Shown here piece by piece: positions 1-64,000 of a DNA stretch of 64,000 nt. Below the pieces are notes generated by a model, which saw nothing but the letters and a program-made list of their open reading frames with translations, was not told where the DNA came from and did not search any database. Position numbers and translations under genes: made by a program. Origin of the DNA: Pseudomonadota bacterium (GTDB lineage Bacteria > Pseudomonadota > Gammaproteobacteria > Acidiferrobacterales > Acidiferrobacteraceae); contig JAJYRD010000073.1 in assembly GCA_021794275.1 (NCBI GenBank), positions 1 to 64,000 of the forward strand. The letters run 5' to 3'. Position 1 is the first letter of the stretch. Every line of letters starts with the position of its first letter.

Positions 1-79
1 TGTTTGGTTTCTGAAGTTACCACCAGGTTACCAAACTCGGGGTATTTCTCCTACCGCACGTCGTAAGTCCTTGATTTAA

Positions 80-156
80 TGGTGGGCCCGGAAGGACTCG
101 AACCTTCGACCAGAGGATTATGAGTCCCCTGCTCTAACCGACTGAGCTACAGGCCC
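80..156 (-). tRNA. tRNA with CAT anticodon, probably tRNA-Ile2 (lysidine-modified)
   Basis: Reverse complement GGGCCTGTAGCTCAGTCGGTTAGAGCAGGGGACTCATAATCCTCTGGTCGAAGGTTCGAGTCCTTCCGGGCCCACCA folds as a cloverleaf with encoded CCA. Its position next to rpoD resembles ileX in enterobacteria. Confidence 0.93.
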
Positions 157-165
157 GTAAGGGGT

Positions 166-2013
<1,848 letters not shown>

Positions 2014-2100
2014 TAAGGTCGCCCTTCGTGCCGTTTAGTTGAAATCGGACTCAAAATTAACTGGTAAGTATAGCAGGCCATCGACATCCCGCATCGACAG

Positions 2101-3837
2101 TTACTGCTCCCCGGGGTTACGACTCCGCAGATAGGCGACCAGCTCCGCCTGCTCGTTAGGAGTTAGATTTCCTTTATTAATCAAGAAATTGTGCCGCTCT
2201 TTGGCCTTCGCCGCGCGGGCCTGCTCGTTCAGTGTCCTCATGATGTCGCGCATGACCCCCTTGTGATCGGGAAGCAGTGACGGATACTCCCAGACGGCGA
2301 GCCGCGCCAGCGTCGAGCGGTGCGGACTGTCGGCGAATCGCTCCAGGACGGCGCCTGTCGTAAGCCCCGGCGTCTCCCGCAACAGCGCCACAAGCGCCGC
2401 TAGCACGTCCATGCCCGGCCTCCCCGCCAACGGGAGCTCCCCGACTTCCTCAATGAGGGCGGGGTATTGCAAAAGCAAGGCCACCGCCTGGCGCACGAGC
2501 GACCCGCCACGCACCGGGACCAGGGGCTCGGCCCGTCGCGTCTCTTCGGCCCGCGCGGGCACCAAAACCTCCGCCTGCGGCGCCTTCAGGGCGGTAAGTT
2601 CGGCCAGTCGCCCTATCATAAGCTCGTAGAGCGCCCCTTTCGCTAACTTCGACAACAAGGGCTTGGCAAGTTCAACCAACCGCGCCCGCCCATCCAGGCG
2701 CGAAAGATCGGCGCGAGCGCACAAGGTCTCGAAAAAAAACTCCGGGAGCTCGGTGGCGCGGCGCAGGCGCGCCTGGAATTCTGCCGCACCCTCGGCACGC
2801 ACCAAGGTATCAGGGTCCTCCCCCTCGGGCAGGAACAGAAAGCTCACCTGGCGCCCATCCTTCAAAACCGAAAGCGCCTGCTCCAGGGCGCGCCACGCGG
2901 CCTCGCGGCCGGCGCGATCGCCGTCAAAGCAAAAAACAATCTCGGGCGCATAACGAAAGAGACGGTCGAGATGCTCGCGCGTAGTGGCGGTCCCCAAGGT
3001 CGCCACTACGTGGGTCACGCCAAACTGGGACAGCGCGAGAACATCCATATAGCCCTCCACGACCACGACCTGTCCGGCCTTGTCGATGGCGTCCAGCGCC
3101 TGCGGCAAGCCATAGATCTCGCGCCCCTTATGAAACAACGCCGTCTCTGGCGAATTCATGTACTTGGGTTCGCCTTGATCGAGCACCCGGCCGCCGAATC
3201 CTATGATATGACCCCGGGCGTCGGCGATCGGGAACATCACCCGGTCGCGAAACCTGTCGTAAAAACCTGCCGCCCCCTCGCGGGCGATGACGAGACCGGC
3301 TCGCTCCAACAAGGACGGCTCAAAGTCGGAGGCCAAGGCGTTCAGAAGACCGTTCCAGCCCGGGGGCGCATAACCCAATTGAAAGCCCTTGGCGATCGCC
3401 CCCGTGATGCCTCGCCCCTTGAGGTAGGCCTGTGCGCGCTCGGCCGACGGATGATGGCGCAACGCCTCCTGAAAATAGCGCGCGCCGGCCGCGAGGACCG
3501 GACGCAGGTCAGGCCCCGCCTTGACGGCCGGCCGGCCCTCTTGCGGCATCTCGAGACCGGCCCGGCGGGCCAGTTCCGTGACCGCCTCGACGAAGCCCAA
3601 GCGATCGTAATTCATCAGGAACCCGATCGCGGACCCGTGGGCCCCGCAACCGAAACAGTGATAGAACTGCTTGTCCGCACTTACCGTAAACGAGGGGGTC
3701 CGCTCTTCATGGAAAGGGCAGCAGGCCTTGTAATCCCGGCCAGCCTTGCGCAAAGGCACGCGGCCGCCGACCAGCTCGACGATGTCCGTGCGCGCGAGGA
3801 CGGCGTCAATGAAGGGCGATGGTATTTTTGTTGCCAC
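2101..3837 (-). CDS. dnaG: DNA primase DnaG
   Basis: CHC2 zinc finger (CPFHEERTPSFTVSADKQFYHCFGCGAHG) and Toprim (VVEGYMDVLALSQFG). GTG start at 3837 gives VATKIPSPFIDAVLARTDIVELV; the longer ORF start is spurious. Confidence 0.96.
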   Translation of the reverse strand: MATKIPSPFIDAVLARTDIVELVGGRVPLRKAGRDYKACCPFHEERTPSFTVSADKQFYHCFGCGAHGSAIGFLMNYDRLGFVEAVTELARRAGLEMPQEGRPAVKAGPDLRPVLAAGARYFQEALRHHPSAERAQAYLKGRGITGAIAKGFQLGYAPPGWNGLLNALASDFEPSLLERAGLVIAREGAAGFYDRFRDRVMFPIADARGHIIGFGGRVLDQGEPKYMNSPETALFHKGREIYGLPQALDAIDKAGQVVVVEGYMDVLALSQFGVTHVVATLGTATTREHLDRLFRYAPEIVFCFDGDRAGREAAWRALEQALSVLKDGRQVSFLFLPEGEDPDTLVRAEGAAEFQARLRRATELPEFFFETLCARADLSRLDGRARLVELAKPLLSKLAKGALYELMIGRLAELTALKAPQAEVLVPARAEETRRAEPLVPVRGGSLVRQAVALLLQYPALIEEVGELPLAGRPGMDVLAALVALLRETPGLTTGAVLERFADSPHRSTLARLAVWEYPSLLPDHKGVMRDIMRTLNEQARAAKAKERHNFLINKGNLTPNEQAELVAYLRSRNPGEQ

Positions 3838-3881
3838 ACAGGCCCCCCAGGCGCCCGCATAGGGAAGACAGGCGCCCTTCC

Positions 3882-4325
3882 TTAACTCAACCGCTCCTTG
3901 ATCCGCGCACTTACGGCGGCCATGTCGGCCCGCCCTTGGGCGCGTGGCTTGATATGGGCCACCACCCGTCCCATATCCTTGATCGAGGCGGCCTGCGTGT
4001 GCGCCAGGGCCTCTTGAATGAGTTCTTCGATCTCCTGGGGAGACAAGGGCGTCGGCCGGTAGGCCTGCCATACGGCGAGCGAGGCCTGTTCTTTTTCCAC
4101 GAGGTCCGAGCGACCCGCCGCGCCGAACTGTTCGATGGATTCCTGGCCCTGCCGCACGAGCTTTTCCAGGACCGCGAGCACGCCGGCGTCATCTAAGGAC
4201 ACGCGCTCGTCCACCTCGCGGCGCTGGATGGCGGCCCGCAACATCCGGATCGCCTCGAGCCGCTGTGTATCTTTGGCGCGCATCGCCGTCTTCATGTCCT
4301 CGGCGACTTGCTCCTTCAGCGTCAT
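3882..4325 (-). CDS. yqeY: GatB/YqeY domain-containing protein
   Basis: 147 aa, MTLKEQVAEDMKTAMRAKDTQRLEAIRMLRAAI...; canonical position between rpsU and dnaG. Confidence 0.93.
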   Translation of the reverse strand: MTLKEQVAEDMKTAMRAKDTQRLEAIRMLRAAIQRREVDERVSLDDAGVLAVLEKLVRQGQESIEQFGAAGRSDLVEKEQASLAVWQAYRPTPLSPQEIEELIQEALAHTQAASIKDMGRVVAHIKPRAQGRADMAAVSARIKERLS

Positions 4326-4331
4326 GATTCT

Positions 4332-4547
4332 TTAAAACGGCCTGTTGGCGCGCTGGGCGACGCGGGCGATCTTCTTCAGCTCACGCTTGCGCGCGGCTGC
4401 CGCTTTGCGCTTACGGACTGCCGTCGGCTTCTCGTAGAACTCGCGACGACGAACCTCGGCGAACACACCCGCCTTCTCACACGACCTGCGAAAACGACGA
4501 AGCGCAACCTCGAAGGGTTCGTGCTCCTTTACGCGCACCGATGGCAT
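4332..4547 (-). CDS. rpsU: 30S ribosomal protein bS21
   Basis: 71 aa [48 protein letters not shown]. Confidence 0.97.
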
Positions 4548-4836
4548 AGACGCAATACACCTCGCTATAAGTGGTAGTTGAGCCGACGGCCCGTGGTAAA
4601 CGGCGGATTCTAGCGCGCGCGGATCGATTTGTACACCGGCAGCTTACAAGGGTAGCCGAGACCCCGGCCTAGGCCCTCGATGGGGTCGGCCAAGGATGCG
4701 CTTACATACAGCTCAGGGCCGGCCTCGCCTGGCGGGATCCCGGCGCACTGGGCGGGACGCCAGCGCCGCGACCTTGGTGAACGCAGCGCGGGGCGGTAAG
4801 CTGCACCCATTCCTGACCCATTTAGGACCACGACCC

Positions 4837-5847
4837 ATGCTCGTGCTCGGTATCGAGACCTCCTGCGACGACACCGGCGTCGCGCTCTACGATCGCGACG
4901 CGGGGCTGCGCGCCCATGCGCTTTTCAGCCAAATGAGCCACGCCCTCTATGGCGGCGTGGTCCCCGAAATCGCCTCACGCGACCACATCCAGAAGCTGCT
5001 CCCGCTCATCGACGCCCTGCTCATCGACGCCGGGGTGGCCATCGATGACCTGGACGCGATCGCCTATACGGCTGGGCCGGGCCTCGCCGGGGCCTTGCTC
5101 GTGGGCGCGGCGCTTGCGCGCGCGCTCGCCTTCGCGCTCGCCATACCCGCGCTTGGCGTACATCACCTGGAAGGCCATCTCCTCGCGCCGCGACTCGAGC
5201 CCGAGGCGCCGGATTTTCCGTTTCTCGCCCTGCTCGTCTCCGGTGGGCACACCCTGCTTGCCGACGTCCAAGCGCTCGGGCAATACACGATCCTAGGTGA
5301 ATCGCGCGACGACGCCGCGGGCGAGGCCTTCGACAAGAGCGCCCAAGTCCTGGGCCTGGGCTTTCCGGGGGGGCCTGCCATCGGCAAGGCGGCCTCGCGA
5401 GGGCGCGAGACGGATCTCAGGCTACCACGCCCGCTCGTCGACCGCCCGGGCCTCGAGTTCAGCTTCAGCGGCCTGAAGACCGCGCTTTTGCAGGCTGCCC
5501 GCGAACGGCCCTTGGATGACGAGCGGCGTTGCGATCTTGCCTACGCCCTGCAAGACGCGATCGTCGACACCTTGGCCGTGAAGTGCCGCCGGGCACTGCT
5601 TCAGACCGGCCACGAGCGTCTGGTCATCGCAGGCGGCGTCGGGGCCAACCAAAGGCTGCGCGAGCGGCTCACGGACGAGGTGGCGGCCCTCGGGGCCAAG
5701 CTCTACTATCCGCGGCCGGCCTTCTGCACCGACAACGGCGCCATGATCGCCTACGCCGGCTGCCTGCGGCTCGCCGCCGGCCAAGCCGGCAACCAGGATT
5801 TCGGCGTCCGCCCCCGCTGGCCGCTCAGCGAGCTTTCGCCGCCTTAG
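4837..5847 (+). CDS. tsaD: tRNA N6-adenosine threonylcarbamoyltransferase TsaD
   Basis: [19 protein letters not shown]... with HHLEGH motif and ASKR family features; start placed at 4837. Confidence 0.97.
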
Positions 5848-6460
5848 CGCCGATCTTGGTCTCGCGGCCCGCGAGGAGATTGCGGATGTTGCTGCGATGG
5901 CGCCACAAGAGAAGCACGCTCATGACCGATGTGGCGGCAAAGAATACGCCGACATGGGCGCGCAGGGTCGCGGCCACCAGGAAAGGGGCGGCCACTGCGG
6001 CGGTGAGCGCCGCAAGCGACGAATAACGGAACGCCACCGCCACCACGAGCCAGATACCCAGAAGTCCGGCGCCCGCCACGGGGTCGATAGTCGCGAGCAC
6101 CCCAAGCGCCGTGGCCACGCCCTTGCCCCCGCGGAAACGAAAAAATACGGGATAAATGTGCCCGAGCAGCGCGCACAAAGCGACTGCCGCCACGATCCAC
6201 GGCGCGACCCCGAGGAGCCGCGCAACGGCCACCGGCAGCACCCCTTTGAGGATATCGCCGATTAAGGTGATAATGGCGGCCTTCTTGCCCCCGATGCGCA
6301 AGACATTGGTGGCCCCGGGATTGCCCGAACCCGCCTGGCGAGGGTCGGGCAATCCAAGCATCCGACTTGCCAAAATGGCCGTGGAAAGGGAGCCTAGGAG
6401 ATAGGCGAGCCCCGGCAAAACATAGGCCCAAATCGAGATATGCGTGACGGCGTTCCCCAA
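5825..6460 (-). CDS. plsY: Glycerol-3-phosphate acyltransferase PlsY
   Basis: Multi-[14 protein letters not shown] and [14 protein letters not shown] motifs. Confidence 0.95.
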
Positions 6461-6472
6461 GACAGTAGTGAC

Positions 6473-6841
6473 GTGCTGTATTTACACGATCTGAAAGCGG
6501 ATTGCATCATCGGGATCTGGGACTGGGAACGCCAGACCCGGCAGACTATCGTATTCGATCTCGACATGGCCGTCGACATTCGTGCCGCGGCGGTGTCCGA
6601 TGACATCCACGATGCCCTGGATTACAAGGCGGTCGCCAAACGCATCGTCGCATTCGTGGAGGCCTCGGAGTTTCGTCTCGTCGAGACCCTCGCGGAGCGC
6701 GTGGCGGAACTCGTCTTGCGCGAGTTTCCGGTCCCCTGGGTGCGCCTGCGCCTCGACAAGCGCGGCGCGATCCGCGGCGCGGGCCAAGTCGGACTCGTCA
6801 TCGAACGGCACCGCGCGAACCCCTCACGCGGCCGCCCCTAG
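6473..6841 (+). CDS. folB: Dihydroneopterin aldolase FolB
   Basis: VLYLHDLKADCIIGIWDWERQTRQTIVFDLDM...; GTG start at 6473 preferred over the ORF start at 6440, which overlaps plsY. Confidence 0.9.
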   Translation: MLYLHDLKADCIIGIWDWERQTRQTIVFDLDMAVDIRAAAVSDDIHDALDYKAVAKRIVAFVEASEFRLVETLAERVAELVLREFPVPWVRLRLDKRGAIRGAGQVGLVIERHRANPSRGRP

Positions 6842-6880
6842 AAATCCCCATAAACCAACCTCGAAAGGATACCCAGCCTT

Positions 6881-7435
6881 ATGTCTATGATATTCCGCGC
6901 CGCCTTGATCGGTATTCTGTCGCTCGCCACCGCTCATGCCGCCGGCTTTTATGTAGGCGCCAACGTCGGCGCCTCCGATGCCCAAGGTCTCGGCAATGCC
7001 GCAAGCGCGGGAATCTACGCGGGTTACGCCATCGACTCCTGGTTGACCGTGGAGGCCGGCTACAATCGTCTCGGACGCTGGCTCGGCCACGATCAAGGCC
7101 AGCCCTACACCACGATCGTCAACAATGTCGACGTGTCGCTGACCGCGGGACCCCGATTCGACCGCAGGTTCCGCGCCTACGGACGCATCGGCTTCGTGGA
7201 CTGGTCCACGATAGGCACGGGCGGCGGCGGCGAACACAGGATCACGGGGAGCTCGGCGCAGAATGACATGCTGGAGGAGTTGCACCAGGGATTTTACGGT
7301 CTGGGCGTATCCTATCGACTGAGACGTCGCATAGGCCTGCGCCTCGAATACCGCGTCTACCGGGCCATGGCGGTCAACGGCCACGATCTCGATATCCGCT
7401 CCATACTCTTCGGCGCCACCTATCACTTCGGCTGA
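6881..7435 (+). CDS. Outer-membrane beta-barrel protein (OmpA/OmpW-like fold)
   Basis: Signal peptide followed by alternating aromatic/hydrophobic strands ending in ...FGATYHFG (C-terminal aromatic near the end). Confidence 0.7.
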   Translation: MSMIFRAALIGILSLATAHAAGFYVGANVGASDAQGLGNAASAGIYAGYAIDSWLTVEAGYNRLGRWLGHDQGQPYTTIVNNVDVSLTAGPRFDRRFRAYGRIGFVDWSTIGTGGGGEHRITGSSAQNDMLEELHQGFYGLGVSYRLRRRIGLRLEYRVYRAMAVNGHDLDIRSILFGATYHFG

Positions 7436-8038
7436 GACCAACGGCTCCCGGGATGACCGATCATGAACTGCTCCCGCCAACCTTACGCTATGGCGTGAGC
7501 TTCGGCGCTTTCTGGTAGGTGGCCGGCCAGTCGCGCAAGGGCGAATTAGGCGGCAAGGCCATCGCAGCACGATCGATATCCGGGGAAGCGCCCGCCACCA
7601 TAAAGCCATTCCGGGGTGCGGGAGGCCTGCTTTTTCTGTGGTGGTGTAACGGATCGACGATCTGAAGGGTTTACACCGCGCCTTTCTCTATTTCTTATGG
7701 CGCGCCATCGCCATATTCCGACCAAGGTGACGCGGTCCGGGTCGACATCGGGACGATCCGGTAGGCGATGTCCTGGGGGGCTCCAAATCGTGTTGTTGCC
7801 ATCCGCGGACTGCGGACACGGGCGCTCGTTCACCAAGCGTGAGGGAAAGAACCGGCGGCCCCGCGAAGAGGCCCCTTAGACCTTGGGTGCCACCGCCTCT
7901 CATCACAAGCGCGGCGCGCCATGGGCCGCGGGCCCTCCCGCAAGACGGGTGGGCGGGGGCGGTACCTCGGTCACGCAGCGGCGAGAGACCGACTCGGGCC
8001 ACGGCGACGACCGACGGGGATGGCGGCGCGCGGGCCCC

Positions 8039-8779
8039 TCAAAACACGGTCGAGCGCCCACCGTCGACCGCCAGGATCTGACCTGTCACATAGGGGGCAT
8101 CCAGGAGCAGGTAGGCCGCGGCACGGGCGATGTCTTCTGGGGAGCCCGTACGGTGCAGGGGGATTTGCGCCAACACGCGCTCACGCTCAGCTTCATCGGC
8201 GCCCGCCTCGGGCCATAAAATGGCGCCGGGCGCCACGCCATTGACGCGCACCTTCGGGGCCAATTCGCGCGAGAGCGACTGGGTCAACATGGCGAGCCCG
8301 GCCTTGGCGATGCTGTAGATGGGGTAATCCTTGAGCGGACGCGCGGCATGGATGTCGACGAGGTTGACGATGGCACCGCCCTGCGCCGCGAGATGAGGCG
8401 CGGCGCAACGGCTCAAGAAAAAGGGGGCGCGCAGGTTGGTGCCAAGAAGGTCATCCCATTGGCCGATCGTCGCCTCCTGGATCGGCGTCGGATAGAAGGT
8501 CGAGGCGTTGTTGACGAGCATGTCGAGGCGCCCGAAGCGCGCGAGTGCGCAGTCCACAAGAACGCGCGGGGCATCATCGCTCAGGATATCGGCGCGAACG
8601 AGAACCACGCTGCCGGGGCGCGCGGACTCGAGCTCGGCACGCAGCCGGTTCGCCTCATCGGTCGAGGAGCGGTAATGCAAAACGATCGACAGGCCGCGGG
8701 CGTGCAGTTGGCGGACCATGGCGGCACCCAGCCGTCGCGCGCCACCCGTCACCAGCACCACCCGTTCAGACGCCTGCAT
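8039..8779 (-). CDS. SDR-family pteridine reductase/dihydromonapterin reductase-like (FolM-like)
   Basis: Rossmann SDR: VTGGARRLGAAMVRQL, NNAS, YSIAKAGL, DGGRS; start at 8779. Proximity to folB supports a pteridine role. Confidence 0.8.
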   Translation of the reverse strand: MQASERVVLVTGGARRLGAAMVRQLHARGLSIVLHYRSSTDEANRLRAELESARPGSVVLVRADILSDDAPRVLVDCALARFGRLDMLVNNASTFYPTPIQEATIGQWDDLLGTNLRAPFFLSRCAAPHLAAQGGAIVNLVDIHAARPLKDYPIYSIAKAGLAMLTQSLSRELAPKVRVNGVAPGAILWPEAGADEAERERVLAQIPLHRTGSPEDIARAAAYLLLDAPYVTGQILAVDGGRSTVF

Positions 8780-8833
8780 GACCTTCTCCTTTTGTGACAA
8801 AATAGCCGACATTTCCTCTATGGTCTCATAACC

Positions 8834-9982
8834 ATGTCCGGTTCTTCGCTTCCCGCATGGGCCACGCTCTCGCCCCCGGAAAAGACCGCGCTCGCGCACA
8901 ACGAACAGATCCTCGATGCGCGCCTCGCCCAAGGGCCGCTCGCCTTCGCCGATTATATGGAATGGGCGCTCTACGATGATGAGTGCGGCTATTACGCGCG
9001 GCGCGAGGTCTTCGGGGCGCGTGGCGATTACATCACCGCGCCACTCTTGTCCACGCACCTCGCCCGCGCGCTCGCCCGCCAATGGGCGCCGATACTCGCT
9101 GCGCATGGCGGCTCTATTATGGAGGCAGGCTCCGGAAACGGCCAGTTGGCGGTGGACACCCTGAAGGCCCTGGGCTTGGCCCGCAGGCTCCCCGAGCGGT
9201 ACTGGATGATAGAACGGAGTGCGCGGCGGCGCGCCGAAGCGCAAGAGCGCGTCGCATCGGAGATCCCGCAATGGGCTGACCGGGTCTCCGTGGTGGCCGA
9301 TTGGCCCGACGCCGAGGCCTCGATCGTCGTGGCAAACGAGATCCTCGATGCGCTCCCGGCCGCGCGTTTCCGTATGCGCGGGGGGCGCGCCCACACCCTA
9401 CTCGTGGCGCGCGACGAGACCGGGGTTCGGGCCTTCACGGAAGGGGCCGAGGACACGTTCGCGAGCGCGGCACTTTCCGACCTTTCGCTTGTCGATGGCT
9501 ACGAGTCAGAGACCTTGCCGCGGGCCCGCGACTTCCTGCAAAAGGCCTCCGAGCGCCTCGCGCGCGGCGTGATCCTCTTGATCGATTACGGCTTCCCGCG
9601 CGCCGAGTTCTACCACCCCGAGCGCCGCCAAGGGACGCTCATGTGCCACTTCCGCCAACACGCCCATACCGATCCCCTGATCCTGCCGGGTCTTCAGGAC
9701 ATCACAGTGCATGTCGATTTCACGGCCATCGCGCGCGCGGGCATTGCGCAAGGGCTCGATCTCGCGGGCTACACGAGCCAAGGGGCCTTTCTGCTCGCGC
9801 TTGGCATCGGCGAGGACATGCCAGGCGATGAGCGCGAGGCCCTGCTGGCACGCCAAGCGATCAAGCGCCTCACGCTCCCGCACGAGATGGGCGAACTCTT
9901 CAAGATCATAGCCTTCGAGCGCAATCAAAAGATCCCCCTGCAGGGCTTCCACCTCCTCGATCGCAGCCGCTCGCTGGCCTGA
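8834..9982 (+). CDS. Class I SAM-dependent methyltransferase, MidA/DUF185 (COG1565) family
   Basis: DYMEWALYDDECGYYARREVFGARGDYITAP...FGELLARQW-like region, EAGSGNGQLAVD, NEILDALP. Confidence 0.88.
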   Translation: MSGSSLPAWATLSPPEKTALAHNEQILDARLAQGPLAFADYMEWALYDDECGYYARREVFGARGDYITAPLLSTHLARALARQWAPILAAHGGSIMEAGSGNGQLAVDTLKALGLARRLPERYWMIERSARRRAEAQERVASEIPQWADRVSVVADWPDAEASIVVANEILDALPAARFRMRGGRAHTLLVARDETGVRAFTEGAEDTFASAALSDLSLVDGYESETLPRARDFLQKASERLARGVILLIDYGFPRAEFYHPERRQGTLMCHFRQHAHTDPLILPGLQDITVHVDFTAIARAGIAQGLDLAGYTSQGAFLLALGIGEDMPGDEREALLARQAIKRLTLPHEMGELFKIIAFERNQKIPLQGFHLLDRSRSLA

Positions 9983-10050
9983 GGGCCGCATCCCGCCCCA
10001 CGGTCTGCGTCGCACAAGAGACATCCGTGGCCCTTGCGGCCAACCGCCGC

Positions 10051-12546
10051 TCAGCCGCGCTTGCGAAGCCTCAAGTACATCTGCGGCAGGCGCGCCGGTA
10101 ACTCATCCAAGCTGTCGACCACCAGGAAATGACCGCGCCCGAAGATGCGCTCCAGATAGGGGGTTCCGATCGGGTCGAGGGTGATGCAAAACGTGTGGAT
10201 GGCCTGATCCGCCGCCTCCTTCACGGCCATGCGCGTATCCTCGTGGAGGTAACGCTCGTCGCCACCATCGTCGTAGTCGGCCGGACGCCCGTCGGAGAGG
10301 ACAAGTAGCAGGCGCCGCTCGGTCCCGGCGTCCGCCAGGCGCGCGCAGGCGTGGCGGATGGCGGCGCCCATACGCGTCGCCAGGCGTCCCGAGAGCCCGC
10401 CCACGATGGCCGCCTGTTCGGATGTGAATCGCTCGCCGAAGTCCTTGATCGGATAGTAGCTCACGGCGTCGCGGTATTTGGAGGCGAAACCGGCAATGGC
10501 GTAGGGATCGCCGACCTCCTCGAGGCTCGCGGCAAACAGGAGAAGCGCGGCCTTTATGCGATCGACGACGCGCCCCATGCCGTCCGCCGCCTGCTGCATG
10601 ATGGAGGTGGAAAGGTCGGCGAGCAACAGCACCGCCGTGTCGCGCACAAGGGGGCGACGCTTACGAAACACGAGGGGGGCAGGCGACGCCCCGGCGCGCC
10701 GATCCGCGACATAGGCGACGGTTGCGTCCAGGTCGAGTTCCTCGCCCTCCGGCTCGCGCTTGCGCGGCGCCATGCGGCGCGGTTTCTCGGCCTGGATGGC
10801 GCGCCGCAGCCTCTGCAAGACCCGCGCATGGCGGGCCAGAAGGTCCTCGGCGCAGGCCCCGTCACGCTCGACCAGGGCACGCTCGACCACGCGCGTCCAA
10901 TCGCGCCGATAGGTCTTCTCGCGATAATCCCACTCCGGATAGGGGAGGCCCTCGCCCGCCGGCCGCAACCTGCGGGCGCGCGCCGACACTGCGAACGGCT
11001 GGGGCCGCCCCACCCCCACGCGTCCGCCCGACCCGCTCGTGTCCTCGGGGGGTATGGGCGTATCCGGATCGTGACCAGGGCTCAGAGGCGCCGGGCGCGC
11101 GGGCGTGGGCTCGGGAATATCCGTCACGGCGCCGGTATCCGGCTCCGGCGTCTCGGGACGCGCGGCGGGCCGCGGGTAGACGGGCCGCCCTTGGTTGGGA
11201 GAGCGACCGGGGAGATAGGCGGCGTCGCGGTCGACGAGACTGAGCGCGGGGAGGCGGCACTCGCGATAGAGTGATTGCGCCACCGCGAAGGACGTCACGA
11301 GATCAGCGTCCGGTGCGAGCAAGGCCGCCCAGGGGGCCGCGGCCGCATCCCGCCCCGCCAGCACCTGAAGCCCCTCCCGACCGAGATCGAAGTATGCCGC
11401 CGCGGGCCCCTCGGGACGCGTCGTGGCAAGGGTCATGAGGCGCTCGACATGATTCGGCATTATGGCCTGGACCCTCGCGTCCACGCGAAAATCCTCACAC
11501 AGATCGAACAGGACCTGGAAACGCGGAAGATCCTCGCCGAAGCGGGCGAAGAGCGGACGCCATGTCACGCGTTGGTCGGCATCGAGGGGCGGGTGCCTCA
11601 TCCCCGCCTCCGCGAAGAGCCGCTCCAAAGCTCGAGCGTCGTAGGTACCGAAACGTAGATGCCCGACATGATGCAGGAGCGCCGCGAGCGCGTGCTCGCG
11701 CGTCGGAAACGCCGGGGGCACGAAAAGGGTGCGGCCATCGGTCTCGACGAAGGCGCGCCCATCGAGAGCAAGGCCACGAGACGCAAGAGACGGCGTAAAT
11801 GAGAGCGCGGCGCGCGCGACGAGCGTAAGAAAGCGCTCATGTTCGGCGGTGCGGAATCCGGGCAGGACGGCCATCAGGGCCTCATCACTGTCCGGGCCCT
11901 CCAGACGGAAGTAGGCCTCGCCCCGCAGGCGCCCAGATCGCAAGATGTCGGCACCGCGCTTGAGCCAGCCATCGAGCGCTGCTGGTCCCAGGAAGGCGCG
12001 CACCTTGACCGCGCCTGCAAGCGCGAGCGCCGGCGAAAGGCCGCGATCGACCGCAAGCTCATCGAGCGGCTCCAGGATCTCGGAGATGCCGGCAAAGCCG
12101 CGGCCGGCGGCGAGTTCGGAAACGGGCGTCCGAAAAAAGGCCTCGGCGTTGTCCGGGTGCTTGCGCCCCCACGCGATTCCGCAGCTCCCCCACCGGCGGC
12201 CACCCTCGACGCCCAACTCCCGCACCGCCGCCGGGAGGCCGTCGAGATAGGCTATCAGGGCCTTCCATGCTCCTCGGATCGCAAGAAAATCGCGCGCCTG
12301 ATCAACCCAGACGTCGACCGCGTCCAATTCCCGGGCGAGCCCGGGGCTTGCGCGCAGGAAGGCCTTGCCAGCCTCCCGGTCATAGAAGAAAAGGTCCCGG
12401 CCGGTTTCGGCCCACAGGGCAACCGTCGCGGCCCCGTGAGGCTCCACGGCCGGCAACGCCGCACAGAGGTCGCGGTGCGCCACAAAACTCAGCTCCTTGA
12501 GCTCGTCCAAGACGAGCGCGAGGCGCGTCTCGGGACCCGTCGTCAT
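10051..12546 (-). CDS. cbbO: CbbO/NorD-like von Willebrand factor A domain protein
   Basis: 831 aa; C-terminal VWA with a MIDAS-like [12 protein letters not shown] motif; 4-bp overlap with the upstream CbbQ-like AAA+ gene. Confidence 0.8.
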
Positions 12547-13391
12547 ACCGCGGAGAGATGCGCCTTCACGATTTCGCGCAAGGCCATGGCGAGTTCGATA
12601 TCGTCGGTCAAGGGGCTCACGAGCGCCGCCTCGCCCGCATCCAGCGGCGGAAGGCCGGCTGCGATGAGCGAGCCCGCGTAGACCAGTGAGCGCGTCGAAC
12701 TCGCTTCATCCAGACCGTGGTCCTTGAGGGCGCGGGCCTTGTGCGCGATCGCCACGAGCCGCGCGGCAAGATCGGCGTCCAGACCGCCCACCTCGTTTTG
12801 CACGATGCGCGTCTCGATCTCGGCATTTGGATACCCAAAGTCGATGGCCACGAAACGCTGCTTGGTCGATGGCTTCAAATCCTTCAAGACCGTCTGATAA
12901 CCCGGGTTGTAGGAAATCACAAGCAGGAAGTCCTCGTGGGCCTCGATCTCGACGCCGCGCTTCTCGAGCGGCAAGCGGCGCCTATGGTCGGTCAACGGAT
13001 GGATGACCACCGTGGAGTCAGTGCGGGCCTCGACGATCTCGTCGAGATAACAGATAGCGCCGACCTTCACCGCGCGGGTCAACGGCCCGTCCTGCCAGAC
13101 CGTCGATTCGCCCTCCAGCAGGAAACGACCGACGAGATCAGCGCTCGTCAGGTCCTCGTGACACGCCACGGACACGAGCGGCCGCCCGAGACGGTGGGCC
13201 ATGTGCTCCAGGAAACGAGTCTTGCCACAGCCCGTCGGCCCCTTCAGCATCACCGGCAGCCGCCTCCGCCACGCCGCCTCGAACACCGCGATCTCGGCGC
13301 CCTGGGGCTCATAGTAGGGGCCGTTGCCGGCCTCCGGGGCCTGCACGATGTCGCGCTCCACCCCCCGCAATCGTTCTATCAAGCCACGCAT
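12543..13391 (-). CDS. cbbQ: CbbQ/NorQ/MoxR-family AAA+ ATPase
   Basis: [47 protein letters not shown] (Walker A) and [12 protein letters not shown] (Walker B). Confidence 0.85.
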
Positions 13392-13522
13392 GCCTATCCC
13401 TCATCCATTAGCGACTCATGATACATGCGGGGACGCGAAATGCCACGGGCGGGCGCAGGACAAGCCGGGGGGCGCGGCGCAAGCGTCCCGCTTCCGTGGA
13501 GGGCGCCGGGATGCCCTCGGCA

Positions 13523-14737
13523 TCAGCGGGCGGCCTTCAACTCCGCTATGAGGCGCGTGCGCGCGGCGCGGATGCGCTCCTGGATCTGCTGTCCGACCAA
13601 GCCCTGCGCAGCCCATTCCCGCCCGGATAGACGGGCGGTGGCATCGCGCACCGTCCGCAACCAGCATGCCTGCGGGTACTCCACGCCTTCGAGGCCCGCG
13701 CGCCCGCGGGCGTCCGCCTCGCACGCCCCAAGAAACTCCTCGAAGCGCTCAGGTCTTCGGAAACCATCGACCGCCTCGATAAGGCGCAGGACGGTCGCGG
13801 GCCGAAGCGTAAGGGCGGCATGCGCCTGGAGATGATGGGCCGCCACCGCGCGTGCCAGGGCCCGGTATTCGACGGGCGCCTTCAGGCGCGCGCACACCGC
13901 ATCCACAAGCGGCACGCCGCGGATCTCATGGCCTCTATGCGAAGGCCATTCCTCCCGTGGCGTGAGCCCCTTCCCGAGGTCGTGCAGGAGCACCGCGAAG
14001 CGCGCGCGGGCTGTGAGCCCGAGGGCCACCGCCTGACGCAGCGCGAGCAAGACATGGGCGCCCGTATCCCCCTCCGGATGGTATTTAAGGGGTTGAGGTA
14101 TCCCAAAGAGCCGGTCGATCTCCGGGAATTGCACCGCCAAGGCCCCGCAGGCGCGCAGGGTCTCTATGAAAAGCCACGGATAGGGCTCGGCGAGCGCCCG
14201 GTCGAGCTCGGTAAAGACGCGCTCAGGCACGAGGGCCGCCACCTCGCCAGCTACGACCATGGAGCGCATGAGCGCCAGGGTCTCGGGCGCCACGGCAAAC
14301 CCGAAACGGGCGGCGAAACGCGCGACCCGCAGAATCCGCACGGGATCCTCGGCGAACGCCGCACTTACGTGACGCAAGATGCCGGCGCGGAGATCGGCAA
14401 GTCCCTTGTAGGGATCGATGAGCGCGCCATCCAGCGCACGCGCCATGGCGTTGATGGTGAGATCCCGCCGCCGCAGGTCCTCCTCCAGAGTCACGTCGGG
14501 ATCGGCGTGGACCACGAAACCGTGGTAGCCGGGGGCGGTCTTGCGCTCGGTCCGGGCGAGCGCGTACTCGCAGTGGGTCTCGGGGTGCAGGAACACTGGA
14601 AAATCCGCGCCGACACGGCGGAAGCCCAAGGCCTCCATCTCTTGCGGGGTACTGCCGACCACGACATAATCCCGATCAATGACCGGTCTTCCGAGGAGCT
14701 CGTCGCGGACCGCGCCGCCTACCAGATAAGTTTCCAT
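13523..14737 (-). CDS. cca: Multifunctional CCA-adding enzyme (CCA tRNA nucleotidyltransferase)
   Basis: METYLVGGAVRDELLGRPVIDRDYVVVG..., RRRDLTINAMA; start at 14737. Confidence 0.94.
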   Translation of the reverse strand: METYLVGGAVRDELLGRPVIDRDYVVVGSTPQEMEALGFRRVGADFPVFLHPETHCEYALARTERKTAPGYHGFVVHADPDVTLEEDLRRRDLTINAMARALDGALIDPYKGLADLRAGILRHVSAAFAEDPVRILRVARFAARFGFAVAPETLALMRSMVVAGEVAALVPERVFTELDRALAEPYPWLFIETLRACGALAVQFPEIDRLFGIPQPLKYHPEGDTGAHVLLALRQAVALGLTARARFAVLLHDLGKGLTPREEWPSHRGHEIRGVPLVDAVCARLKAPVEYRALARAVAAHHLQAHAALTLRPATVLRLIEAVDGFRRPERFEEFLGACEADARGRAGLEGVEYPQACWLRTVRDATARLSGREWAAQGLVGQQIQERIRAARTRLIAELKAAR

Positions 14738-15943
14738 GTGCCTCGCCCGCGAATCGGCTTGGTTTCGCATTGTATCGGCTTCCTGCCCGTCCTGCTCGGC
14801 GCCTGCGCCTTGTCCGGTTGCGCTCTCCCCTACTATGCCCAAGCCGTTAGCGGCGAGGCGGCTATCATGCGCGCTGAGCGCCCCATCGCCCGCGTCCTGG
14901 CCGACCCCGCCGCTTCGCCCGCACTCAAAGAACGCCTGCGCTACGTCCTCGCCCTCCGGCGATTCGCGCACACCCGGCTCGGACTTGCGCTCCATGGCGA
15001 CTATCGCGCCTACGCGGATCTTCATCGCCCCTATGTTGTCTGGAATGTCTTTGCCGCCCACCCCTTCAGTCTGGCACTGAAACGCTGGTGCTTCCCTTTC
15101 GCCGGCTGCGTCGCCTACCGCGGCTATTTCTCGCAGAAGGCGGCCTTACGCTACGCGAGCCACCTCGAGCGGAAAGGTTATGACGTGTTCGTGGGAGGCG
15201 TGCCCGCCTTTGCCACACTCGGTTATCTGCGCGACCCGGTCTTGAGCACATTCATAGGCTACAGGCGGACTACGATCGCGCACATCATTTTCCATGAGCT
15301 AGGACACGATCTCATCTATGTGCCTGATGCGACCACCTTCGATGAATCGTTCGCCGACACCGTTGCCGCCGTGGGGGTGAGGCGCTACCTGAGATACAGG
15401 GGGACCGAGAGCGAGCGCGTAGCCTACAGGAAACGACGCGCCCGCCACGACCAGGTGCTTGCACTCATGCGGGCCTGCCGGGCGCGGCTTGCGCGCATCT
15501 ATGCCGACCCGACCCTGAGCCTTGCCGAACGCGCGGGGGCGAAACGGGCCGCCTTCCAAGCCCTGCGGCGCGGCTTCCTCGGGCTTGCGCGAAGCTGGGG
15601 TGGTAATCATGGCTATGGGGCGTTCTTTCGGGGACCCCTCAACAATGCCTTGCTTGGGGCGTATATGAGTTACGAAACCCTCGTGCCCGCGTTCCGGCGC
15701 TTGCTGGCCTTGGAAAACGGCGACCTTCCGGCGTTCTTCCGAGCCGTGCGCTGGTATGCGCGTATCCCCGCGCCCTTGCGGGACCGGGAACTGAGAAGCC
15801 GGCGAGGCCTAGTCGAGCGCCTGCCCACCCTTCAACAGACGCAGGCGCGCGACACTCTCCAGAGACGCCGGGAGCGTATTATGGGCGCGCAGAGCCCGCG
15901 CCTGCCGCGCCCGATCCAACACCGGCCGCACGATCAGACGTAG
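14738..15943 (+). CDS. Predicted aminopeptidase (COG4324-like) lipoprotein
   Basis: Lipobox LLGACALSGC; zinc-protease motif HIIFHELGHDLIY plus FDESFADTVAAVG. Start is probably GTG 14738 or TTG 14759; the upstream part of the supplied ORF is antisense to cca. Confidence 0.8.
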   Translation: MPRPRIGLVSHCIGFLPVLLGACALSGCALPYYAQAVSGEAAIMRAERPIARVLADPAASPALKERLRYVLALRRFAHTRLGLALHGDYRAYADLHRPYVVWNVFAAHPFSLALKRWCFPFAGCVAYRGYFSQKAALRYASHLERKGYDVFVGGVPAFATLGYLRDPVLSTFIGYRRTTIAHIIFHELGHDLIYVPDATTFDESFADTVAAVGVRRYLRYRGTESERVAYRKRRARHDQVLALMRACRARLARIYADPTLSLAERAGAKRAAFQALRRGFLGLARSWGGNHGYGAFFRGPLNNALLGAYMSYETLVPAFRRLLALENGDLPAFFRAVRWYARIPAPLRDRELRSRRGLVERLPTLQQTQARDTLQRRRERIMGAQSPRLPRPIQHRPHDQT

Positions 15944-16150
15944 GCCTTTGAGGTACTTGCCATTCATGGCGCTGACGGCAAGTGCGGCCTGGCGCTCATC
16001 GGCCACGGCCACGAAGGCGTAGCCACGCGCATCATGATCGTCCGTGCGCGGCACGAGATGCGTGAAGACGATGTGCCCGAGGCCCTCGAAGATAATCTCG
16101 AGATCGGCCTCGGTGACCGTCCGCGACAAATTCCCGATGTAAAGATTCAT
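15809..16150 (-). CDS. RNA-binding protein with an RRM domain
   Basis: MNLYIGNLSRTVTEADLEIIFEGLGHIV...RGYAFVAVADERQAALAVSAMNGKYLKGLRLIV contains RNP2 (LYIGNL) and an RNP1-like segment. Confidence 0.9.
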   Translation of the reverse strand: MNLYIGNLSRTVTEADLEIIFEGLGHIVFTHLVPRTDDHDARGYAFVAVADERQAALAVSAMNGKYLKGLRLIVRPVLDRARQARALRAHNTLPASLESVARLRLLKGGQALD

Positions 16151-16269
16151 GACTTGAGCGCCCTCTCGTAGGCCCGTGCCGTCCTTTTGTCCTTTGATAG
16201 ACGTTAGCAGACGAGAGAAGCGACCGACATGTCCCCTTCGTCCTTCCGTCCAAAGGGCTCGACCGCACG

Positions 16270-17175
16270 TCAGGCGTGACCGCGAACGAGCGCCTCCAAG
16301 GCCTCGCGAAAGGGTCGGGGGCGCACACCCAGATCGGGCAGGCCCGGCGCGCCCTCCGGGCAAACCGAACCTGCCCGGAGCGTGCGCCACTGGTCCACCG
16401 AAAATGGCGTGCCCGGCCAATACTCGAGGAGACGCGCAAGAAGGAGGCTCGTGGGTGCCGACAGCCCCCGCGGGCGGGCCCGACCACAGAGTGTGGCGAT
16501 AGCAGCCACGGTATCCCCAAGAGACAAGATCTCGGGCCCACAAAATCCATAGCCCTGCCCGGCCGCCCCCGTGCGCGCAAGCGCGGTGGCGATCCCGGAG
16601 GCGACGTCGTCCACATACACGGGCGCGATCGGGCTCTCGGCGAGCGGTACCGGCAGGCCCCATGGCGCCCAGGGCAGGAGCCTGCGGAAACGGTCAACGA
16701 AATGATCGCCAGGCCCGTAGATCACGCTCGGCCGCACGATAATGGCGTCGGGCGCGAGTTCCCGCAGGCGCGCCTCGCCGCGCGCCTTGCTGCGCAGATA
16801 GGCGCTGTCAGAGGCGGCGTCGGCGCCCGCTGCGCTCACCTGCAACAAGCGCAACCCGCGCCCGGACCGGGCCATGCGCGCGGGCAGCTCCTCATGCACC
16901 CGCGCGAAATCCCCAGGCGCCCGCTCCTTCAGAATACCGACGAGATTGACAAGGGCCTGGGCCCCTCTGGCTGCCTCACGCAGGAAACCCTCGTCATGGA
17001 CATCCCCCTCCCATAACTCCAGGCGCGGCAGGACAAGGAGGTCACGGTTACGATCCGGCCTGCGGGTGAGGAGACGCAGCCTGTAACCGCGCGCATGGAG
17101 CTCCCTCGCGAGCGCACGGCCGACAAACCCGCAGCCGCCGAGCATGACCACGCACGCGCCGGGCCTAACTCCCAT
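16270..17175 (-). CDS. NAD(P)-binding epimerase/dehydratase, complex I NDUFA9-like
   Basis: VVMLGGCGFVGRALARELHARGYRLRLLTRRPDR; YGPGDHFVDRF. Confidence 0.85.
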   Translation of the reverse strand: MGVRPGACVVMLGGCGFVGRALARELHARGYRLRLLTRRPDRNRDLLVLPRLELWEGDVHDEGFLREAARGAQALVNLVGILKERAPGDFARVHEELPARMARSGRGLRLLQVSAAGADAASDSAYLRSKARGEARLRELAPDAIIVRPSVIYGPGDHFVDRFRRLLPWAPWGLPVPLAESPIAPVYVDDVASGIATALARTGAAGQGYGFCGPEILSLGDTVAAIATLCGRARPRGLSAPTSLLLARLLEYWPGTPFSVDQWRTLRAGSVCPEGAPGLPDLGVRPRPFREALEALVRGHA

Positions 17176-19108
17176 TCACCGCCACCTCCACCGCCGGAGG
17201 GATGGGCGCCATCCGCGTCTTGAGGGCGTCCTGGCGCCCCTTTAGGAGATAATCATAGATGGCCGTAAAGGCAAGGACGTTCTTCACATAGCCGCGAGTC
17301 TGGCGGTAAGGGATGGTCTCGATCCAGATGTCCGCCGGGAGGGGGTGCCTGACCGGCAACCACGAGATCGCGGCGGTAGGACCGGCGTTGTAGGCGGCCG
17401 TCGCCACCGGCTCCTCCCCGCGCGCTCGAAGAAGGACGTCCGCCAGGTAGCGTGTCCCCACATCCACGTTATTGGCGACGTCGATGAGGTCGCGATCGCC
17501 CGTGATCGGCAGATGAATTTCGCGGGCGGTGATGAATCCGGTTTCGGGCATGAGCTGCATGAGGCCGAGGGCCCCCACGTCGGACCGTGCATCAAAAATA
17601 AACGCGCTCTCCTGGCGGATGATGCCGTACACCCAGGCCGGGTCGATCTTGTTGCGCCCGGCATCGGCCTCTATGAGGGAGCGGTAAAGCAGTGGGAAGC
17701 GGATGGCGAGCGCGTGCTTGGCCTCGGTGCCGGCGACCGTGAGGATAGCGCAGTCGCCCCAACCCCAACGCGAGGCGAGCAGGCCCGCAGCCTCGATCCG
17801 ATGCTCGGAGAGACCGCGCAGGGTCTGAAACCACAGAGCGCGTGCCTCGCGATGTTGATGCAGCCGGAAGAGTTCGTGGGCTAGGCGGATGCCCGGGAGG
17901 CGGTCGACGGACTGGATCACGCCATCCGGCTCGGTCAGGGGGATGTTGGGAATATGATAAGGCAGACCAAGCCTGTCGGCGGCCAGGAACCCGTAATAGC
18001 CAAAATGCCCGGCAAGCTTCACGAAGATCGCGTGCGCCTGGCCCTTATGGCCCATGGCCGCCAGCGCCCGCGCCCGCCAATACTGCCATTCGTGCGCCTT
18101 TTGCGTCGCGTGCGGCATGGCGTCTATGAACATCAGGACGTCGCTCCACGCCCGCTCGCGCAGGGCCGCGCGCACTCGCCAGCGCTCGAGCTGACCCTTG
18201 CCCTGGCCGTCGGGCACCGCCGCCGACAGCCAAGACAAGGCCTCGGGGAGATGATCGGCCGCGCCGATCAGTCCAAGCCCACGCAGGACGTAGTTATTGT
18301 CCTCGCCCAATACCGGCTGCTTTGCCCGCAGTCGCTGCCAGAGCGCCATGGCGAGGGTGGGACTGCGATAACCGAGCGACACCACCGCCTGGCGCACGAT
18401 GTGGCGGGCGCGCTTGCGCGTGAGCGGATAATCGAGGTGCGCCAGGGTATGGGCGGGATGCGCCGAAAGCGCGAGCCACCGCTCAACCCATAACGCATGG
18501 ATGGGGGACAGCGCCGGTCGCAGGCGCCTCAAGAGCTTCGCGTTGCCCGCGCGCATGGCAAGTAAGGCGCGCGCCCACAGATGAGCCTCGTCGGCGCCGC
18601 CCGCGCGCAGCCAGCGCGTGGTAACCCCTTGGCAGCTGCGCGGCAGCGACTGTCCGGTGAGCCATACTGCCTTCACGGATGCCGCCACGTCCTGCCCGCC
18701 GCGCGCGCGGGCGGCGAGATCGTCGCAGTGCAGGGCGACATCGGAGTTCAAAGCCGGCACATAGAAGGCGAGAAAGCGCTTGTCTTCGTGTCGGTGGGCC
18801 AGGAACTTCAGCCATGTGCGCCTGAGTTTCGCGGCGACCGGGAGCTGGCCGTGCCGCGCGAGAAAGGCGGCGACCGCTTGCGGCCGGTCATGGCGCATAC
18901 GGTCCATAAGGTAATGGTAGCGGAGATAAGGGCGCGCGATATAACCGTCCATCTCACGGTACAGCTCCCGGAAGCGGTCGTAGCGCTCCTCGTTCAGCGC
19001 CGTGAGGGCATGTAGGTAACGGGCCCGGTCAAGCCCCACGGAGGTGGTACCGGCGTGAGCCATGCTGGACAACGCCAGGGCGAGAACGAAGATTCGGACG
19101 ACGCGCAC
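17165..19108 (-). CDS. slt: Soluble lytic murein transglycosylase
   Basis: 647 aa; helical N-terminal region plus SLT domain (IIRQESAFIFDARSDVGALGLMQLMPETG...VATAAYNAGP). Confidence 0.93.
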   Translation of the reverse strand: MRVVRIFVLALALSSMAHAGTTSVGLDRARYLHALTALNEERYDRFRELYREMDGYIARPYLRYHYLMDRMRHDRPQAVAAFLARHGQLPVAAKLRRTWLKFLAHRHEDKRFLAFYVPALNSDVALHCDDLAARARGGQDVAASVKAVWLTGQSLPRSCQGVTTRWLRAGGADEAHLWARALLAMRAGNAKLLRRLRPALSPIHALWVERWLALSAHPAHTLAHLDYPLTRKRARHIVRQAVVSLGYRSPTLAMALWQRLRAKQPVLGEDNNYVLRGLGLIGAADHLPEALSWLSAAVPDGQGKGQLERWRVRAALRERAWSDVLMFIDAMPHATQKAHEWQYWRARALAAMGHKGQAHAIFVKLAGHFGYYGFLAADRLGLPYHIPNIPLTEPDGVIQSVDRLPGIRLAHELFRLHQHREARALWFQTLRGLSEHRIEAAGLLASRWGWGDCAILTVAGTEAKHALAIRFPLLYRSLIEADAGRNKIDPAWVYGIIRQESAFIFDARSDVGALGLMQLMPETGFITAREIHLPITGDRDLIDVANNVDVGTRYLADVLLRARGEEPVATAAYNAGPTAAISWLPVRHPLPADIWIETIPYRQTRGYVKNVLAFTAIYDYLLKGRQDALKTRMAPIPPAVEVAVNGS

Positions 19109-19176
19109 GGGCCTGACTGTGGTGACGAGATGAAACTACTATACTTGAGCCCACGAACCGTGCAAAGGATCGCATC

Positions 19177-20544
19177 ATGCCATTCGACAGCATCAATCCG
19201 GCGACCGACGAAAGGGTCGCAAGCTTTCCCGAAACAAGCGCTGAGGAACTGGAGACGGCACTGGGACGGGCCACACGCGCGGCGTCGGAGTGGCGAAGAC
19301 GCAGCGCAAGGGAACGCGGCGCGCTCCTGCAGGCAACCGCCGCCGTACTGCGCACCGACTTGGAGCGCTACGCAAAGATCATCACCCTCGAGGTCGGAAA
19401 ACCCATAGTGGAGGCCCGCGCCGAGATCGAGAAATGCGCGTGGGCCTGCGATTATTACGCCGAATACGGCGAGCGCATGCTGCAAGACGAGGAAGTCGAC
19501 ATCCCGGAGGCGCGCGCCTCCGTCGCCTTCCTGCCGCTTGGCGTCGTTCTTGCCGTCATGCCGTGGAACTTCCCCTTCTGGCAGGTATTCCGCTTCGCGA
19601 CCGCCGCGCTCACGGCCGGCAATGCGGCACTCCTGAAGCATGCCGCCAACGTCCCGCAGTGCGCCTTGGCAATCGCCGAGGTCTTCGGCCGGGCCTGCGC
19701 CCCCGAAGGGCTTTTCCAATCCCTGCTGATCCGCGCCCAGGCGGTCACGACCCTGATAGAGGACCCGCGCGTGCACGCCGTGACCCTCACCGGCAGCGAA
19801 GCGGCGGGACGCGCGGTGGCGGCGGCTGCCGGGCGGGCGCTAAAGAAGACAGTGCTCGAACTCGGCGGGTCGGACGCCTTCATAGTACTCGCCGACGCCG
19901 ACCTCGACCGGGCTGCCGAATCGGCCGTGCGGTCCCGCTATCAGAATGCCGGGCAGAGCTGCATTGCGGCGAAGCGCCTCATCCTCGTGGATGCGATCGC
20001 TGAGCCCTTTCTTGAGCGATTCGAGGCGCGGGTCCGGGCCTTGAAGGTGGGCGACCCGCGCGACGAGACCGTGCTCATGGGGCCGCTCGCCCGCCGCGAT
20101 CTGCGCGCCGCCCTCCATGAACAAGTGACAGAAGCATTAAGCCAGGGAGCAGTCGCGCGGCTCGGATGCCGGATCCCCGCAGGCCCCGGCAGCTACTATC
20201 CGCCCTCAATTCTCGACCACGTGCGCCCAGGGATGCGGGCCTATGGCGAGGAGCTCTTTGGGCCTGTGGCCATCGTCTTGCGCGCGCGCGACACGGAACA
20301 CGCGCTCGCGCAGGCCAACGACAACCGCTATGGCCTAGGGGCGAGTCTCTGGACGCAAGACATGGTCCAGGGGGCGGCACTCGCGAGGCGCCTGGAGTCG
20401 GGGTCCAGTTTCGTGAATGCGATGGTGAAAAGCGATCCCAGGGTTCCCTTCGGCGGCGTGAAGGCCTCGGGTTACGGACGCGAACTCGCCCTCTACGGCG
20501 TCCGCGAATTCATGAACATCAAAACCTTATGGATCGCCCGCTGA
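19177..20544 (+). CDS. NAD(P)-dependent aldehyde dehydrogenase (succinate-semialdehyde dehydrogenase-like)
   Basis: [21 protein letters not shown]...; ELGGSDAF; catalytic Cys in [11 protein letters not shown]. Confidence 0.9.
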
Positions 20545-20593
20545 GGCCCCCGCGGTCGGCCTCGCCCGGCTCCGGCCGCGGGGAAGGCGCGGG

Positions 20594-21175
20594 TTAGAAC
20601 CGCAGCACGAGGCTGCCGCTATAGAGCTGTGTGTTGTTGTTTGGGATGCGGAACTCCTGCCATTGTCCGCGTAGCGCCACATGCCGGGTAAAGTAATACT
20701 GGACGCCAGCCCCGTAATCAGGGTGCGTCCCATCGCGCTTGACGGTGGTGGATACCGGCGTCATCGTGCGTGTGTGAAACCGCGAGGCACCGCCTTCGAT
20801 GAAGACCGAGAAGCGCGGCGTAAACGGAAAGGCGAGCAACGCGTTTAGGTCGTAGCCCCGGTTGCGCACCTTCTCCGACCCCACTGCGGTCGATATGGTG
20901 TCGGTGCCAAAATCCTGGTAACCCGCCTGGATTGCAAAGAAGCGATTGAAGGCGAGACCGACGAAGGCCTTCCACGCCCCCTGTGTGCGATGAAGGTTGA
21001 CGAAGGGTTTTGGAATACCGCCATTGCTGAGCCCGCGATTGCGCGCGGCACCGCCACCTGCCCCGATGTAGAGCCCGGTTTGCGAGAAACCGCCGTTGTA
21101 GGCCAACGCGATCACCGGCGCGAGAGTCAACGCCGCCGCTATCCCTGTCTTAAAAAACGCTCCTTTTCTGATCAT
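20594..21175 (-). CDS. Outer-membrane beta-barrel protein
   Basis: Signal peptide, GLYIGAGGGAA...; C-terminal ...YSGSLVLRF, a typical barrel terminus; start placed at 21175. Confidence 0.75.
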   Translation of the reverse strand: MIRKGAFFKTGIAAALTLAPVIALAYNGGFSQTGLYIGAGGGAARNRGLSNGGIPKPFVNLHRTQGAWKAFVGLAFNRFFAIQAGYQDFGTDTISTAVGSEKVRNRGYDLNALLAFPFTPRFSVFIEGGASRFHTRTMTPVSTTVKRDGTHPDYGAGVQYYFTRHVALRGQWQEFRIPNNNTQLYSGSLVLRF

Positions 21176-21341
21176 AGCCGTCCTCCGTTTTTGACTTCCT
21201 ACGGTTGGACAAGAAAATCTCCTGCCCATTTTCAGAAACCGCCATTCTAGGGGCGCGGCTCGGAGCGCGTATCCGCCTTAAGAGGCGGTTCAGCTTGCAG
21301 AATTTCTGCCAGGGGGGTGCGCAGCCGAGTGACGACCGGCG

Positions 21342-22538
21342 CTAGGAGGCCGACAAGGAACGCGCGACGAAGGCCTTCAGGTAGGCGGTCTCCGGGATCG
21401 CCGGATGGACCGGATGGTCGGGCCCCTGCCCGCCCTCGTCCACGAACTGGAGCCCGCGCTTCATGCGCGAGGCCGCCTGTGCCACCGCCCGCGAGAGGGC
21501 ATGACGCTCGAGGTGATGCGAACACGACGCCGAAAGCAGGACCCCGCCCACGCCCAAGACCGCGAGCGCGGCCTCGTTGAGTCGCTGATAGGCCGCCAAC
21601 CCCGCCTCGTAGTCCTTGCGGCGCTTGATGAGGGCCGGAGGATCAACGATGACCACATCGAAGCGCTCCCCCGCGCCGCGCATTTCTCGCAAGACATCGA
21701 AGACATCGCCCTGAATCGTGTGAACGTGTCCCGCCACCCCATTATCGGCGGCGTTGCCGCGCGCATACGACAGCGCGCGCTCGGAGGCATCCACCAGGGT
21801 CACATGATCGGCCCCGTGAGCGGCGGCCTGGATCCCGAAGCCGCCCACGTAGGTGAAGAGGTCCAGGACGCGGGTGTGCGTGACGTACGGCAGGAGCCGC
21901 GCACGGTTCGGCCGCTGGTCATAGAACCACCCGGTCTTCTGACCCGCGCTGAGCGCCACCTGAAAGCGGCAGCTGCCCTCGACGACCGTAGTCTCGGCCG
22001 GCGGCTCGCCGAGCGCCGCCTCGACATAGGCGGGAAGACCCTCGAGGGCGCGACTTGCCGTATCGTTACGCAGAAGGATATTGGCCGGACGGGCAACCCG
22101 CTCCAGGGCCTCGATCACGAGCGGCTTCAGGCGCTCCATACCGGCGGTGGTGAACTGCGCGACCAGCGTGTCGCCATAGCGATCGACGATCAGACCCGGG
22201 AGGCCGTCGGCCTCCCCGAAAACGAGCCGATAGAAGGGTTGACCAAAGGCGCGCTCGCGCCAGGCGAGCGCATCCTGTAATCGCGCGACGAGCAGATCCC
22301 GCCCGATGATTGCGCGCGGATCAGCGCTCATGAGCCGCACGCTTATGAGGGATTTCGGGTTCACGTAGCCCACCCCCAAGGGACGCCCGCGGGCGCTCTC
22401 GACACGCACGAGATCGCCCGGCGCGAAGGCGGTGAGCACGGTCGCGTCGCAATCGATCTCATTGCTGAACACCCAGAGGTGACCGGCAAGCAGGCGCCGG
22501 TCTTCGCGCGGTCGCAGACGGATGACAGGGAGAGACAT
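21342..22538 (-). CDS. rlmI: Class I SAM-dependent rRNA (cytosine) methyltransferase, RlmI-like
   Basis: PUA-like N-terminus (RLLAGHLWVFSNEI), VLDLFTYVGGFGIQAA, VDPPALIKRRKD; start at 22538. Confidence 0.9.
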   Translation of the reverse strand: MSLPVIRLRPREDRRLLAGHLWVFSNEIDCDATVLTAFAPGDLVRVESARGRPLGVGYVNPKSLISVRLMSADPRAIIGRDLLVARLQDALAWRERAFGQPFYRLVFGEADGLPGLIVDRYGDTLVAQFTTAGMERLKPLVIEALERVARPANILLRNDTASRALEGLPAYVEAALGEPPAETTVVEGSCRFQVALSAGQKTGWFYDQRPNRARLLPYVTHTRVLDLFTYVGGFGIQAAAHGADHVTLVDASERALSYARGNAADNGVAGHVHTIQGDVFDVLREMRGAGERFDVVIVDPPALIKRRKDYEAGLAAYQRLNEAALAVLGVGGVLLSASCSHHLERHALSRAVAQAASRMKRGLQFVDEGGQGPDHPVHPAIPETAYLKAFVARSLSAS

Positions 22539-22608
22539 GGCGTCATTATACCCAAGGAAGGGCGCGCAGCACGGTAAGCGGCGTACAATCGGGATTTTGG
22601 GATGCGCC

Positions 22609-24678
22609 ATGGACACGACCGGACCTAGAAACCGACTCGCAAGCGAAACGAGCCCCTACCTCAGGCAACACGCCGATAACCCGGTAGCTTGGCAACCATG
22701 GGACGATCAGGCCCTGCGGGAGGCACGCGAGGCCGACAAGCCGATCCTGCTATCGGTCGGCTACTCGGCGTGCCACTGGTGCCACGTCATGGCCCATGAA
22801 TCCTTCGAGGACGACCGCGTGGCCGCGGTCATGAACCGCCTGTTCGTATGCATCAAGGTCGACCGCGAAGAGCGGCCGGATCTGGACCGGGTCTATCAGG
22901 CGGCCCACAATCTGCTCGCGCGCCGGGCCGGCGGCTGGCCGCTCACCATGTTCCTGGCGCCCGACGACCTAGCGCCGTTTTTCGGGGGGACCTACTTCCC
23001 GAAAGAATCGCGCTTCGGGCTGCCGGCGTTCCCCGACCTGCTGGTCCAGGTGGAGCGCTACTTCCGGGAACATCGTGCCGAACTTGCCGCGCAGGGACCG
23101 CAATTGCGCGAGGTCCTGAGGACTGAAGGACGCGTAGATGCCGGTGGCGGCGCTGAACGATCGGGCGCGTCGCAGGCCTTGCGCGCGCTCACTGAACTCA
23201 AAGGGCAATTCGACACCGCGAACGGCGGGTTCGGGGGCGCCCCCAAGTTCCCGCACCCAGGTGGCGTGCGTCGGCTGCTGCTCGCCTCCCCCGGCAAGCC
23301 CGATCCCGAGGCGCTGTCGATGGCGCGCGTGACCCTACGTGCCATGGCCGACCGCGGGCTCCACGATCACCTCGAAGGGGGCTTTTTCCGGTATAGCGTC
23401 GACGCAGAATGGCACATCCCGCACTTCGAGAAGATGCTCTACGACAACGCCCAATTGATTCCGCTCTATGCCGAAGCCTTCATGGCCACGGGCGACGATC
23501 GCTTCCGCGAGGTTGCGGTCGCTGCGGGCGACTGGGTGCTCGATGCCATGCAGGCCCCCGAGGGCGGCTATTACGCCACCCTGGATGCCGACAGCGACGG
23601 CGAGGAAGGGGCCTTTTATCTCTGGCAAAGATCACAGATCGAGGCAGAGCTCGATAAGGACGACGCCGCGGTGGTGGTCCCGTATTTCGGGCTCGACCAG
23701 GCCCCGAACTTCGAAGGGCGCGCCCATCACCTCATGATCGCAAGCTCCCTCGCGGACATCGCCGTGCGCCTAGGCCTTTCGGAAGACGACGCCAGCAAGC
23801 GTCTGGCGCAGGCACGCGTCAAGCTCGCCGGTGTCCGCGCGACACGCCCAAAACCTGGCCTCGACGACAAGATTTTGACGGCGTGGAACGGGCTTACGAT
23901 CAAGGCGCTGGCGCGCGCCGGGCGCCTGTTGGGCGTCCCGCGCTTCGTGGACTCGGCGCAACGGGCCTGCGACCGGATACGCCGGGATCTCTGGGACGGC
24001 ACGCGTCTCTCCGCCGTGACGAAAGACGGATGTAAGAGCCCCTACGGCTACCTGGACGACTACGCCTTTCTACTCGATGGCGTGCTCGAACTCATGATGA
24101 CGCGCTGGCGCGACGGCGATCTGGCCTTCGCGCAGACCTTGGCTGGACGCATGATCGCGGATTTTGTCGATGGCGAAGAAGGCGGGTTCTACTTCACGGC
24201 CCGCGACCATGACACGCCCCTCTATCGGCCCAAAACCTTCTCCGACGATGCGCTGCCCTCCGGTAATGCAGTGGCCGCCTCTGCGCTCCTGCGCCTTGCC
24301 CACCTGCTCGCCTGCCCCGTGCTCGAGGCCCCCGCGCGGCGGGCCGTAGAGGCCGGCATGGGAGCACTTGCGCAATACCCCTCGATGCACGCTGCGCTGA
24401 TAGAGTCCTGGGAGGACGCAACCGACCCGCCGGCCCTTATTGTCCTGCGCGGGGCGCCGGGCCCTCTCGCCCGGTGGCACGAACGTGCCCAGAAAGACTT
24501 CGCGCCACGCCGCCTGGTGTTCGCCATCCCCGAGGACGCGCGCGATCTGCCGGAGGGGCTCGCGGCTCGCGCCCCGGCAGGCCCCGTGGTGGCCTACGCC
24601 TGCCAGGGCCTGCATTGCGAGGCGCCGGTGACCGACGAGGATGAATTCGAGGCCTTGCTCGCGCGCACCGCGGCTTAA
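22609..24678 (+). CDS. Thioredoxin-domain/DUF255 protein (YyaL/SSP411 family)
   Basis: NRLASETSPYLRQHADNPVAWQPW...SVGYSACHWCHVMAHESFED. Confidence 0.93.
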   Translation: MDTTGPRNRLASETSPYLRQHADNPVAWQPWDDQALREAREADKPILLSVGYSACHWCHVMAHESFEDDRVAAVMNRLFVCIKVDREERPDLDRVYQAAHNLLARRAGGWPLTMFLAPDDLAPFFGGTYFPKESRFGLPAFPDLLVQVERYFREHRAELAAQGPQLREVLRTEGRVDAGGGAERSGASQALRALTELKGQFDTANGGFGGAPKFPHPGGVRRLLLASPGKPDPEALSMARVTLRAMADRGLHDHLEGGFFRYSVDAEWHIPHFEKMLYDNAQLIPLYAEAFMATGDDRFREVAVAAGDWVLDAMQAPEGGYYATLDADSDGEEGAFYLWQRSQIEAELDKDDAAVVVPYFGLDQAPNFEGRAHHLMIASSLADIAVRLGLSEDDASKRLAQARVKLAGVRATRPKPGLDDKILTAWNGLTIKALARAGRLLGVPRFVDSAQRACDRIRRDLWDGTRLSAVTKDGCKSPYGYLDDYAFLLDGVLELMMTRWRDGDLAFAQTLAGRMIADFVDGEEGGFYFTARDHDTPLYRPKTFSDDALPSGNAVAASALLRLAHLLACPVLEAPARRAVEAGMGALAQYPSMHAALIESWEDATDPPALIVLRGAPGPLARWHERAQKDFAPRRLVFAIPEDARDLPEGLAARAPAGPVVAYACQGLHCEAPVTDEDEFEALLARTAA

Positions 24679-24707
24679 AGAATAACGACACCGTGGAGGA
24701 ACCCGTC

Positions 24708-25097
24708 ATGCCCATGAGTCTCGGCGACTTCATAGCGCAGGCCCGCAGCCGTATCCAGGAAATTGCGCCCGACGAACTCGACAACCTCATCGAGGACAAT
24801 GAGGCAATTCTCATAGTCGATATCCGCGAGCCCGCCGAGTTCGAGGCCGGCCACATCCCAGGCGCGATCCTGATCCCGCGCGGGACCCTTGAGGGGGCGG
24901 CGGATCCCAGGAGCCCGCACAGGGTGGAGCCCTTGTGCTCAGCCCAGGAGCGGACCGTGGTCCTTTATTGCGAGTCGGGCGCCCGCAGCGCGCTTGCCGC
25001 CGACACCCTGCAACAGATGGGTTTTGCCAATGTCTCGAGTCTGGCCGGTGGCTGCGTGCTGTGGGAGGCGGAGGGATTGGTGTTGGTCGGGGCCTAG
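24708..25097 (+). CDS. Rhodanese-like domain protein
   Basis: LIVDIREPAEFEAGHIPGAILIPRG...VVLYCESGARSALAAD. Confidence 0.9.
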   Translation: MPMSLGDFIAQARSRIQEIAPDELDNLIEDNEAILIVDIREPAEFEAGHIPGAILIPRGTLEGAADPRSPHRVEPLCSAQERTVVLYCESGARSALAADTLQQMGFANVSSLAGGCVLWEAEGLVLVGA

Positions 25098-25187
25098 GCG
25101 CGGCTTCGTCCGCATGTGCGGCGAACGATAGCCCGATCCGCCTCCTTACTCCACTGCGTAGAGTGGGGCACGAGGAGCAGACACCCC

Positions 25188-25856
25188 ATGCCCTACCATC
25201 GCATCCTTTCCAGCCTCGCTTGGGCATCGCTCGCCCTCGCGTTGGCATCTGCGGCTTTCATCGCCATCGACATTGCGATGGGTCGCCGCCAGCCCATGAA
25301 GATCATGGAGATCGTATGGCCCGTGACCGGCCTGTATATGGGGCCGCTCGGCCTGCTCTTCTATCTATGGTTCGGACGCGCAAGGCGCGATGGCGGGGCA
25401 GGGCCGCCCAAACCCTTCTGGCAAAGCGTCTTCTTGTCCGCAAGCCACTGCGGAGGCGGCTGTACGCTCGGGGATATCATCTCGGAGGGGACGCTGTATT
25501 TCGTGGGCGGTCGCATCGCGGGAAGCGCGCTGCTCACATCCTATGTGGGCGACTTCAGCGTGGCCTATGTCCTTGGCGTCTGGTTTCAGTACCTGCCGAT
25601 ACGCGCCGCCCGGCGTATCACACGCCAGGACGCGGTCGTGGCCGCCATAAAGGCCGACACCCTCTCGCTGTGCGCCTTCGAGGCCGGGCTTTTCGCGTGG
25701 ATGGCCCTCGTACAAAGGGTCTGGTTCACATCGGGTCTGAGGGCGGATGAGCCGGTGTTTTGGTTCATGATGCAACTCGGCATGTGCGCGGGCTTCCTCA
25801 CCACCTATCCTGCGAACCGCTGGCTTGTCCGCCATGGCATCAAGGAGGGGATGTGA
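25188..25856 (+). CDS. DUF4396-like multi-pass membrane protein
   Basis: MKIMEIVWPVTGLYMGPLGLLFYLWFGRA...SHCGGGCTLGDIISE; start at 25188. Confidence 0.7.
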   Translation: MPYHRILSSLAWASLALALASAAFIAIDIAMGRRQPMKIMEIVWPVTGLYMGPLGLLFYLWFGRARRDGGAGPPKPFWQSVFLSASHCGGGCTLGDIISEGTLYFVGGRIAGSALLTSYVGDFSVAYVLGVWFQYLPIRAARRITRQDAVVAAIKADTLSLCAFEAGLFAWMALVQRVWFTSGLRADEPVFWFMMQLGMCAGFLTTYPANRWLVRHGIKEGM

Positions 25857-25872
25857 GCGCGCGCCGCCCGCC

Positions 25873-26826
25873 TCAGCCCCGTTGAGCGACCGGCGCCTCG
25901 GCGGCGGGCCGGGCCGCAGTCTCCTTGCTTCGCCCGAACCATTGGACGAAGGCGGCGCGCGGCGGGGCCGCATGGGCCTCGGCGAGAGTCCGCCGGTCTT
26001 CCATCGTGTGCTCGTGGAAATTGCCGACGTTGCGCGCCAAGGCCTCCTGGGAGCGCTCCATGAGCCCGAGATAGGCGTCGGCGTCCAAGGGCATCTCCAA
26101 TTCCCGGCGGATGGCGACATTGGCACGCACGACCAACGCCCCGAAGGCGATGCCGGCATGGGCCGCGTCGCGCAGTAATTTGGCCTCGGCGGCCAACAGC
26201 GCCTCTTTCAAGGAACGCATGCGCTCGATGGCGCCCTCGATGGCGGTCTGGGCCTCGGTCAATATCTGGTTCTGTACGTCCCAGAAGGCCGACTGGGTGG
26301 CCTGCGCCTGGTCCATCTCGCGCATCCGCGCGAGCGCCTCATCGCGGCGCCCACCGGCCGCCTCGATCAAGAGTTCCTGGGCCTTGACCTCCTCCTTCAG
26401 CCGCTTCACCGGCAATTGCTCGACTCCGAGATCGGCAACGCTGCGCACGAAGAACTCGTTGGCCGCGACGATCGCCTGTACAGTCGGCATGGACCCCACG
26501 ATATGCACCTTGTTCAAGTCGCCGCCTATGCCACGGATGAGCGCCTCATGCTGATCCGCATCGAGGTCATCGCGCGCAAAGGCCGCCAGATACTCCTGGG
26601 CGTGAGCCAAGGCCTCCGCCGACTTGAGATAGACCTCACGGCGCAGCGCCATGTCACGCTCGCGATCACGCATAAGGGCATCATGACGCAGCCGCTCGGT
26701 GTTGCGTTCGGACTCACTGCGATTTTGCATATAGAGCCCGCTTAGCGTGATGGTCGAGCCGGTCGTGATCGCATAAAAAATGGCCGGCACGGACTTCAGC
26801 AAGGCAAACACCGATTCCAGCAACAT
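25873..26826 (-). CDS. Hypothetical protein with N-terminal TM segment and long helical/coiled-coil region
   Basis: 317 aa ORF in a gap between good genes; LLESVFALLKSVPAIFYAITTGSTITLSGLYMQNR then charged heptad-rich sequence. Confidence 0.65.
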   Translation of the reverse strand: MLLESVFALLKSVPAIFYAITTGSTITLSGLYMQNRSESERNTERLRHDALMRDRERDMALRREVYLKSAEALAHAQEYLAAFARDDLDADQHEALIRGIGGDLNKVHIVGSMPTVQAIVAANEFFVRSVADLGVEQLPVKRLKEEVKAQELLIEAAGGRRDEALARMREMDQAQATQSAFWDVQNQILTEAQTAIEGAIERMRSLKEALLAAEAKLLRDAAHAGIAFGALVVRANVAIRRELEMPLDADAYLGLMERSQEALARNVGNFHEHTMEDRRTLAEAHAAPPRAAFVQWFGRSKETAARPAAEAPVAQRG

Positions 26827-26842
26827 GGGGGGATGTCCTCAG

Positions 26843-27778
26843 TCAGTTCAGACGATACCCGAAGACCTTTGCGAAACGTTCGCCGAAGGCCTCGGCATCA
26901 ATGATATGATTCTGTGTTCCGTTGTGCTCGATCTTCAGGGAACCGAGGAGCGATGCCACGCGCCCGCTGGTCTCCCAATCGAAGCCCTTCTCCAACCCGA
27001 ACAGCAGGCCCGCGCGGTAAGCATCTCCGCACCCCGTGGGATCACAGACCTTTTCCGCGGGCACCGGGGGAATACGATGGATCCGCCCGCCGGTATGAAT
27101 CTCCGAGCCCTCGGCACCCTTCGTCACAATGAACGCGCGGGTACGCGCGGCAAGCTTCGCGATAGCGACATCGGTGCGGGCCGCGAGCATCTGCGCCTCG
27201 TAGTCGTTCACGCACACATAATCGGCCTGGTCGACGAACGCGAGCAATTCCGCGCCATCAAACATGGGCAGGCCCTGGCCCGGGTCGAAAATAAACGGGA
27301 TGCCGGCCTCTGCGAACTGACGCGCGTGATCGATCATGCCCTGCCGCCCATCCGGCGAAACGATGCCGAGCGTAACGTCGGCGGCATCGGCAACGCGATT
27401 GCGATGCGACTCGCCCATGGCGCCTGGATGGAAGGCCGTTATCTGATTGTCGTCCAGATCGGTCGTGATGAAGGCCTGCGCCGTATAGGCCCCCGCAACC
27501 TCGGTCACATGGCCGCGCTCGATGCCATGCCGGTCCATCCATTGGGCATAAGGGAGAAAATCCTCGCCGACCGTACCCATGGGGACGGCATTACCGCCCA
27601 GGGCGTTCAGGTTATAGGCGATATTGCCGGCGCAGCCCCCGAACTCCCGTCGCATGGTCGGCACCATAAAGGACACGTTCAGTATGTGCAGTCGGTCCGG
27701 AAGGATGTGCCGCCCGAACTGATCCGGAAACACCATGATCGTATCAAACGCAAAAGATCCGCAAATCAGCGTGGTCAT
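26843..27778 (-). CDS. PfkB-family carbohydrate/adenosine kinase
   Basis: MTTLICGSFAFDTIMVFPDQF...GGCAGNIAYNLNALGG...DPTGCGDAYRAGLL; start at 27778. Confidence 0.9.
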   Translation of the reverse strand: MTTLICGSFAFDTIMVFPDQFGRHILPDRLHILNVSFMVPTMRREFGGCAGNIAYNLNALGGNAVPMGTVGEDFLPYAQWMDRHGIERGHVTEVAGAYTAQAFITTDLDDNQITAFHPGAMGESHRNRVADAADVTLGIVSPDGRQGMIDHARQFAEAGIPFIFDPGQGLPMFDGAELLAFVDQADYVCVNDYEAQMLAARTDVAIAKLAARTRAFIVTKGAEGSEIHTGGRIHRIPPVPAEKVCDPTGCGDAYRAGLLFGLEKGFDWETSGRVASLLGSLKIEHNGTQNHIIDAEAFGERFAKVFGYRLN

Positions 27779-27917
27779 TTCTCTAAAACCCTCGTGAACG
27801 GACCGTCCGCTCAATACAGGCAACTCAATGGCGCACAGCATAACCGCCGCCGAGAGCTCCCGATATCGTGGCAGGTCCGAATGGAAGAAAAGGCCCGATA
27901 GATGGCTTACGACAGCC

Positions 27918-29384
27918 TCAGGCCTTGGGCGCCGGAGGCCTCCAGACCAAGTCGAGCTCGCGCGCGGCACGCGCCTCATCCACGCGACGCACGGGCAAGG
28001 TATGGGGCGCAGCGTGCAAGAGATCGGGCGCGGAGTGGGCTTCGGCGAGGATCTCCGCCATGGCCGCCACGAAACCGTCGAGTTCGTCGCGGCTTTCGGT
28101 CTCGGTAGGCTCGATCAACAGACACTCCGGAACCATCAAAGGGAAATAGATGGTCGGCGCGTGGTAGCCCTTGTCGAGCAGGCGCTTGGCGACGTCAAGC
28201 GCGGTCACCCCGGTCTTTTCCTTCAAGCCTTTCAGCGTCAGTAAAAACTCATGGGTGGCACGCCGACGCCTATAGGCGGGCTCGAGCCCGAGACCGCTCA
28301 GCCGCGTAAGGAGGTAGTTCGCATTCAAGGTGGCATGGTCGCTGATCCGCACCATGCCCTCACGCCCGACCAGCCGCGCATATACGTAGGCGCGCAAAAG
28401 CACGCCGGCGTTACCCATAAATGCCGACAACCGCCCTATCGTCTGCGGGCGCGTCTTTTCCGTGATCCAGCTGTAGCGCCCACCGCTCTCGGCGACCATG
28501 GGCACCGGCAAAAACGGCATAAGCCGTTCACTTACACCAACTGGCCCCGCGCCTGGGCCGCCGCCACCGTGGGGGGTCGAAAAAGTCTTGTGGAGATTCA
28601 GGTGCACGACATCGAAGCCCATGTCCCCGGGCTTGACCCGGCCCAGAATGGCATTCAGGTTCGCGCCGTCGTAATAGAGGAGTCCACCCGCGGCATGGAC
28701 GCGCCGCGCAATCTCCTCGATGTGGCGATCGAAGACACCCAGAGTCGAGGGGTTGGTCAACATGAGGCCCGCGGTCCTGGGTCCGATGGCGGCGTCGAGC
28801 GCCGCGAGATCTATATCGCCGTCGGGGCGCACATCGATCTCCCGCACCCGGTAGCCACACATGGCCGCCGTCGCCGGATTGGTCCCGTGGGCCGCCTTCG
28901 GGATCAGTATCTCGTCGCGCGCGGAATCGTTGCGGGCCCGGTGGTAGGCGCGGATCATGGCCACACCCGCGAACTCGCCCTGGGCCCCGGCCATGGGCGT
29001 GAGCGAAACGGCGCGCATCCCCGTCACATCCTTCAATATCTCCTGGAGCTCAAAAAGACAGGCCAGAAAACCTTGGCCGGTCGATTCGGGCGCCAGTGGA
29101 TGACGGTTCGCGAAGCCTGGAAGGCTCGCTGCTGCGTGTGCGGCGCGCGGGTTGTACTTCATGGTGCACGAGCCGAGCGGATAGAAGTGGGTATCGATGG
29201 AGAAATTCCGCTGGCTCAAGCGCGTGTAATGCCGGACCGCTTGAAGCTCCGAGACCTCCGGCAGGATGGGTGGCGCGCGCCTAAGGAGCGCCGGCGGGAT
29301 ATCGCCGGGCTCGGCCATCGGACGCGGCATCTGGGCGCCGTTCACCCGCCCGCTCTCGCCCCTCTCGAATATCAGCACGGGCAA
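27918..29384 (-). CDS. gcvPB: Glycine dehydrogenase (decarboxylating) subunit 2
   Basis: [20 protein letters not shown]..., PLP-lysine region [18 protein letters not shown]. Confidence 0.96.
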
Positions 29385-29885
29385 CTACTTTATGGCGGCG
29401 ATGGCGGCTGCGTAGTCCGGTTCTTGACCGATCTCCGAAACCAGCTGGGCATGCACGACCTTGTCCTCGGCATCGAGGACGACGACCGCGCGGGCCGTTA
29501 TGCCCGCGAGCGGACCGTCCTGGATAAGAACGCCGTAATCGCGCGCGAAATGGCGGTCGCGCATCATGGACAGGGGCACGACATGCGAGGTACCTTCGGC
29601 CGAACAAAAACGGCCTTGCGCGAACGGCAGGTCGGAAGACACCACCAGCACCGCCGTGTTCTTGTCCTTGGCCGCATACTCATCGAAGCGTTTCGTGCTC
29701 GTGGCGCACACTGGGGTGTCGAGACTCGGGACGATGCTGATGATCTTTTTCTTGCCCTTGAAGTCTCCAAGGCTTACGTTCGCGAGTGAACCATTGACGA
29801 GCTTGAAATCGGGCGCCTTCGCGCCGACTTTGGGAAGATCGCCGGAGGTGGTGCAGGGGGTGCCTTTCAGGGTGATTTTCGCCAT
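29385..29885 (-). CDS. tpx: Thiol peroxidase (2-Cys peroxiredoxin, Tpx)
   Basis: 167 codons; [21 protein letters not shown] and [16 protein letters not shown] motifs; start at 29885. Confidence 0.94.
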
Positions 29886-29887
29886 GT

Positions 29888-31288
29888 CTAGGAGCTCCTT
29901 TGGTTGTGGTCCTTGTATGCGCAGGGAGGATCGAGCCGGCGCTTCGTCACGATCCGTTCCAAATGCTCGGCGTAGCGCGCCAGATCGTCCGGGGTTTTGG
30001 TCTCTGTGGCGCACACGAGCAGCCCATCGCCCAGCCCCGGGAACCATTCGCTGAGCGCATAGCCGCCGAGAATGCCCTGCGCCTCGAGGGCGCGCAGGAC
30101 CTCGGGCACGGGCACCGGGAGCCTGAGCGCCACTTCGTGGAAAAACGGCGTGTCGGGAAAGGCCGTATGGACCCCTGGTATGGCGGTCAAGCGCGCGCGC
30201 AAGTCCGCTGTGTTGGCATGCGAGGCCTGCGCCACGCGACGGAGGCCCTCGGGTCCCAAGAGTGCCATGTGTACCGTGGCGGCGGTCACGAGCAGACCCT
30301 GGTTCGTACAGATATTGGAGGTCGCCTTGGAGCGTCGGATGTGTTGCTCGCGCGCCTGCAAAGTGAGTGTGAAGGCCTCGTGCCCGGCGACATCGACCGT
30401 GCGCCCGACGATGCGCCCGGGCATCTGACGGACGTGCTCGCGCCGGCAGGCCATGAAGCCGAAGTAAGGCCCGCCGGACGACACGGGCGCGCCGAGCGGC
30501 TGGCCCTCGCCGACTGCGATATCGCAGCCAGGGCCCCACTCCCCAGGCGGTGCGAGCAAGGCGCAGGCGACAGGATTCACAAGCCCTATGGCTATGAGGC
30601 CGTTATCCCGGGCCAAGGTGCTCAGGGCATGAACGTCCTCCAGACAACCGAGAAAGTTCGGCTGAGGGATGACGAGCGCCGCAGCTCCGTCGAGACGCAT
30701 TTTCAAGGCCTTCAGGTCCGTCGTCCCATCCGCGCCCATGGGCACGACCTCAAGCGCGATCGACTGAGCCGATACGACCGTCTCCACGACCTTGCGATAC
30801 AGGGGATGGACCGTCTCCGGAACCAGGACGCGCCGTGATCGGCCGTGCAAGCGCACGGCCATCAACACCGCCTCGGCCAGCGCCGATGAGCCGTCGTAGA
30901 GGCTCGCATTGGCGACATCGAGGCCCACGAGGCTTGTGATCATGGTCTGGAATTCGTAAAGCACCTGCAGCGTGCCTTGGCTCGCCTCGGCCTGATAGGG
31001 CGTGTAGGCGGTGTAGAACTCGCCGCGGCTCGCGATCTCCCAGACGGCCGCGGGGATGTGGTGCTCATAGGCCCCAGCGCCCAAGAAGGTCAGGAACTCC
31101 CCGTCGGCCGCGGCCCGTTCACGCATGAGCCGACCGATCTCTTGTTCCGTCATCGCCTGGGGGACGCCAGCAAGCGGCGCTGAACGCAACCGCGCTGGAA
31201 TCTCGTCGAAGAGATCCTCGACGGAGGCCGCGCCTATGACCTCGAGCATCGCCGTCACATCGGCCGCCGTATGGGGTATGAAGGGCAT
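29888..31288 (-). CDS. gcvPA: Glycine dehydrogenase (decarboxylating) subunit 1
   Basis: [35 protein letters not shown]... Confidence 0.96.
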
Positions 31289-31291
31289 GAT

Positions 31292-31681
31292 TTAGGCTTC
31301 GGAGGCCAGCAAGGATTCGTAGGCGGCGGCGTCGAGGAGCGCATGGACCGCCTCAGGATCGCGGGGTCGCAACTTGAAGAGCCAGCCCTCCCCGTAAGGA
31401 TCGGCATTGAGGGTCTCGGGCGCGCCGGCGAGCGCCTCGTTCACCTCTACGACCTGGCCCGCAAGCGGGGCGTAGACATCCGACGCCGCCTTCACGGATT
31501 CGACGACCGCGCATTCTTTGCCGACCGCAAGCTCTGTCCCGGGCTTCGGGAGCTCGACGAATACCATGTCGCCCATAAGGTCCTGGGCGTGATCAGTGAT
31601 GCCGACCACGAGATCCAGACCCGCCGCGCGGACCCACTCGTGGCTCTTCGTATAGCGCAAATCCCCCGGTACTTTACTCAT
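31292..31681 (-). CDS. gcvH: Glycine cleavage system H protein
   Basis: 129 aa; lipoyl region ECAVVESVKAASDVYAPLAGQVVEVN. Confidence 0.97.
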   Translation of the reverse strand: MSKVPGDLRYTKSHEWVRAAGLDLVVGITDHAQDLMGDMVFVELPKPGTELAVGKECAVVESVKAASDVYAPLAGQVVEVNEALAGAPETLNADPYGEGWLFKLRPRDPEAVHALLDAAAYESLLASEA

Positions 31682-31693
31682 CTTTCCTCCCCT

Positions 31694-32788
31694 CTATAGA
31701 TCGATCAGCGCTCGTCCGTCGCGCACGAAAGGGGGCGCGACGAGCCGCGCGCCCAGCACCTGCCCAGAACGCCCGACAAGCTCGCAGGCCTCGCCGTCCA
31801 AAGCCGCGATCGGTACCCGGACAAGGCCGATGCCACGCGACAGGGTCGGTGAAAAGCTCCCGCTCGTCACCGTGCCGACACCAAAGGGCCCGCGCACCTC
31901 CTGGCCGGCGCGTACTACCCCGGCCCCCTGCAGAACGAGGCCCGTAAGCCTACGCGCAAGACCCTGCGCGCGCTGCCGCAAAAGGGCGGAACGACCGATA
32001 AACTCCCGATCGGTCGCGAGACTTACAGTCCAGGCGAGGCCTGATTCGAGCGGCGAGACGTGTTCGTCCATCTCATGCCCATAAAGATTCATCCCGGCTT
32101 CAAGCCGCAGGGTGTCGCGGGCGCCGAGCCCCGCGGGCACGACCCCATGGGCCACGAAGCGCCTCCAGAGCGCCACGGCCTCATGCGCGTCGACCAACAT
32201 CTCGAAACCCCGCTCGCCCGTGTAGCCCGTGCGCGCCACGAAGGTGTCACCTGCGAAAGTGGCATGGAAAGGCTTCAAGCGGCCGAGGGCGGCGAACGCG
32301 ACGGCGTCCAGCACCCGCGATGCCGCCTCGTCGGCCTGCGGCCCCTGTACGGCGAGCATGGCCAGATCGGGGCGCGGGGTGATCTCGACTGCGAACGGCT
32401 CAGCATGCCGACGAAGCCATGCGATATCGCCCGAGGCGGGACCCGCGTTGACGATCAGGCGAAATCGGTCGGGGGCAATAAAGTAGGTTATGAGGTCGTC
32501 GAGAACGCCCCCCTGCTCGTTCAATAGGCAACCATAGAGGGCCTTTCCGGGGACCGCGAGTCGGTCCACGTCGTTGGCAAGCACGTGCCGCAGGAAGGCG
32601 CGCGCATCCGCGCCGCGAACCTCCACGGCGCGCATATGGGACACATCGAAGATACCAGCCCGGCGGCGGACCGCGTGATGCTCGGCGATCTGGGAGCCAT
32701 AGTGAAGGGGCATATCCCAGCCCCCGAAATCCACGATACGGGCGCCCGCCTTGACATGCTCTTCATACAGGGGGGTTCGGTGACCCAT
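31694..32788 (-). CDS. gcvT: Glycine cleavage system aminomethyltransferase T
   Basis: MGHRTPLYEEHVKAGARIVDFGGWDMPLHYGSQIAEHHAVRRRAGIFDVSHM; start at 32788. Confidence 0.96.
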   Translation of the reverse strand: MGHRTPLYEEHVKAGARIVDFGGWDMPLHYGSQIAEHHAVRRRAGIFDVSHMRAVEVRGADARAFLRHVLANDVDRLAVPGKALYGCLLNEQGGVLDDLITYFIAPDRFRLIVNAGPASGDIAWLRRHAEPFAVEITPRPDLAMLAVQGPQADEAASRVLDAVAFAALGRLKPFHATFAGDTFVARTGYTGERGFEMLVDAHEAVALWRRFVAHGVVPAGLGARDTLRLEAGMNLYGHEMDEHVSPLESGLAWTVSLATDREFIGRSALLRQRAQGLARRLTGLVLQGAGVVRAGQEVRGPFGVGTVTSGSFSPTLSRGIGLVRVPIAALDGEACELVGRSGQVLGARLVAPPFVRDGRALIDL

Positions 32789-32851
32789 GAGAGAGATCTC
32801 GCGTTCGATACACACGAACTCGCGCCCAAGGGCTGCGAGCGCTTCCAAAGC

Positions 32852-33018
32852 CACCCCTCTGTCCCACGACCTGAGAGCTTGAGCCCCTTCGGTGGACTGC
32901 CGCGCAGTCTCTCTCCAGAGTCGACGAAAATGGCCTCGCGGTCCCTTTGCCGGTACGTTTCCGGGCGGTTGCGTCGTCGGCGCCCATGCCCCGAAGGGCG
33001 GGTCTCTCCCGCGAGCCG
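32852..33018 (-). promoter_or_regulatory. Tandem glycine riboswitch upstream of gcvT
   Basis: Minus strand shows two aptamers. 5' aptamer: CTCGCGGGAGAGACCCGCCCTTCGGGGCATGGGCGCCGACGACGCAACCGCCCGGAAACGTACCGGCAAAGGGACCGCGAG, with P1 CTCGCGG/CCGCGAG. 3' aptamer: CTCTGGAGAGAGACTGCGCGGCAGTCCACCGAAGGGGCTCAAGCTCTCAGGTCGTGGGACAGAG, with P1 CTCTG/CAGAG and P2 GACTGC/GCAGTC. Core GGAGAG, CCGAAGG, CTCTCAGG and GGACAGAG elements are recognisable. Confidence 0.9.
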
Positions 33019-33242
33019 TCTGTCGCCCGCTGACTATATCAGCCTCCCTGGTGGACGCCAAGCCGAACGGATGCGCCCCTCGACCGAACCGCTACGCGCA
33101 AGGCCGCCCTTGCAAGCCCCGGCACAACGTCTAGGCTCTAAGAACAAAAAACAAAATAAGACTACATCCGGGCGGGAAAAGGCTGTCAGGGCCGCGCCGA
33201 CTTCCGCCAAAGCGCCTTTGGAAGACATTTTAAGGAGACACT

Positions 33243-34052
33243 ATGCGTCGCTTCATCGCGTTGGCCCTCTGCCTTTCCTGCACCGCGGCCTGGGCCGCGG
33301 GCCCGTCGAAGGCCTACATCATGATTGCACCGCCACGGCAATCGCAGACCCAGGAGCAGGCGATCTACGGCAGGATCGCGCAATTCCTGGCGCAGGCGAC
33401 CGGCACGCCCATCAAGTTTCGCTATACGAGCAACTGGCTCACCTACATGGAGGAGGTCCGCCGCAACAAAGCCGCCATCTACTTTGACGGGCCGTCCTTC
33501 ATCGGATGGCGCATCGCGCGCTGGCACGACCATGCGGCCGCGGCTCTGAGCGGGCACCTGAAATTCGTGCTGGTGGCAAAAAAGGGAGCGCGCGCGCCCT
33601 CCAAGATGAGCGACCTGATCGGTCGCAGCGTCTGCGCCTTCTCCCCGCCCAATCTCGCGACCTTGACCCTCGACAACGCGTTCACCAATCCCGAACGCCA
33701 GCCCTACATCGTCGTGACCCACAGCTTCCCGGAGATGGCGCGCAACATCATCGACGGGAACTGCGTTGCCGCCCTGGAGCCACTCCCTGTATACAAACAC
33801 CAGAACGCGCAATTCCCGGGTAAGTTGCAAGTGGCCGACGAGATCCCAGGGCTACCCAACCAGGCATTCTCGCTGAGCAATAGAATTCCGCCGGCATTGC
33901 GCCACAAGATCATAACGGCGCTCCTGAGCCCGGCGGGGGGCGCGGCAACGAAACCGTTGCGGGACATGTTCGGACACAAGCAGCTCGTGCGCGTACACGA
34001 CGCCGCCTACCTGCCCTATCGTAAGCTGCTCAAGGCCGTGGCGGGTTTCTAG
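33243..34052 (+). CDS. PhnD/TauT-like periplasmic phosphate/phosphonate-type substrate-binding protein
   Basis: Signal peptide; YIMIAPPRQSQTQEQAIYGRIAQFLAQATGTPIKFRYTSNWLTYMEEVRRNKAAIYFDGPSFIGWR...; no permease or ATPase nearby. Confidence 0.8.
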   Translation: MRRFIALALCLSCTAAWAAGPSKAYIMIAPPRQSQTQEQAIYGRIAQFLAQATGTPIKFRYTSNWLTYMEEVRRNKAAIYFDGPSFIGWRIARWHDHAAAALSGHLKFVLVAKKGARAPSKMSDLIGRSVCAFSPPNLATLTLDNAFTNPERQPYIVVTHSFPEMARNIIDGNCVAALEPLPVYKHQNAQFPGKLQVADEIPGLPNQAFSLSNRIPPALRHKIITALLSPAGGAATKPLRDMFGHKQLVRVHDAAYLPYRKLLKAVAGF

Positions 34053-34064
34053 GCACCCCCGGGC

Positions 34065-34090
34065 GGGAGGCGCGGGACGGCGCGCCTCCC
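34065..34090. terminator. Strong GC hairpin downstream of the substrate-binding protein gene
   Basis: GGGAGGCGCG-GGACGG-CGCGCCTCCC, perfect 10-bp stem 12 nt after the stop; no T-tract, so terminator function is uncertain. Confidence 0.45.
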
Positions 34091-34249
34091 CGGGGACCGA
34101 CCGGATCGGATGAACGGAAAGCCGCCTGCCGCGATAACTTGAGGGGCGCGCACGCCCCGACCCAGGCGGCTGGCCGTGGCATGCCCCGAGCCGCCCCAGA
34201 TCTTGTCGCCCACGACCCGATCCATCACGAAAATTCGGCCGTCTGGCCG

Positions 34250-34640
34250 TCGAATGTCTTCCGGCATGACGCGCACGATTTTCATAGGGCACGCAGCTCG
34301 CAGCATCAGCCAGGAACTCAACCGCGACCCTCTCGTGGACCGTGCGCGCGATGGTCGCCGCTACACAATTTTGCGTCGTATAGCCCGCGACCGTGAACCG
34401 ATCGATCCGTCGTCCCCGAAGCCACGCCCAGAGGTCGGTCCCCGCAAGGTACTTGCCGGAGATTCTTCGACGTAACGATCCCGAGGGCGCAACGCCACAA
34501 CCCCTGCTGCGTTGAGCCGAAACCGCTGTGCCCGAAGACCGGCGCATCGGCCGTGCCGCATGTTGAACCACGACCAGCGCTATCCCGACCGCGCGCGGGA
34601 ATCATGCGGATCCGGGTACTCGATGGGCAGGGCACCCTCC
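34250..34640 (-). pseudogene. Frameshifted isochorismatase-like cysteine hydrolase
   Basis: Fragments in different minus-strand frames: VVQHAA | ADAPVFGHSGFGSTQQG | GKYLAGTDLWAWLRGRRIDRFTVAGYTTQNCVAATIARTVHERVAVEFLADAASCVPYENRA (GYTTQNC and cis-loop-like motifs). Confidence 0.7.
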
Positions 34641-35125
34641 AAATACTCGTTTCGGATCCTGTGCGTTGGCGGCCGCAGGCCTCCTGGACGACCGCCCCGC
34701 GACCACTCTTTGGCTCTCGGGCGCGGCCTTCGCCCGCCGCTACCCCCCGATACATGTCGATCCGCACGCCCTGTATATCCGCGTCCTGTACATCGATGAT
34801 GGGGGTATGTTGACGTCGGCCGGCGCCGCCACAGGGGTCGATTGCTGTCTACGCTTGGCGCGGCGCGCAGGCGGCGACCTATGTCACCCGGCGCCTCGTG
34901 GTCCCCTTCACCGTGCGGGCGGCGAGACCCCATACATCGAGCGCCTCGCCTTGGCGCAGTAATTCCACATGACGACCGATCAGTCCGTCGGGGGTGGTCC
35001 GCCCGTCATGCCGGTTTCGGCGCGACCGCGTCGCTACGCCAACATTTCAAGGCCCTGCTCGGGATTTCACCGCCGACGTTCCGTGAAAGGTTCCGCGGTC
35101 GCTGGGCCCCACCCCACCACGGCCC
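34600..35125 (+). pseudogene. Decayed GlxA/FtrA-type AraC-family transcriptional regulator
   Basis: Plus-strand fragments: AGLLDDRPATTLWLSGAAFARRYPPIHVDPHALYI...DDGGMLTSAGAATGVDCCLRLARR (DJ-1/GATase1-like) and, in another frame, AGFGATASLRQHFKALLGISPPTFRERF (AraC HTH end). The N-terminus and the middle of the HTH are missing. Confidence 0.7.
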
Positions 35126-35144
35126 AACCTCGCCGGGGCCTCTC

Positions 35145-36569
35145 CTAATCGCGTGGCACGCGGTGCGGGATCTGATATTTGTCGAGTAAACGGTAGAGGG
35201 TCACGCGCGAGACACCGAGCGAGCGCGCCGAGCGCGACAGGTTGCCGCCGCTCTTCTCGATCGCATCGCAAATCGCCTCGCGCTCGGCGCGCTCGCGCGC
35301 CTCGGCCAGGGTCTCCTCGACGGGCACGTCGCGGTAGGAGCCGGTATAGTCCAGGCCCAGATCCTCGGGTCCTATCAACTGCCGCTCGCACATCACCATG
35401 GCGCGACGCACCCGATTGATGAGTTCGCGGACGTTTCCTGGCCAGTTGTGCTGGCTCAGGGCGACGAACGCGTCCCGGCTGAAGCCGCGCACCTGCGGGT
35501 TCTTTTCCGCGGCGAACATATCGAACCAGTGGCGCGCGAGGAGCGTGACGTCGCCCTCGCGGGCGCGCAAAGGCGGGACGTCGAGATTCAAGACGTTCAG
35601 GCGATAGTAGAGATCCTCCCGGAACCGCTTTTCGCCAACCGCCTTTTCGATATTCACGTGGGTTGCGGCAATGACGCGGATATCCGCATGCATGGTCTCC
35701 GTGCCGCCCACGCGCTCATAGGTTCCGCCTTGCAAGACCCGCAAGAGGTTCACCTGAAGATCCAGGGAAAGGTCTCCGATCTCGTCGAGAAAGAGCGTGC
35801 CCCCCTCAGCCGCCTCGATGCGCCCGATCTTGCGTTGATGAGCGCCCGTGAAGGCCCCCTTCTCGTGACCGAACAACTCCGACTGAATCAGCTTGTCGGG
35901 CAGCGCCCCGCAGTTCACGGCCACGAACGGACGCGAAGCGCGCGATGAATGGGCGTGAATGGCGAGCGCGCACAGTTCCTTGCCCGTGCCCGTCTCTCCC
36001 TGGATCAGGACCGGGGCGTCGGACTGGCTGATCTTTGCGATCCGCCGGAACGTGGCCTTCATCGCCTGGCTTGTGCCTATGATGTTCTTTTCAAAACGGT
36101 TCTCGGCCGATTGCTGCGGACGCACGCGGCTCAGGTTTGCCATGCCAAGCGCGTGGCCTAGGCTATGCAAAAGACGCGGCACATCGACGGGGACGACATG
36201 GAAATCGAGACAACATTCGCTTATGAGGTGATTCGCCACAGCGCTCTTCAGGAACGCGAGGTCAAGGATCGCGATCCACCGAAACCGACTGTTTCCATAG
36301 CCAAGCAGCGTCTCAGCCTCCGCTATCTCCTTCTCGCTGGCGTCCTGAAGGCACACAATCCCCACTCCCGCCCCCAGACGATCCATGTAGGTCCGCGCGG
36401 CACCCCACGCACCCGCGCGCGTCAGATTCCACCCGTGACCCGTGATGTCGCCCTCCCGGAACGGGAGGGTCTTCGCAGGGCAGTACACGAGCAGCGAACG
36501 TGATTCGCCGCCGAGACCAGCGCGAAATCCAAAACTTTCCGTCTTACGATCCAGCTGGTCCCCCGACAC
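35145..36569 (-). CDS. Sigma54-dependent Fis-family activator, VpsR-like
   Basis: AAA+ domain with GETGTGKE Walker A, GAFTGA sigma54-contact loop and C-terminal Fis-type HTH (GGNLSRSARSLGVSRVTLYRLLDKYQI). The N-terminus is a degenerate receiver-like region. Confidence 0.92.
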   Translation of the reverse strand: MSGDQLDRKTESFGFRAGLGGESRSLLVYCPAKTLPFREGDITGHGWNLTRAGAWGAARTYMDRLGAGVGIVCLQDASEKEIAEAETLLGYGNSRFRWIAILDLAFLKSAVANHLISECCLDFHVVPVDVPRLLHSLGHALGMANLSRVRPQQSAENRFEKNIIGTSQAMKATFRRIAKISQSDAPVLIQGETGTGKELCALAIHAHSSRASRPFVAVNCGALPDKLIQSELFGHEKGAFTGAHQRKIGRIEAAEGGTLFLDEIGDLSLDLQVNLLRVLQGGTYERVGGTETMHADIRVIAATHVNIEKAVGEKRFREDLYYRLNVLNLDVPPLRAREGDVTLLARHWFDMFAAEKNPQVRGFSRDAFVALSQHNWPGNVRELINRVRRAMVMCERQLIGPEDLGLDYTGSYRDVPVEETLAEARERAEREAICDAIEKSGGNLSRSARSLGVSRVTLYRLLDKYQIPHRVPRD

Positions 36570-36608
36570 CCCGCCTACCTCCTCCGTTTTTCTTCCTGTC
36601 TCGCCACG

Positions 36609-37685
36609 CTAGAACATCGTCGGTACGGTCAGGCTGAGATCGATATTGGGCGCGTCCTTCGTAAGCCCCACCCCCAGGTTCGTGACCACCGTCACCCTAC
36701 GACTGTCCGCATAAGACATACCAACGTTCAGGACGGCGGCATTGCCGCTGCTTCCGACGACCGACTGCCAAGCCCCCCCTTGGGGCTTGATCCGGGTCGC
36801 CGCAATAAAGGTCTCGTCCACGGACAGGGTCAAACTCACGCGCCGGTTCAGGGCGAAAGCGGTCCCGCCCCCAAGACTGAAGGAATTCCCGCCCGCCACC
36901 TGCCCTGGCTGGGGAATGTTCGTGCTTGCGATGTTGCTGAAACCCCGCGGCAGGTTGTAGGTGTAGCTCAGACTTCCGAACAGGATCGCGGGGCTCGCCG
37001 GCTTTATGAACGACAAACCCGTGGAGACCGACCACAGGCCGTTGCCCGTCGGTAAGGACTGGGGATAGCTCAAGTTGTTATTTTGGGGTTGCGTGACGAC
37101 CGGGATGCCGTAGGGACTGCGGCCGGTCGGCGCCTTGGCAGTCAGGTTCCATACGGTGGCAGACCCACCCTGACTCCCCGAAAGCTGGTAGTAAAGCGAT
37201 GCGCTCGCATCGCCGATCTCCCCTTTGTTTTGTACATCCTGCTGACTCGCCTGCAGGCTCGAGCTACCCGCGCCGACCGATTCATAGGTACTCTGCCGGG
37301 CAAGATAGGGGACCGTGAGGGACAGCTCAAAGTCGTTGGTCGGCGCGTAGCTTGCCTGGAGCGACAAGGTCTCGATATTACTCTGCACCTTGCTCACGTT
37401 GATTTGGCCCAGAAAGATCGCCCCCAGGGCGAGAAACCCGTTCAAGGTCAGGGAATTGCTATCCGAATAGGCGTAGCTTATGCCCGGCTGGAGGATGAGC
37501 TGCCCGGCCTTGAACAAGGCGTTTTGTTGGCGGTAGACCGCCTGAACACTTTCCTGGGCCTTCGGTTTATGCTGGACGCCGAGCGCGCCCTGGGGCGACG
37601 AGGAGGCCCACACGGGCTGTGCCACGACGAACGCCACGACAAGCCCCCACGAAACGGAACCACTCTTCCGTGCGCGCACGGTCAT
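36609..37685 (-). CDS. FapF-like outer-membrane beta-barrel transporter (functional amyloid export candidate)
   Basis: Signal peptide; short helical segment QESVQAVYRQQNALFKAGQLILQPGISYAYSDSNSLTLNGFLALGAIFLGQINVS, then a beta-rich sequence ending ...DLSLTVPTMF. Same strand and contiguous with Fap-like genes. Confidence 0.65.
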   Translation of the reverse strand: MTVRARKSGSVSWGLVVAFVVAQPVWASSSPQGALGVQHKPKAQESVQAVYRQQNALFKAGQLILQPGISYAYSDSNSLTLNGFLALGAIFLGQINVSKVQSNIETLSLQASYAPTNDFELSLTVPYLARQSTYESVGAGSSSLQASQQDVQNKGEIGDASASLYYQLSGSQGGSATVWNLTAKAPTGRSPYGIPVVTQPQNNNLSYPQSLPTGNGLWSVSTGLSFIKPASPAILFGSLSYTYNLPRGFSNIASTNIPQPGQVAGGNSFSLGGGTAFALNRRVSLTLSVDETFIAATRIKPQGGAWQSVVGSSGNAAVLNVGMSYADSRRVTVVTNLGVGLTKDAPNIDLSLTVPTMF

Positions 37686-37759
37686 TCTCCTTAAGCTGGC
37701 GTGGCGGGGATCGACACCCGGACCGGTGCCCGCCCCCTATTTATAGTTTTGTTATTCTT

Positions 37760-38713
37760 TCACTTATATCTAACAACTCCGCGCCGAGATGCGTGTAATG
37801 CGCCGTGGATCACCGCGGGAGCCAGTATCTCGACGTCCTCCCCGACCACGGACGCAGGCGCCTCGGGGCGCCCGATCTCGCACCCTTCCCCGATCCGGAT
37901 GCCGCCTTCGGCGACGATTGGTCCCCAGATCGCGCAACGCGGGCCTATAACGATGCCGCCTTCGCATACGAGCGCGCCCTCTATGACGCTGCCGGCCCCC
38001 ACCTCGAGGAGCCGACGCGCCTTGATGGATCCACGCCGTTTCGTTCCTGGAACGAGCGTTACCGCTTCGCGAGCCACCGTGTCCGCGTCCGCCACCCCCC
38101 GCGGCAGCGTTCTGCGTACCCCGCGTTGTGCATGGCCCAACAGAATGGTCGGCGCCGTCATCGATGCGAACTCGCATGGCGCGTCGATCTTTATCGTTTT
38201 ATTGGCCGAGGCGCGGCCGAGGATGCGGCAATTGCCTTCCACCTCGAGGTCGGCGTCGGCGTGACACCAACGAATGATCGTGGAATTCCAGTTCAGATGC
38301 AAGGTGTCTGCCGCATAGAGGGCGCGATAGATGCCGTCTTCGCCGGTACGCAAAGACCCTTCGCACGCTACCTCTTTGTGGCAGGCGAGCGACGCCGGCA
38401 AGGCCAGATCGCCGAAGGAGTAACTCATCTTGTTCGCGCACCCCGCCGGCGCCTGCCGCATGGACGCAGGCAACACCAAAAGTGGCTCGCCGTCCACTCG
38501 ATATTCGGCGACCGCGGTTACGGGTTGCGCGACCAGCATAAGATGCGCGCGCAACTTCGCGATCAGGCTCCGGGCGAAATGATCCGGCGCATAGGCGGCC
38601 TCCGATAGCGGCGGGGGCCCGAGGGCATCCCTGCGACGCAGGAAAAGCCCCGCAGTCGGTATGAAAGGAAGGGCAAATACCATAAATGTCGCTGCAATCA
38701 ATAGGGCTAGCAT
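37760..38713 (-). CDS. Polymer-forming (bactofilin-like)/hexapeptide-repeat membrane protein
   Basis: N-terminal TM; C-terminal hexapeptide-like beta-helix pattern (VIEGALVCEGGIVIGPRCAIWGPIVAEGGIRIGEGCEIG). Confidence 0.65.
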   Translation of the reverse strand: MLALLIAATFMVFALPFIPTAGLFLRRRDALGPPPLSEAAYAPDHFARSLIAKLRAHLMLVAQPVTAVAEYRVDGEPLLVLPASMRQAPAGCANKMSYSFGDLALPASLACHKEVACEGSLRTGEDGIYRALYAADTLHLNWNSTIIRWCHADADLEVEGNCRILGRASANKTIKIDAPCEFASMTAPTILLGHAQRGVRRTLPRGVADADTVAREAVTLVPGTKRRGSIKARRLLEVGAGSVIEGALVCEGGIVIGPRCAIWGPIVAEGGIRIGEGCEIGRPEAPASVVGEDVEILAPAVIHGALHASRRGVVRYK

Positions 38714-38722
38714 GGTATATCC

Positions 38723-40066
38723 TCAGGGTCCTACGGGCGCGACTGGATCCGTCGCGCTCTTGCGGTCCCGGTAGCGGGGCGTCTTGTGCCAGCGGACCCG
38801 CCCTGGACGCACGACGTCGCCGAGCGCCCTGAAAAAGCCGGCCGTTGCAGCGTAGGTGGAGACGAAGAAGCCGATAAGGATCAGTGGCACGCCCTTGACC
38901 TTGTCGCGCTCGCCGTCCAGACGCAAGGCCGCAGCGATCTCATAGAAGGCCGCGGCATTGCCGAAGGTGCCGTAGCTCACGACCGCCAGCATGAGCAAAA
39001 GGCCGCTGCCGTTGTCACCGCAGAGCCAGAGGACATACAGCACGAGCCAGCCGAGCAAGAGGATGGGGGCCATGGCGTAGATCCCGAGCAGGAGCGCCCC
39101 GTCGAAGCGCTCTCGCCGTGTCGCATACGGCGACCGCAGAAGCGGCAGCAGATGGCGAAACAATGCCTGATTGTGCCCCTGTGACCATCGGCGCAGCTGG
39201 CGATAGCGGGCATGCCATGACTCCACGACCTCTTCGTAACACTCCGAGCGGTTTTGGTAGGCAACCCTCCAGCCGGCAATGGCAAGCCGATAGGTTATAT
39301 CAGTGTCCTCGGCCAAAGCGTAGGGATTCCAACCTCCAACAGCCTGCAGGGCCGAGACGCGTACGCCCCCCACTGTCCCGCCAAACTGGGGAATCAGACG
39401 CAGGTTCGCGCGCGCCTGTTGGTCCACCTGGTAGCCGCCGGAGCGCTCCAATTCGAGCAGATGCGTAAGGAGATTAGTGTCGCTGTTGTAGGGGACCACG
39501 CGCCCCATGACCCCGCCTACCTCGGGATCGAAGAAGGGTGCCACGAGCTGCTTTACGAGGCCTGGGCCCGGCAGGTAGTCGGCGTCGAAGACCAGCGCGA
39601 TATCGCCCGCTACCAGCGCCGTGGCATCGACCAGGGCTGCGGCCTTGCCCGGCATTGCATCCTTGGCCCTGTGCAGCACCTCGATGCGACCCGGATGGAC
39701 GCGGGCGAAGGCATCAAGGATCTCCGCCGTCCGGTCCACGGAACGATCGTCGACGCAGAGGATCTTCAGGCGTTCGGCCGGATAGTCCACCGCCACCACC
39801 CGCTCGAGGATCTGCTCTATGACCTGCTCCTCGTTGTGGGCGGGAATGATGACCGTCACCGGAGGCCAATCAGCCTGGGTGATATCGAGATAGAGATGGC
39901 GTTGGCGACCAAAGAGACGGTTCACGGTGAAGAAAAGATGGCGGACCGTATAAAAGAGGACCACTGACACGATGACAAGCGCGATCGGCTGCAGGAGCGC
40001 GATCAGGCCCGCATGCGCCTGCCAGGCGCGGGCGGCCAGAGATAGAGCGGCCGCGCCCCTACTCAT
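38723..40066 (-). CDS. Processive family-2 glycosyltransferase (exopolysaccharide synthase)
   Basis: VTVIIPAHNEEQVIEQIL, DDRSVD, FDADYLPGPG, ED, and RQLRRWSQGH (QxxRW); flanking TM helices. Confidence 0.9.
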   Translation of the reverse strand: MSRGAAALSLAARAWQAHAGLIALLQPIALVIVSVVLFYTVRHLFFTVNRLFGRQRHLYLDITQADWPPVTVIIPAHNEEQVIEQILERVVAVDYPAERLKILCVDDRSVDRTAEILDAFARVHPGRIEVLHRAKDAMPGKAAALVDATALVAGDIALVFDADYLPGPGLVKQLVAPFFDPEVGGVMGRVVPYNSDTNLLTHLLELERSGGYQVDQQARANLRLIPQFGGTVGGVRVSALQAVGGWNPYALAEDTDITYRLAIAGWRVAYQNRSECYEEVVESWHARYRQLRRWSQGHNQALFRHLLPLLRSPYATRRERFDGALLLGIYAMAPILLLGWLVLYVLWLCGDNGSGLLLMLAVVSYGTFGNAAAFYEIAAALRLDGERDKVKGVPLILIGFFVSTYAATAGFFRALGDVVRPGRVRWHKTPRYRDRKSATDPVAPVGP

Positions 40067-40868
40067 AACGCGACCTCCAACTCATACCCCAGGAATAGAC
40101 CGCCACAAGACCCATCACGTCCAGCAGAATACCCGCAAGCAAAAATAAGGTCGGTAGGGCTACGAGGCCTAAGCTTCTGACTGCGAAGGCCTGTAGACAA
40201 AACTGGCATGGAAGGGCCACGGCAAGCCATGTAAGCGCAACGAGCGTGAGGGCGATCTTTTTGGTCACGCTGAAATCCAGCGGGTAATAGATGGCCATGA
40301 ACATAAGCGGGGTCACGACCATGAGCGCAAGCCCCATGAGCAGCATGGATTGGATGTAGCCCACGAGGACGTAGGGGAACGGCGTGAGCAAAGGCGTGAA
40401 GGCCGCGGCGCCCACGACAAACACCACGGCCAAGGTAAAGAGCGCGAGCGCAAGAGGGAGATGGCGGCGGCGCAGAAACAGGGCCATGAGCAGATCGACC
40501 ACAAGCAGCGCGGCGCATATCATCCAGGCCTCACGCGTGGGGGATGTGGCGGCGAGGTCGGGGACCGGGATCGCAAGGTTCGCGCGCCAAGGTAGGGCGT
40601 ACGGGACCAGTATGACCTTTACGACAGGCGCCGCCTGGCCGCACCAAAAGGCCTCGATGGCGCCCCACAAGGGCAGAATGATCGGCCGTGCCAGGAGCCC
40701 GACAGCCAGAGCGAATAGTGGGCCCATGAGCAGGGAAGGGCGCCGCCAGCCCTGCTCGCGCGGCATAATGCGCAAGCCCCGGTGGGCGGGAATCAGGCCG
40801 CCGCGCCAACCCTCGATGGGGATCACCCGACGCACGCCGGGGTCCTGGTCAGAAATGGTAGAAGACAC
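40059..40868 (-). CDS. Multi-pass membrane protein of the exopolysaccharide module
   Basis: 269 aa with several hydrophobic segments; 8-bp overlap with the GT2 gene and 20-bp overlap with the upstream barrel gene. Confidence 0.7.
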   Translation of the reverse strand: MSSTISDQDPGVRRVIPIEGWRGGLIPAHRGLRIMPREQGWRRPSLLMGPLFALAVGLLARPIILPLWGAIEAFWCGQAAPVVKVILVPYALPWRANLAIPVPDLAATSPTREAWMICAALLVVDLLMALFLRRRHLPLALALFTLAVVFVVGAAAFTPLLTPFPYVLVGYIQSMLLMGLALMVVTPLMFMAIYYPLDFSVTKKIALTLVALTWLAVALPCQFCLQAFAVRSLGLVALPTLFLLAGILLDVMGLVAVYSWGMSWRSRYE

Positions 40869-41628
40869 CTATGGATCCTCCGGTCTGCCGGTAGTAGGGG
40901 CTTGCGAAACGCTCCGCGGATAGGTCGGTGCCCCAGTGGAGGCCGAGCCATTGCCGCCAGGCGACGGACAGCGTGTGGCTACGGAAACCCACAAGCGCGG
41001 CAAGCGCACCAATTGGGAGATAGGCCTCCGTGCCCCAACCGTAACGAAGCGTCACCTCACTCCATCCGCCGTGGTCGTAAGAAACCGCCACGAAACTCCT
41101 TTGTGCCCGGACTGCGCCCGGGTTGCTGGTCACCCAGGAGTGTCCGGCCATCGCGACCCAATGCGCGGGAAAATAGGCCGTGAGATTGGCCCAGCCGCTG
41201 CGGTCATCGTGACCGTCCCGAAAACGAATGCCGGTGTAACCGGCCGTCGCCACCAAGCGCTTGTCAGCCAGAGCCTTGTAGGAAAGGCTCGTGTCGATGC
41301 GATCCTTAGGCACAACGTTCGAGGTCGTACTCGCGGCCATACTTAGATAACCGTACCAGCGCGGGGCGAAGGTCCGCGTGACGCCAAATACGCCGTAGCT
41401 CTCCTCGTAGCCGAAGATGCGGGCATGGTCGACCTCCCAATCCCATATGGTGTGTGATCCCTCACCGAACACCCCCTTCACATAGAGGCCCTCGAAACGG
41501 CCATAGCCATGGGTCAATTGATAGTACGAGCCGCCTGCCCCCACCCATCCATGACCGAAGGCGACGGACGGGAAAACAACGGCAAGCGCCGCCACGAACG
41601 CCCCGACGCGATATCGCCTCCTTTTCAT
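40849..41628 (-). CDS. YaiO-like outer-membrane beta-barrel protein
   Basis: Signal peptide; GWVGAGGSYYQLTHGYGRFEGLYVKGVFG...; C-terminal GGSIGVFYHF; start at 41628. Confidence 0.75.
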   Translation of the reverse strand: MKRRRYRVGAFVAALAVVFPSVAFGHGWVGAGGSYYQLTHGYGRFEGLYVKGVFGEGSHTIWDWEVDHARIFGYEESYGVFGVTRTFAPRWYGYLSMAASTTSNVVPKDRIDTSLSYKALADKRLVATAGYTGIRFRDGHDDRSGWANLTAYFPAHWVAMAGHSWVTSNPGAVRAQRSFVAVSYDHGGWSEVTLRYGWGTEAYLPIGALAALVGFRSHTLSVAWRQWLGLHWGTDLSAERFASPYYRQTGGSIGVFYHF

Positions 41629-42797
41629 GACGCGGCGACCGGTCGGGCGCGACCCGTGCCGCCGCGCGCCGACGAGGACAGGGCGCGCCCCCGCCAGGTC
41701 TTGGTAAGGACCGATGCAATCCGGCGCCCCGCGGTGCCGTCCCCGAAGGGGGAATGGGTGGGGCGCATCGCCTCCCACCTTTCCGGGGAACGATGGAGAC
41801 GGCCGATCTCCGCCTCTATGCGGCGTGCATCGGCTCCCACCAAGCGCCCTGCGCCACAGCTCACGACCTCGGGCCGCTCGGTCTGTCGGCGCGCGATCAG
41901 AACCGGCACACGCACGCTCGCCGCTTCTTCCTGCAGGCCTCCGGAGTCGGTTACAACCAGCCACGCGTCCCTGAGCGCCCGCAACATGTCAGGATAAGTC
42001 AGCGCGTTGGACAGAGACACGCGTTTGCGGGCGTCCGCCGGCAGGCCCAGCCAGGTCGCCTTGACGGCCGCCGCGACTTCAGGGTTCGGGTGGAGCGGCC
42101 AGAGCACGGTCACGTCAGCGAAGCGCTCCACGACACGCCTCATGGCGCGCCCGATCTCGTTGATCCCCGCCCCCCAATTCTCCCGGCGATGGGCGGTCAC
42201 GACGATGAGGCGCTCGGACGCAGACCTCCACCTGCCAGGTCGCGCCTCCAGCCGGGCGTAACCGAAGAGGGCCGCGTCGACGACGGTATTGCCAGTCAAC
42301 GTGATGGCCTTTAAGGGGACGCCCTCCTTACGCAGGTAAGCCTGGGCAAGCGGTGTGGGTGCGAAATGCCAGGTGGCCATGCGCGTGATGAGTCGGCGGT
42401 TCATCTCCTCCGGAAAGGGCTCGTCCGCGTCGCCGGAGCGCAGACCCGCCTCCACATGCGCGACCGGCACCTTGTGGTAAAAACCGAGCAACGCGCCGAC
42501 GAAGGCGGTGGTGGTATCCCCCTGGACCACCACGACATCGGGGGCCACCTCCATCACAATCGGATCGAGCCGGGCCAAGAGTCGCGCACTCAGCTCGGCA
42601 AGCCCAGATCCGCGCCGGCCGAGACTCACGGTCGCAAACGGCCGCACCTCCAAAAACCGACAGAGCTCCGATATCGCCGCCACATGTTGTCCGCTATGGA
42701 CAAGAAAGACCTCGCAGCCCAACGCCTCGAGGGCATGAACAACGCTGGCCGTCTTGATGATCTCCGGCCGCGTCCCTGTCAATATCAAAATCCGCAT
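41625..42797 (-). CDS. wecB: UDP-N-acetylglucosamine 2-epimerase (non-hydrolysing)
   Basis: MRILILTGTRPEIIKTASVVHAL...HVEAGLRSGD, TAHRRENWG, LVVTDSGGLQEEA; start at 42797. Confidence 0.94.
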   Translation of the reverse strand: MRILILTGTRPEIIKTASVVHALEALGCEVFLVHSGQHVAAISELCRFLEVRPFATVSLGRRGSGLAELSARLLARLDPIVMEVAPDVVVVQGDTTTAFVGALLGFYHKVPVAHVEAGLRSGDADEPFPEEMNRRLITRMATWHFAPTPLAQAYLRKEGVPLKAITLTGNTVVDAALFGYARLEARPGRWRSASERLIVVTAHRRENWGAGINEIGRAMRRVVERFADVTVLWPLHPNPEVAAAVKATWLGLPADARKRVSLSNALTYPDMLRALRDAWLVVTDSGGLQEEAASVRVPVLIARRQTERPEVVSCGAGRLVGADARRIEAEIGRLHRSPERWEAMRPTHSPFGDGTAGRRIASVLTKTWRGRALSSSARGGTGRARPVAAS

Positions 42798-42953
42798 CAG
42801 CTCCCCGTCGTTGGAGGATCGTGGCCACACATCGCCGCACATCCCCACGACCCCCTCCTCCGCTGATCCACAACGCATACGTCTACCCCGAAATGCCCCG
42901 CCACCGTGGCCGGCCACCTCTATGGGTGCGCGGCTATCCACGATCGGCGGATG

Positions 42954-43736
42954 TCAAAGCCCCTTCATGGTCCCAAGGATCGCGCCGATCTGCGCGGCGG
43001 AGAACCCCCCCGAGCGCGCAAGCCCTACGCTCAAGCTCATCTGGTTCATGACATTGTTGGCGCTCGACAAGACCTGTGCGGTTTGCGCCAAACCTTGCGC
43101 GCCCAAGGTCTGCTGGATGATCCCCTGCCCCGGCACGTTCACTGCCACGATCACGGAATCACCATTGAACACCACCTGGCCTTGCGCATCGGCGTTGGCC
43201 ACGGCGAGATTCGCCGGCCCCCCGCCCGGACTGCCCGCGTCGAACCCAGATCCAGCCGCCCCCACACTGATCACGGCCGTGTTCTTTATGACGTTGTCAT
43301 TGCCTGTGGTCTGTATGCCCTGACCGATACCGGAGACGCCGGCGACCGGATCCCCTTTGATGGCCCCCGTGCCTTGTAAGGCCGGACTGCCCGTTCCCGC
43401 GGCCTTGGTCGAAAAACTGTGCAGGGTAAGGTGTGGTCGCCCGCCGCCATCGATGCCTAAGCCAAGCGTCGTGCCCACGGCAAGGCTCGACCCGTTCGCC
43501 TGCGTCCAGCGACTCACCATCTGGAGGCCAAAATAGACCACGCCCCCCGACGCCACGTAGCGACCGCGCAACGCGGAAAGCGCGTGGGCCGAAAGCGGTA
43601 TCCGATCCGTGATGAGGCCTAGATCGGGGGCAAAGAGCGTGGCCGCCTGGACTGAGACTGCCATGGCGCAAAAGGCGCCCCCTATTACCATCCGGACTAC
43701 AGCCCGTAGACTCCACTCGCTCTTCCTCTTGTCCAT
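42954..43736 (-). CDS. FapE-like protein of the functional amyloid cluster
   Basis: Signal peptide; LSALRGRYVASGGVVYFGLQMVSRWTQANG..., then Gly/Asn/Ala-rich IGQGIQTTGNDNVIKNTAVI; adjacent to the C39 protease and repeat protein genes. Confidence 0.6.
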   Translation of the reverse strand: MDKRKSEWSLRAVVRMVIGGAFCAMAVSVQAATLFAPDLGLITDRIPLSAHALSALRGRYVASGGVVYFGLQMVSRWTQANGSSLAVGTTLGLGIDGGGRPHLTLHSFSTKAAGTGSPALQGTGAIKGDPVAGVSGIGQGIQTTGNDNVIKNTAVISVGAAGSGFDAGSPGGGPANLAVANADAQGQVVFNGDSVIVAVNVPGQGIIQQTLGAQGLAQTAQVLSSANNVMNQMSLSVGLARSGGFSAAQIGAILGTMKGL

Positions 43737-43770
43737 ACCGCTCCTTCGCATCTGATCAGGAAGTCCTTCA

Positions 43771-44457
43771 TCAAAAATCGGTGGCGGGGATGAAACCAAA
43801 GTCCCGCAGATTTCGCGCCTCGTTCCTTTCCATAGCCGCCATCAGACCATGCACTCGTACCGCCTTCATGCCCTGACGCAGAGGTGTGGCCTTGTCGTAG
43901 TGAGGACCCATGACGATAAAAACGACATCGTCCCAATCCTTCACGAAGCGGGCGACCGGAAGGCTGCGGTCGCCCAACGCGGGATCGGCTAGATAGGCCC
44001 GGCCCCGCACCACCCCCCGCAACACCACGAAATGCTCGTAACCCTCGATATTGAGCAACACCACCACCGGCACCCGAAGCTTTGTCAGCAAAACCGGCGG
44101 CACCTTGTAGCCGGCGCCATGCAGTCCAAGCTGGGAGAGGTAGCGAGCCATATCCAGCATCGAAAATCCCTTCTGCTGTACCACCTGGCGGTTGCTTACC
44201 TTAAGCATCCCGACGATCACCTGGTCCTCCGACAGATGCCGGCCATAGGCAAAATCGACGAGGGTGGCAAGCGCCGCGGCCCCGCAGCTATAGTCGGTGT
44301 GCTGGCGTACCACCGCCCGGAACTTCCGGGCCTGCATGCTGGCAACGTGCGTAATGAGCGGCACGCCCCCGAATCCGTTGACGACGATCGTGCCCGCCTG
44401 CGCCAGAGCCGGCATCATGGCAAGCCCCATGATCCACAGTCGAAGACGATACGGCAT
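43771..44457 (-). CDS. C39-family papain-like peptidase (FapD-like)
   Basis: VRQHTDYSCGAAALATLVDFAYGRHLSEDQVI...LLNIEGYEHFVVLRGVVRGRAYLADPALG: catalytic Cys, His and Asp pattern; signal peptide. Confidence 0.85.
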   Translation of the reverse strand: MPYRLRLWIMGLAMMPALAQAGTIVVNGFGGVPLITHVASMQARKFRAVVRQHTDYSCGAAALATLVDFAYGRHLSEDQVIVGMLKVSNRQVVQQKGFSMLDMARYLSQLGLHGAGYKVPPVLLTKLRVPVVVLLNIEGYEHFVVLRGVVRGRAYLADPALGDRSLPVARFVKDWDDVVFIVMGPHYDKATPLRQGMKAVRVHGLMAAMERNEARNLRDFGFIPATDF

Positions 44458-44473
44458 CTTTTTTCCCTTCTTT

Positions 44474-44504
44474 AAAAAAGGGGCGGGGGTTCACACCCCC
44501 GCCC
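44474..44504 (-). terminator. Intrinsic-terminator-like hairpin between the fapC-like and fapD-like genes
   Basis: Minus strand GGGCGGGGGT-GTGA-ACCCCCGCCC followed by CTTTTTT; perfect 10-bp stem, about 12 nt after the fapC-like stop. Confidence 0.8.
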
Positions 44505-44516
44505 ACAGTGCGAGCC

Positions 44517-46691
44517 TTAGTCCGCGTCCGCTATGCTCAAGGTGTTGCGCTGCATGTTGACCGCGCCCGCCGAAACGTTCAGGCCGATATCGCCCGACGC
44601 GTCTTGGAGGACGTGGTTTGATACGGTCGCGCTGTTGGTGACCGGCGTATATGGCAGGAAGCTCGCCGGCTTGTCCGCGACGATGGCGCCTATAGACACC
44701 TGCGACACCTGGGTCAACGCGGTCGCGTTGCTGCCGCCGCGATCGAACGCGTAGGCCAGGTCGTTGCTCTGCATGTTCTGCACACCCGCAGAGACGTTGG
44801 CGCCGATGTTGCCCGTCGCGTGGCGCAGGACGTTATTGGCGACGCTCGCACCGTTATGGGCGCCGGTCTCGGTCGCGAAGGAGTAGGGCCCGGAGGTCTG
44901 GGCGCCCACGATCGAGGCCGTGGCCGGCCCACCGAGCACCACGCCCCAACCGAGCGCCATGGCGGTGTTATTGGCCTGGGTATTCTGCACGCCCGAAGCC
45001 ACGTTCACGCCGATGCTGCCAGAGGCGTTCTCCAGGACACGGTTCGAGAGCGAGGCAGTCATGGCGCCCAAGGTGTTGCGGGTGGTCGACGGCGCGTACC
45101 AGTAGTAACTGATCGCCTGGTTGCTCGCCTGGTTGTCGGCGATGGCGGCCGTGGTGGCGGTGCTGCTGCCAGCAGCACCCGCGGCATCCGAGATGGCGAG
45201 ATTGTTGCCCTGCTCGTTCCACTGGCCCGCGGCGAGATTCGCCCCCACGTTGCCCGTCGCGTTCTGAAGGACACGATCGTTCAGGTAGGCGTTGTCGGCG
45301 GCATAGAGGCTGACCGACTTGCGAGCGCTGTTACTAAACATGCTCTCGGTACCCTGGTCGTTGTCGATTGCCGAACTCGCGCTCGCGCCAGCCTCGTTGT
45401 AGGCCAGGCCCATATTGTTGGCCTGCATGTTGTCGGCGCCGGAGGCAAGGTTCGCATTCACGTCGCCGCGCGCGTTTTGGAGAACGCGGTTGGTCATGAA
45501 GGCGTCATCGTCGCCGAAGTAGCTGTACGAACCGCCGAGCGGGCCAGCGTTCTGACCGTTCGCGACGCTGGAAGTGGCTGCGCCGCCCGTCGCCGTCACC
45601 TGATCCATGGCGATCGACGCATTGTTGGCCTGCATGTTCTGCGTGCCGGCCGCAGCGTTCACGCCGATATGGCCCGAGGCATTCTGCAGTACGACATTTG
45701 AGAGCGAGGCGTCGTTGTCGGACCCGATGTTCTCGCTGCCGGCGGCGGCGGGGCCATTTTGGCTGTTAGACGTGCTGGCGCTGGCCGATCCTGCGGCACT
45801 CGTGACGCCGGTGGTCGCAAGCGAGAGGCTGTTGGCCTGCATGTTCTGCTGACCGGCAGCCAGGTTCGCGCCTATGTTGCCGGTGGCGTTCTGCAAGACG
45901 TGATTGGCAAGGGTCGCGTCGTTGTCAGCACCCGATGTCATGGCGCCTATGAGACCCGCGGCTTGGAAGCTCGCGGCGGCCGCGTTGGCATCGACGCCGC
46001 TACGGTTGTAGGAAACCGCCAGGTTATTGCCCTGCAGGTTCTCGTCGCCCGCGGCGGCATTTACGCCGATGTCGCCCGAAGCGTTCTGCAGTACGCGGTT
46101 CGAGAGGGTCGCGGTGTCGTTGTTGTCGGAGGCGCCGGCCAACGCGAAAGGTCCCGAGAACTGTGCACTGTTGATGGCCGCCGACGCCTGTCCGCTCGGG
46201 CTCACACCTAGGCCTGAGCTCACCGCAGCACTGTTGCCCTGCATATTGGCACCGCCTGCGGCAAGGTTCAGGCCGATCTTGCCCGAAGCGTTCTGCAGGA
46301 CATGGTTGGAGGCCGCCGCGGTATTGACGACGCTTTTCGAGCCGCTCGCGGAGAAGATGTTGCTCCACTGCAGATTATTCACGACTGAGGAGGCGGTCGT
46401 ATTCGTGAGCAACGAGCCGTTCGCAAGCGCGATGTCGGTGTTGTTGACCTGCATGTTGCCGTTACCGGCGGCGGCGTTCAGGCCGACATTGCCGGAGGCG
46501 TTCTGTAGGACGTGATTGGAGGCCGTGGCGCCATTGGTCGAGCCAGCAGCGAAATTGAAAGACGCTCCCGCTATCTGGGAATTGGTCGCGGTCGCATGGG
46601 CCACACCGGTTGGGTTGGCCATGACCACGGGGGCCGCCAACGCCATGCCGACGGCCGCCGCTATGGTACGAAATTTCCACTGTGTTGCCAT
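44517..46691 (-). CDS. FapC-like repeat protein, candidate major functional amyloid subunit
   Basis: 724 aa, signal peptide, no Cys, few charged residues; ten imperfect ~31-aa repeats of the form (S/A)N.VLQNA.G.IG.N.AAG..NMQ.NN..IA. Confidence 0.75.
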   Translation of the reverse strand: MATQWKFRTIAAAVGMALAAPVVMANPTGVAHATATNSQIAGASFNFAAGSTNGATASNHVLQNASGNVGLNAAAGNGNMQVNNTDIALANGSLLTNTTASSVVNNLQWSNIFSASGSKSVVNTAAASNHVLQNASGKIGLNLAAGGANMQGNSAAVSSGLGVSPSGQASAAINSAQFSGPFALAGASDNNDTATLSNRVLQNASGDIGVNAAAGDENLQGNNLAVSYNRSGVDANAAAASFQAAGLIGAMTSGADNDATLANHVLQNATGNIGANLAAGQQNMQANSLSLATTGVTSAAGSASASTSNSQNGPAAAGSENIGSDNDASLSNVVLQNASGHIGVNAAAGTQNMQANNASIAMDQVTATGGAATSSVANGQNAGPLGGSYSYFGDDDAFMTNRVLQNARGDVNANLASGADNMQANNMGLAYNEAGASASSAIDNDQGTESMFSNSARKSVSLYAADNAYLNDRVLQNATGNVGANLAAGQWNEQGNNLAISDAAGAAGSSTATTAAIADNQASNQAISYYWYAPSTTRNTLGAMTASLSNRVLENASGSIGVNVASGVQNTQANNTAMALGWGVVLGGPATASIVGAQTSGPYSFATETGAHNGASVANNVLRHATGNIGANVSAGVQNMQSNDLAYAFDRGGSNATALTQVSQVSIGAIVADKPASFLPYTPVTNSATVSNHVLQDASGDIGLNVSAGAVNMQRNTLSIADAD
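44520..46520 (-). repeat. Ten in-frame coding repeats (~31 aa) separated by ~35-50 aa variable linkers
   Basis: Repeats start SNHVLQNASGNVGLN, SNHVLQNASGKIGLN, SNRVLQNASGDIGVN, ANHVLQNATGNIGAN, SNVVLQNASGHIGVN, TNRVLQNARGDVNAN, NDRVLQNATGNVGAN, SNRVLENASGSIGVN, ANNVLRHATGNIGAN, SNHVLQDASGDIGLN. Confidence 0.93.
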
Positions 46692-46749
46692 ATACCTCTC
46701 CTTTTCGTGTTAATAGAAAACGGCCTTCTGTCGAGCCGGCCCTGCACCC

Positions 46750-47364
46750 CTACGGGCGTATGCCCGCAGATATGTTCAATGTGACACTGTTGCTCAAGCT
46801 GTTGCCGGACCCCGCGGTCTGGCTCACCTGAGCGATCCCGGTAACCCCCGTCAAAGCGTTGTCAGCGACCGTGACGTGGCGCGCACCCTTCGGCGATGTG
46901 GTCACGTGGGCCCCATTGACCTGATCGATGGGTGATGCGATGCGCATCAGCTGGTCGAGGCTTAGGCGATGGACCGAGCGCGTGATCGTGACGCTATTGG
47001 CCTCGAGGTTGTCGCTGCCAGCCGCCTGATTCACATTCAAGATGCCCGAGAAACGCGCAAAGGCGTCGCCCGCTATGCGCGCCGAACTGGTCGCGCCGCC
47101 ACCAACCCTTCCCGATAGTCGCTGACTGATCCCGATCTCGGCGTGGGACCCATTAGTAACCGCATCGCTATTGGCCTGAACGTTGCCGTCGCCTGCCGCC
47201 TCATTGATCGTGGCGACGCCCTTGCCGTCGGCGAGCGCCGACCCGGCGAGCACTGCCGCATTGGATATGGCAAGCGGGTCGGCGCCGCAAATCCTGGTCA
47301 CCGCGAGGAGCGGGACCGAAAGCCCGACGACAATGAGTACAGTCCGATTCATCATCCCACCCAT
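46750..47364 (-). CDS. FapB-like minor amyloid subunit/nucleator candidate
   Basis: Signal peptide; three related motifs: GKGVATINEAAGDGNVQANSDAVT, FSGILNVNQAAGSDNLEANSVTIT, VTGIAQVSQTAGSGNSLSNSVTLN. Start may be at 47352/47355. Confidence 0.65.
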   Translation of the reverse strand: MGGMMNRTVLIVVGLSVPLLAVTRICGADPLAISNAAVLAGSALADGKGVATINEAAGDGNVQANSDAVTNGSHAEIGISQRLSGRVGGGATSSARIAGDAFARFSGILNVNQAAGSDNLEANSVTITRSVHRLSLDQLMRIASPIDQVNGAHVTTSPKGARHVTVADNALTGVTGIAQVSQTAGSGNSLSNSVTLNISAGIRP

Positions 47365-47423
47365 TCGTGAAACTGATGGCGAAGGTTCGAAGAGGAACCC
47401 GCGCCAAAGATGGGAGCGCCATT

Positions 47424-47439
47424 AACAAGAACCGTGCCA
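47424..47439 (-). promoter_or_regulatory. Putative sigma54 (-24/-12) promoter of the amyloid/EPS cluster
   Basis: TGGCACGGTTCTTGTT on the minus strand versus consensus TGGCACG-N4-TTGC(A/T); one mismatch (C to T in the -12 element). About 60 nt upstream of the fapB-like start. Confidence 0.65.
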
Positions 47440-47667
47440 GCAGCCTGGGCCGCCCTTTAACAGGCTGATGCGTAAGGAGTTATCGTATAGGTGCGCCAAC
47501 CCCCCAGCAGTGCGGGCGGGCGCGACTGTAAGGCGCGGGGCGGGAATATGCGGGGTCGGCGGGGTATCAGGGTCCGAGCGTACCAATAAGGATACATAGG
47601 GCCTGGTGGCCCCCGATGTAGTCCCTCGGAATACTCCCAATTTCATGCTGTTTAAAGTAAGGATGAA

Positions 47668-47687
47668 CTGTATCTAACACGATACAG
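47668..47687. promoter_or_regulatory. Dyad CTGTATC-TAACAC-GATACAG, candidate activator binding site
   Basis: Perfect 7+7 inverted repeat ~230 bp upstream of the putative sigma54 promoter. It lies just after the xthA stop, but a T-tract typical of a terminator is absent. Confidence 0.4.
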
Positions 47688-47705
47688 CGGGGCATTGCGG
47701 GCCCC

Positions 47706-48482
47706 TTAAGCAGGAGGCCAGTTAATCTCGATGATGACGGGGGCGTGATCGGAGGGACGCGCATGGGCCCGCGCCTCGCGGTCCACGAAGCCTTGCACGA
47801 AGCGCGCGGCGAGCGGCGCGCTAAGGAGTATGTGGTCGATGCGCAGCCCCAGATCACGGCGGAAGGCTGCGGCCCGATAATCCCACCAGCTATAGCCGCG
47901 GCCCTCGCCCGCGAGCACGCCAAGCCCGTCCGTAAATCCGGCGGCTATCAGCGCCTGGAAAGCCGCCCGCTCGGCCGCGCTCACGAGTACAGAGCCCTCC
48001 CAGGCCACCGGATCGTAGACGTCACGGTCCTCGGGCGCAATATTGAAGTCACCGGCCAAAACCAGCGCCGGGTTGTCGGCGAGCCAGCGGCGACTCTGCT
48101 CCGTCAGGGCCTCTAGCCAGGCGAGTTTATAGGGATAGCGGGGGGAGTCGAGGGCGGTCCCATTGGGAACATAGAGGCTCGCGACGCGAAGACCCCGGAA
48201 GGTCGCGGCAAGCGCCCGGCACTGCTCGTCCGGAAAACCACCGAGCCCCTGGGTGACGTCGGTGAGTGGTCCACGTGCCGCGATCGCGACGCCGTTGTAG
48301 CTAGGCTGACCGTGGAAAACCACCTCGTAACCACGATCGGCAAAGGCCTGCACCGGAAAATCCGCATCCCGCACCTTGGTCTCCTGTAGGCACAAGACGT
48401 CGGGCTCGAGGCGGCCGAGCCACTCCTCGAGTTGCGCAAGGCGCACTCGTAGGGAATTTACGTTCCAGGTTGCGACCTTCAT
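47706..48482 (-). CDS. xthA: Exodeoxyribonuclease III
   Basis: MKVATWNVNSLRVRLAQLEEWL...PDVLCLQETKV...GDFNIAPEDRDVYDP...RIDHILLS...SDHAPV. Confidence 0.96.
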   Translation of the reverse strand: MKVATWNVNSLRVRLAQLEEWLGRLEPDVLCLQETKVRDADFPVQAFADRGYEVVFHGQPSYNGVAIAARGPLTDVTQGLGGFPDEQCRALAATFRGLRVASLYVPNGTALDSPRYPYKLAWLEALTEQSRRWLADNPALVLAGDFNIAPEDRDVYDPVAWEGSVLVSAAERAAFQALIAAGFTDGLGVLAGEGRGYSWWDYRAAAFRRDLGLRIDHILLSAPLAARFVQGFVDREARAHARPSDHAPVIIEINWPPA

Positions 48483-48538
48483 GTATGCACGGCGGCGCCG
48501 CGGCGCGCAGGCCTTGCCGGACGAATCACGGGGCGCCG

Positions 48539-48997
48539 CTAACTCTTGGGGGCCTTGAGGTAGCCGGCGGCCGCCAGCTCGTTTTTCAAGGCTGAGTGGA
48601 TATAGCCCACGAGGACGTCACGCCCCACGGTCACGGTCGGCACGGTCGTCGCTCCAGTCTTCTGCTTCATGCCCTGCAGTACCGACCGCCCGCGCGAGAC
48701 GTCGATGCTGCGAAACGGGACTCCGCGGCGGTGCAGATAGGCGCTCACCTCCCGGCAGGGCGCGCAATGCGGAGCCCGGTACAAAACCACGGGGTGCAGG
48801 GCGCTCAGGGCCTTACGTACCGCGGAAGGCGAGGTACGGCCATGCACATGCATGACGTGCACATGGTGGGCCGACGAGGGGGGCGGGGTATTCTGGTAGG
48901 TGACAACCCCGTTGGGGCCGACCCAGCGATACAAGGTCGCGGCATGCGCCGCCCCCACGCAGATCAGGACACCGGCCCAAGCCATTCGGCGCGTCAT
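48539..48997 (-). CDS. DUF4124 domain plus glutaredoxin-like domain protein
   Basis: ATLYRWVGPNGVVTYQNTPPP (DUF4124-like) fused to VVLYRAPHCAPCREVSAYLHRRGVPFRSIDV. Confidence 0.8.
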   Translation of the reverse strand: MTRRMAWAGVLICVGAAHAATLYRWVGPNGVVTYQNTPPPSSAHHVHVMHVHGRTSPSAVRKALSALHPVVLYRAPHCAPCREVSAYLHRRGVPFRSIDVSRGRSVLQGMKQKTGATTVPTVTVGRDVLVGYIHSALKNELAAAGYLKAPKS

Positions 48998-51036
48998 CAG
49001 TTCCCCTCCGTTTCATAAAGCCCGCTCTGCTTCAACAACGCATCAATACGCGGCGCGCGGCCGCGGAACCGTGCAAACAGTTCGCGCGGATCAGCCTCCC
49101 CTCCCCGCTCCAGGATGTTGTGGAGAAAGGATAAACCGGTGGCCCGGTCGAAGACACCGCGCTCCTCGAAAGGACCGAAGGCGTCGGCCGACAAGACCTC
49201 GGCCCACTTATAACTATAGTAGCCCGCCGCGTAACCGCCAGCAAAGATATGGGTGAAGCTGTTCTCGAAACGGTTGAAGGCCGGAGGCTTCATGACCGCC
49301 ACCTCGTCGCGCACGGCGTCGAGCAGCGCATGCACCGGCCCCGCGGCTGGATCGAAGCCCGCATGCAGGCGGATGTCGAAGAGCGCGAACTCCACTTGAC
49401 GCAGCATCTGCAGAGCGGCTTGGAAGGTCCGGGCGGATCGCAGCCGGGCAAAAAGGTCGGCCGGCACAGGCTCCCCGCTGCGATAGTGTGCGCCTATGAG
49501 GTCGACGACCTCCCGCTCCCAACAAAAATTCTCCATGAATTGGCTCGGGAGTTCCACGGCGTCCCAGGGCACGCCGTTGATGCCCGAGACAGCCGGTTCA
49601 TCGACCTGGGTGAGCATATGATGGAGGCCATGACCAAACTCATGGAAAAGGGTCTCCACCTCATCGTGGCGCAGGAGCGAAGGGTGATCGGCGGCCGGCG
49701 CCGAAAAGTTGCACGTGAGATAGGCGACCGGCAGGCTTGGAGGGGGCCCCGCCTGCCGCACACAACATTCATCCATCCACGCGCCCCCGCGCTTGCGTTC
49801 GCGGGCATACAGGTCCAGATAAAACTGCGCGCGCGCCTGTCCGTCTGGGTCCGTGATCTCGTAGAAAAGCACATCGGGGTGCCAGACCTCAATGCCGTGC
49901 CGCTGCCGGATACGCACACCGTAGAGGCGCTCGGTGAGCGTGAAAAGCCCTTCGAGAACCCGCGGTAGCGGGAAATAGGGTCGCAGGTCCTCCTCCGAGA
50001 ACTGATAGCGCTGCTCCTTCAGGCGTTCACTGTAATAAGCCGTATCCCAGGCCTCGAGGAATACCCCGTCGGCCCCCGCCAAGGCCTTGAGATCAGCGAG
50101 TTCCCGTAACGCCGCGGGGCGCGCGCGTCGGGCGAGGTCGGTGAGGAAGGCCTCCACCTCGACCGCATCGCGCGCCATCTTGGTCGCGAGCGAGTAGTCG
50201 GCGTAATGGGGAAAGCCGAGGAGCGAGGCCGTCTCGCGGCGCAGCGCCAATATCTCGTGGGCCAGGGCGGTGTTGTCGTAACGCCCGTCACCCGCCTCCG
50301 AGGCGCGCGTCACATAGGCCTCATAGAGCTGCCGGCGCAAGGCCCGATCCCGGGCATAGGTCATGATCGGCACATAGCAGGGGGCCTGCAGGGTCAGGAG
50401 AAAACCCTTGCACCCTCGTTTCTGGGCCTCGGAACGCGCCTGCGCGAGCACCGAGGCTGGTATGCCCTGAAGCCGCGCCTCGTCTTCCACGGTGAGACTG
50501 AAGGCATCAGTCGCATCCAGGACGTTTTGCTCGAAGCGGCTCGTAAGCTCGGAGAGCTTCTCCTGAACGGCCTTGAAGCGGGCCTTGGGGCCGGCCTCCA
50601 GGGCCACCCCCGACAAACGCATGTCACGGAGGGCATTCATGATGACCTTTTTACGGGCCTCGCTTAAAGAAGCGAAGGCGGGGCCCTCGGCAACCGCCCG
50701 ATAGGCGCGATAGACGCGCTCGTCCTGGGCGTAGCTTGTCTGGTAGCTCGTGAGGCGGCCTAGCCCGGCGTTGTAGGCCTCGCGCAACGGCGCGCTGTCG
50801 GCCACGGCGTTCAAGTGCGCAACCGGGGACCAGAAGCGCTTGAGGCGCGTCTCCGTAGTCTCAAGTGGCCCTACCGCATCGTCCCACCCGGGCCCTGGGT
50901 CGCCTGCCAGACGCGCCTCGACCGTCGCGTGCGTCTCGTCGAGCATGGCGTCAAGAGCTGGCGTCACCTGACGTGGGTCTATGTGGGCGAACCTCGGAAG
51001 GCCGTCGAGGTCCAGCAGGGGATTGTCGGTCGCCAT
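48997..51036 (-). CDS. prlC: Oligopeptidase A (M3 family)
   Basis: 679 aa; zinc motif ETLFHEFGHGLHHML. Confidence 0.95.
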   Translation of the reverse strand: MATDNPLLDLDGLPRFAHIDPRQVTPALDAMLDETHATVEARLAGDPGPGWDDAVGPLETTETRLKRFWSPVAHLNAVADSAPLREAYNAGLGRLTSYQTSYAQDERVYRAYRAVAEGPAFASLSEARKKVIMNALRDMRLSGVALEAGPKARFKAVQEKLSELTSRFEQNVLDATDAFSLTVEDEARLQGIPASVLAQARSEAQKRGCKGFLLTLQAPCYVPIMTYARDRALRRQLYEAYVTRASEAGDGRYDNTALAHEILALRRETASLLGFPHYADYSLATKMARDAVEVEAFLTDLARRARPAALRELADLKALAGADGVFLEAWDTAYYSERLKEQRYQFSEEDLRPYFPLPRVLEGLFTLTERLYGVRIRQRHGIEVWHPDVLFYEITDPDGQARAQFYLDLYARERKRGGAWMDECCVRQAGPPPSLPVAYLTCNFSAPAADHPSLLRHDEVETLFHEFGHGLHHMLTQVDEPAVSGINGVPWDAVELPSQFMENFCWEREVVDLIGAHYRSGEPVPADLFARLRSARTFQAALQMLRQVEFALFDIRLHAGFDPAAGPVHALLDAVRDEVAVMKPPAFNRFENSFTHIFAGGYAAGYYSYKWAEVLSADAFGPFEERGVFDRATGLSFLHNILERGGEADPRELFARFRGRAPRIDALLKQSGLYETEGN

Positions 51037-51128
51037 CGGTGTTCCCTGAATGATATCGGGCCTACTTTATCATGGGCCGCGACACCCCCGAATCCTTCCG
51101 TCTCGCGCCGCAACCAAATGGGTCCTGC

Positions 51129-51947
51129 TTATCCGGCGCCGACCAAGCCGCGCAGGTTTTCCAGCACGGGCCCCGTGGCCGGCCGCACGCCATGCCAGAG
51201 GAGAAAGGACTCGGCCGCCTGCTCGACCAGCATGCCGAGCCCGTCGGCGACCTGGCGGGCGCCGCGGGCCCGGGCATGGGACAAAAACAACTCGGCCTTG
51301 GGACCGTACATCAGGTCGTAGACGATCGCCCCCTCGAAAAGGGAATCAGGGAGCGCGGGGAGCCTCCCGGAAAGCCCGGCGGCCGTGGCGTTGATCACGA
51401 AATCAAAGGGCGCTTCGCTTGCACCCCCGATCACTGCAACGCCCACGCGGGCGTCATGGCATGAGGTGGCTAAATCCCGGGCCCGCTCTGGGCTACGATT
51501 GAAGATGGCGAGATGAGCGATGCCTTCGTCCAGCAAGGGCCCCACGATCCCCTGGGCCGCGCCCCCCGCCCCCACCAGCAAGACCCGGCAGCCCCCCAAG
51601 GACCAGCCGTGATTCACGGTAAAGTCGCGGATGAGGCCTGCACCATCCGTGTTGTCGCCAAACCAACCGCCGCCTTCCTGGGCGAGCGTATTGACCGCGT
51701 GGGCGCGCTCCGCCCGATCCGAAATCCGCGTTGCGAGCGTATAGGCCTCACCCTTCAAGGGGACGGTGATGTTCGCCCCCCGGCCATCTTGTGCGCGGAA
51801 TGCCGACAGGGCCTCCGCGAGACCCTCCGCGCGCACCTCCCGGCGCTCATAGTGGACGTCGCGGCCCGTGAGGCGGCCGAAGGCCTCGTGGATCTGTGGG
51901 GACAGGCTGTGGTCCACGGGGTGGCCCATGACGGCGTAGAGGCTCAT
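51129..51947 (-). CDS. aroE: Shikimate dehydrogenase
   Basis: MSLYAVMGHPVDHSLSPQIHEAFGRLTGRDVHYER...NITVPLKGEA...VLLVGAGGAAQGI; start at 51947. Confidence 0.95.
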   Translation of the reverse strand: MSLYAVMGHPVDHSLSPQIHEAFGRLTGRDVHYERREVRAEGLAEALSAFRAQDGRGANITVPLKGEAYTLATRISDRAERAHAVNTLAQEGGGWFGDNTDGAGLIRDFTVNHGWSLGGCRVLLVGAGGAAQGIVGPLLDEGIAHLAIFNRSPERARDLATSCHDARVGVAVIGGASEAPFDFVINATAAGLSGRLPALPDSLFEGAIVYDLMYGPKAELFLSHARARGARQVADGLGMLVEQAAESFLLWHGVRPATGPVLENLRGLVGAG

Positions 51948-52942
51948 GGCCCCAGAAGATAGCCGAGAAAGGCGGCGTAGAGAAGGCCGCTTGCCATCAT
52001 GTGGTAAGGGCGCAGGGCCGTTGCGCGCATAATGCGCAGCCGCAGGACGGCGACACCTGCGATCGTGATCAGCATGGTGGCGAGCAAGAGCGGGGTCGGA
52101 CGCCAGGGCGTGAGCGTCATGCCGAGGGCGGGCAAGAGGCTCCCTTGAAACACGAGCGCGCCCGTGATGTTGCCGAATGCCAGAGTATCCTGCCGGCGTC
52201 TTATCCAAAGCACGCTATTGACCTTCTCCGGCAACTCGGTCGCGATCGGGACTATGACGAGGGCGAGTATGAGCACCGGCACATGAAGCAGGTGCCCGAG
52301 CTCTTCGATGCCCACCACGAATCCCTGGGCGCCCGCCACAATGAAGGCAAGCCCCAGGACGAGTTGGAAGTAGCGCAACCCAGGGATACGCTCCAACACA
52401 TGCCGCGCCAGATGCAGGCGATTCGCCGCGCTGGTCTCATGACCGGCGGCCACGAGCGCCTTCGAGGCGCGCACGGTGGCGAGCGCATAGGCGGCGTAGC
52501 CCGCAACCAGCACGGCGGCGAGCAGCCGCCGGGGCGCGCCCTCCGGCAGATAGAGCCCCGCCAAGGCCAGGACGAAGAGCACGAGAAACCAGTCGAGATC
52601 GCGCCGCAAGCCCCCGCGCTCGGGGGTGAGCGCGCCGCGCAGCCCCCGGCTCTGCCAAGCCGCGACCCCCATGACACCGAGCGCCAGGGTCGACAGCATG
52701 AGCGGGGCGCCGAGCACGGCCCCCACCGCCAGCCGCTCGCCCGCGCCCTGGCGCAGCGAGGCAAGCAGAGGCACCGCGGTCTCAGGGAGCGCGGTGCCGA
52801 CCGCCGCGAGCAATGAACCCGTTACGCCCTCGGAGACCCCGAACGCCGCGCCCACGTGCTCGATCGCGTTCGTGAAAAGCTCGGCGCCCGCGAGGATCAC
52901 GGGCAAGGCGGCAAGCAGGATGAGGAAGGCGGTCACGCGCAC
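51944..52942 (-). CDS. Sodium/calcium exchanger-family membrane protein
   Basis: GAELFTNAIEHVGAAFGVSEGVTGSLLAAVGTALPETAVPL and VPIATELPEKVNS: two alpha-repeats. Confidence 0.85.
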   Translation of the reverse strand: MRVTAFLILLAALPVILAGAELFTNAIEHVGAAFGVSEGVTGSLLAAVGTALPETAVPLLASLRQGAGERLAVGAVLGAPLMLSTLALGVMGVAAWQSRGLRGALTPERGGLRRDLDWFLVLFVLALAGLYLPEGAPRRLLAAVLVAGYAAYALATVRASKALVAAGHETSAANRLHLARHVLERIPGLRYFQLVLGLAFIVAGAQGFVVGIEELGHLLHVPVLILALVIVPIATELPEKVNSVLWIRRRQDTLAFGNITGALVFQGSLLPALGMTLTPWRPTPLLLATMLITIAGVAVLRLRIMRATALRPYHMMASGLLYAAFLGYLLGP

Positions 52943-52948
52943 CTGCCG

Positions 52949-53578
52949 TCAGTGTGGCGAGTCGAGGACCTTCTCCATTCCCGGAGGCACGGTCTCGGCG
53001 AAGGAGCCGCGCGTGCTGATGCCGGCAAGCCAGCGCGCAAGCCGCGGGTGCTTGCTGCGCCAGTCGTGCGGATAGCGGAAATCGACGTATTCGAGGGCTG
53101 ACGCGAGCCCCAGATCGCCGATCGTAAAACCCTCGCCCACGAGATAGGCCGGGCCCTTCTCGGTCTTGTCGGCCCACGCGAGCGCGCGCGCAATCCTGTC
53201 TTCCTGGCGCGCGATGAATGACTGCGACTTCTCGGCCTGGGGGCGCCGATCCTCCAGGAGACGGGCGACGGTGGCATCGACAATGCCGGTACCCAGGGTG
53301 TTCCAGAGCTGCGCCCGCAGGCGCTCCGCGTCTGCCTGCGGGATCAGGCGCTCGGGCGTCAGGGTATCGATATACTCGATGAGCAGGGCCGAATCGAACA
53401 GGACCCGGCCATCGTCGGTCTCCAGGACCGGGACCTTGCCGAGCGGATTCAAGGCCGCAATGTGATTGCCGGCCTCGTGTGGACTCTCCTGAACCCATTC
53501 GAAGCGGATGTTCTTCTCGCGCAAGGCGATGCGGACCTTGCGTACATAAGGCGACGTGGCATGACCGTAGAGCTTCAC
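52949..53578 (-). CDS. Glutathione S-transferase family protein
   Basis: MKLYGHATSPYVRKVRIALREKNIRFEWVQ...NPLGKVPVLETDDGRVLFDSALLIEYID. Confidence 0.92.
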   Translation of the reverse strand: MKLYGHATSPYVRKVRIALREKNIRFEWVQESPHEAGNHIAALNPLGKVPVLETDDGRVLFDSALLIEYIDTLTPERLIPQADAERLRAQLWNTLGTGIVDATVARLLEDRRPQAEKSQSFIARQEDRIARALAWADKTEKGPAYLVGEGFTIGDLGLASALEYVDFRYPHDWRSKHPRLARWLAGISTRGSFAETVPPGMEKVLDSPH

Positions 53579-54474
53579 AAAGACCTCCCAAGATAGGCGG
53601 CGACCAGACCCACGAAGACGCTGCCGCCGAACCAGTTGTTATTCAGAAAGGCATGAAAGCAGTCGAGGGGCCTGCGCTCGCGCAACAGCCCCTGCTCGTA
53701 GACCGCGAACCCCAGGGCCGCCCCCAAACCGCCATCGTACACGGGACCGAGATGCGCCATCACTCCGACGACATACAAGAGACCCAGGGTGATGGCGTGA
53801 TTCAGGGCCACCATGGCCCGATCCCAGCGCCCGAACAGGATGGCGCTCGATTTGACGCCGATCTTCAGGTCATCGTCGCGGTCGGCCATGGCGTAGGCGG
53901 TATCGTAGGCCACGGTCCATGCGATGTTGGCAGCGAAGAGCACCCACGCAAGACGCGGTATGTGCCCGGTCTCGGCGGCGAAGGCCATGGGGATGCCCCA
54001 GCCGAAAGCAAGCCCCAGATAGACCTGCGGAAGATGAGTGAATCGCTTCAGGAAGGGATACGTGGCGGCGAGCGCCACCGCCACGACCGAGAGCTCGATC
54101 GTGTAGGTGTTGAGCCAGAAGGCAAGCATGGCCGCCAGGAGACAGAGCCCAAAGAACAGGGTGAGCGCCGCCCTCGGGCTCACCTCGCCCGCGGCGATCG
54201 GCCGGTCCCGCGTGCGCCAGACGTGCGGGTCGAAGTCACGGTCTGCATAGTCGTTGATGACGCAACCCGCCGAACGCATGATGAGCACGCCCGCGATAAA
54301 TACGGCGACCAGGGCAGGCCTCGGATGTCCCTGGCCCGCGATCCACAGGGCCCAGAGCGTCGGCCACATCAAAAGCAGGCTGCCGATCGGCCGGTGCAGC
54401 CGCATGAGGCGCATATACGTCCCCACGCGCGCCCACCCGCTCGCTCGAACCGTCCCCTCGCCCCTTGCCGCCAT
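53575..54474 (-). CDS. ubiA: 4-hydroxybenzoate polyprenyltransferase
   Basis: MRLMRLHRPIGSLLLMWPTLWALW...GCVINDYADRDFDPHVWRTRDRPIAAG...YDTAYAMADRDDDLKIGVKSSAI. The exact start is uncertain. Confidence 0.92.
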   Translation of the reverse strand: MAARGEGTVRASGWARVGTYMRLMRLHRPIGSLLLMWPTLWALWIAGQGHPRPALVAVFIAGVLIMRSAGCVINDYADRDFDPHVWRTRDRPIAAGEVSPRAALTLFFGLCLLAAMLAFWLNTYTIELSVVAVALAATYPFLKRFTHLPQVYLGLAFGWGIPMAFAAETGHIPRLAWVLFAANIAWTVAYDTAYAMADRDDDLKIGVKSSAILFGRWDRAMVALNHAITLGLLYVVGVMAHLGPVYDGGLGAALGFAVYEQGLLRERRPLDCFHAFLNNNWFGGSVFVGLVAAYLGRSL

Positions 54475-54733
54475 CATCCGCCCCAACGCCCGCGCCCGTG
54501 ATCGGGTCGTAAAGCATCGCATTGTAACGCAGTCCGTGGCCACCGCCGCGACCCACGCTGCCATTTGGGGCCTCGCCCGTGAAACAGGGGGCCTTGAATC
54601 CGTCGAGGCCGGCTGCGCGGGTCCGAGGGAATGGCCTTGATGGTTGGCCGATTTGCGCACGCGCCCCAGACTTGACGAGATGGGCCCAAAACGCGATCGT
54701 TGAGGCCACTGATCTCACATGAGAGGGTGCCTC

Positions 54734-54973
54734 ATGGCCGGTAGCCTGCATGTCCACGGTCTCGATGACGAGCTGATAGCGCGCCTAAAGCGACGGGCCG
54801 CGCGTCACGGGCGATCGGCCGAGGCCGAGCATCGCGAGATACTTCGCCAAGCCCTCGGGAGCGAAGCGGAGACGTCCTTCGAGACGCTTGCCTGTGAACT
54901 GCGAAAACTCACGAAGCACCGGCCCCATACCCCGTCCGAGATCCTGCTGCGCGAAGGTCGCGACGAGCGGTGA
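54734..54973 (+). CDS. FitA/Phd-like ribbon-helix-helix antitoxin
   Basis: MAGSLHVHGLDDELIARLKRRAARHGRSAEAEHREILRQAL, typical Arc/FitA-like RHH. Confidence 0.8.
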   Translation: MAGSLHVHGLDDELIARLKRRAARHGRSAEAEHREILRQALGSEAETSFETLACELRKLTKHRPHTPSEILLREGRDER

Positions 54974-55150
54974 CGGGTTGCGTCATCGGCGCGAGCGTCG
55001 CCCTCAAGCGGGTCATCGAAGAGGACACCTCGGCCTCGCTCGTGGCCCATGACACGGACCGGCAACAGGCCCTTTCTCGCGAGATTTCCATGCGCATTAT
55101 TAGCAAAAAAGCAAGATCGGGCGACCAGCGCCGTCAATATGGGCGCCCCA
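54970..55150 (+). pseudogene. Truncated PIN-domain (VapC-like) toxin
   Basis: GTG overlapping the antitoxin stop; VIGASVALKRVIEEDTSASLVAHD resembles the PIN N-terminus (V(I/V)DASVALKW) with Asp replaced by Gly; homology ends after ~35 aa. Confidence 0.65.
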
Positions 55151-55300
55151 GGTCGGCCTGCTGCCTGAAACCGAGAAGATATCCCCGCCCGAAACCCTAC
55201 GGTCATCGCAAGCAAGGCCGAGAAGGTCCCGCGTCGCGGCAACCGCTCCCTTACGATCATCCGACGGCGGAAATGGCCTTCAGTAGGGCGGGGTTTGACC
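55140..55300 (+). pseudogene. Decayed copy of an AbrB/VapB antitoxin gene
   Basis: Shares AAGGCCGAGAAGGTCCCGCGTCGCGG (55214-55239) and GGCCTGCTGCCtgaaACCGAG with the intact antitoxin gene immediately downstream (55482-55507). Confidence 0.65.
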
Positions 55301-55364
55301 GGCACCCTGGTACGTATTACTCTAAGAAGTAATACGCTGGATACACCCTTGTGAGGAGGTCGTC

Positions 55365-55592
55365 ATGCGGATTACAAGCAAAGGCCAAGTCACCATCCCC
55401 GTCGACATCCGACTCAAGGCCGGTCTGCTGCCCAACACCGAGGTGGAGTTCGTTGTGCGGGGTCAGACCGTCATTGTAAGGAAGGCCGAGAAGGTCCCGC
55501 GTCGCGGGCGACAGTTGCTTGCGGTCATGCGTGGCAAGGCAACCACACGTCTTAGCACCGACGAAATCATGGCCTTGACGCGGGGCGCCTGA
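55365..55592 (+). CDS. vapB: AbrB/MazE-type antitoxin (VapB)
   Basis: MRITSKGQVTIPVDIRLKAGLLPNTEVEFVVRGQTVIVRKA, SpoVT/AbrB fold. Confidence 0.88.
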   Translation: MRITSKGQVTIPVDIRLKAGLLPNTEVEFVVRGQTVIVRKAEKVPRRGRQLLAVMRGKATTRLSTDEIMALTRGA

Positions 55593-55605
55593 GGACGAAC
55601 CGCTC

Positions 55606-56010
55606 ATGGGTGCCATCTTGGTCGATAGCAACGTCATTCTGGATGTTGTGACCGAGGATCCCCGGTGGTACGAATGGTCGGCTGCCCAATTGGGGCACCT
55701 GGCCGAGCGACACATACTCGCCATCAACCCCATCATCTACAGCGAAGTCTCTATCGGGTTTGATCGGATCGAAGACCTGGATCAGGCCGTACCGCAGGAG
55801 TTTTTCCGTCGCGACCCCCTGCCCTGGGAGGCGGGATTTCTCGCTGGGAAATGCTTTATCCGATATCGCCACTCCGGAGGCGAACGACGCTCGCCCCTCC
55901 CGGATTTTTACATTGGCGCGCACGCAGCCATCCACCAGATGGCGCTCCTGACCCGTGACGCCCATCGGTACAAGACCTATTTCCCGAAACTCACGTTGAT
56001 CGCCCCTTGA
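55606..56010 (+). CDS. vapC: PIN-domain toxin (VapC)
   Basis: MGAILVDSNVILDVVTEDPRW...LPDFYIGAHAAIHQMALLTRDAHRYKTYFPKLTLI; acidic PIN residues retained. Confidence 0.9.
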   Translation: MGAILVDSNVILDVVTEDPRWYEWSAAQLGHLAERHILAINPIIYSEVSIGFDRIEDLDQAVPQEFFRRDPLPWEAGFLAGKCFIRYRHSGGERRSPLPDFYIGAHAAIHQMALLTRDAHRYKTYFPKLTLIAP

Positions 56011-56821
56011 ACACTTGTCCGCGCATTCCCCTTCTTAGGCGAGTTCCATGCCAGCCTTGCGCCAAGAGGGGGTCAAGCGGACGGTTTGGTTTTGTGCTAC
56101 AGCGGACATATCGCACAGGGAGCACTTGGCAAAAACCAAGAGCGATCACTTTTAATATAGGGGCGGAAGGCTCCGAATTTACGCCCAGTGAGACCGCATA
56201 AGACGCAATCATGGCAACATGCTTTCGCAATGGTCGTTGACCTGGGAAACCCTCGCTACAAGCCCAACAAGGGTTTAGCGGTGGGAGACTTCATTCTCTC
56301 CGGTTTTGGCGACTTGACGCTCCCGCCGATTTAGGTCGCTAAAGACTCGCCGGCCCCCGCCGTGCTGGGCCTTCCCGAAACGGCCATGTCACGAGCCTCG
56401 TCTTGGAGCGCCCCGGAGCCCTCGACACAGTCATGACGGTCCGGTTGCACAAATGCCTTTTTGGCCTTGGTCGAGCTGCATGTGAGTCGGCCGGCCATAG
56501 GCTGGTGACATCCGAGAGGTCGAGTTTGCTCGCGATCAGGAAGACCACGGCACGGATGGGCCACCGTCACTTACCCGGCCTCCTGACGGCTCCAGGGAGA
56601 AGGTTAAGGGCCGGGGCGCCGCACCTCATGTACGACAACTGCGGACAAATTTTCAGGAACCCGCGCGTGACCCCGGTCGTGAAAGCCAACGTTACCGATG
56701 TCGGGTGTCGACGCAAGAAGAACTTGCCGAACCGGCACGCCTGAGCGCCACCCTCCATTCGCCCGAATGGTCAAAGCATGCCAACTGTGATAGGTGACAT
56801 GTAACCCCATGGAGGTTCGTT

Positions 56822-57046
56822 ATGGCCTCGACACCGAAGTCCAGGCCCTCGCAGATGAAGGTGCGGAAGCATCGCGAGCGCCTGCGATCACAAGGCCTGC
56901 GGCCCATCCCGATTTGGATCCCCGATGTGCGCGCGCCCTCCTTTCGATCAGAGATGCACCGGCAGTCGTTCGCCGTGGCGGCAAGCGGCTAGGCCCGCGA
57001 AGATCAGGCGTTTATCGATGCCGTGTCGGGCTGGGACGATGAATGA
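56822..57046 (+). pseudogene. MazE-family (DUF3018-like) antitoxin interrupted by an in-frame TAG
   Basis: MASTPKSRPSQMKVRKHRERLRSQGLRPIPIWIPDVRAPSFRSEMHRQSFAVAASG*AREDQAFIDAVSGWDDE*; TAG at 56990-56992; the distal stop overlaps the mazF ATG (ATGA). Confidence 0.8.
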
Positions 57047-57510
57047 GGCGCGGCGACATCTGGACCGTTGCGGGCAGCAGAACATACGCAGGCAAACCGC
57101 GCTCCGTCGTCGTTGTGCAGGATGACAGTTTCGACGCTACCGACTCGATTACCATATGGGCCTTCACGGCCGACGAGACCGAAGCCCCTCTGTTCCGCCT
57201 GCTGGTGGAGCCGAACCCATACAATGGCCTGCGTTCTGCGTGTCGCCTAATGGTGGACAAGATCACCGCCATGCCGAAATCCAAGATCGGCTCACATATC
57301 GATCGCTTGGATAACGCGGATATTCTGCGACTCAATCGCACGATCCTCGTCTTCCTCGGGTTGGCCGCATCTCGGGAAACAAGGCGGCGGCCATGGGCCA
57401 TTTTGGAGCGCCTAAGCGCCCCACCGCTTCGATATTTCATGAGTCCGAGCAAGCCCTTAAGGGGTCGGTCTTCCAAAAGCGCCATACCGAAAAGACGGCT
57501 CTCCCTATAG
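57043..57510 (+). CDS. mazF: MazF/PemK-family toxin (endoribonuclease)
   Basis: MRRGDIWTVAGSRTYAGKPRSVVVVQDDSFDATDSITIWAFTADETEAPLFRLLVEP...; the C-terminal ~45 aa after LVFLGLAAS looks like readthrough. Confidence 0.85.
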   Translation: MRRGDIWTVAGSRTYAGKPRSVVVVQDDSFDATDSITIWAFTADETEAPLFRLLVEPNPYNGLRSACRLMVDKITAMPKSKIGSHIDRLDNADILRLNRTILVFLGLAASRETRRRPWAILERLSAPPLRYFMSPSKPLRGRSSKSAIPKRRLSL

Positions 57511-58168
57511 AAAGATCGAAGTATGTCCCTGATCCATCGTTAATTGCGCTCCGGAATGGACCAATATATGTGATTCTTGCCAGACGCCCCATAAGCTTAT
57601 CCACGGCGGAATCATCGACGTTGTCATTACGATTCGGCTGAACGGCCCTGCCGGCCTGTGATGCCCCAAACCCCCATCTCGCCGCTTGGATCTCCCGAGC
57701 CTCTTGGCCAACAAACAATCGAACACCCAACAGGCCGTCGGAACGTCTGCGTATATACAGGACCCGAGTTACGTCACTAGAACGTGGCGGCATCTCGGGC
57801 GATTCAGGCCGGCTCGATCCAATCTCCCCTTCGGATGGGCCCTCCCGGTAGCCATGACATAGCCCCCAGGTGGAAAATGGATTGCCGCTCCGGTCTGGCA
57901 GGCCACCCACACCGACCGCCGTCACGGCCAGGGACGACACCACGATGCCATATAGGAAGTAATGCGTCGGTCCTGCATACAGGACAAGGACAACATCCTC
58001 ACGTTGGCGACCGGCGCGAAGAAACTCAAGAAGGTCCTGCTGCTCAATCCACGCGGCATACTGCTGAGACTGGCGGTCGGGTTTCGTGGCGATTTGTAAT
58101 AGCGCGTTCGCGATTGAACCCGGAGCAGAAAGTCCGGTGGCGGTCGTCGAGGGTCTTCTGGCGCCCAT
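57437..58168 (-). CDS. Hypothetical protein
   Basis: 243 aa minus-strand ORF overlapping the end of mazF; no recognised motif. Confidence 0.35.
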   Translation of the reverse strand: MGARRPSTTATGLSAPGSIANALLQIATKPDRQSQQYAAWIEQQDLLEFLRAGRQREDVVLVLYAGPTHYFLYGIVVSSLAVTAVGVGGLPDRSGNPFSTWGLCHGYREGPSEGEIGSSRPESPEMPPRSSDVTRVLYIRRRSDGLLGVRLFVGQEAREIQAARWGFGASQAGRAVQPNRNDNVDDSAVDKLMGRLARITYIGPFRSAINDGSGTYFDLSIGRAVFSVWRFWKTDPLRACSDS

Positions 58169-58187
58169 GCGCCCTCCTTGTGCCCGC

Positions 58188-58303
58188 CAAGGTTCATATA
58201 TGCAAAAACGACGTTACGACAATCATAATGAGCCCAGTCTTAGGCACCCAGATTTCGCATGCCAATAGAAAGTAACTCCGTTTCTACAAAAATGTACTTT
58301 GCC
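58188..58303. repeat. Imperfect inverted repeat with ~32-nt arms, possible mobile-element ends
   Basis: GCCAAGGTTCATATATGCAAAAACGACGTTAC versus reverse complement of the right arm GGCAAAGTACATTTTTGTAGAAACGGAGTTAC: 23 of 32 identical by hand alignment. Confidence 0.45.
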
Positions 58304-58722
58304 GCCGGGGCCTGGTTGGTATAAGTGGGGCAAACGGATATCTGTTGCCCTATTTGGCGCGGCTCGCCCGGTCAGCCTCTGGGGCCGGTCGCGGTCCCCA
58401 GGCGCAAGCCGCAAAATCTGCAAAGCCAGGCTTGCATCCTGACAGTGGAAAGCTGGCGCCCTCGCGCCCCCCGTATGCGGATCCAACCAGAACGGATTGG
58501 CGCCCTCTCGGCAGCGCATCGTCACCATACTTGGCCAGCACGGACCCTGGGTATCGTGCCAGGCTCTGTGTCTGGCGCTCCACTCCGGCATCGTTGGAAG
58601 GTTTAGAGATTGCTCATACCAGAACCGCAGCGCACGCCCATTCTGCTGAGAAGCCGTGTAAAGCGCCCTGGCGCGAAATAATGACGTGCTGCGGCGGGCG
58701 ATAGGGCGAAACATGTAATCGA

Positions 58723-60786
58723 TTACGCCGACCCGAGTTCATGGCGTTCGCGCAGCCAGCGCCTACGCAGGCCCAGCAAGGGGGCGGAGTCGCCCCGAAC
58801 CAAGGTGGCCGCGGCCCGGGCGACCGCCGGCAGCATGGCCTCGTCGCGCATGAAATCCGCCACGCGAAAGCCCGGGAGGCCGGTCTGGCGGACCCCGAAG
58901 ACCTCGCCCGCGCCGCGCAACTCGAGATCGCGCCGGGCGATGAGAAAGCCATCATCCGTTTCGCGCAGGCAGGCGATGCGCTCGCGCGCCATATCACCCA
59001 GGGGCGGCTTATAGAGCAGCACGCAGTGCCCGGGTAGGCCACCGCGGCCTATACGGCCGCGCAGCTGGTGGAGCTGGGCGAGCCCTAGGCGCTCGGCGTT
59101 CTCGATGACGAGCAGGCTCGCGGCCGGGACATCCACACCCACCTCGATCACGGTGGTCGCCACCAGGACCTGTACCGGGCCGCGCGCGAAGTCCTCCATG
59201 GCCCGATCCTTGTCGGCGGCCTTCATGCGCCCATGGATGAGACCGATGCGAACGCCGGCGAGGGCCTCCGCCAGTTCCGCATGAAGTGCCGCGGCGGCCT
59301 TCAGGTCCTGCTCGCCCTCCTCGATGAGGGGGCAGACCCAGTAGGCCTTGGCGCCCCCAAGGCAGGCGGCGCGCATGCGCGCCACCACCTCCTCGCGACG
59401 ATTCTCCGCAAGCGCCACGGTCGTGACCGGGGCACGCCCCGGCGGTCGCTCGTCCAGGATCGAAAGATCGAGGTCGGCATAGGCGCTCTGCGCGAGCGTG
59501 CGCGGGATGGGGGTGGCACTCATAGCGAGCAGGTGCGCGCGATGCGCGCCGGCCCTACCCTTCGCGGTCAGGGCCTGACGCTCCTGCACACCGAAGCGAT
59601 GCTGCTCGTCAATGACGACGAGACCCAGGCGCAGGAAACCCACCGCCTCCTGAAACATCGCCTGGGTCCCGACCACGAGCCGGGTCTCGCGATCAAGCGC
59701 CTTCGCGCGCTGGGCCTCGGCGCCGGCCCCCAGGCGCATGAGGCCAAGCGGTTCGATACCGAGGGGTCGCAACCAGTGGCCGAGGGTCTCCATATGTTGG
59801 CGCGCAAGGAGTTCGGTCGGGGCCATGACCGCGACCTGGTAGCCTGCTTCGATGACAAGGAGGGCGGCCGCGGCGGCCACCAGGGTCTTGCCGGAGCCCA
59901 CGTCACCTTGGAGCACGCGGCGCATCGGCCGGCCGCCCTCGAGGTCTCGGCGGATCTCCCCGATGACGGTCGTTTGCGCCTTCGTGGGCGTGAACGGCAG
60001 GGTCTCGAGGAACTGCGTGAGCAGGCGCCCCGGCACCCGGCACTTGCGGCCCAAGGACCGTCCCTGCGCATGCCGGAGCGTCAGGAGGTGCGCATGATGG
60101 GTGACGAGCTCCTCGAAGGCCAGTACCGCGCGCGCAGGCGCGAGATCAGCACCCGGGGGCGGCCCATGCAAGAGCCGCAGGGCCGCGGCAAGCGTAAGCC
60201 CGGACGGTCGCAGCGCCTCGGGCAGATACTCCGCGAGGCCCGGTAGCGCAAGCGCGAGTGCCGCGCGGACCGTGCGCCGCAGGGCGTTCATACCGAGGCC
60301 CTCCGTGGTGGGGTAAACCGGCGTGAGCGTCGTCTCCCGCAAGGACGCCTCGCCCGCGCAGCGGTATTCCGGGTGGACCATCTCCGGGCCCTGGGGGCCA
60401 AGCCGCAGCTCGCCATACACGCTCATGCGCGCGCCTACGAAAAACTTGCGTCGCAGCGCGGCATTGAAGTGGAAAAAGCGCAGGCGCAGAAGGCCGCTAT
60501 CGTCCGCGAGCTCGACCAGCAAAGACGGGCGCGCACGCCCGACGGTGGCCTGGGCCAGGATTTCGCCCTCGACGAGGGCGCTTTGCCCGACCCGCAGCCC
60601 ACGGATCGGCACGATGCACGTCCGATCCTCATAGCGCGAGGGCAGGTGGAACAGGAGATCGCCCACGGTCTGGATCTCGAGGCGCGCCAGCCGCTCGGCA
60701 AGCGCGGGTCCTATACCCGGGAGCGCGGTGACCGGACGCTCCCAGGGCGCTTGGGTGAGATCGCTAGCCGAGGTCGAGGATGGCAT
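58723..60786 (-). CDS. recG: ATP-dependent DNA helicase RecG
   Basis: Wedge domain; [50 protein letters not shown]. Confidence 0.96.
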
Positions 60787-61147
60787 CCATCTCCACTTTT
60801 GCGCCGCGTGGCAAGGCGGCGACACCGATCGCCGAGCGCGCCGGGTATGGGGGCTTGAAGCGCTCCGCCATGACCTCGTTCACGAGCGGGAAATGCGCAA
60901 GATCAGTAAGGAACACCGAGAGCTTGACGATGTGACGGAACTCGGCCCCGGCCGCCGCGACGACCGCCGCGAGGTTCTCGAACACCTGTACGATCTGGGC
61001 ACGCGGATCCTCCGACACCAAGACCATGGTCGCCGGATCGAGCGGTATCTGGCCCGACAGGAACACGAGCGATCCCGACTTCAGGGCTTGTGAATAGGTG
61101 CCGATGGCGCGCGGCGCCGCGTCGGTCTCGATGACGCGAAAAGACAT
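60764..61147 (-). CDS. ridA: RidA family reactive intermediate/imine deaminase
   Basis: [30 protein letters not shown]...; [21 protein letters not shown]. Confidence 0.94.
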
Positions 61148-61149
61148 GA

Positions 61150-63333
61150 TTATCCTCGTTTTCGGTTGATGCGGACCACCGCCTCCTGGGAGCGGATGCG
61201 GCGTATGATACGCGCGAGATGGGCGCGGTTGTGGACCTCGATCACGAAGTCCATGGCGGTGTCCTGACCGTCACGCTCATCGATCGACACGGTGTCGATA
61301 TTGGCGTCGAGTTCGGACATGGCGGCGGCCACCGTCGCCAGGACCCCGCGGCGATTCTTCACCTCGACGCGTATGGCGACTGGCCACGAGCCGTCTACGC
61401 CGCTCTCCCACTGGATATCGATCCATTTCTCGGGATGCTTCCGGTATTCCGCGACATTCGGGCAGTCCTCGGTGTGCACCGTGATCCCGCGGCCGGCGGT
61501 GAGAAAGCCCAGCACCGGATCACCCGGAATCGGCCGACAGCACTTCGCGTAATTCACCACGGCGCCCTCCGTGCCGCGAATCGCGATGGTGCCGGGGGCG
61601 CGCGACGGGACCAACGACGGGGCTGGCACATCAGGGAGGAGCTGGCGCGCCACCACCGCCGCTATGCGCGTCCCAAGCCCGATGTCGGCCAGCACGTCCT
61701 CCCATGTCTTCACGCGCAGCGTGGCGAGCAGCGCGCTCCTGGCCCCCTCGTCCACTTCGCCCGTGAAACCGAGCGACTGCAAGGCCTTGGCGAGGAAACG
61801 CTCACCCAAGCGGATCGCCTCGTCGTGGCGCAGATTCTTCAGATAGTTGCGGATATGGGCCCGGGCCTTGCCTGTCACCACCGAGTTCAGCCACGAGGGG
61901 TGCGGGGCGCTATAAGCCGAAGTGATGACCTCGACATGATCGCCGTTGCGGAGCACCGTGCGCATGGGAACGAGCTGATGGTTGACGCGCGCGCCCGCGC
62001 AACGCTTGCCGATATCGGTGTGCACTTCGTAGGCAAAATCTATGACGGTCGCGCCGCGCGGCAGCTTCTTGATGTCGCCGTTGGGCGTGAACACATAGAC
62101 CTCGTCGGGAAACAGGTCGATTTTCAGGTGTTCCAGGAACTCCTGCGGGTTGCCGGCCTGCTGCTGGGTCTCCATCAGGCCCTGCAGCCATTGCAGGGCG
62201 CGTTTTTGCATACCCACGTCACCGGTCTTGTAAAGCCAGTGGGCCGCGACCCCGTTCTCCGCGACCCTATGCATATCCTCGGTGCGGATCTGCACCTCGA
62301 TCAAGACGCCGAACGGCCCGAACACGACGGTATGAAGGGATTGATAGCCGTTGGTCTTGGGGATGGCGATATAGTCCTTGAACCGGCCCGGAATGGGCTT
62401 ATACAGGTTGTGGATCACGCCGAGCGCCCGATAGCAGGTGTCGACCTTGTCGACCACGATGCGAAACGCGAGCAGGTCATAGACCTGCTCGAAGGACAGG
62501 CCCTTCTGGCGCATCTTGCTATAGATGCCATAGAGGTTCTTCTCGCGGCCGGAGACATCCCCCGGCAGACCCTCACGCCGCAGCTGCTCCATGATCGCCG
62601 CGCGCGCCTTGTCGACCAGGGCCTTGCGATTGCCGTGGCGCTTGCGCACCGCCTCTTGCAGGATGCGATAGCGCAAGGGATAGAGGATCGCGAACGACAG
62701 ATCCTCAAGCTCCACGGACCAAGCATGAAGGCCCAGCCGATTGGCGATGGGCGCGTAGATGTCGAGCGTCTCGCGCGCGATCGCTTTCTGCCGCACAAGC
62801 GACAGGACACGGATCGTGCGCATATTATGAAGGCGGTCGGCGAGCTTTATGAGTACAACGCGAATGTCGCGGGCCATGGCCAGCAACATCTTGCGGAAAT
62901 TCTCGGCCTGTTCCTCTTCCTTATTCTCAAACTCGATCTGGCCGATCTTGCTCACGCCGTCGACGAGTTCGGCTGCCTCCTGGCCGAACTGGGCGATGAT
63001 CTCGTCCTTGCGTCGGCCCGTGTCTTCTATGACGTCATGCAGGATTGCCGCCGCAAGGCAAGTGGCGTCGAGGCGCAAACCGGCGAGCAGGCGCGCGACT
63101 TCCAGGGGATGGTAGATGTAGGGCTCGCCGCTACGGCGCTTCTGGCCTTCGTGAGCCTCCGCGCCGAACAAATAGGCGCGATAAACCACGGCAACCTCCT
63201 CGCGCCCAAGGTAACCCTCGAGCAAGACGAGCAGGTCGCTTATGTGAAACGAAACCGCGCCGGGACCCGCCCCGTCAGGGGGCGGGACTTGCGCCGGCGT
63301 CGCCACCTGTCCCGAGAGATAAGACGGCGTCAT
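61150..63333 (-). CDS. spoT: Bifunctional (p)ppGpp synthetase/hydrolase
   Basis: HD domain ([11 protein letters not shown]), RelA/SpoT synthetase, TGS and ACT domains. Confidence 0.95.
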
Positions 63334-63556
63334 CTTCGACCTCCAGACCGGCCTCCGGATTGTCGTCCAAGATGGCGTTGGTCACGTAACCACCAGCAAT
63401 CTCGCGCAGAGCCAAAACGGTCGGCTTGTCGTTCTCGCGTGGCACACACGGCTCCGCGCCCGCGGCCAACTGCCGCGCCCGGCGGGCCGCCACCAGAACC
63501 AACTGAAAGCGGTTCTCGACGTGCTCCAGACAATCCTCAACGGTGATGCGGGCCAT
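63275..63556 (-). CDS. rpoZ: RNA polymerase omega subunit
   Basis: [33 protein letters not shown]...; adjacent to spoT and gmk. Confidence 0.95.
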
Positions 63557-63600
63557 AACGCACTCCTCTTAAGTCAAGATGACGAGTCTAGCAAATCGCC

Positions 63601-64000
63601 TTATGCGCCGGTAGGCGCGTAGACGCCGGGGTCGCAACGCAAAGGCCGCCGCACCCGGCCTTCGGCGATCAGCGCCTTCAAATCCGCGAGCGCCTCCGCG
63701 AACTCGTCGTTCACGATGATATGGTCGAATTCGCCGGCATGAGCGATCTCGGCGCGGGCCTTGGCCATGCGCCCCGCGATCACGGTCTCGTCGTCCTGGC
63801 CCCGGCCTCGCAACCGCATCTCGAGGGCGGCGAGAGACGGGGGCAGGATGAAGATCGACAGGGCCTCGGGCCACAAGGCCTTGATTCGTCGCGCCCCCTG
63901 CCAGTCGATGTCGAGGATCACGTGCCGCCCTGCGCGAAGCAGCGATTCGACCGCCTCGCGCGTCGTCCCATAGCGGTTACCGAAGACCTGTGCGTGCTCA
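63601..64000 (-). CDS. gmk: Guanylate kinase (partial, runs off the window)
   Basis: [54 protein letters not shown]...; N-terminus lies beyond 64000. Confidence 0.93.

Follow-up and report, generated by a model that had tools for sequence, protein, structure and literature searches.

The window, a stretch of 64,000 nucleotides from an acid-mine bacterium of the genus Acidiferrobacter, contains a locus of eleven open reading frames on the minus strand, running from 47364 to 35145. Our ORF calls and translations gave the transcription order fapB-fapC-fapD-fapE-wecB-yaiO-memP-GT2-bacL-fapF-sigma54 activator, which is the same-strand order given in the preliminary description of this DNA. Its five-gene polysaccharide module between fapE and fapF was also borne out. 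The genes are:

46750-47364, minus strand: fapB homologue, nucleator or minor subunit (NF058557, 1.5e-28)
44517-46691, minus strand: fapC homologue, major amyloid subunit, 10 repeats about 70 aa apart (NF058558, 1.5e-54)
43771-44457, minus strand: fapD homologue, C39 peptidase (NF058616, 1.8e-60; PF03412, 1.6e-17)
42954-43736, minus strand: fapE homologue (NF058559, 1.8e-26)
41625-42797, minus strand: wecB, UDP-GlcNAc 2-epimerase, which makes UDP-ManNAc (TIGR00236, 3.6e-106)
40849-41628, minus strand: YaiO-type outer-membrane beta barrel, predicted polysaccharide exporter (PF19413, 5.7e-23; TIGR04390, 2.7e-33)
40059-40868, minus strand: MemP, polytopic inner-membrane protein matching no Pfam or NCBIfam family
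38723-40066, minus strand: processive GT2 polysaccharide synthase (PF13641, 5.1e-33; PgaC model, 1.7e-33, below cut-off)
37760-38713, minus strand: BacL, membrane-anchored bactofilin-like beta-helix protein (PF04519, 0.0044, below cut-off)
36609-37685, minus strand: fapF homologue, barrel and plug without the N-terminal coiled coil (NF058560, 5e-98, model positions 98-420)
35145-36569, minus strand: VpsR/BrfA-type sigma54 activator (PF20161 VpsR, 2e-23; PF00158, 8.7e-72; HTH_8 of the Fis type; GAFTGA motif)

The intergenic distances are 58 bp (fapB-C), 59 bp (fapC-D), 34 bp (fapD-E), 9 bp (GT2-bacL), 74 bp (bacL-fapF) and 39 bp (fapF-activator), and there are overlaps of 4 bp between wecB and yaiO, about 20 bp between yaiO and memP, and 8 bp between memP and GT2. 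Most gaps are thus under about 80 bp or negative, as previously stated, with the exception of the 156 bp between fapE and wecB. This locus is best read as a Fap amyloid operon with a five-gene exopolysaccharide cassette built in between fapE and fapF.

The five Fap candidates were compared with the Fap family HMMs, and all of them matched their own NCBIfam models, following the gene order, at E-values between 1.8e-26 and 5e-98. Every score was below the curated equivalog cut-off, as expected for distant homologues. In the PDB, the FapF profile (A1) matched the FapF crystal structures 5o65 (1.2e-122), 5o67 and 5o68 over the barrel. The ten repeats of FapC are Asn/Gln repeats. The Fap system at this locus is real, and amyloid formation itself is predicted from these proteins.

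The locus was compared with the fapABCDEF system of Pseudomonas and its RpoN/BrfA control (PMC3792158, PMC5557850, PMC9207406). The two are alike in the order of FapB, C, D, E and F, in the sigma54 promoter element and in the VpsR-domain activator gene beside fapF. In contrast to Pseudomonas, the activator gene here is on the operon strand, five polysaccharide genes separate fapE and fapF, and fapA is missing. A search of the genome with NF058556 found no fapA, while the same search was positive in two Pseudomonas genomes. The lack of fapA noted previously is therefore real but not distinctive: 6 of 16 genera have no fapA (PMC3792158), and its presence is therefore not defining for Fap systems.

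Two further differences concern the Fap proteins themselves. FapC has 8 to 10 close repeats, about 70 residues apart, in the FapF clade of this locus, versus 2 to 3 in Pseudomonas and most other clades. The FapF of the window has a short N-terminus; its match to NF058560 begins at model position 98, and there is no coiled coil. Since the coiled coil of Pseudomonas FapF is required for secretion (PMC5557850), export must work differently here. Short FapF was also found in Halomonas, without the cassette, and the coiled coil was accordingly not treated as defining outside Pseudomonas. Both traits, the short FapF and the repeat-rich FapC, recur in the sister genus G014, which has no cassette. Neither trait therefore follows from the cassette, and the idea that the cassette led to loss of the coiled coil was rejected. 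Among the 80 named fap loci described below, FapF was short and fapA absent in 10, short and present in 5, long and present in 61, and long and absent in 4; the tendency of a short FapF to accompany fapA absence is confounded by phylogeny.

The cassette proteins suggested what kind of polymer may be produced. The GT2 (447 aa) contains the D-D, DAD, ED and QxxRW motifs. YaiO is the only YaiO in the genome. The locus wecB was the only wecB in all five cassette genomes checked, and wecB was absent in three genomes without the cassette. In Escherichia coli, NfrB probably uses UDP-ManNAc from WecB, and NfrB synthases without another WecB in the genome always have wecB adjoining nfrB (PMC8669469). 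Taking the sole wecB together with this analogy, we infer that the product is probably a synthase-dependent, ManNAc-derived polysaccharide.

The cassette shares with the Nfr/NGR system of E. coli (NfrB, NfrA, WecB; PMC8669469, PMC8669472) a processive GT2 with a linked wecB for UDP-ManNAc supply and an outer-membrane barrel. In contrast to Nfr/NGR, the 447 aa GT2 is without the MshEN c-di-GMP domain, which neither Pfam nor NCBIfam detected in it, the YaiO barrel has no TPR, and MemP and BacL are extra. Because of the missing MshEN domain and the YaiO-type barrel, we regard the cassette as working like Nfr and did not file it as a member. PNAG was rejected as the product, as the GT2 resembles PgaC weakly, with 116 bits against an equivalog cut-off of 422; neither the PgaA TPR barrel nor PgaB was found at the locus.

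MemP and BacL have less clear relatives. MemP probably starts upstream of the ATG at 40766, and it is conserved in the genus, in G317b and in the stand-alone cassette of G391. Its predicted fold was of low confidence (pLDDT 70), and a structure search with it gave no match. BacL matches PF04519 at 17.7 bits, below the gathering cut-off of 27.9. Its AlphaFold2 model (mean pLDDT 87.7) has N-terminal helices and a beta-helix; in the PDB this model matched mixed beta-helices, none of them strong or decisive. BacL was also considered as a hexapeptide acetyltransferase. This assignment was rejected, for the Pfam and NCBIfam matches were all sub-threshold and the fold matched mixed beta-helices.

The regulatory features found in and upstream of the operon are:

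47669-47686, unstranded: dyad TGTATC-N6-GATACA, predicted activator site, the only exact copy in this genome
47578-47597, unstranded: second, imperfect dyad of the form TGTATC-N-GATACA, predicted activator site
47424-47439, minus strand: predicted sigma54 -24/-12 promoter TGGCACGGTTCTTGTT, core invariant in 10/10 genus loci
44481-44504, minus strand: strong terminator-like hairpin followed by a T-run in the fapC-fapD gap, predicted to act as a partial attenuator, similar in 10/10 genus loci
37740-37757, minus strand: AT-rich element conserved ahead of fapF in an alignment of 9 loci, which may be an internal promoter or a binding site

The best conserved block in the interval between xthA and fapB, TGGCA(C/T).GTT.TTGTTA, lies upstream of fapB. 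It reads GT rather than GC at -12, and its core TGGCA..GTT.TTGTTA is the part that does not vary among the ten loci. No clear equivalent of this promoter was established in G317. Pattern search found the exact dyad in some genus members only, and in G005 and G002 it is located elsewhere. A c-di-GMP cyclase gene (GGDEF) of G005 with an upstream dyad was dropped as a target, because its orthologues have no dyad upstream. The position of the fapC-fapD hairpin is conserved, and G317b and G014 have hairpins of other sequence. The AT-rich element stands in a genome of 64% GC. In other genera, -24/-12-like elements occur upstream of fap about 510-526 bp before fapB in Pseudomonas and about 1 kb upstream in Halomonas.

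The last gene of the operon encodes a protein of the BrfA/VpsR type, which combines a VpsR N-terminal domain, a sigma54 ATPase domain with GAFTGA and a Fis-type HTH, and adjoins fap. A sigma54 activator matching the VpsR-type profile was found beside fap in 64 of the 80 named loci (about 80%), and the VpsR domain was confirmed in all seven fap-linked activators sampled. The fapA-E promoter of P. fluorescens PF07 depends on an RpoN -24/-12 element, and expression of fap requires BrfA, whose gene adjoins fapF (PMC9207406). VpsR and BerB sense c-di-GMP (PMC5552954). The preliminary description listed a sigma54 activator among these genes; it is corrected here in that the gene belongs to fap itself. 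With the P. fluorescens precedent, the simplest reading is that it is a fap activator under which the cassette came. Control of fap by sigma54 may, from these sequences, be general.

The proposal that fibre and polysaccharide form one co-produced unit is supported in its regulatory part, as the promoter, the activator gene and the tight or overlapping genes point to a single regulatory unit. Predicted co-regulation of the two is well supported by anatomy and precedent. We consider it likely that this is one regulated operon making Fap amyloid and a polysaccharide, driven by its activator from the sigma54 promoter upstream of fapB. The VpsR/BrfA-type activator would bind the dyads, which lie about 210-320 bp ahead of fapB, and would drive RNA polymerase-sigma54 at the -24/-12 element at 47424-47439. 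The hairpin 3' of fapC would halt part of the transcripts, so that fapB and fapC are made in excess, and read-through would yield FapD, FapE, the polysaccharide machinery, FapF and the activator. As the activator would be made from its own operon, a positive feedback loop would result. WecB would supply UDP-ManNAc, and GT2, with MemP and BacL as putative partners, would polymerise a chain of ManNAc or a related sugar across the inner membrane. The YaiO barrel would release the polysaccharide, FapF would export the Fap subunits, and cells would switch on fibre and polysaccharide together.

The alternative that survives best is that two independent matrix systems share one address, the cassette having its own promoter and function and lying in fap by historical accident. 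We regard this as possible but not probable. The neighbourhood survey, which bears directly on it, found the same gene order in ten Acidiferrobacter genomes including that of the window (two loci end at a contig edge and one has a vpsR insertion) and in G317, which belongs to another family and also has a second, conventional fap locus. This conservation is far beyond chance, and together with the overlapping genes it argues against independence. In the aligned loci no conserved sigma54-like or sigma70-like block was recognised in the fapE-wecB gap, which also speaks against a promoter of the cassette's own. However, the 156 bp gap and the AT-rich element could house promoters; with the fapF-vpsR distance of 206-280 bp in some relatives, they make internal promoters possible.

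Several natural contrasts bear on this as well; fap without an intact cassette (G014, G012) and the cassette without fap (G391) favour independence. The sister genus G014 has fapBCDEF and the activator without the cassette, and a search of its fapE-fapF gap for cassette remnants gave none above chance. On contig 140 of G012, fapB, C, D and E are present and fapF runs to the contig end; the cassette is eroded to wecB pieces and a broken bacL, and the fap set lacks nothing visible. G012 has two versions of the locus and some contamination, so it is uncertain which species owns which. From these two cases, fap does not need the cassette. Conversely, wecB, GT2, bacL, yaiO and memP stand together in G391 (L177) with no fap genes within 10 kb. 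This stand-alone cluster differs from ours also in carrying a deacetylase-like and another large protein, and G267 (L178) has a partial cassette without fap (YaiO and GT2 with BacL pieces). Since the five families occur together without fap, the cassette is a portable unit of its own that was joined to fap. In G001 and G011 (L197 and L196) the site is empty: xthA lies next to gcvT, and fap, the cassette and the activator are all missing from the interval, a joint absence that speaks for a single unit. The divergent gene in this interval is one that we take to be PhnD-like. In G007 only a piece of the activator is left, beside xthA.

To place the arrangement more widely, 80 named fap loci (L089-L168, flanks of about 10 kb) were picked with the window FapF profile. 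No homologue of any cassette gene was found within about 10 kb in 73 of the 80, a figure that is not a census, since resemblance to the window FapF decided which loci were picked, and most are from Pseudomonas and Halomonas. The remaining seven comprised three full cassettes, one eroded cassette, two loci whose GT2 lies near fap in a different arrangement, and one with a lone wecB.

The ten hybrid loci and G014 grouped as a supported clade (97/93) in the FapF tree. This requires two label changes: one gain of the cassette with a loss in G014 costs the same as two gains. A wider FapF clade (89/97) includes loci with other GT2 or exporter genes beside fap. YaiO and GT2 follow fapF in G015 (L030), a GT2 and a TPR/PgaA-like barrel stand beside fap in G334 (L081) and the isolate YP4.bin20 (L162), and GT2 and BacL are divergent from fap in DBS1-2.bin29 (L095). 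Outside the wider clade, a GT2 adjoins fapF in G044. That such genes adjoin fap again and again within this FapF clade argues against two systems sharing an address by accident, although this repeated neighbourhood is no more than suggestive.

A second alternative goes further than co-regulation and is unlikely in our view: one envelope complex would export both polymers, which bind each other into a co-assembled composite, with BacL or MemP, for example, bridging the synthase to FapF. That the cassette lies between fapE and fapF, with bacL adjoining fapF, fits such a complex, as do the FapF without coiled coil and the enlarged FapC of the clade. However, G014 has the same FapF and FapC without the cassette, Halomonas has short FapF without it, and the relative with the eroded cassette retains fap. 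It is similarly doubtful that, in acidophiles, the Fap exporter and the polysaccharide synthase and exporter form one envelope assembly that secretes a composite in a fixed proportion set by the sigma54 promoter and the fapC attenuator. Least probable is that, instead of forming a free exopolysaccharide, the cassette product serves to glycosylate or cap Fap proteins or the outer membrane: the small synthase, the dedicated wecB and the lack of a deacetylase or lyase here, unlike in the G391 cassette, would suit this role, but the GT2 has the processive QxxRW signature and an accompanying outer-membrane barrel.

The amyloid and the polysaccharide of biofilm matrices are usually encoded at separate sites that are co-regulated from a distance. 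Under the preferred reading of a single regulated operon, the genes for both stand here behind one predicted promoter. Natural contrasts are available in the complete locus, fap without cassette, the eroded cassette, the cassette without fap and the empty site. With them one can ask directly, in bacteria that matter for mineral leaching and acid mine drainage, if joint production of fibre and polysaccharide is obligatory. The locus also offers a model, at sequence level, of how fap is regulated outside Pseudomonas. In a literature search of limited coverage, no paper linking Acidiferrobacter with functional amyloid and no fap-polysaccharide operon turned up.

Three minor observations were made in and around these loci. 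In L028 (G009), about 1.1 kb of inserted DNA splits the activator gene (52-2806). In L029 (G004), fapC lies in two overlapping reading frames (5088-7519), a possible frameshift or assembly error. Upstream of the locus in the window, a DUF4124-glutaredoxin fusion protein is encoded at 48539-48997.
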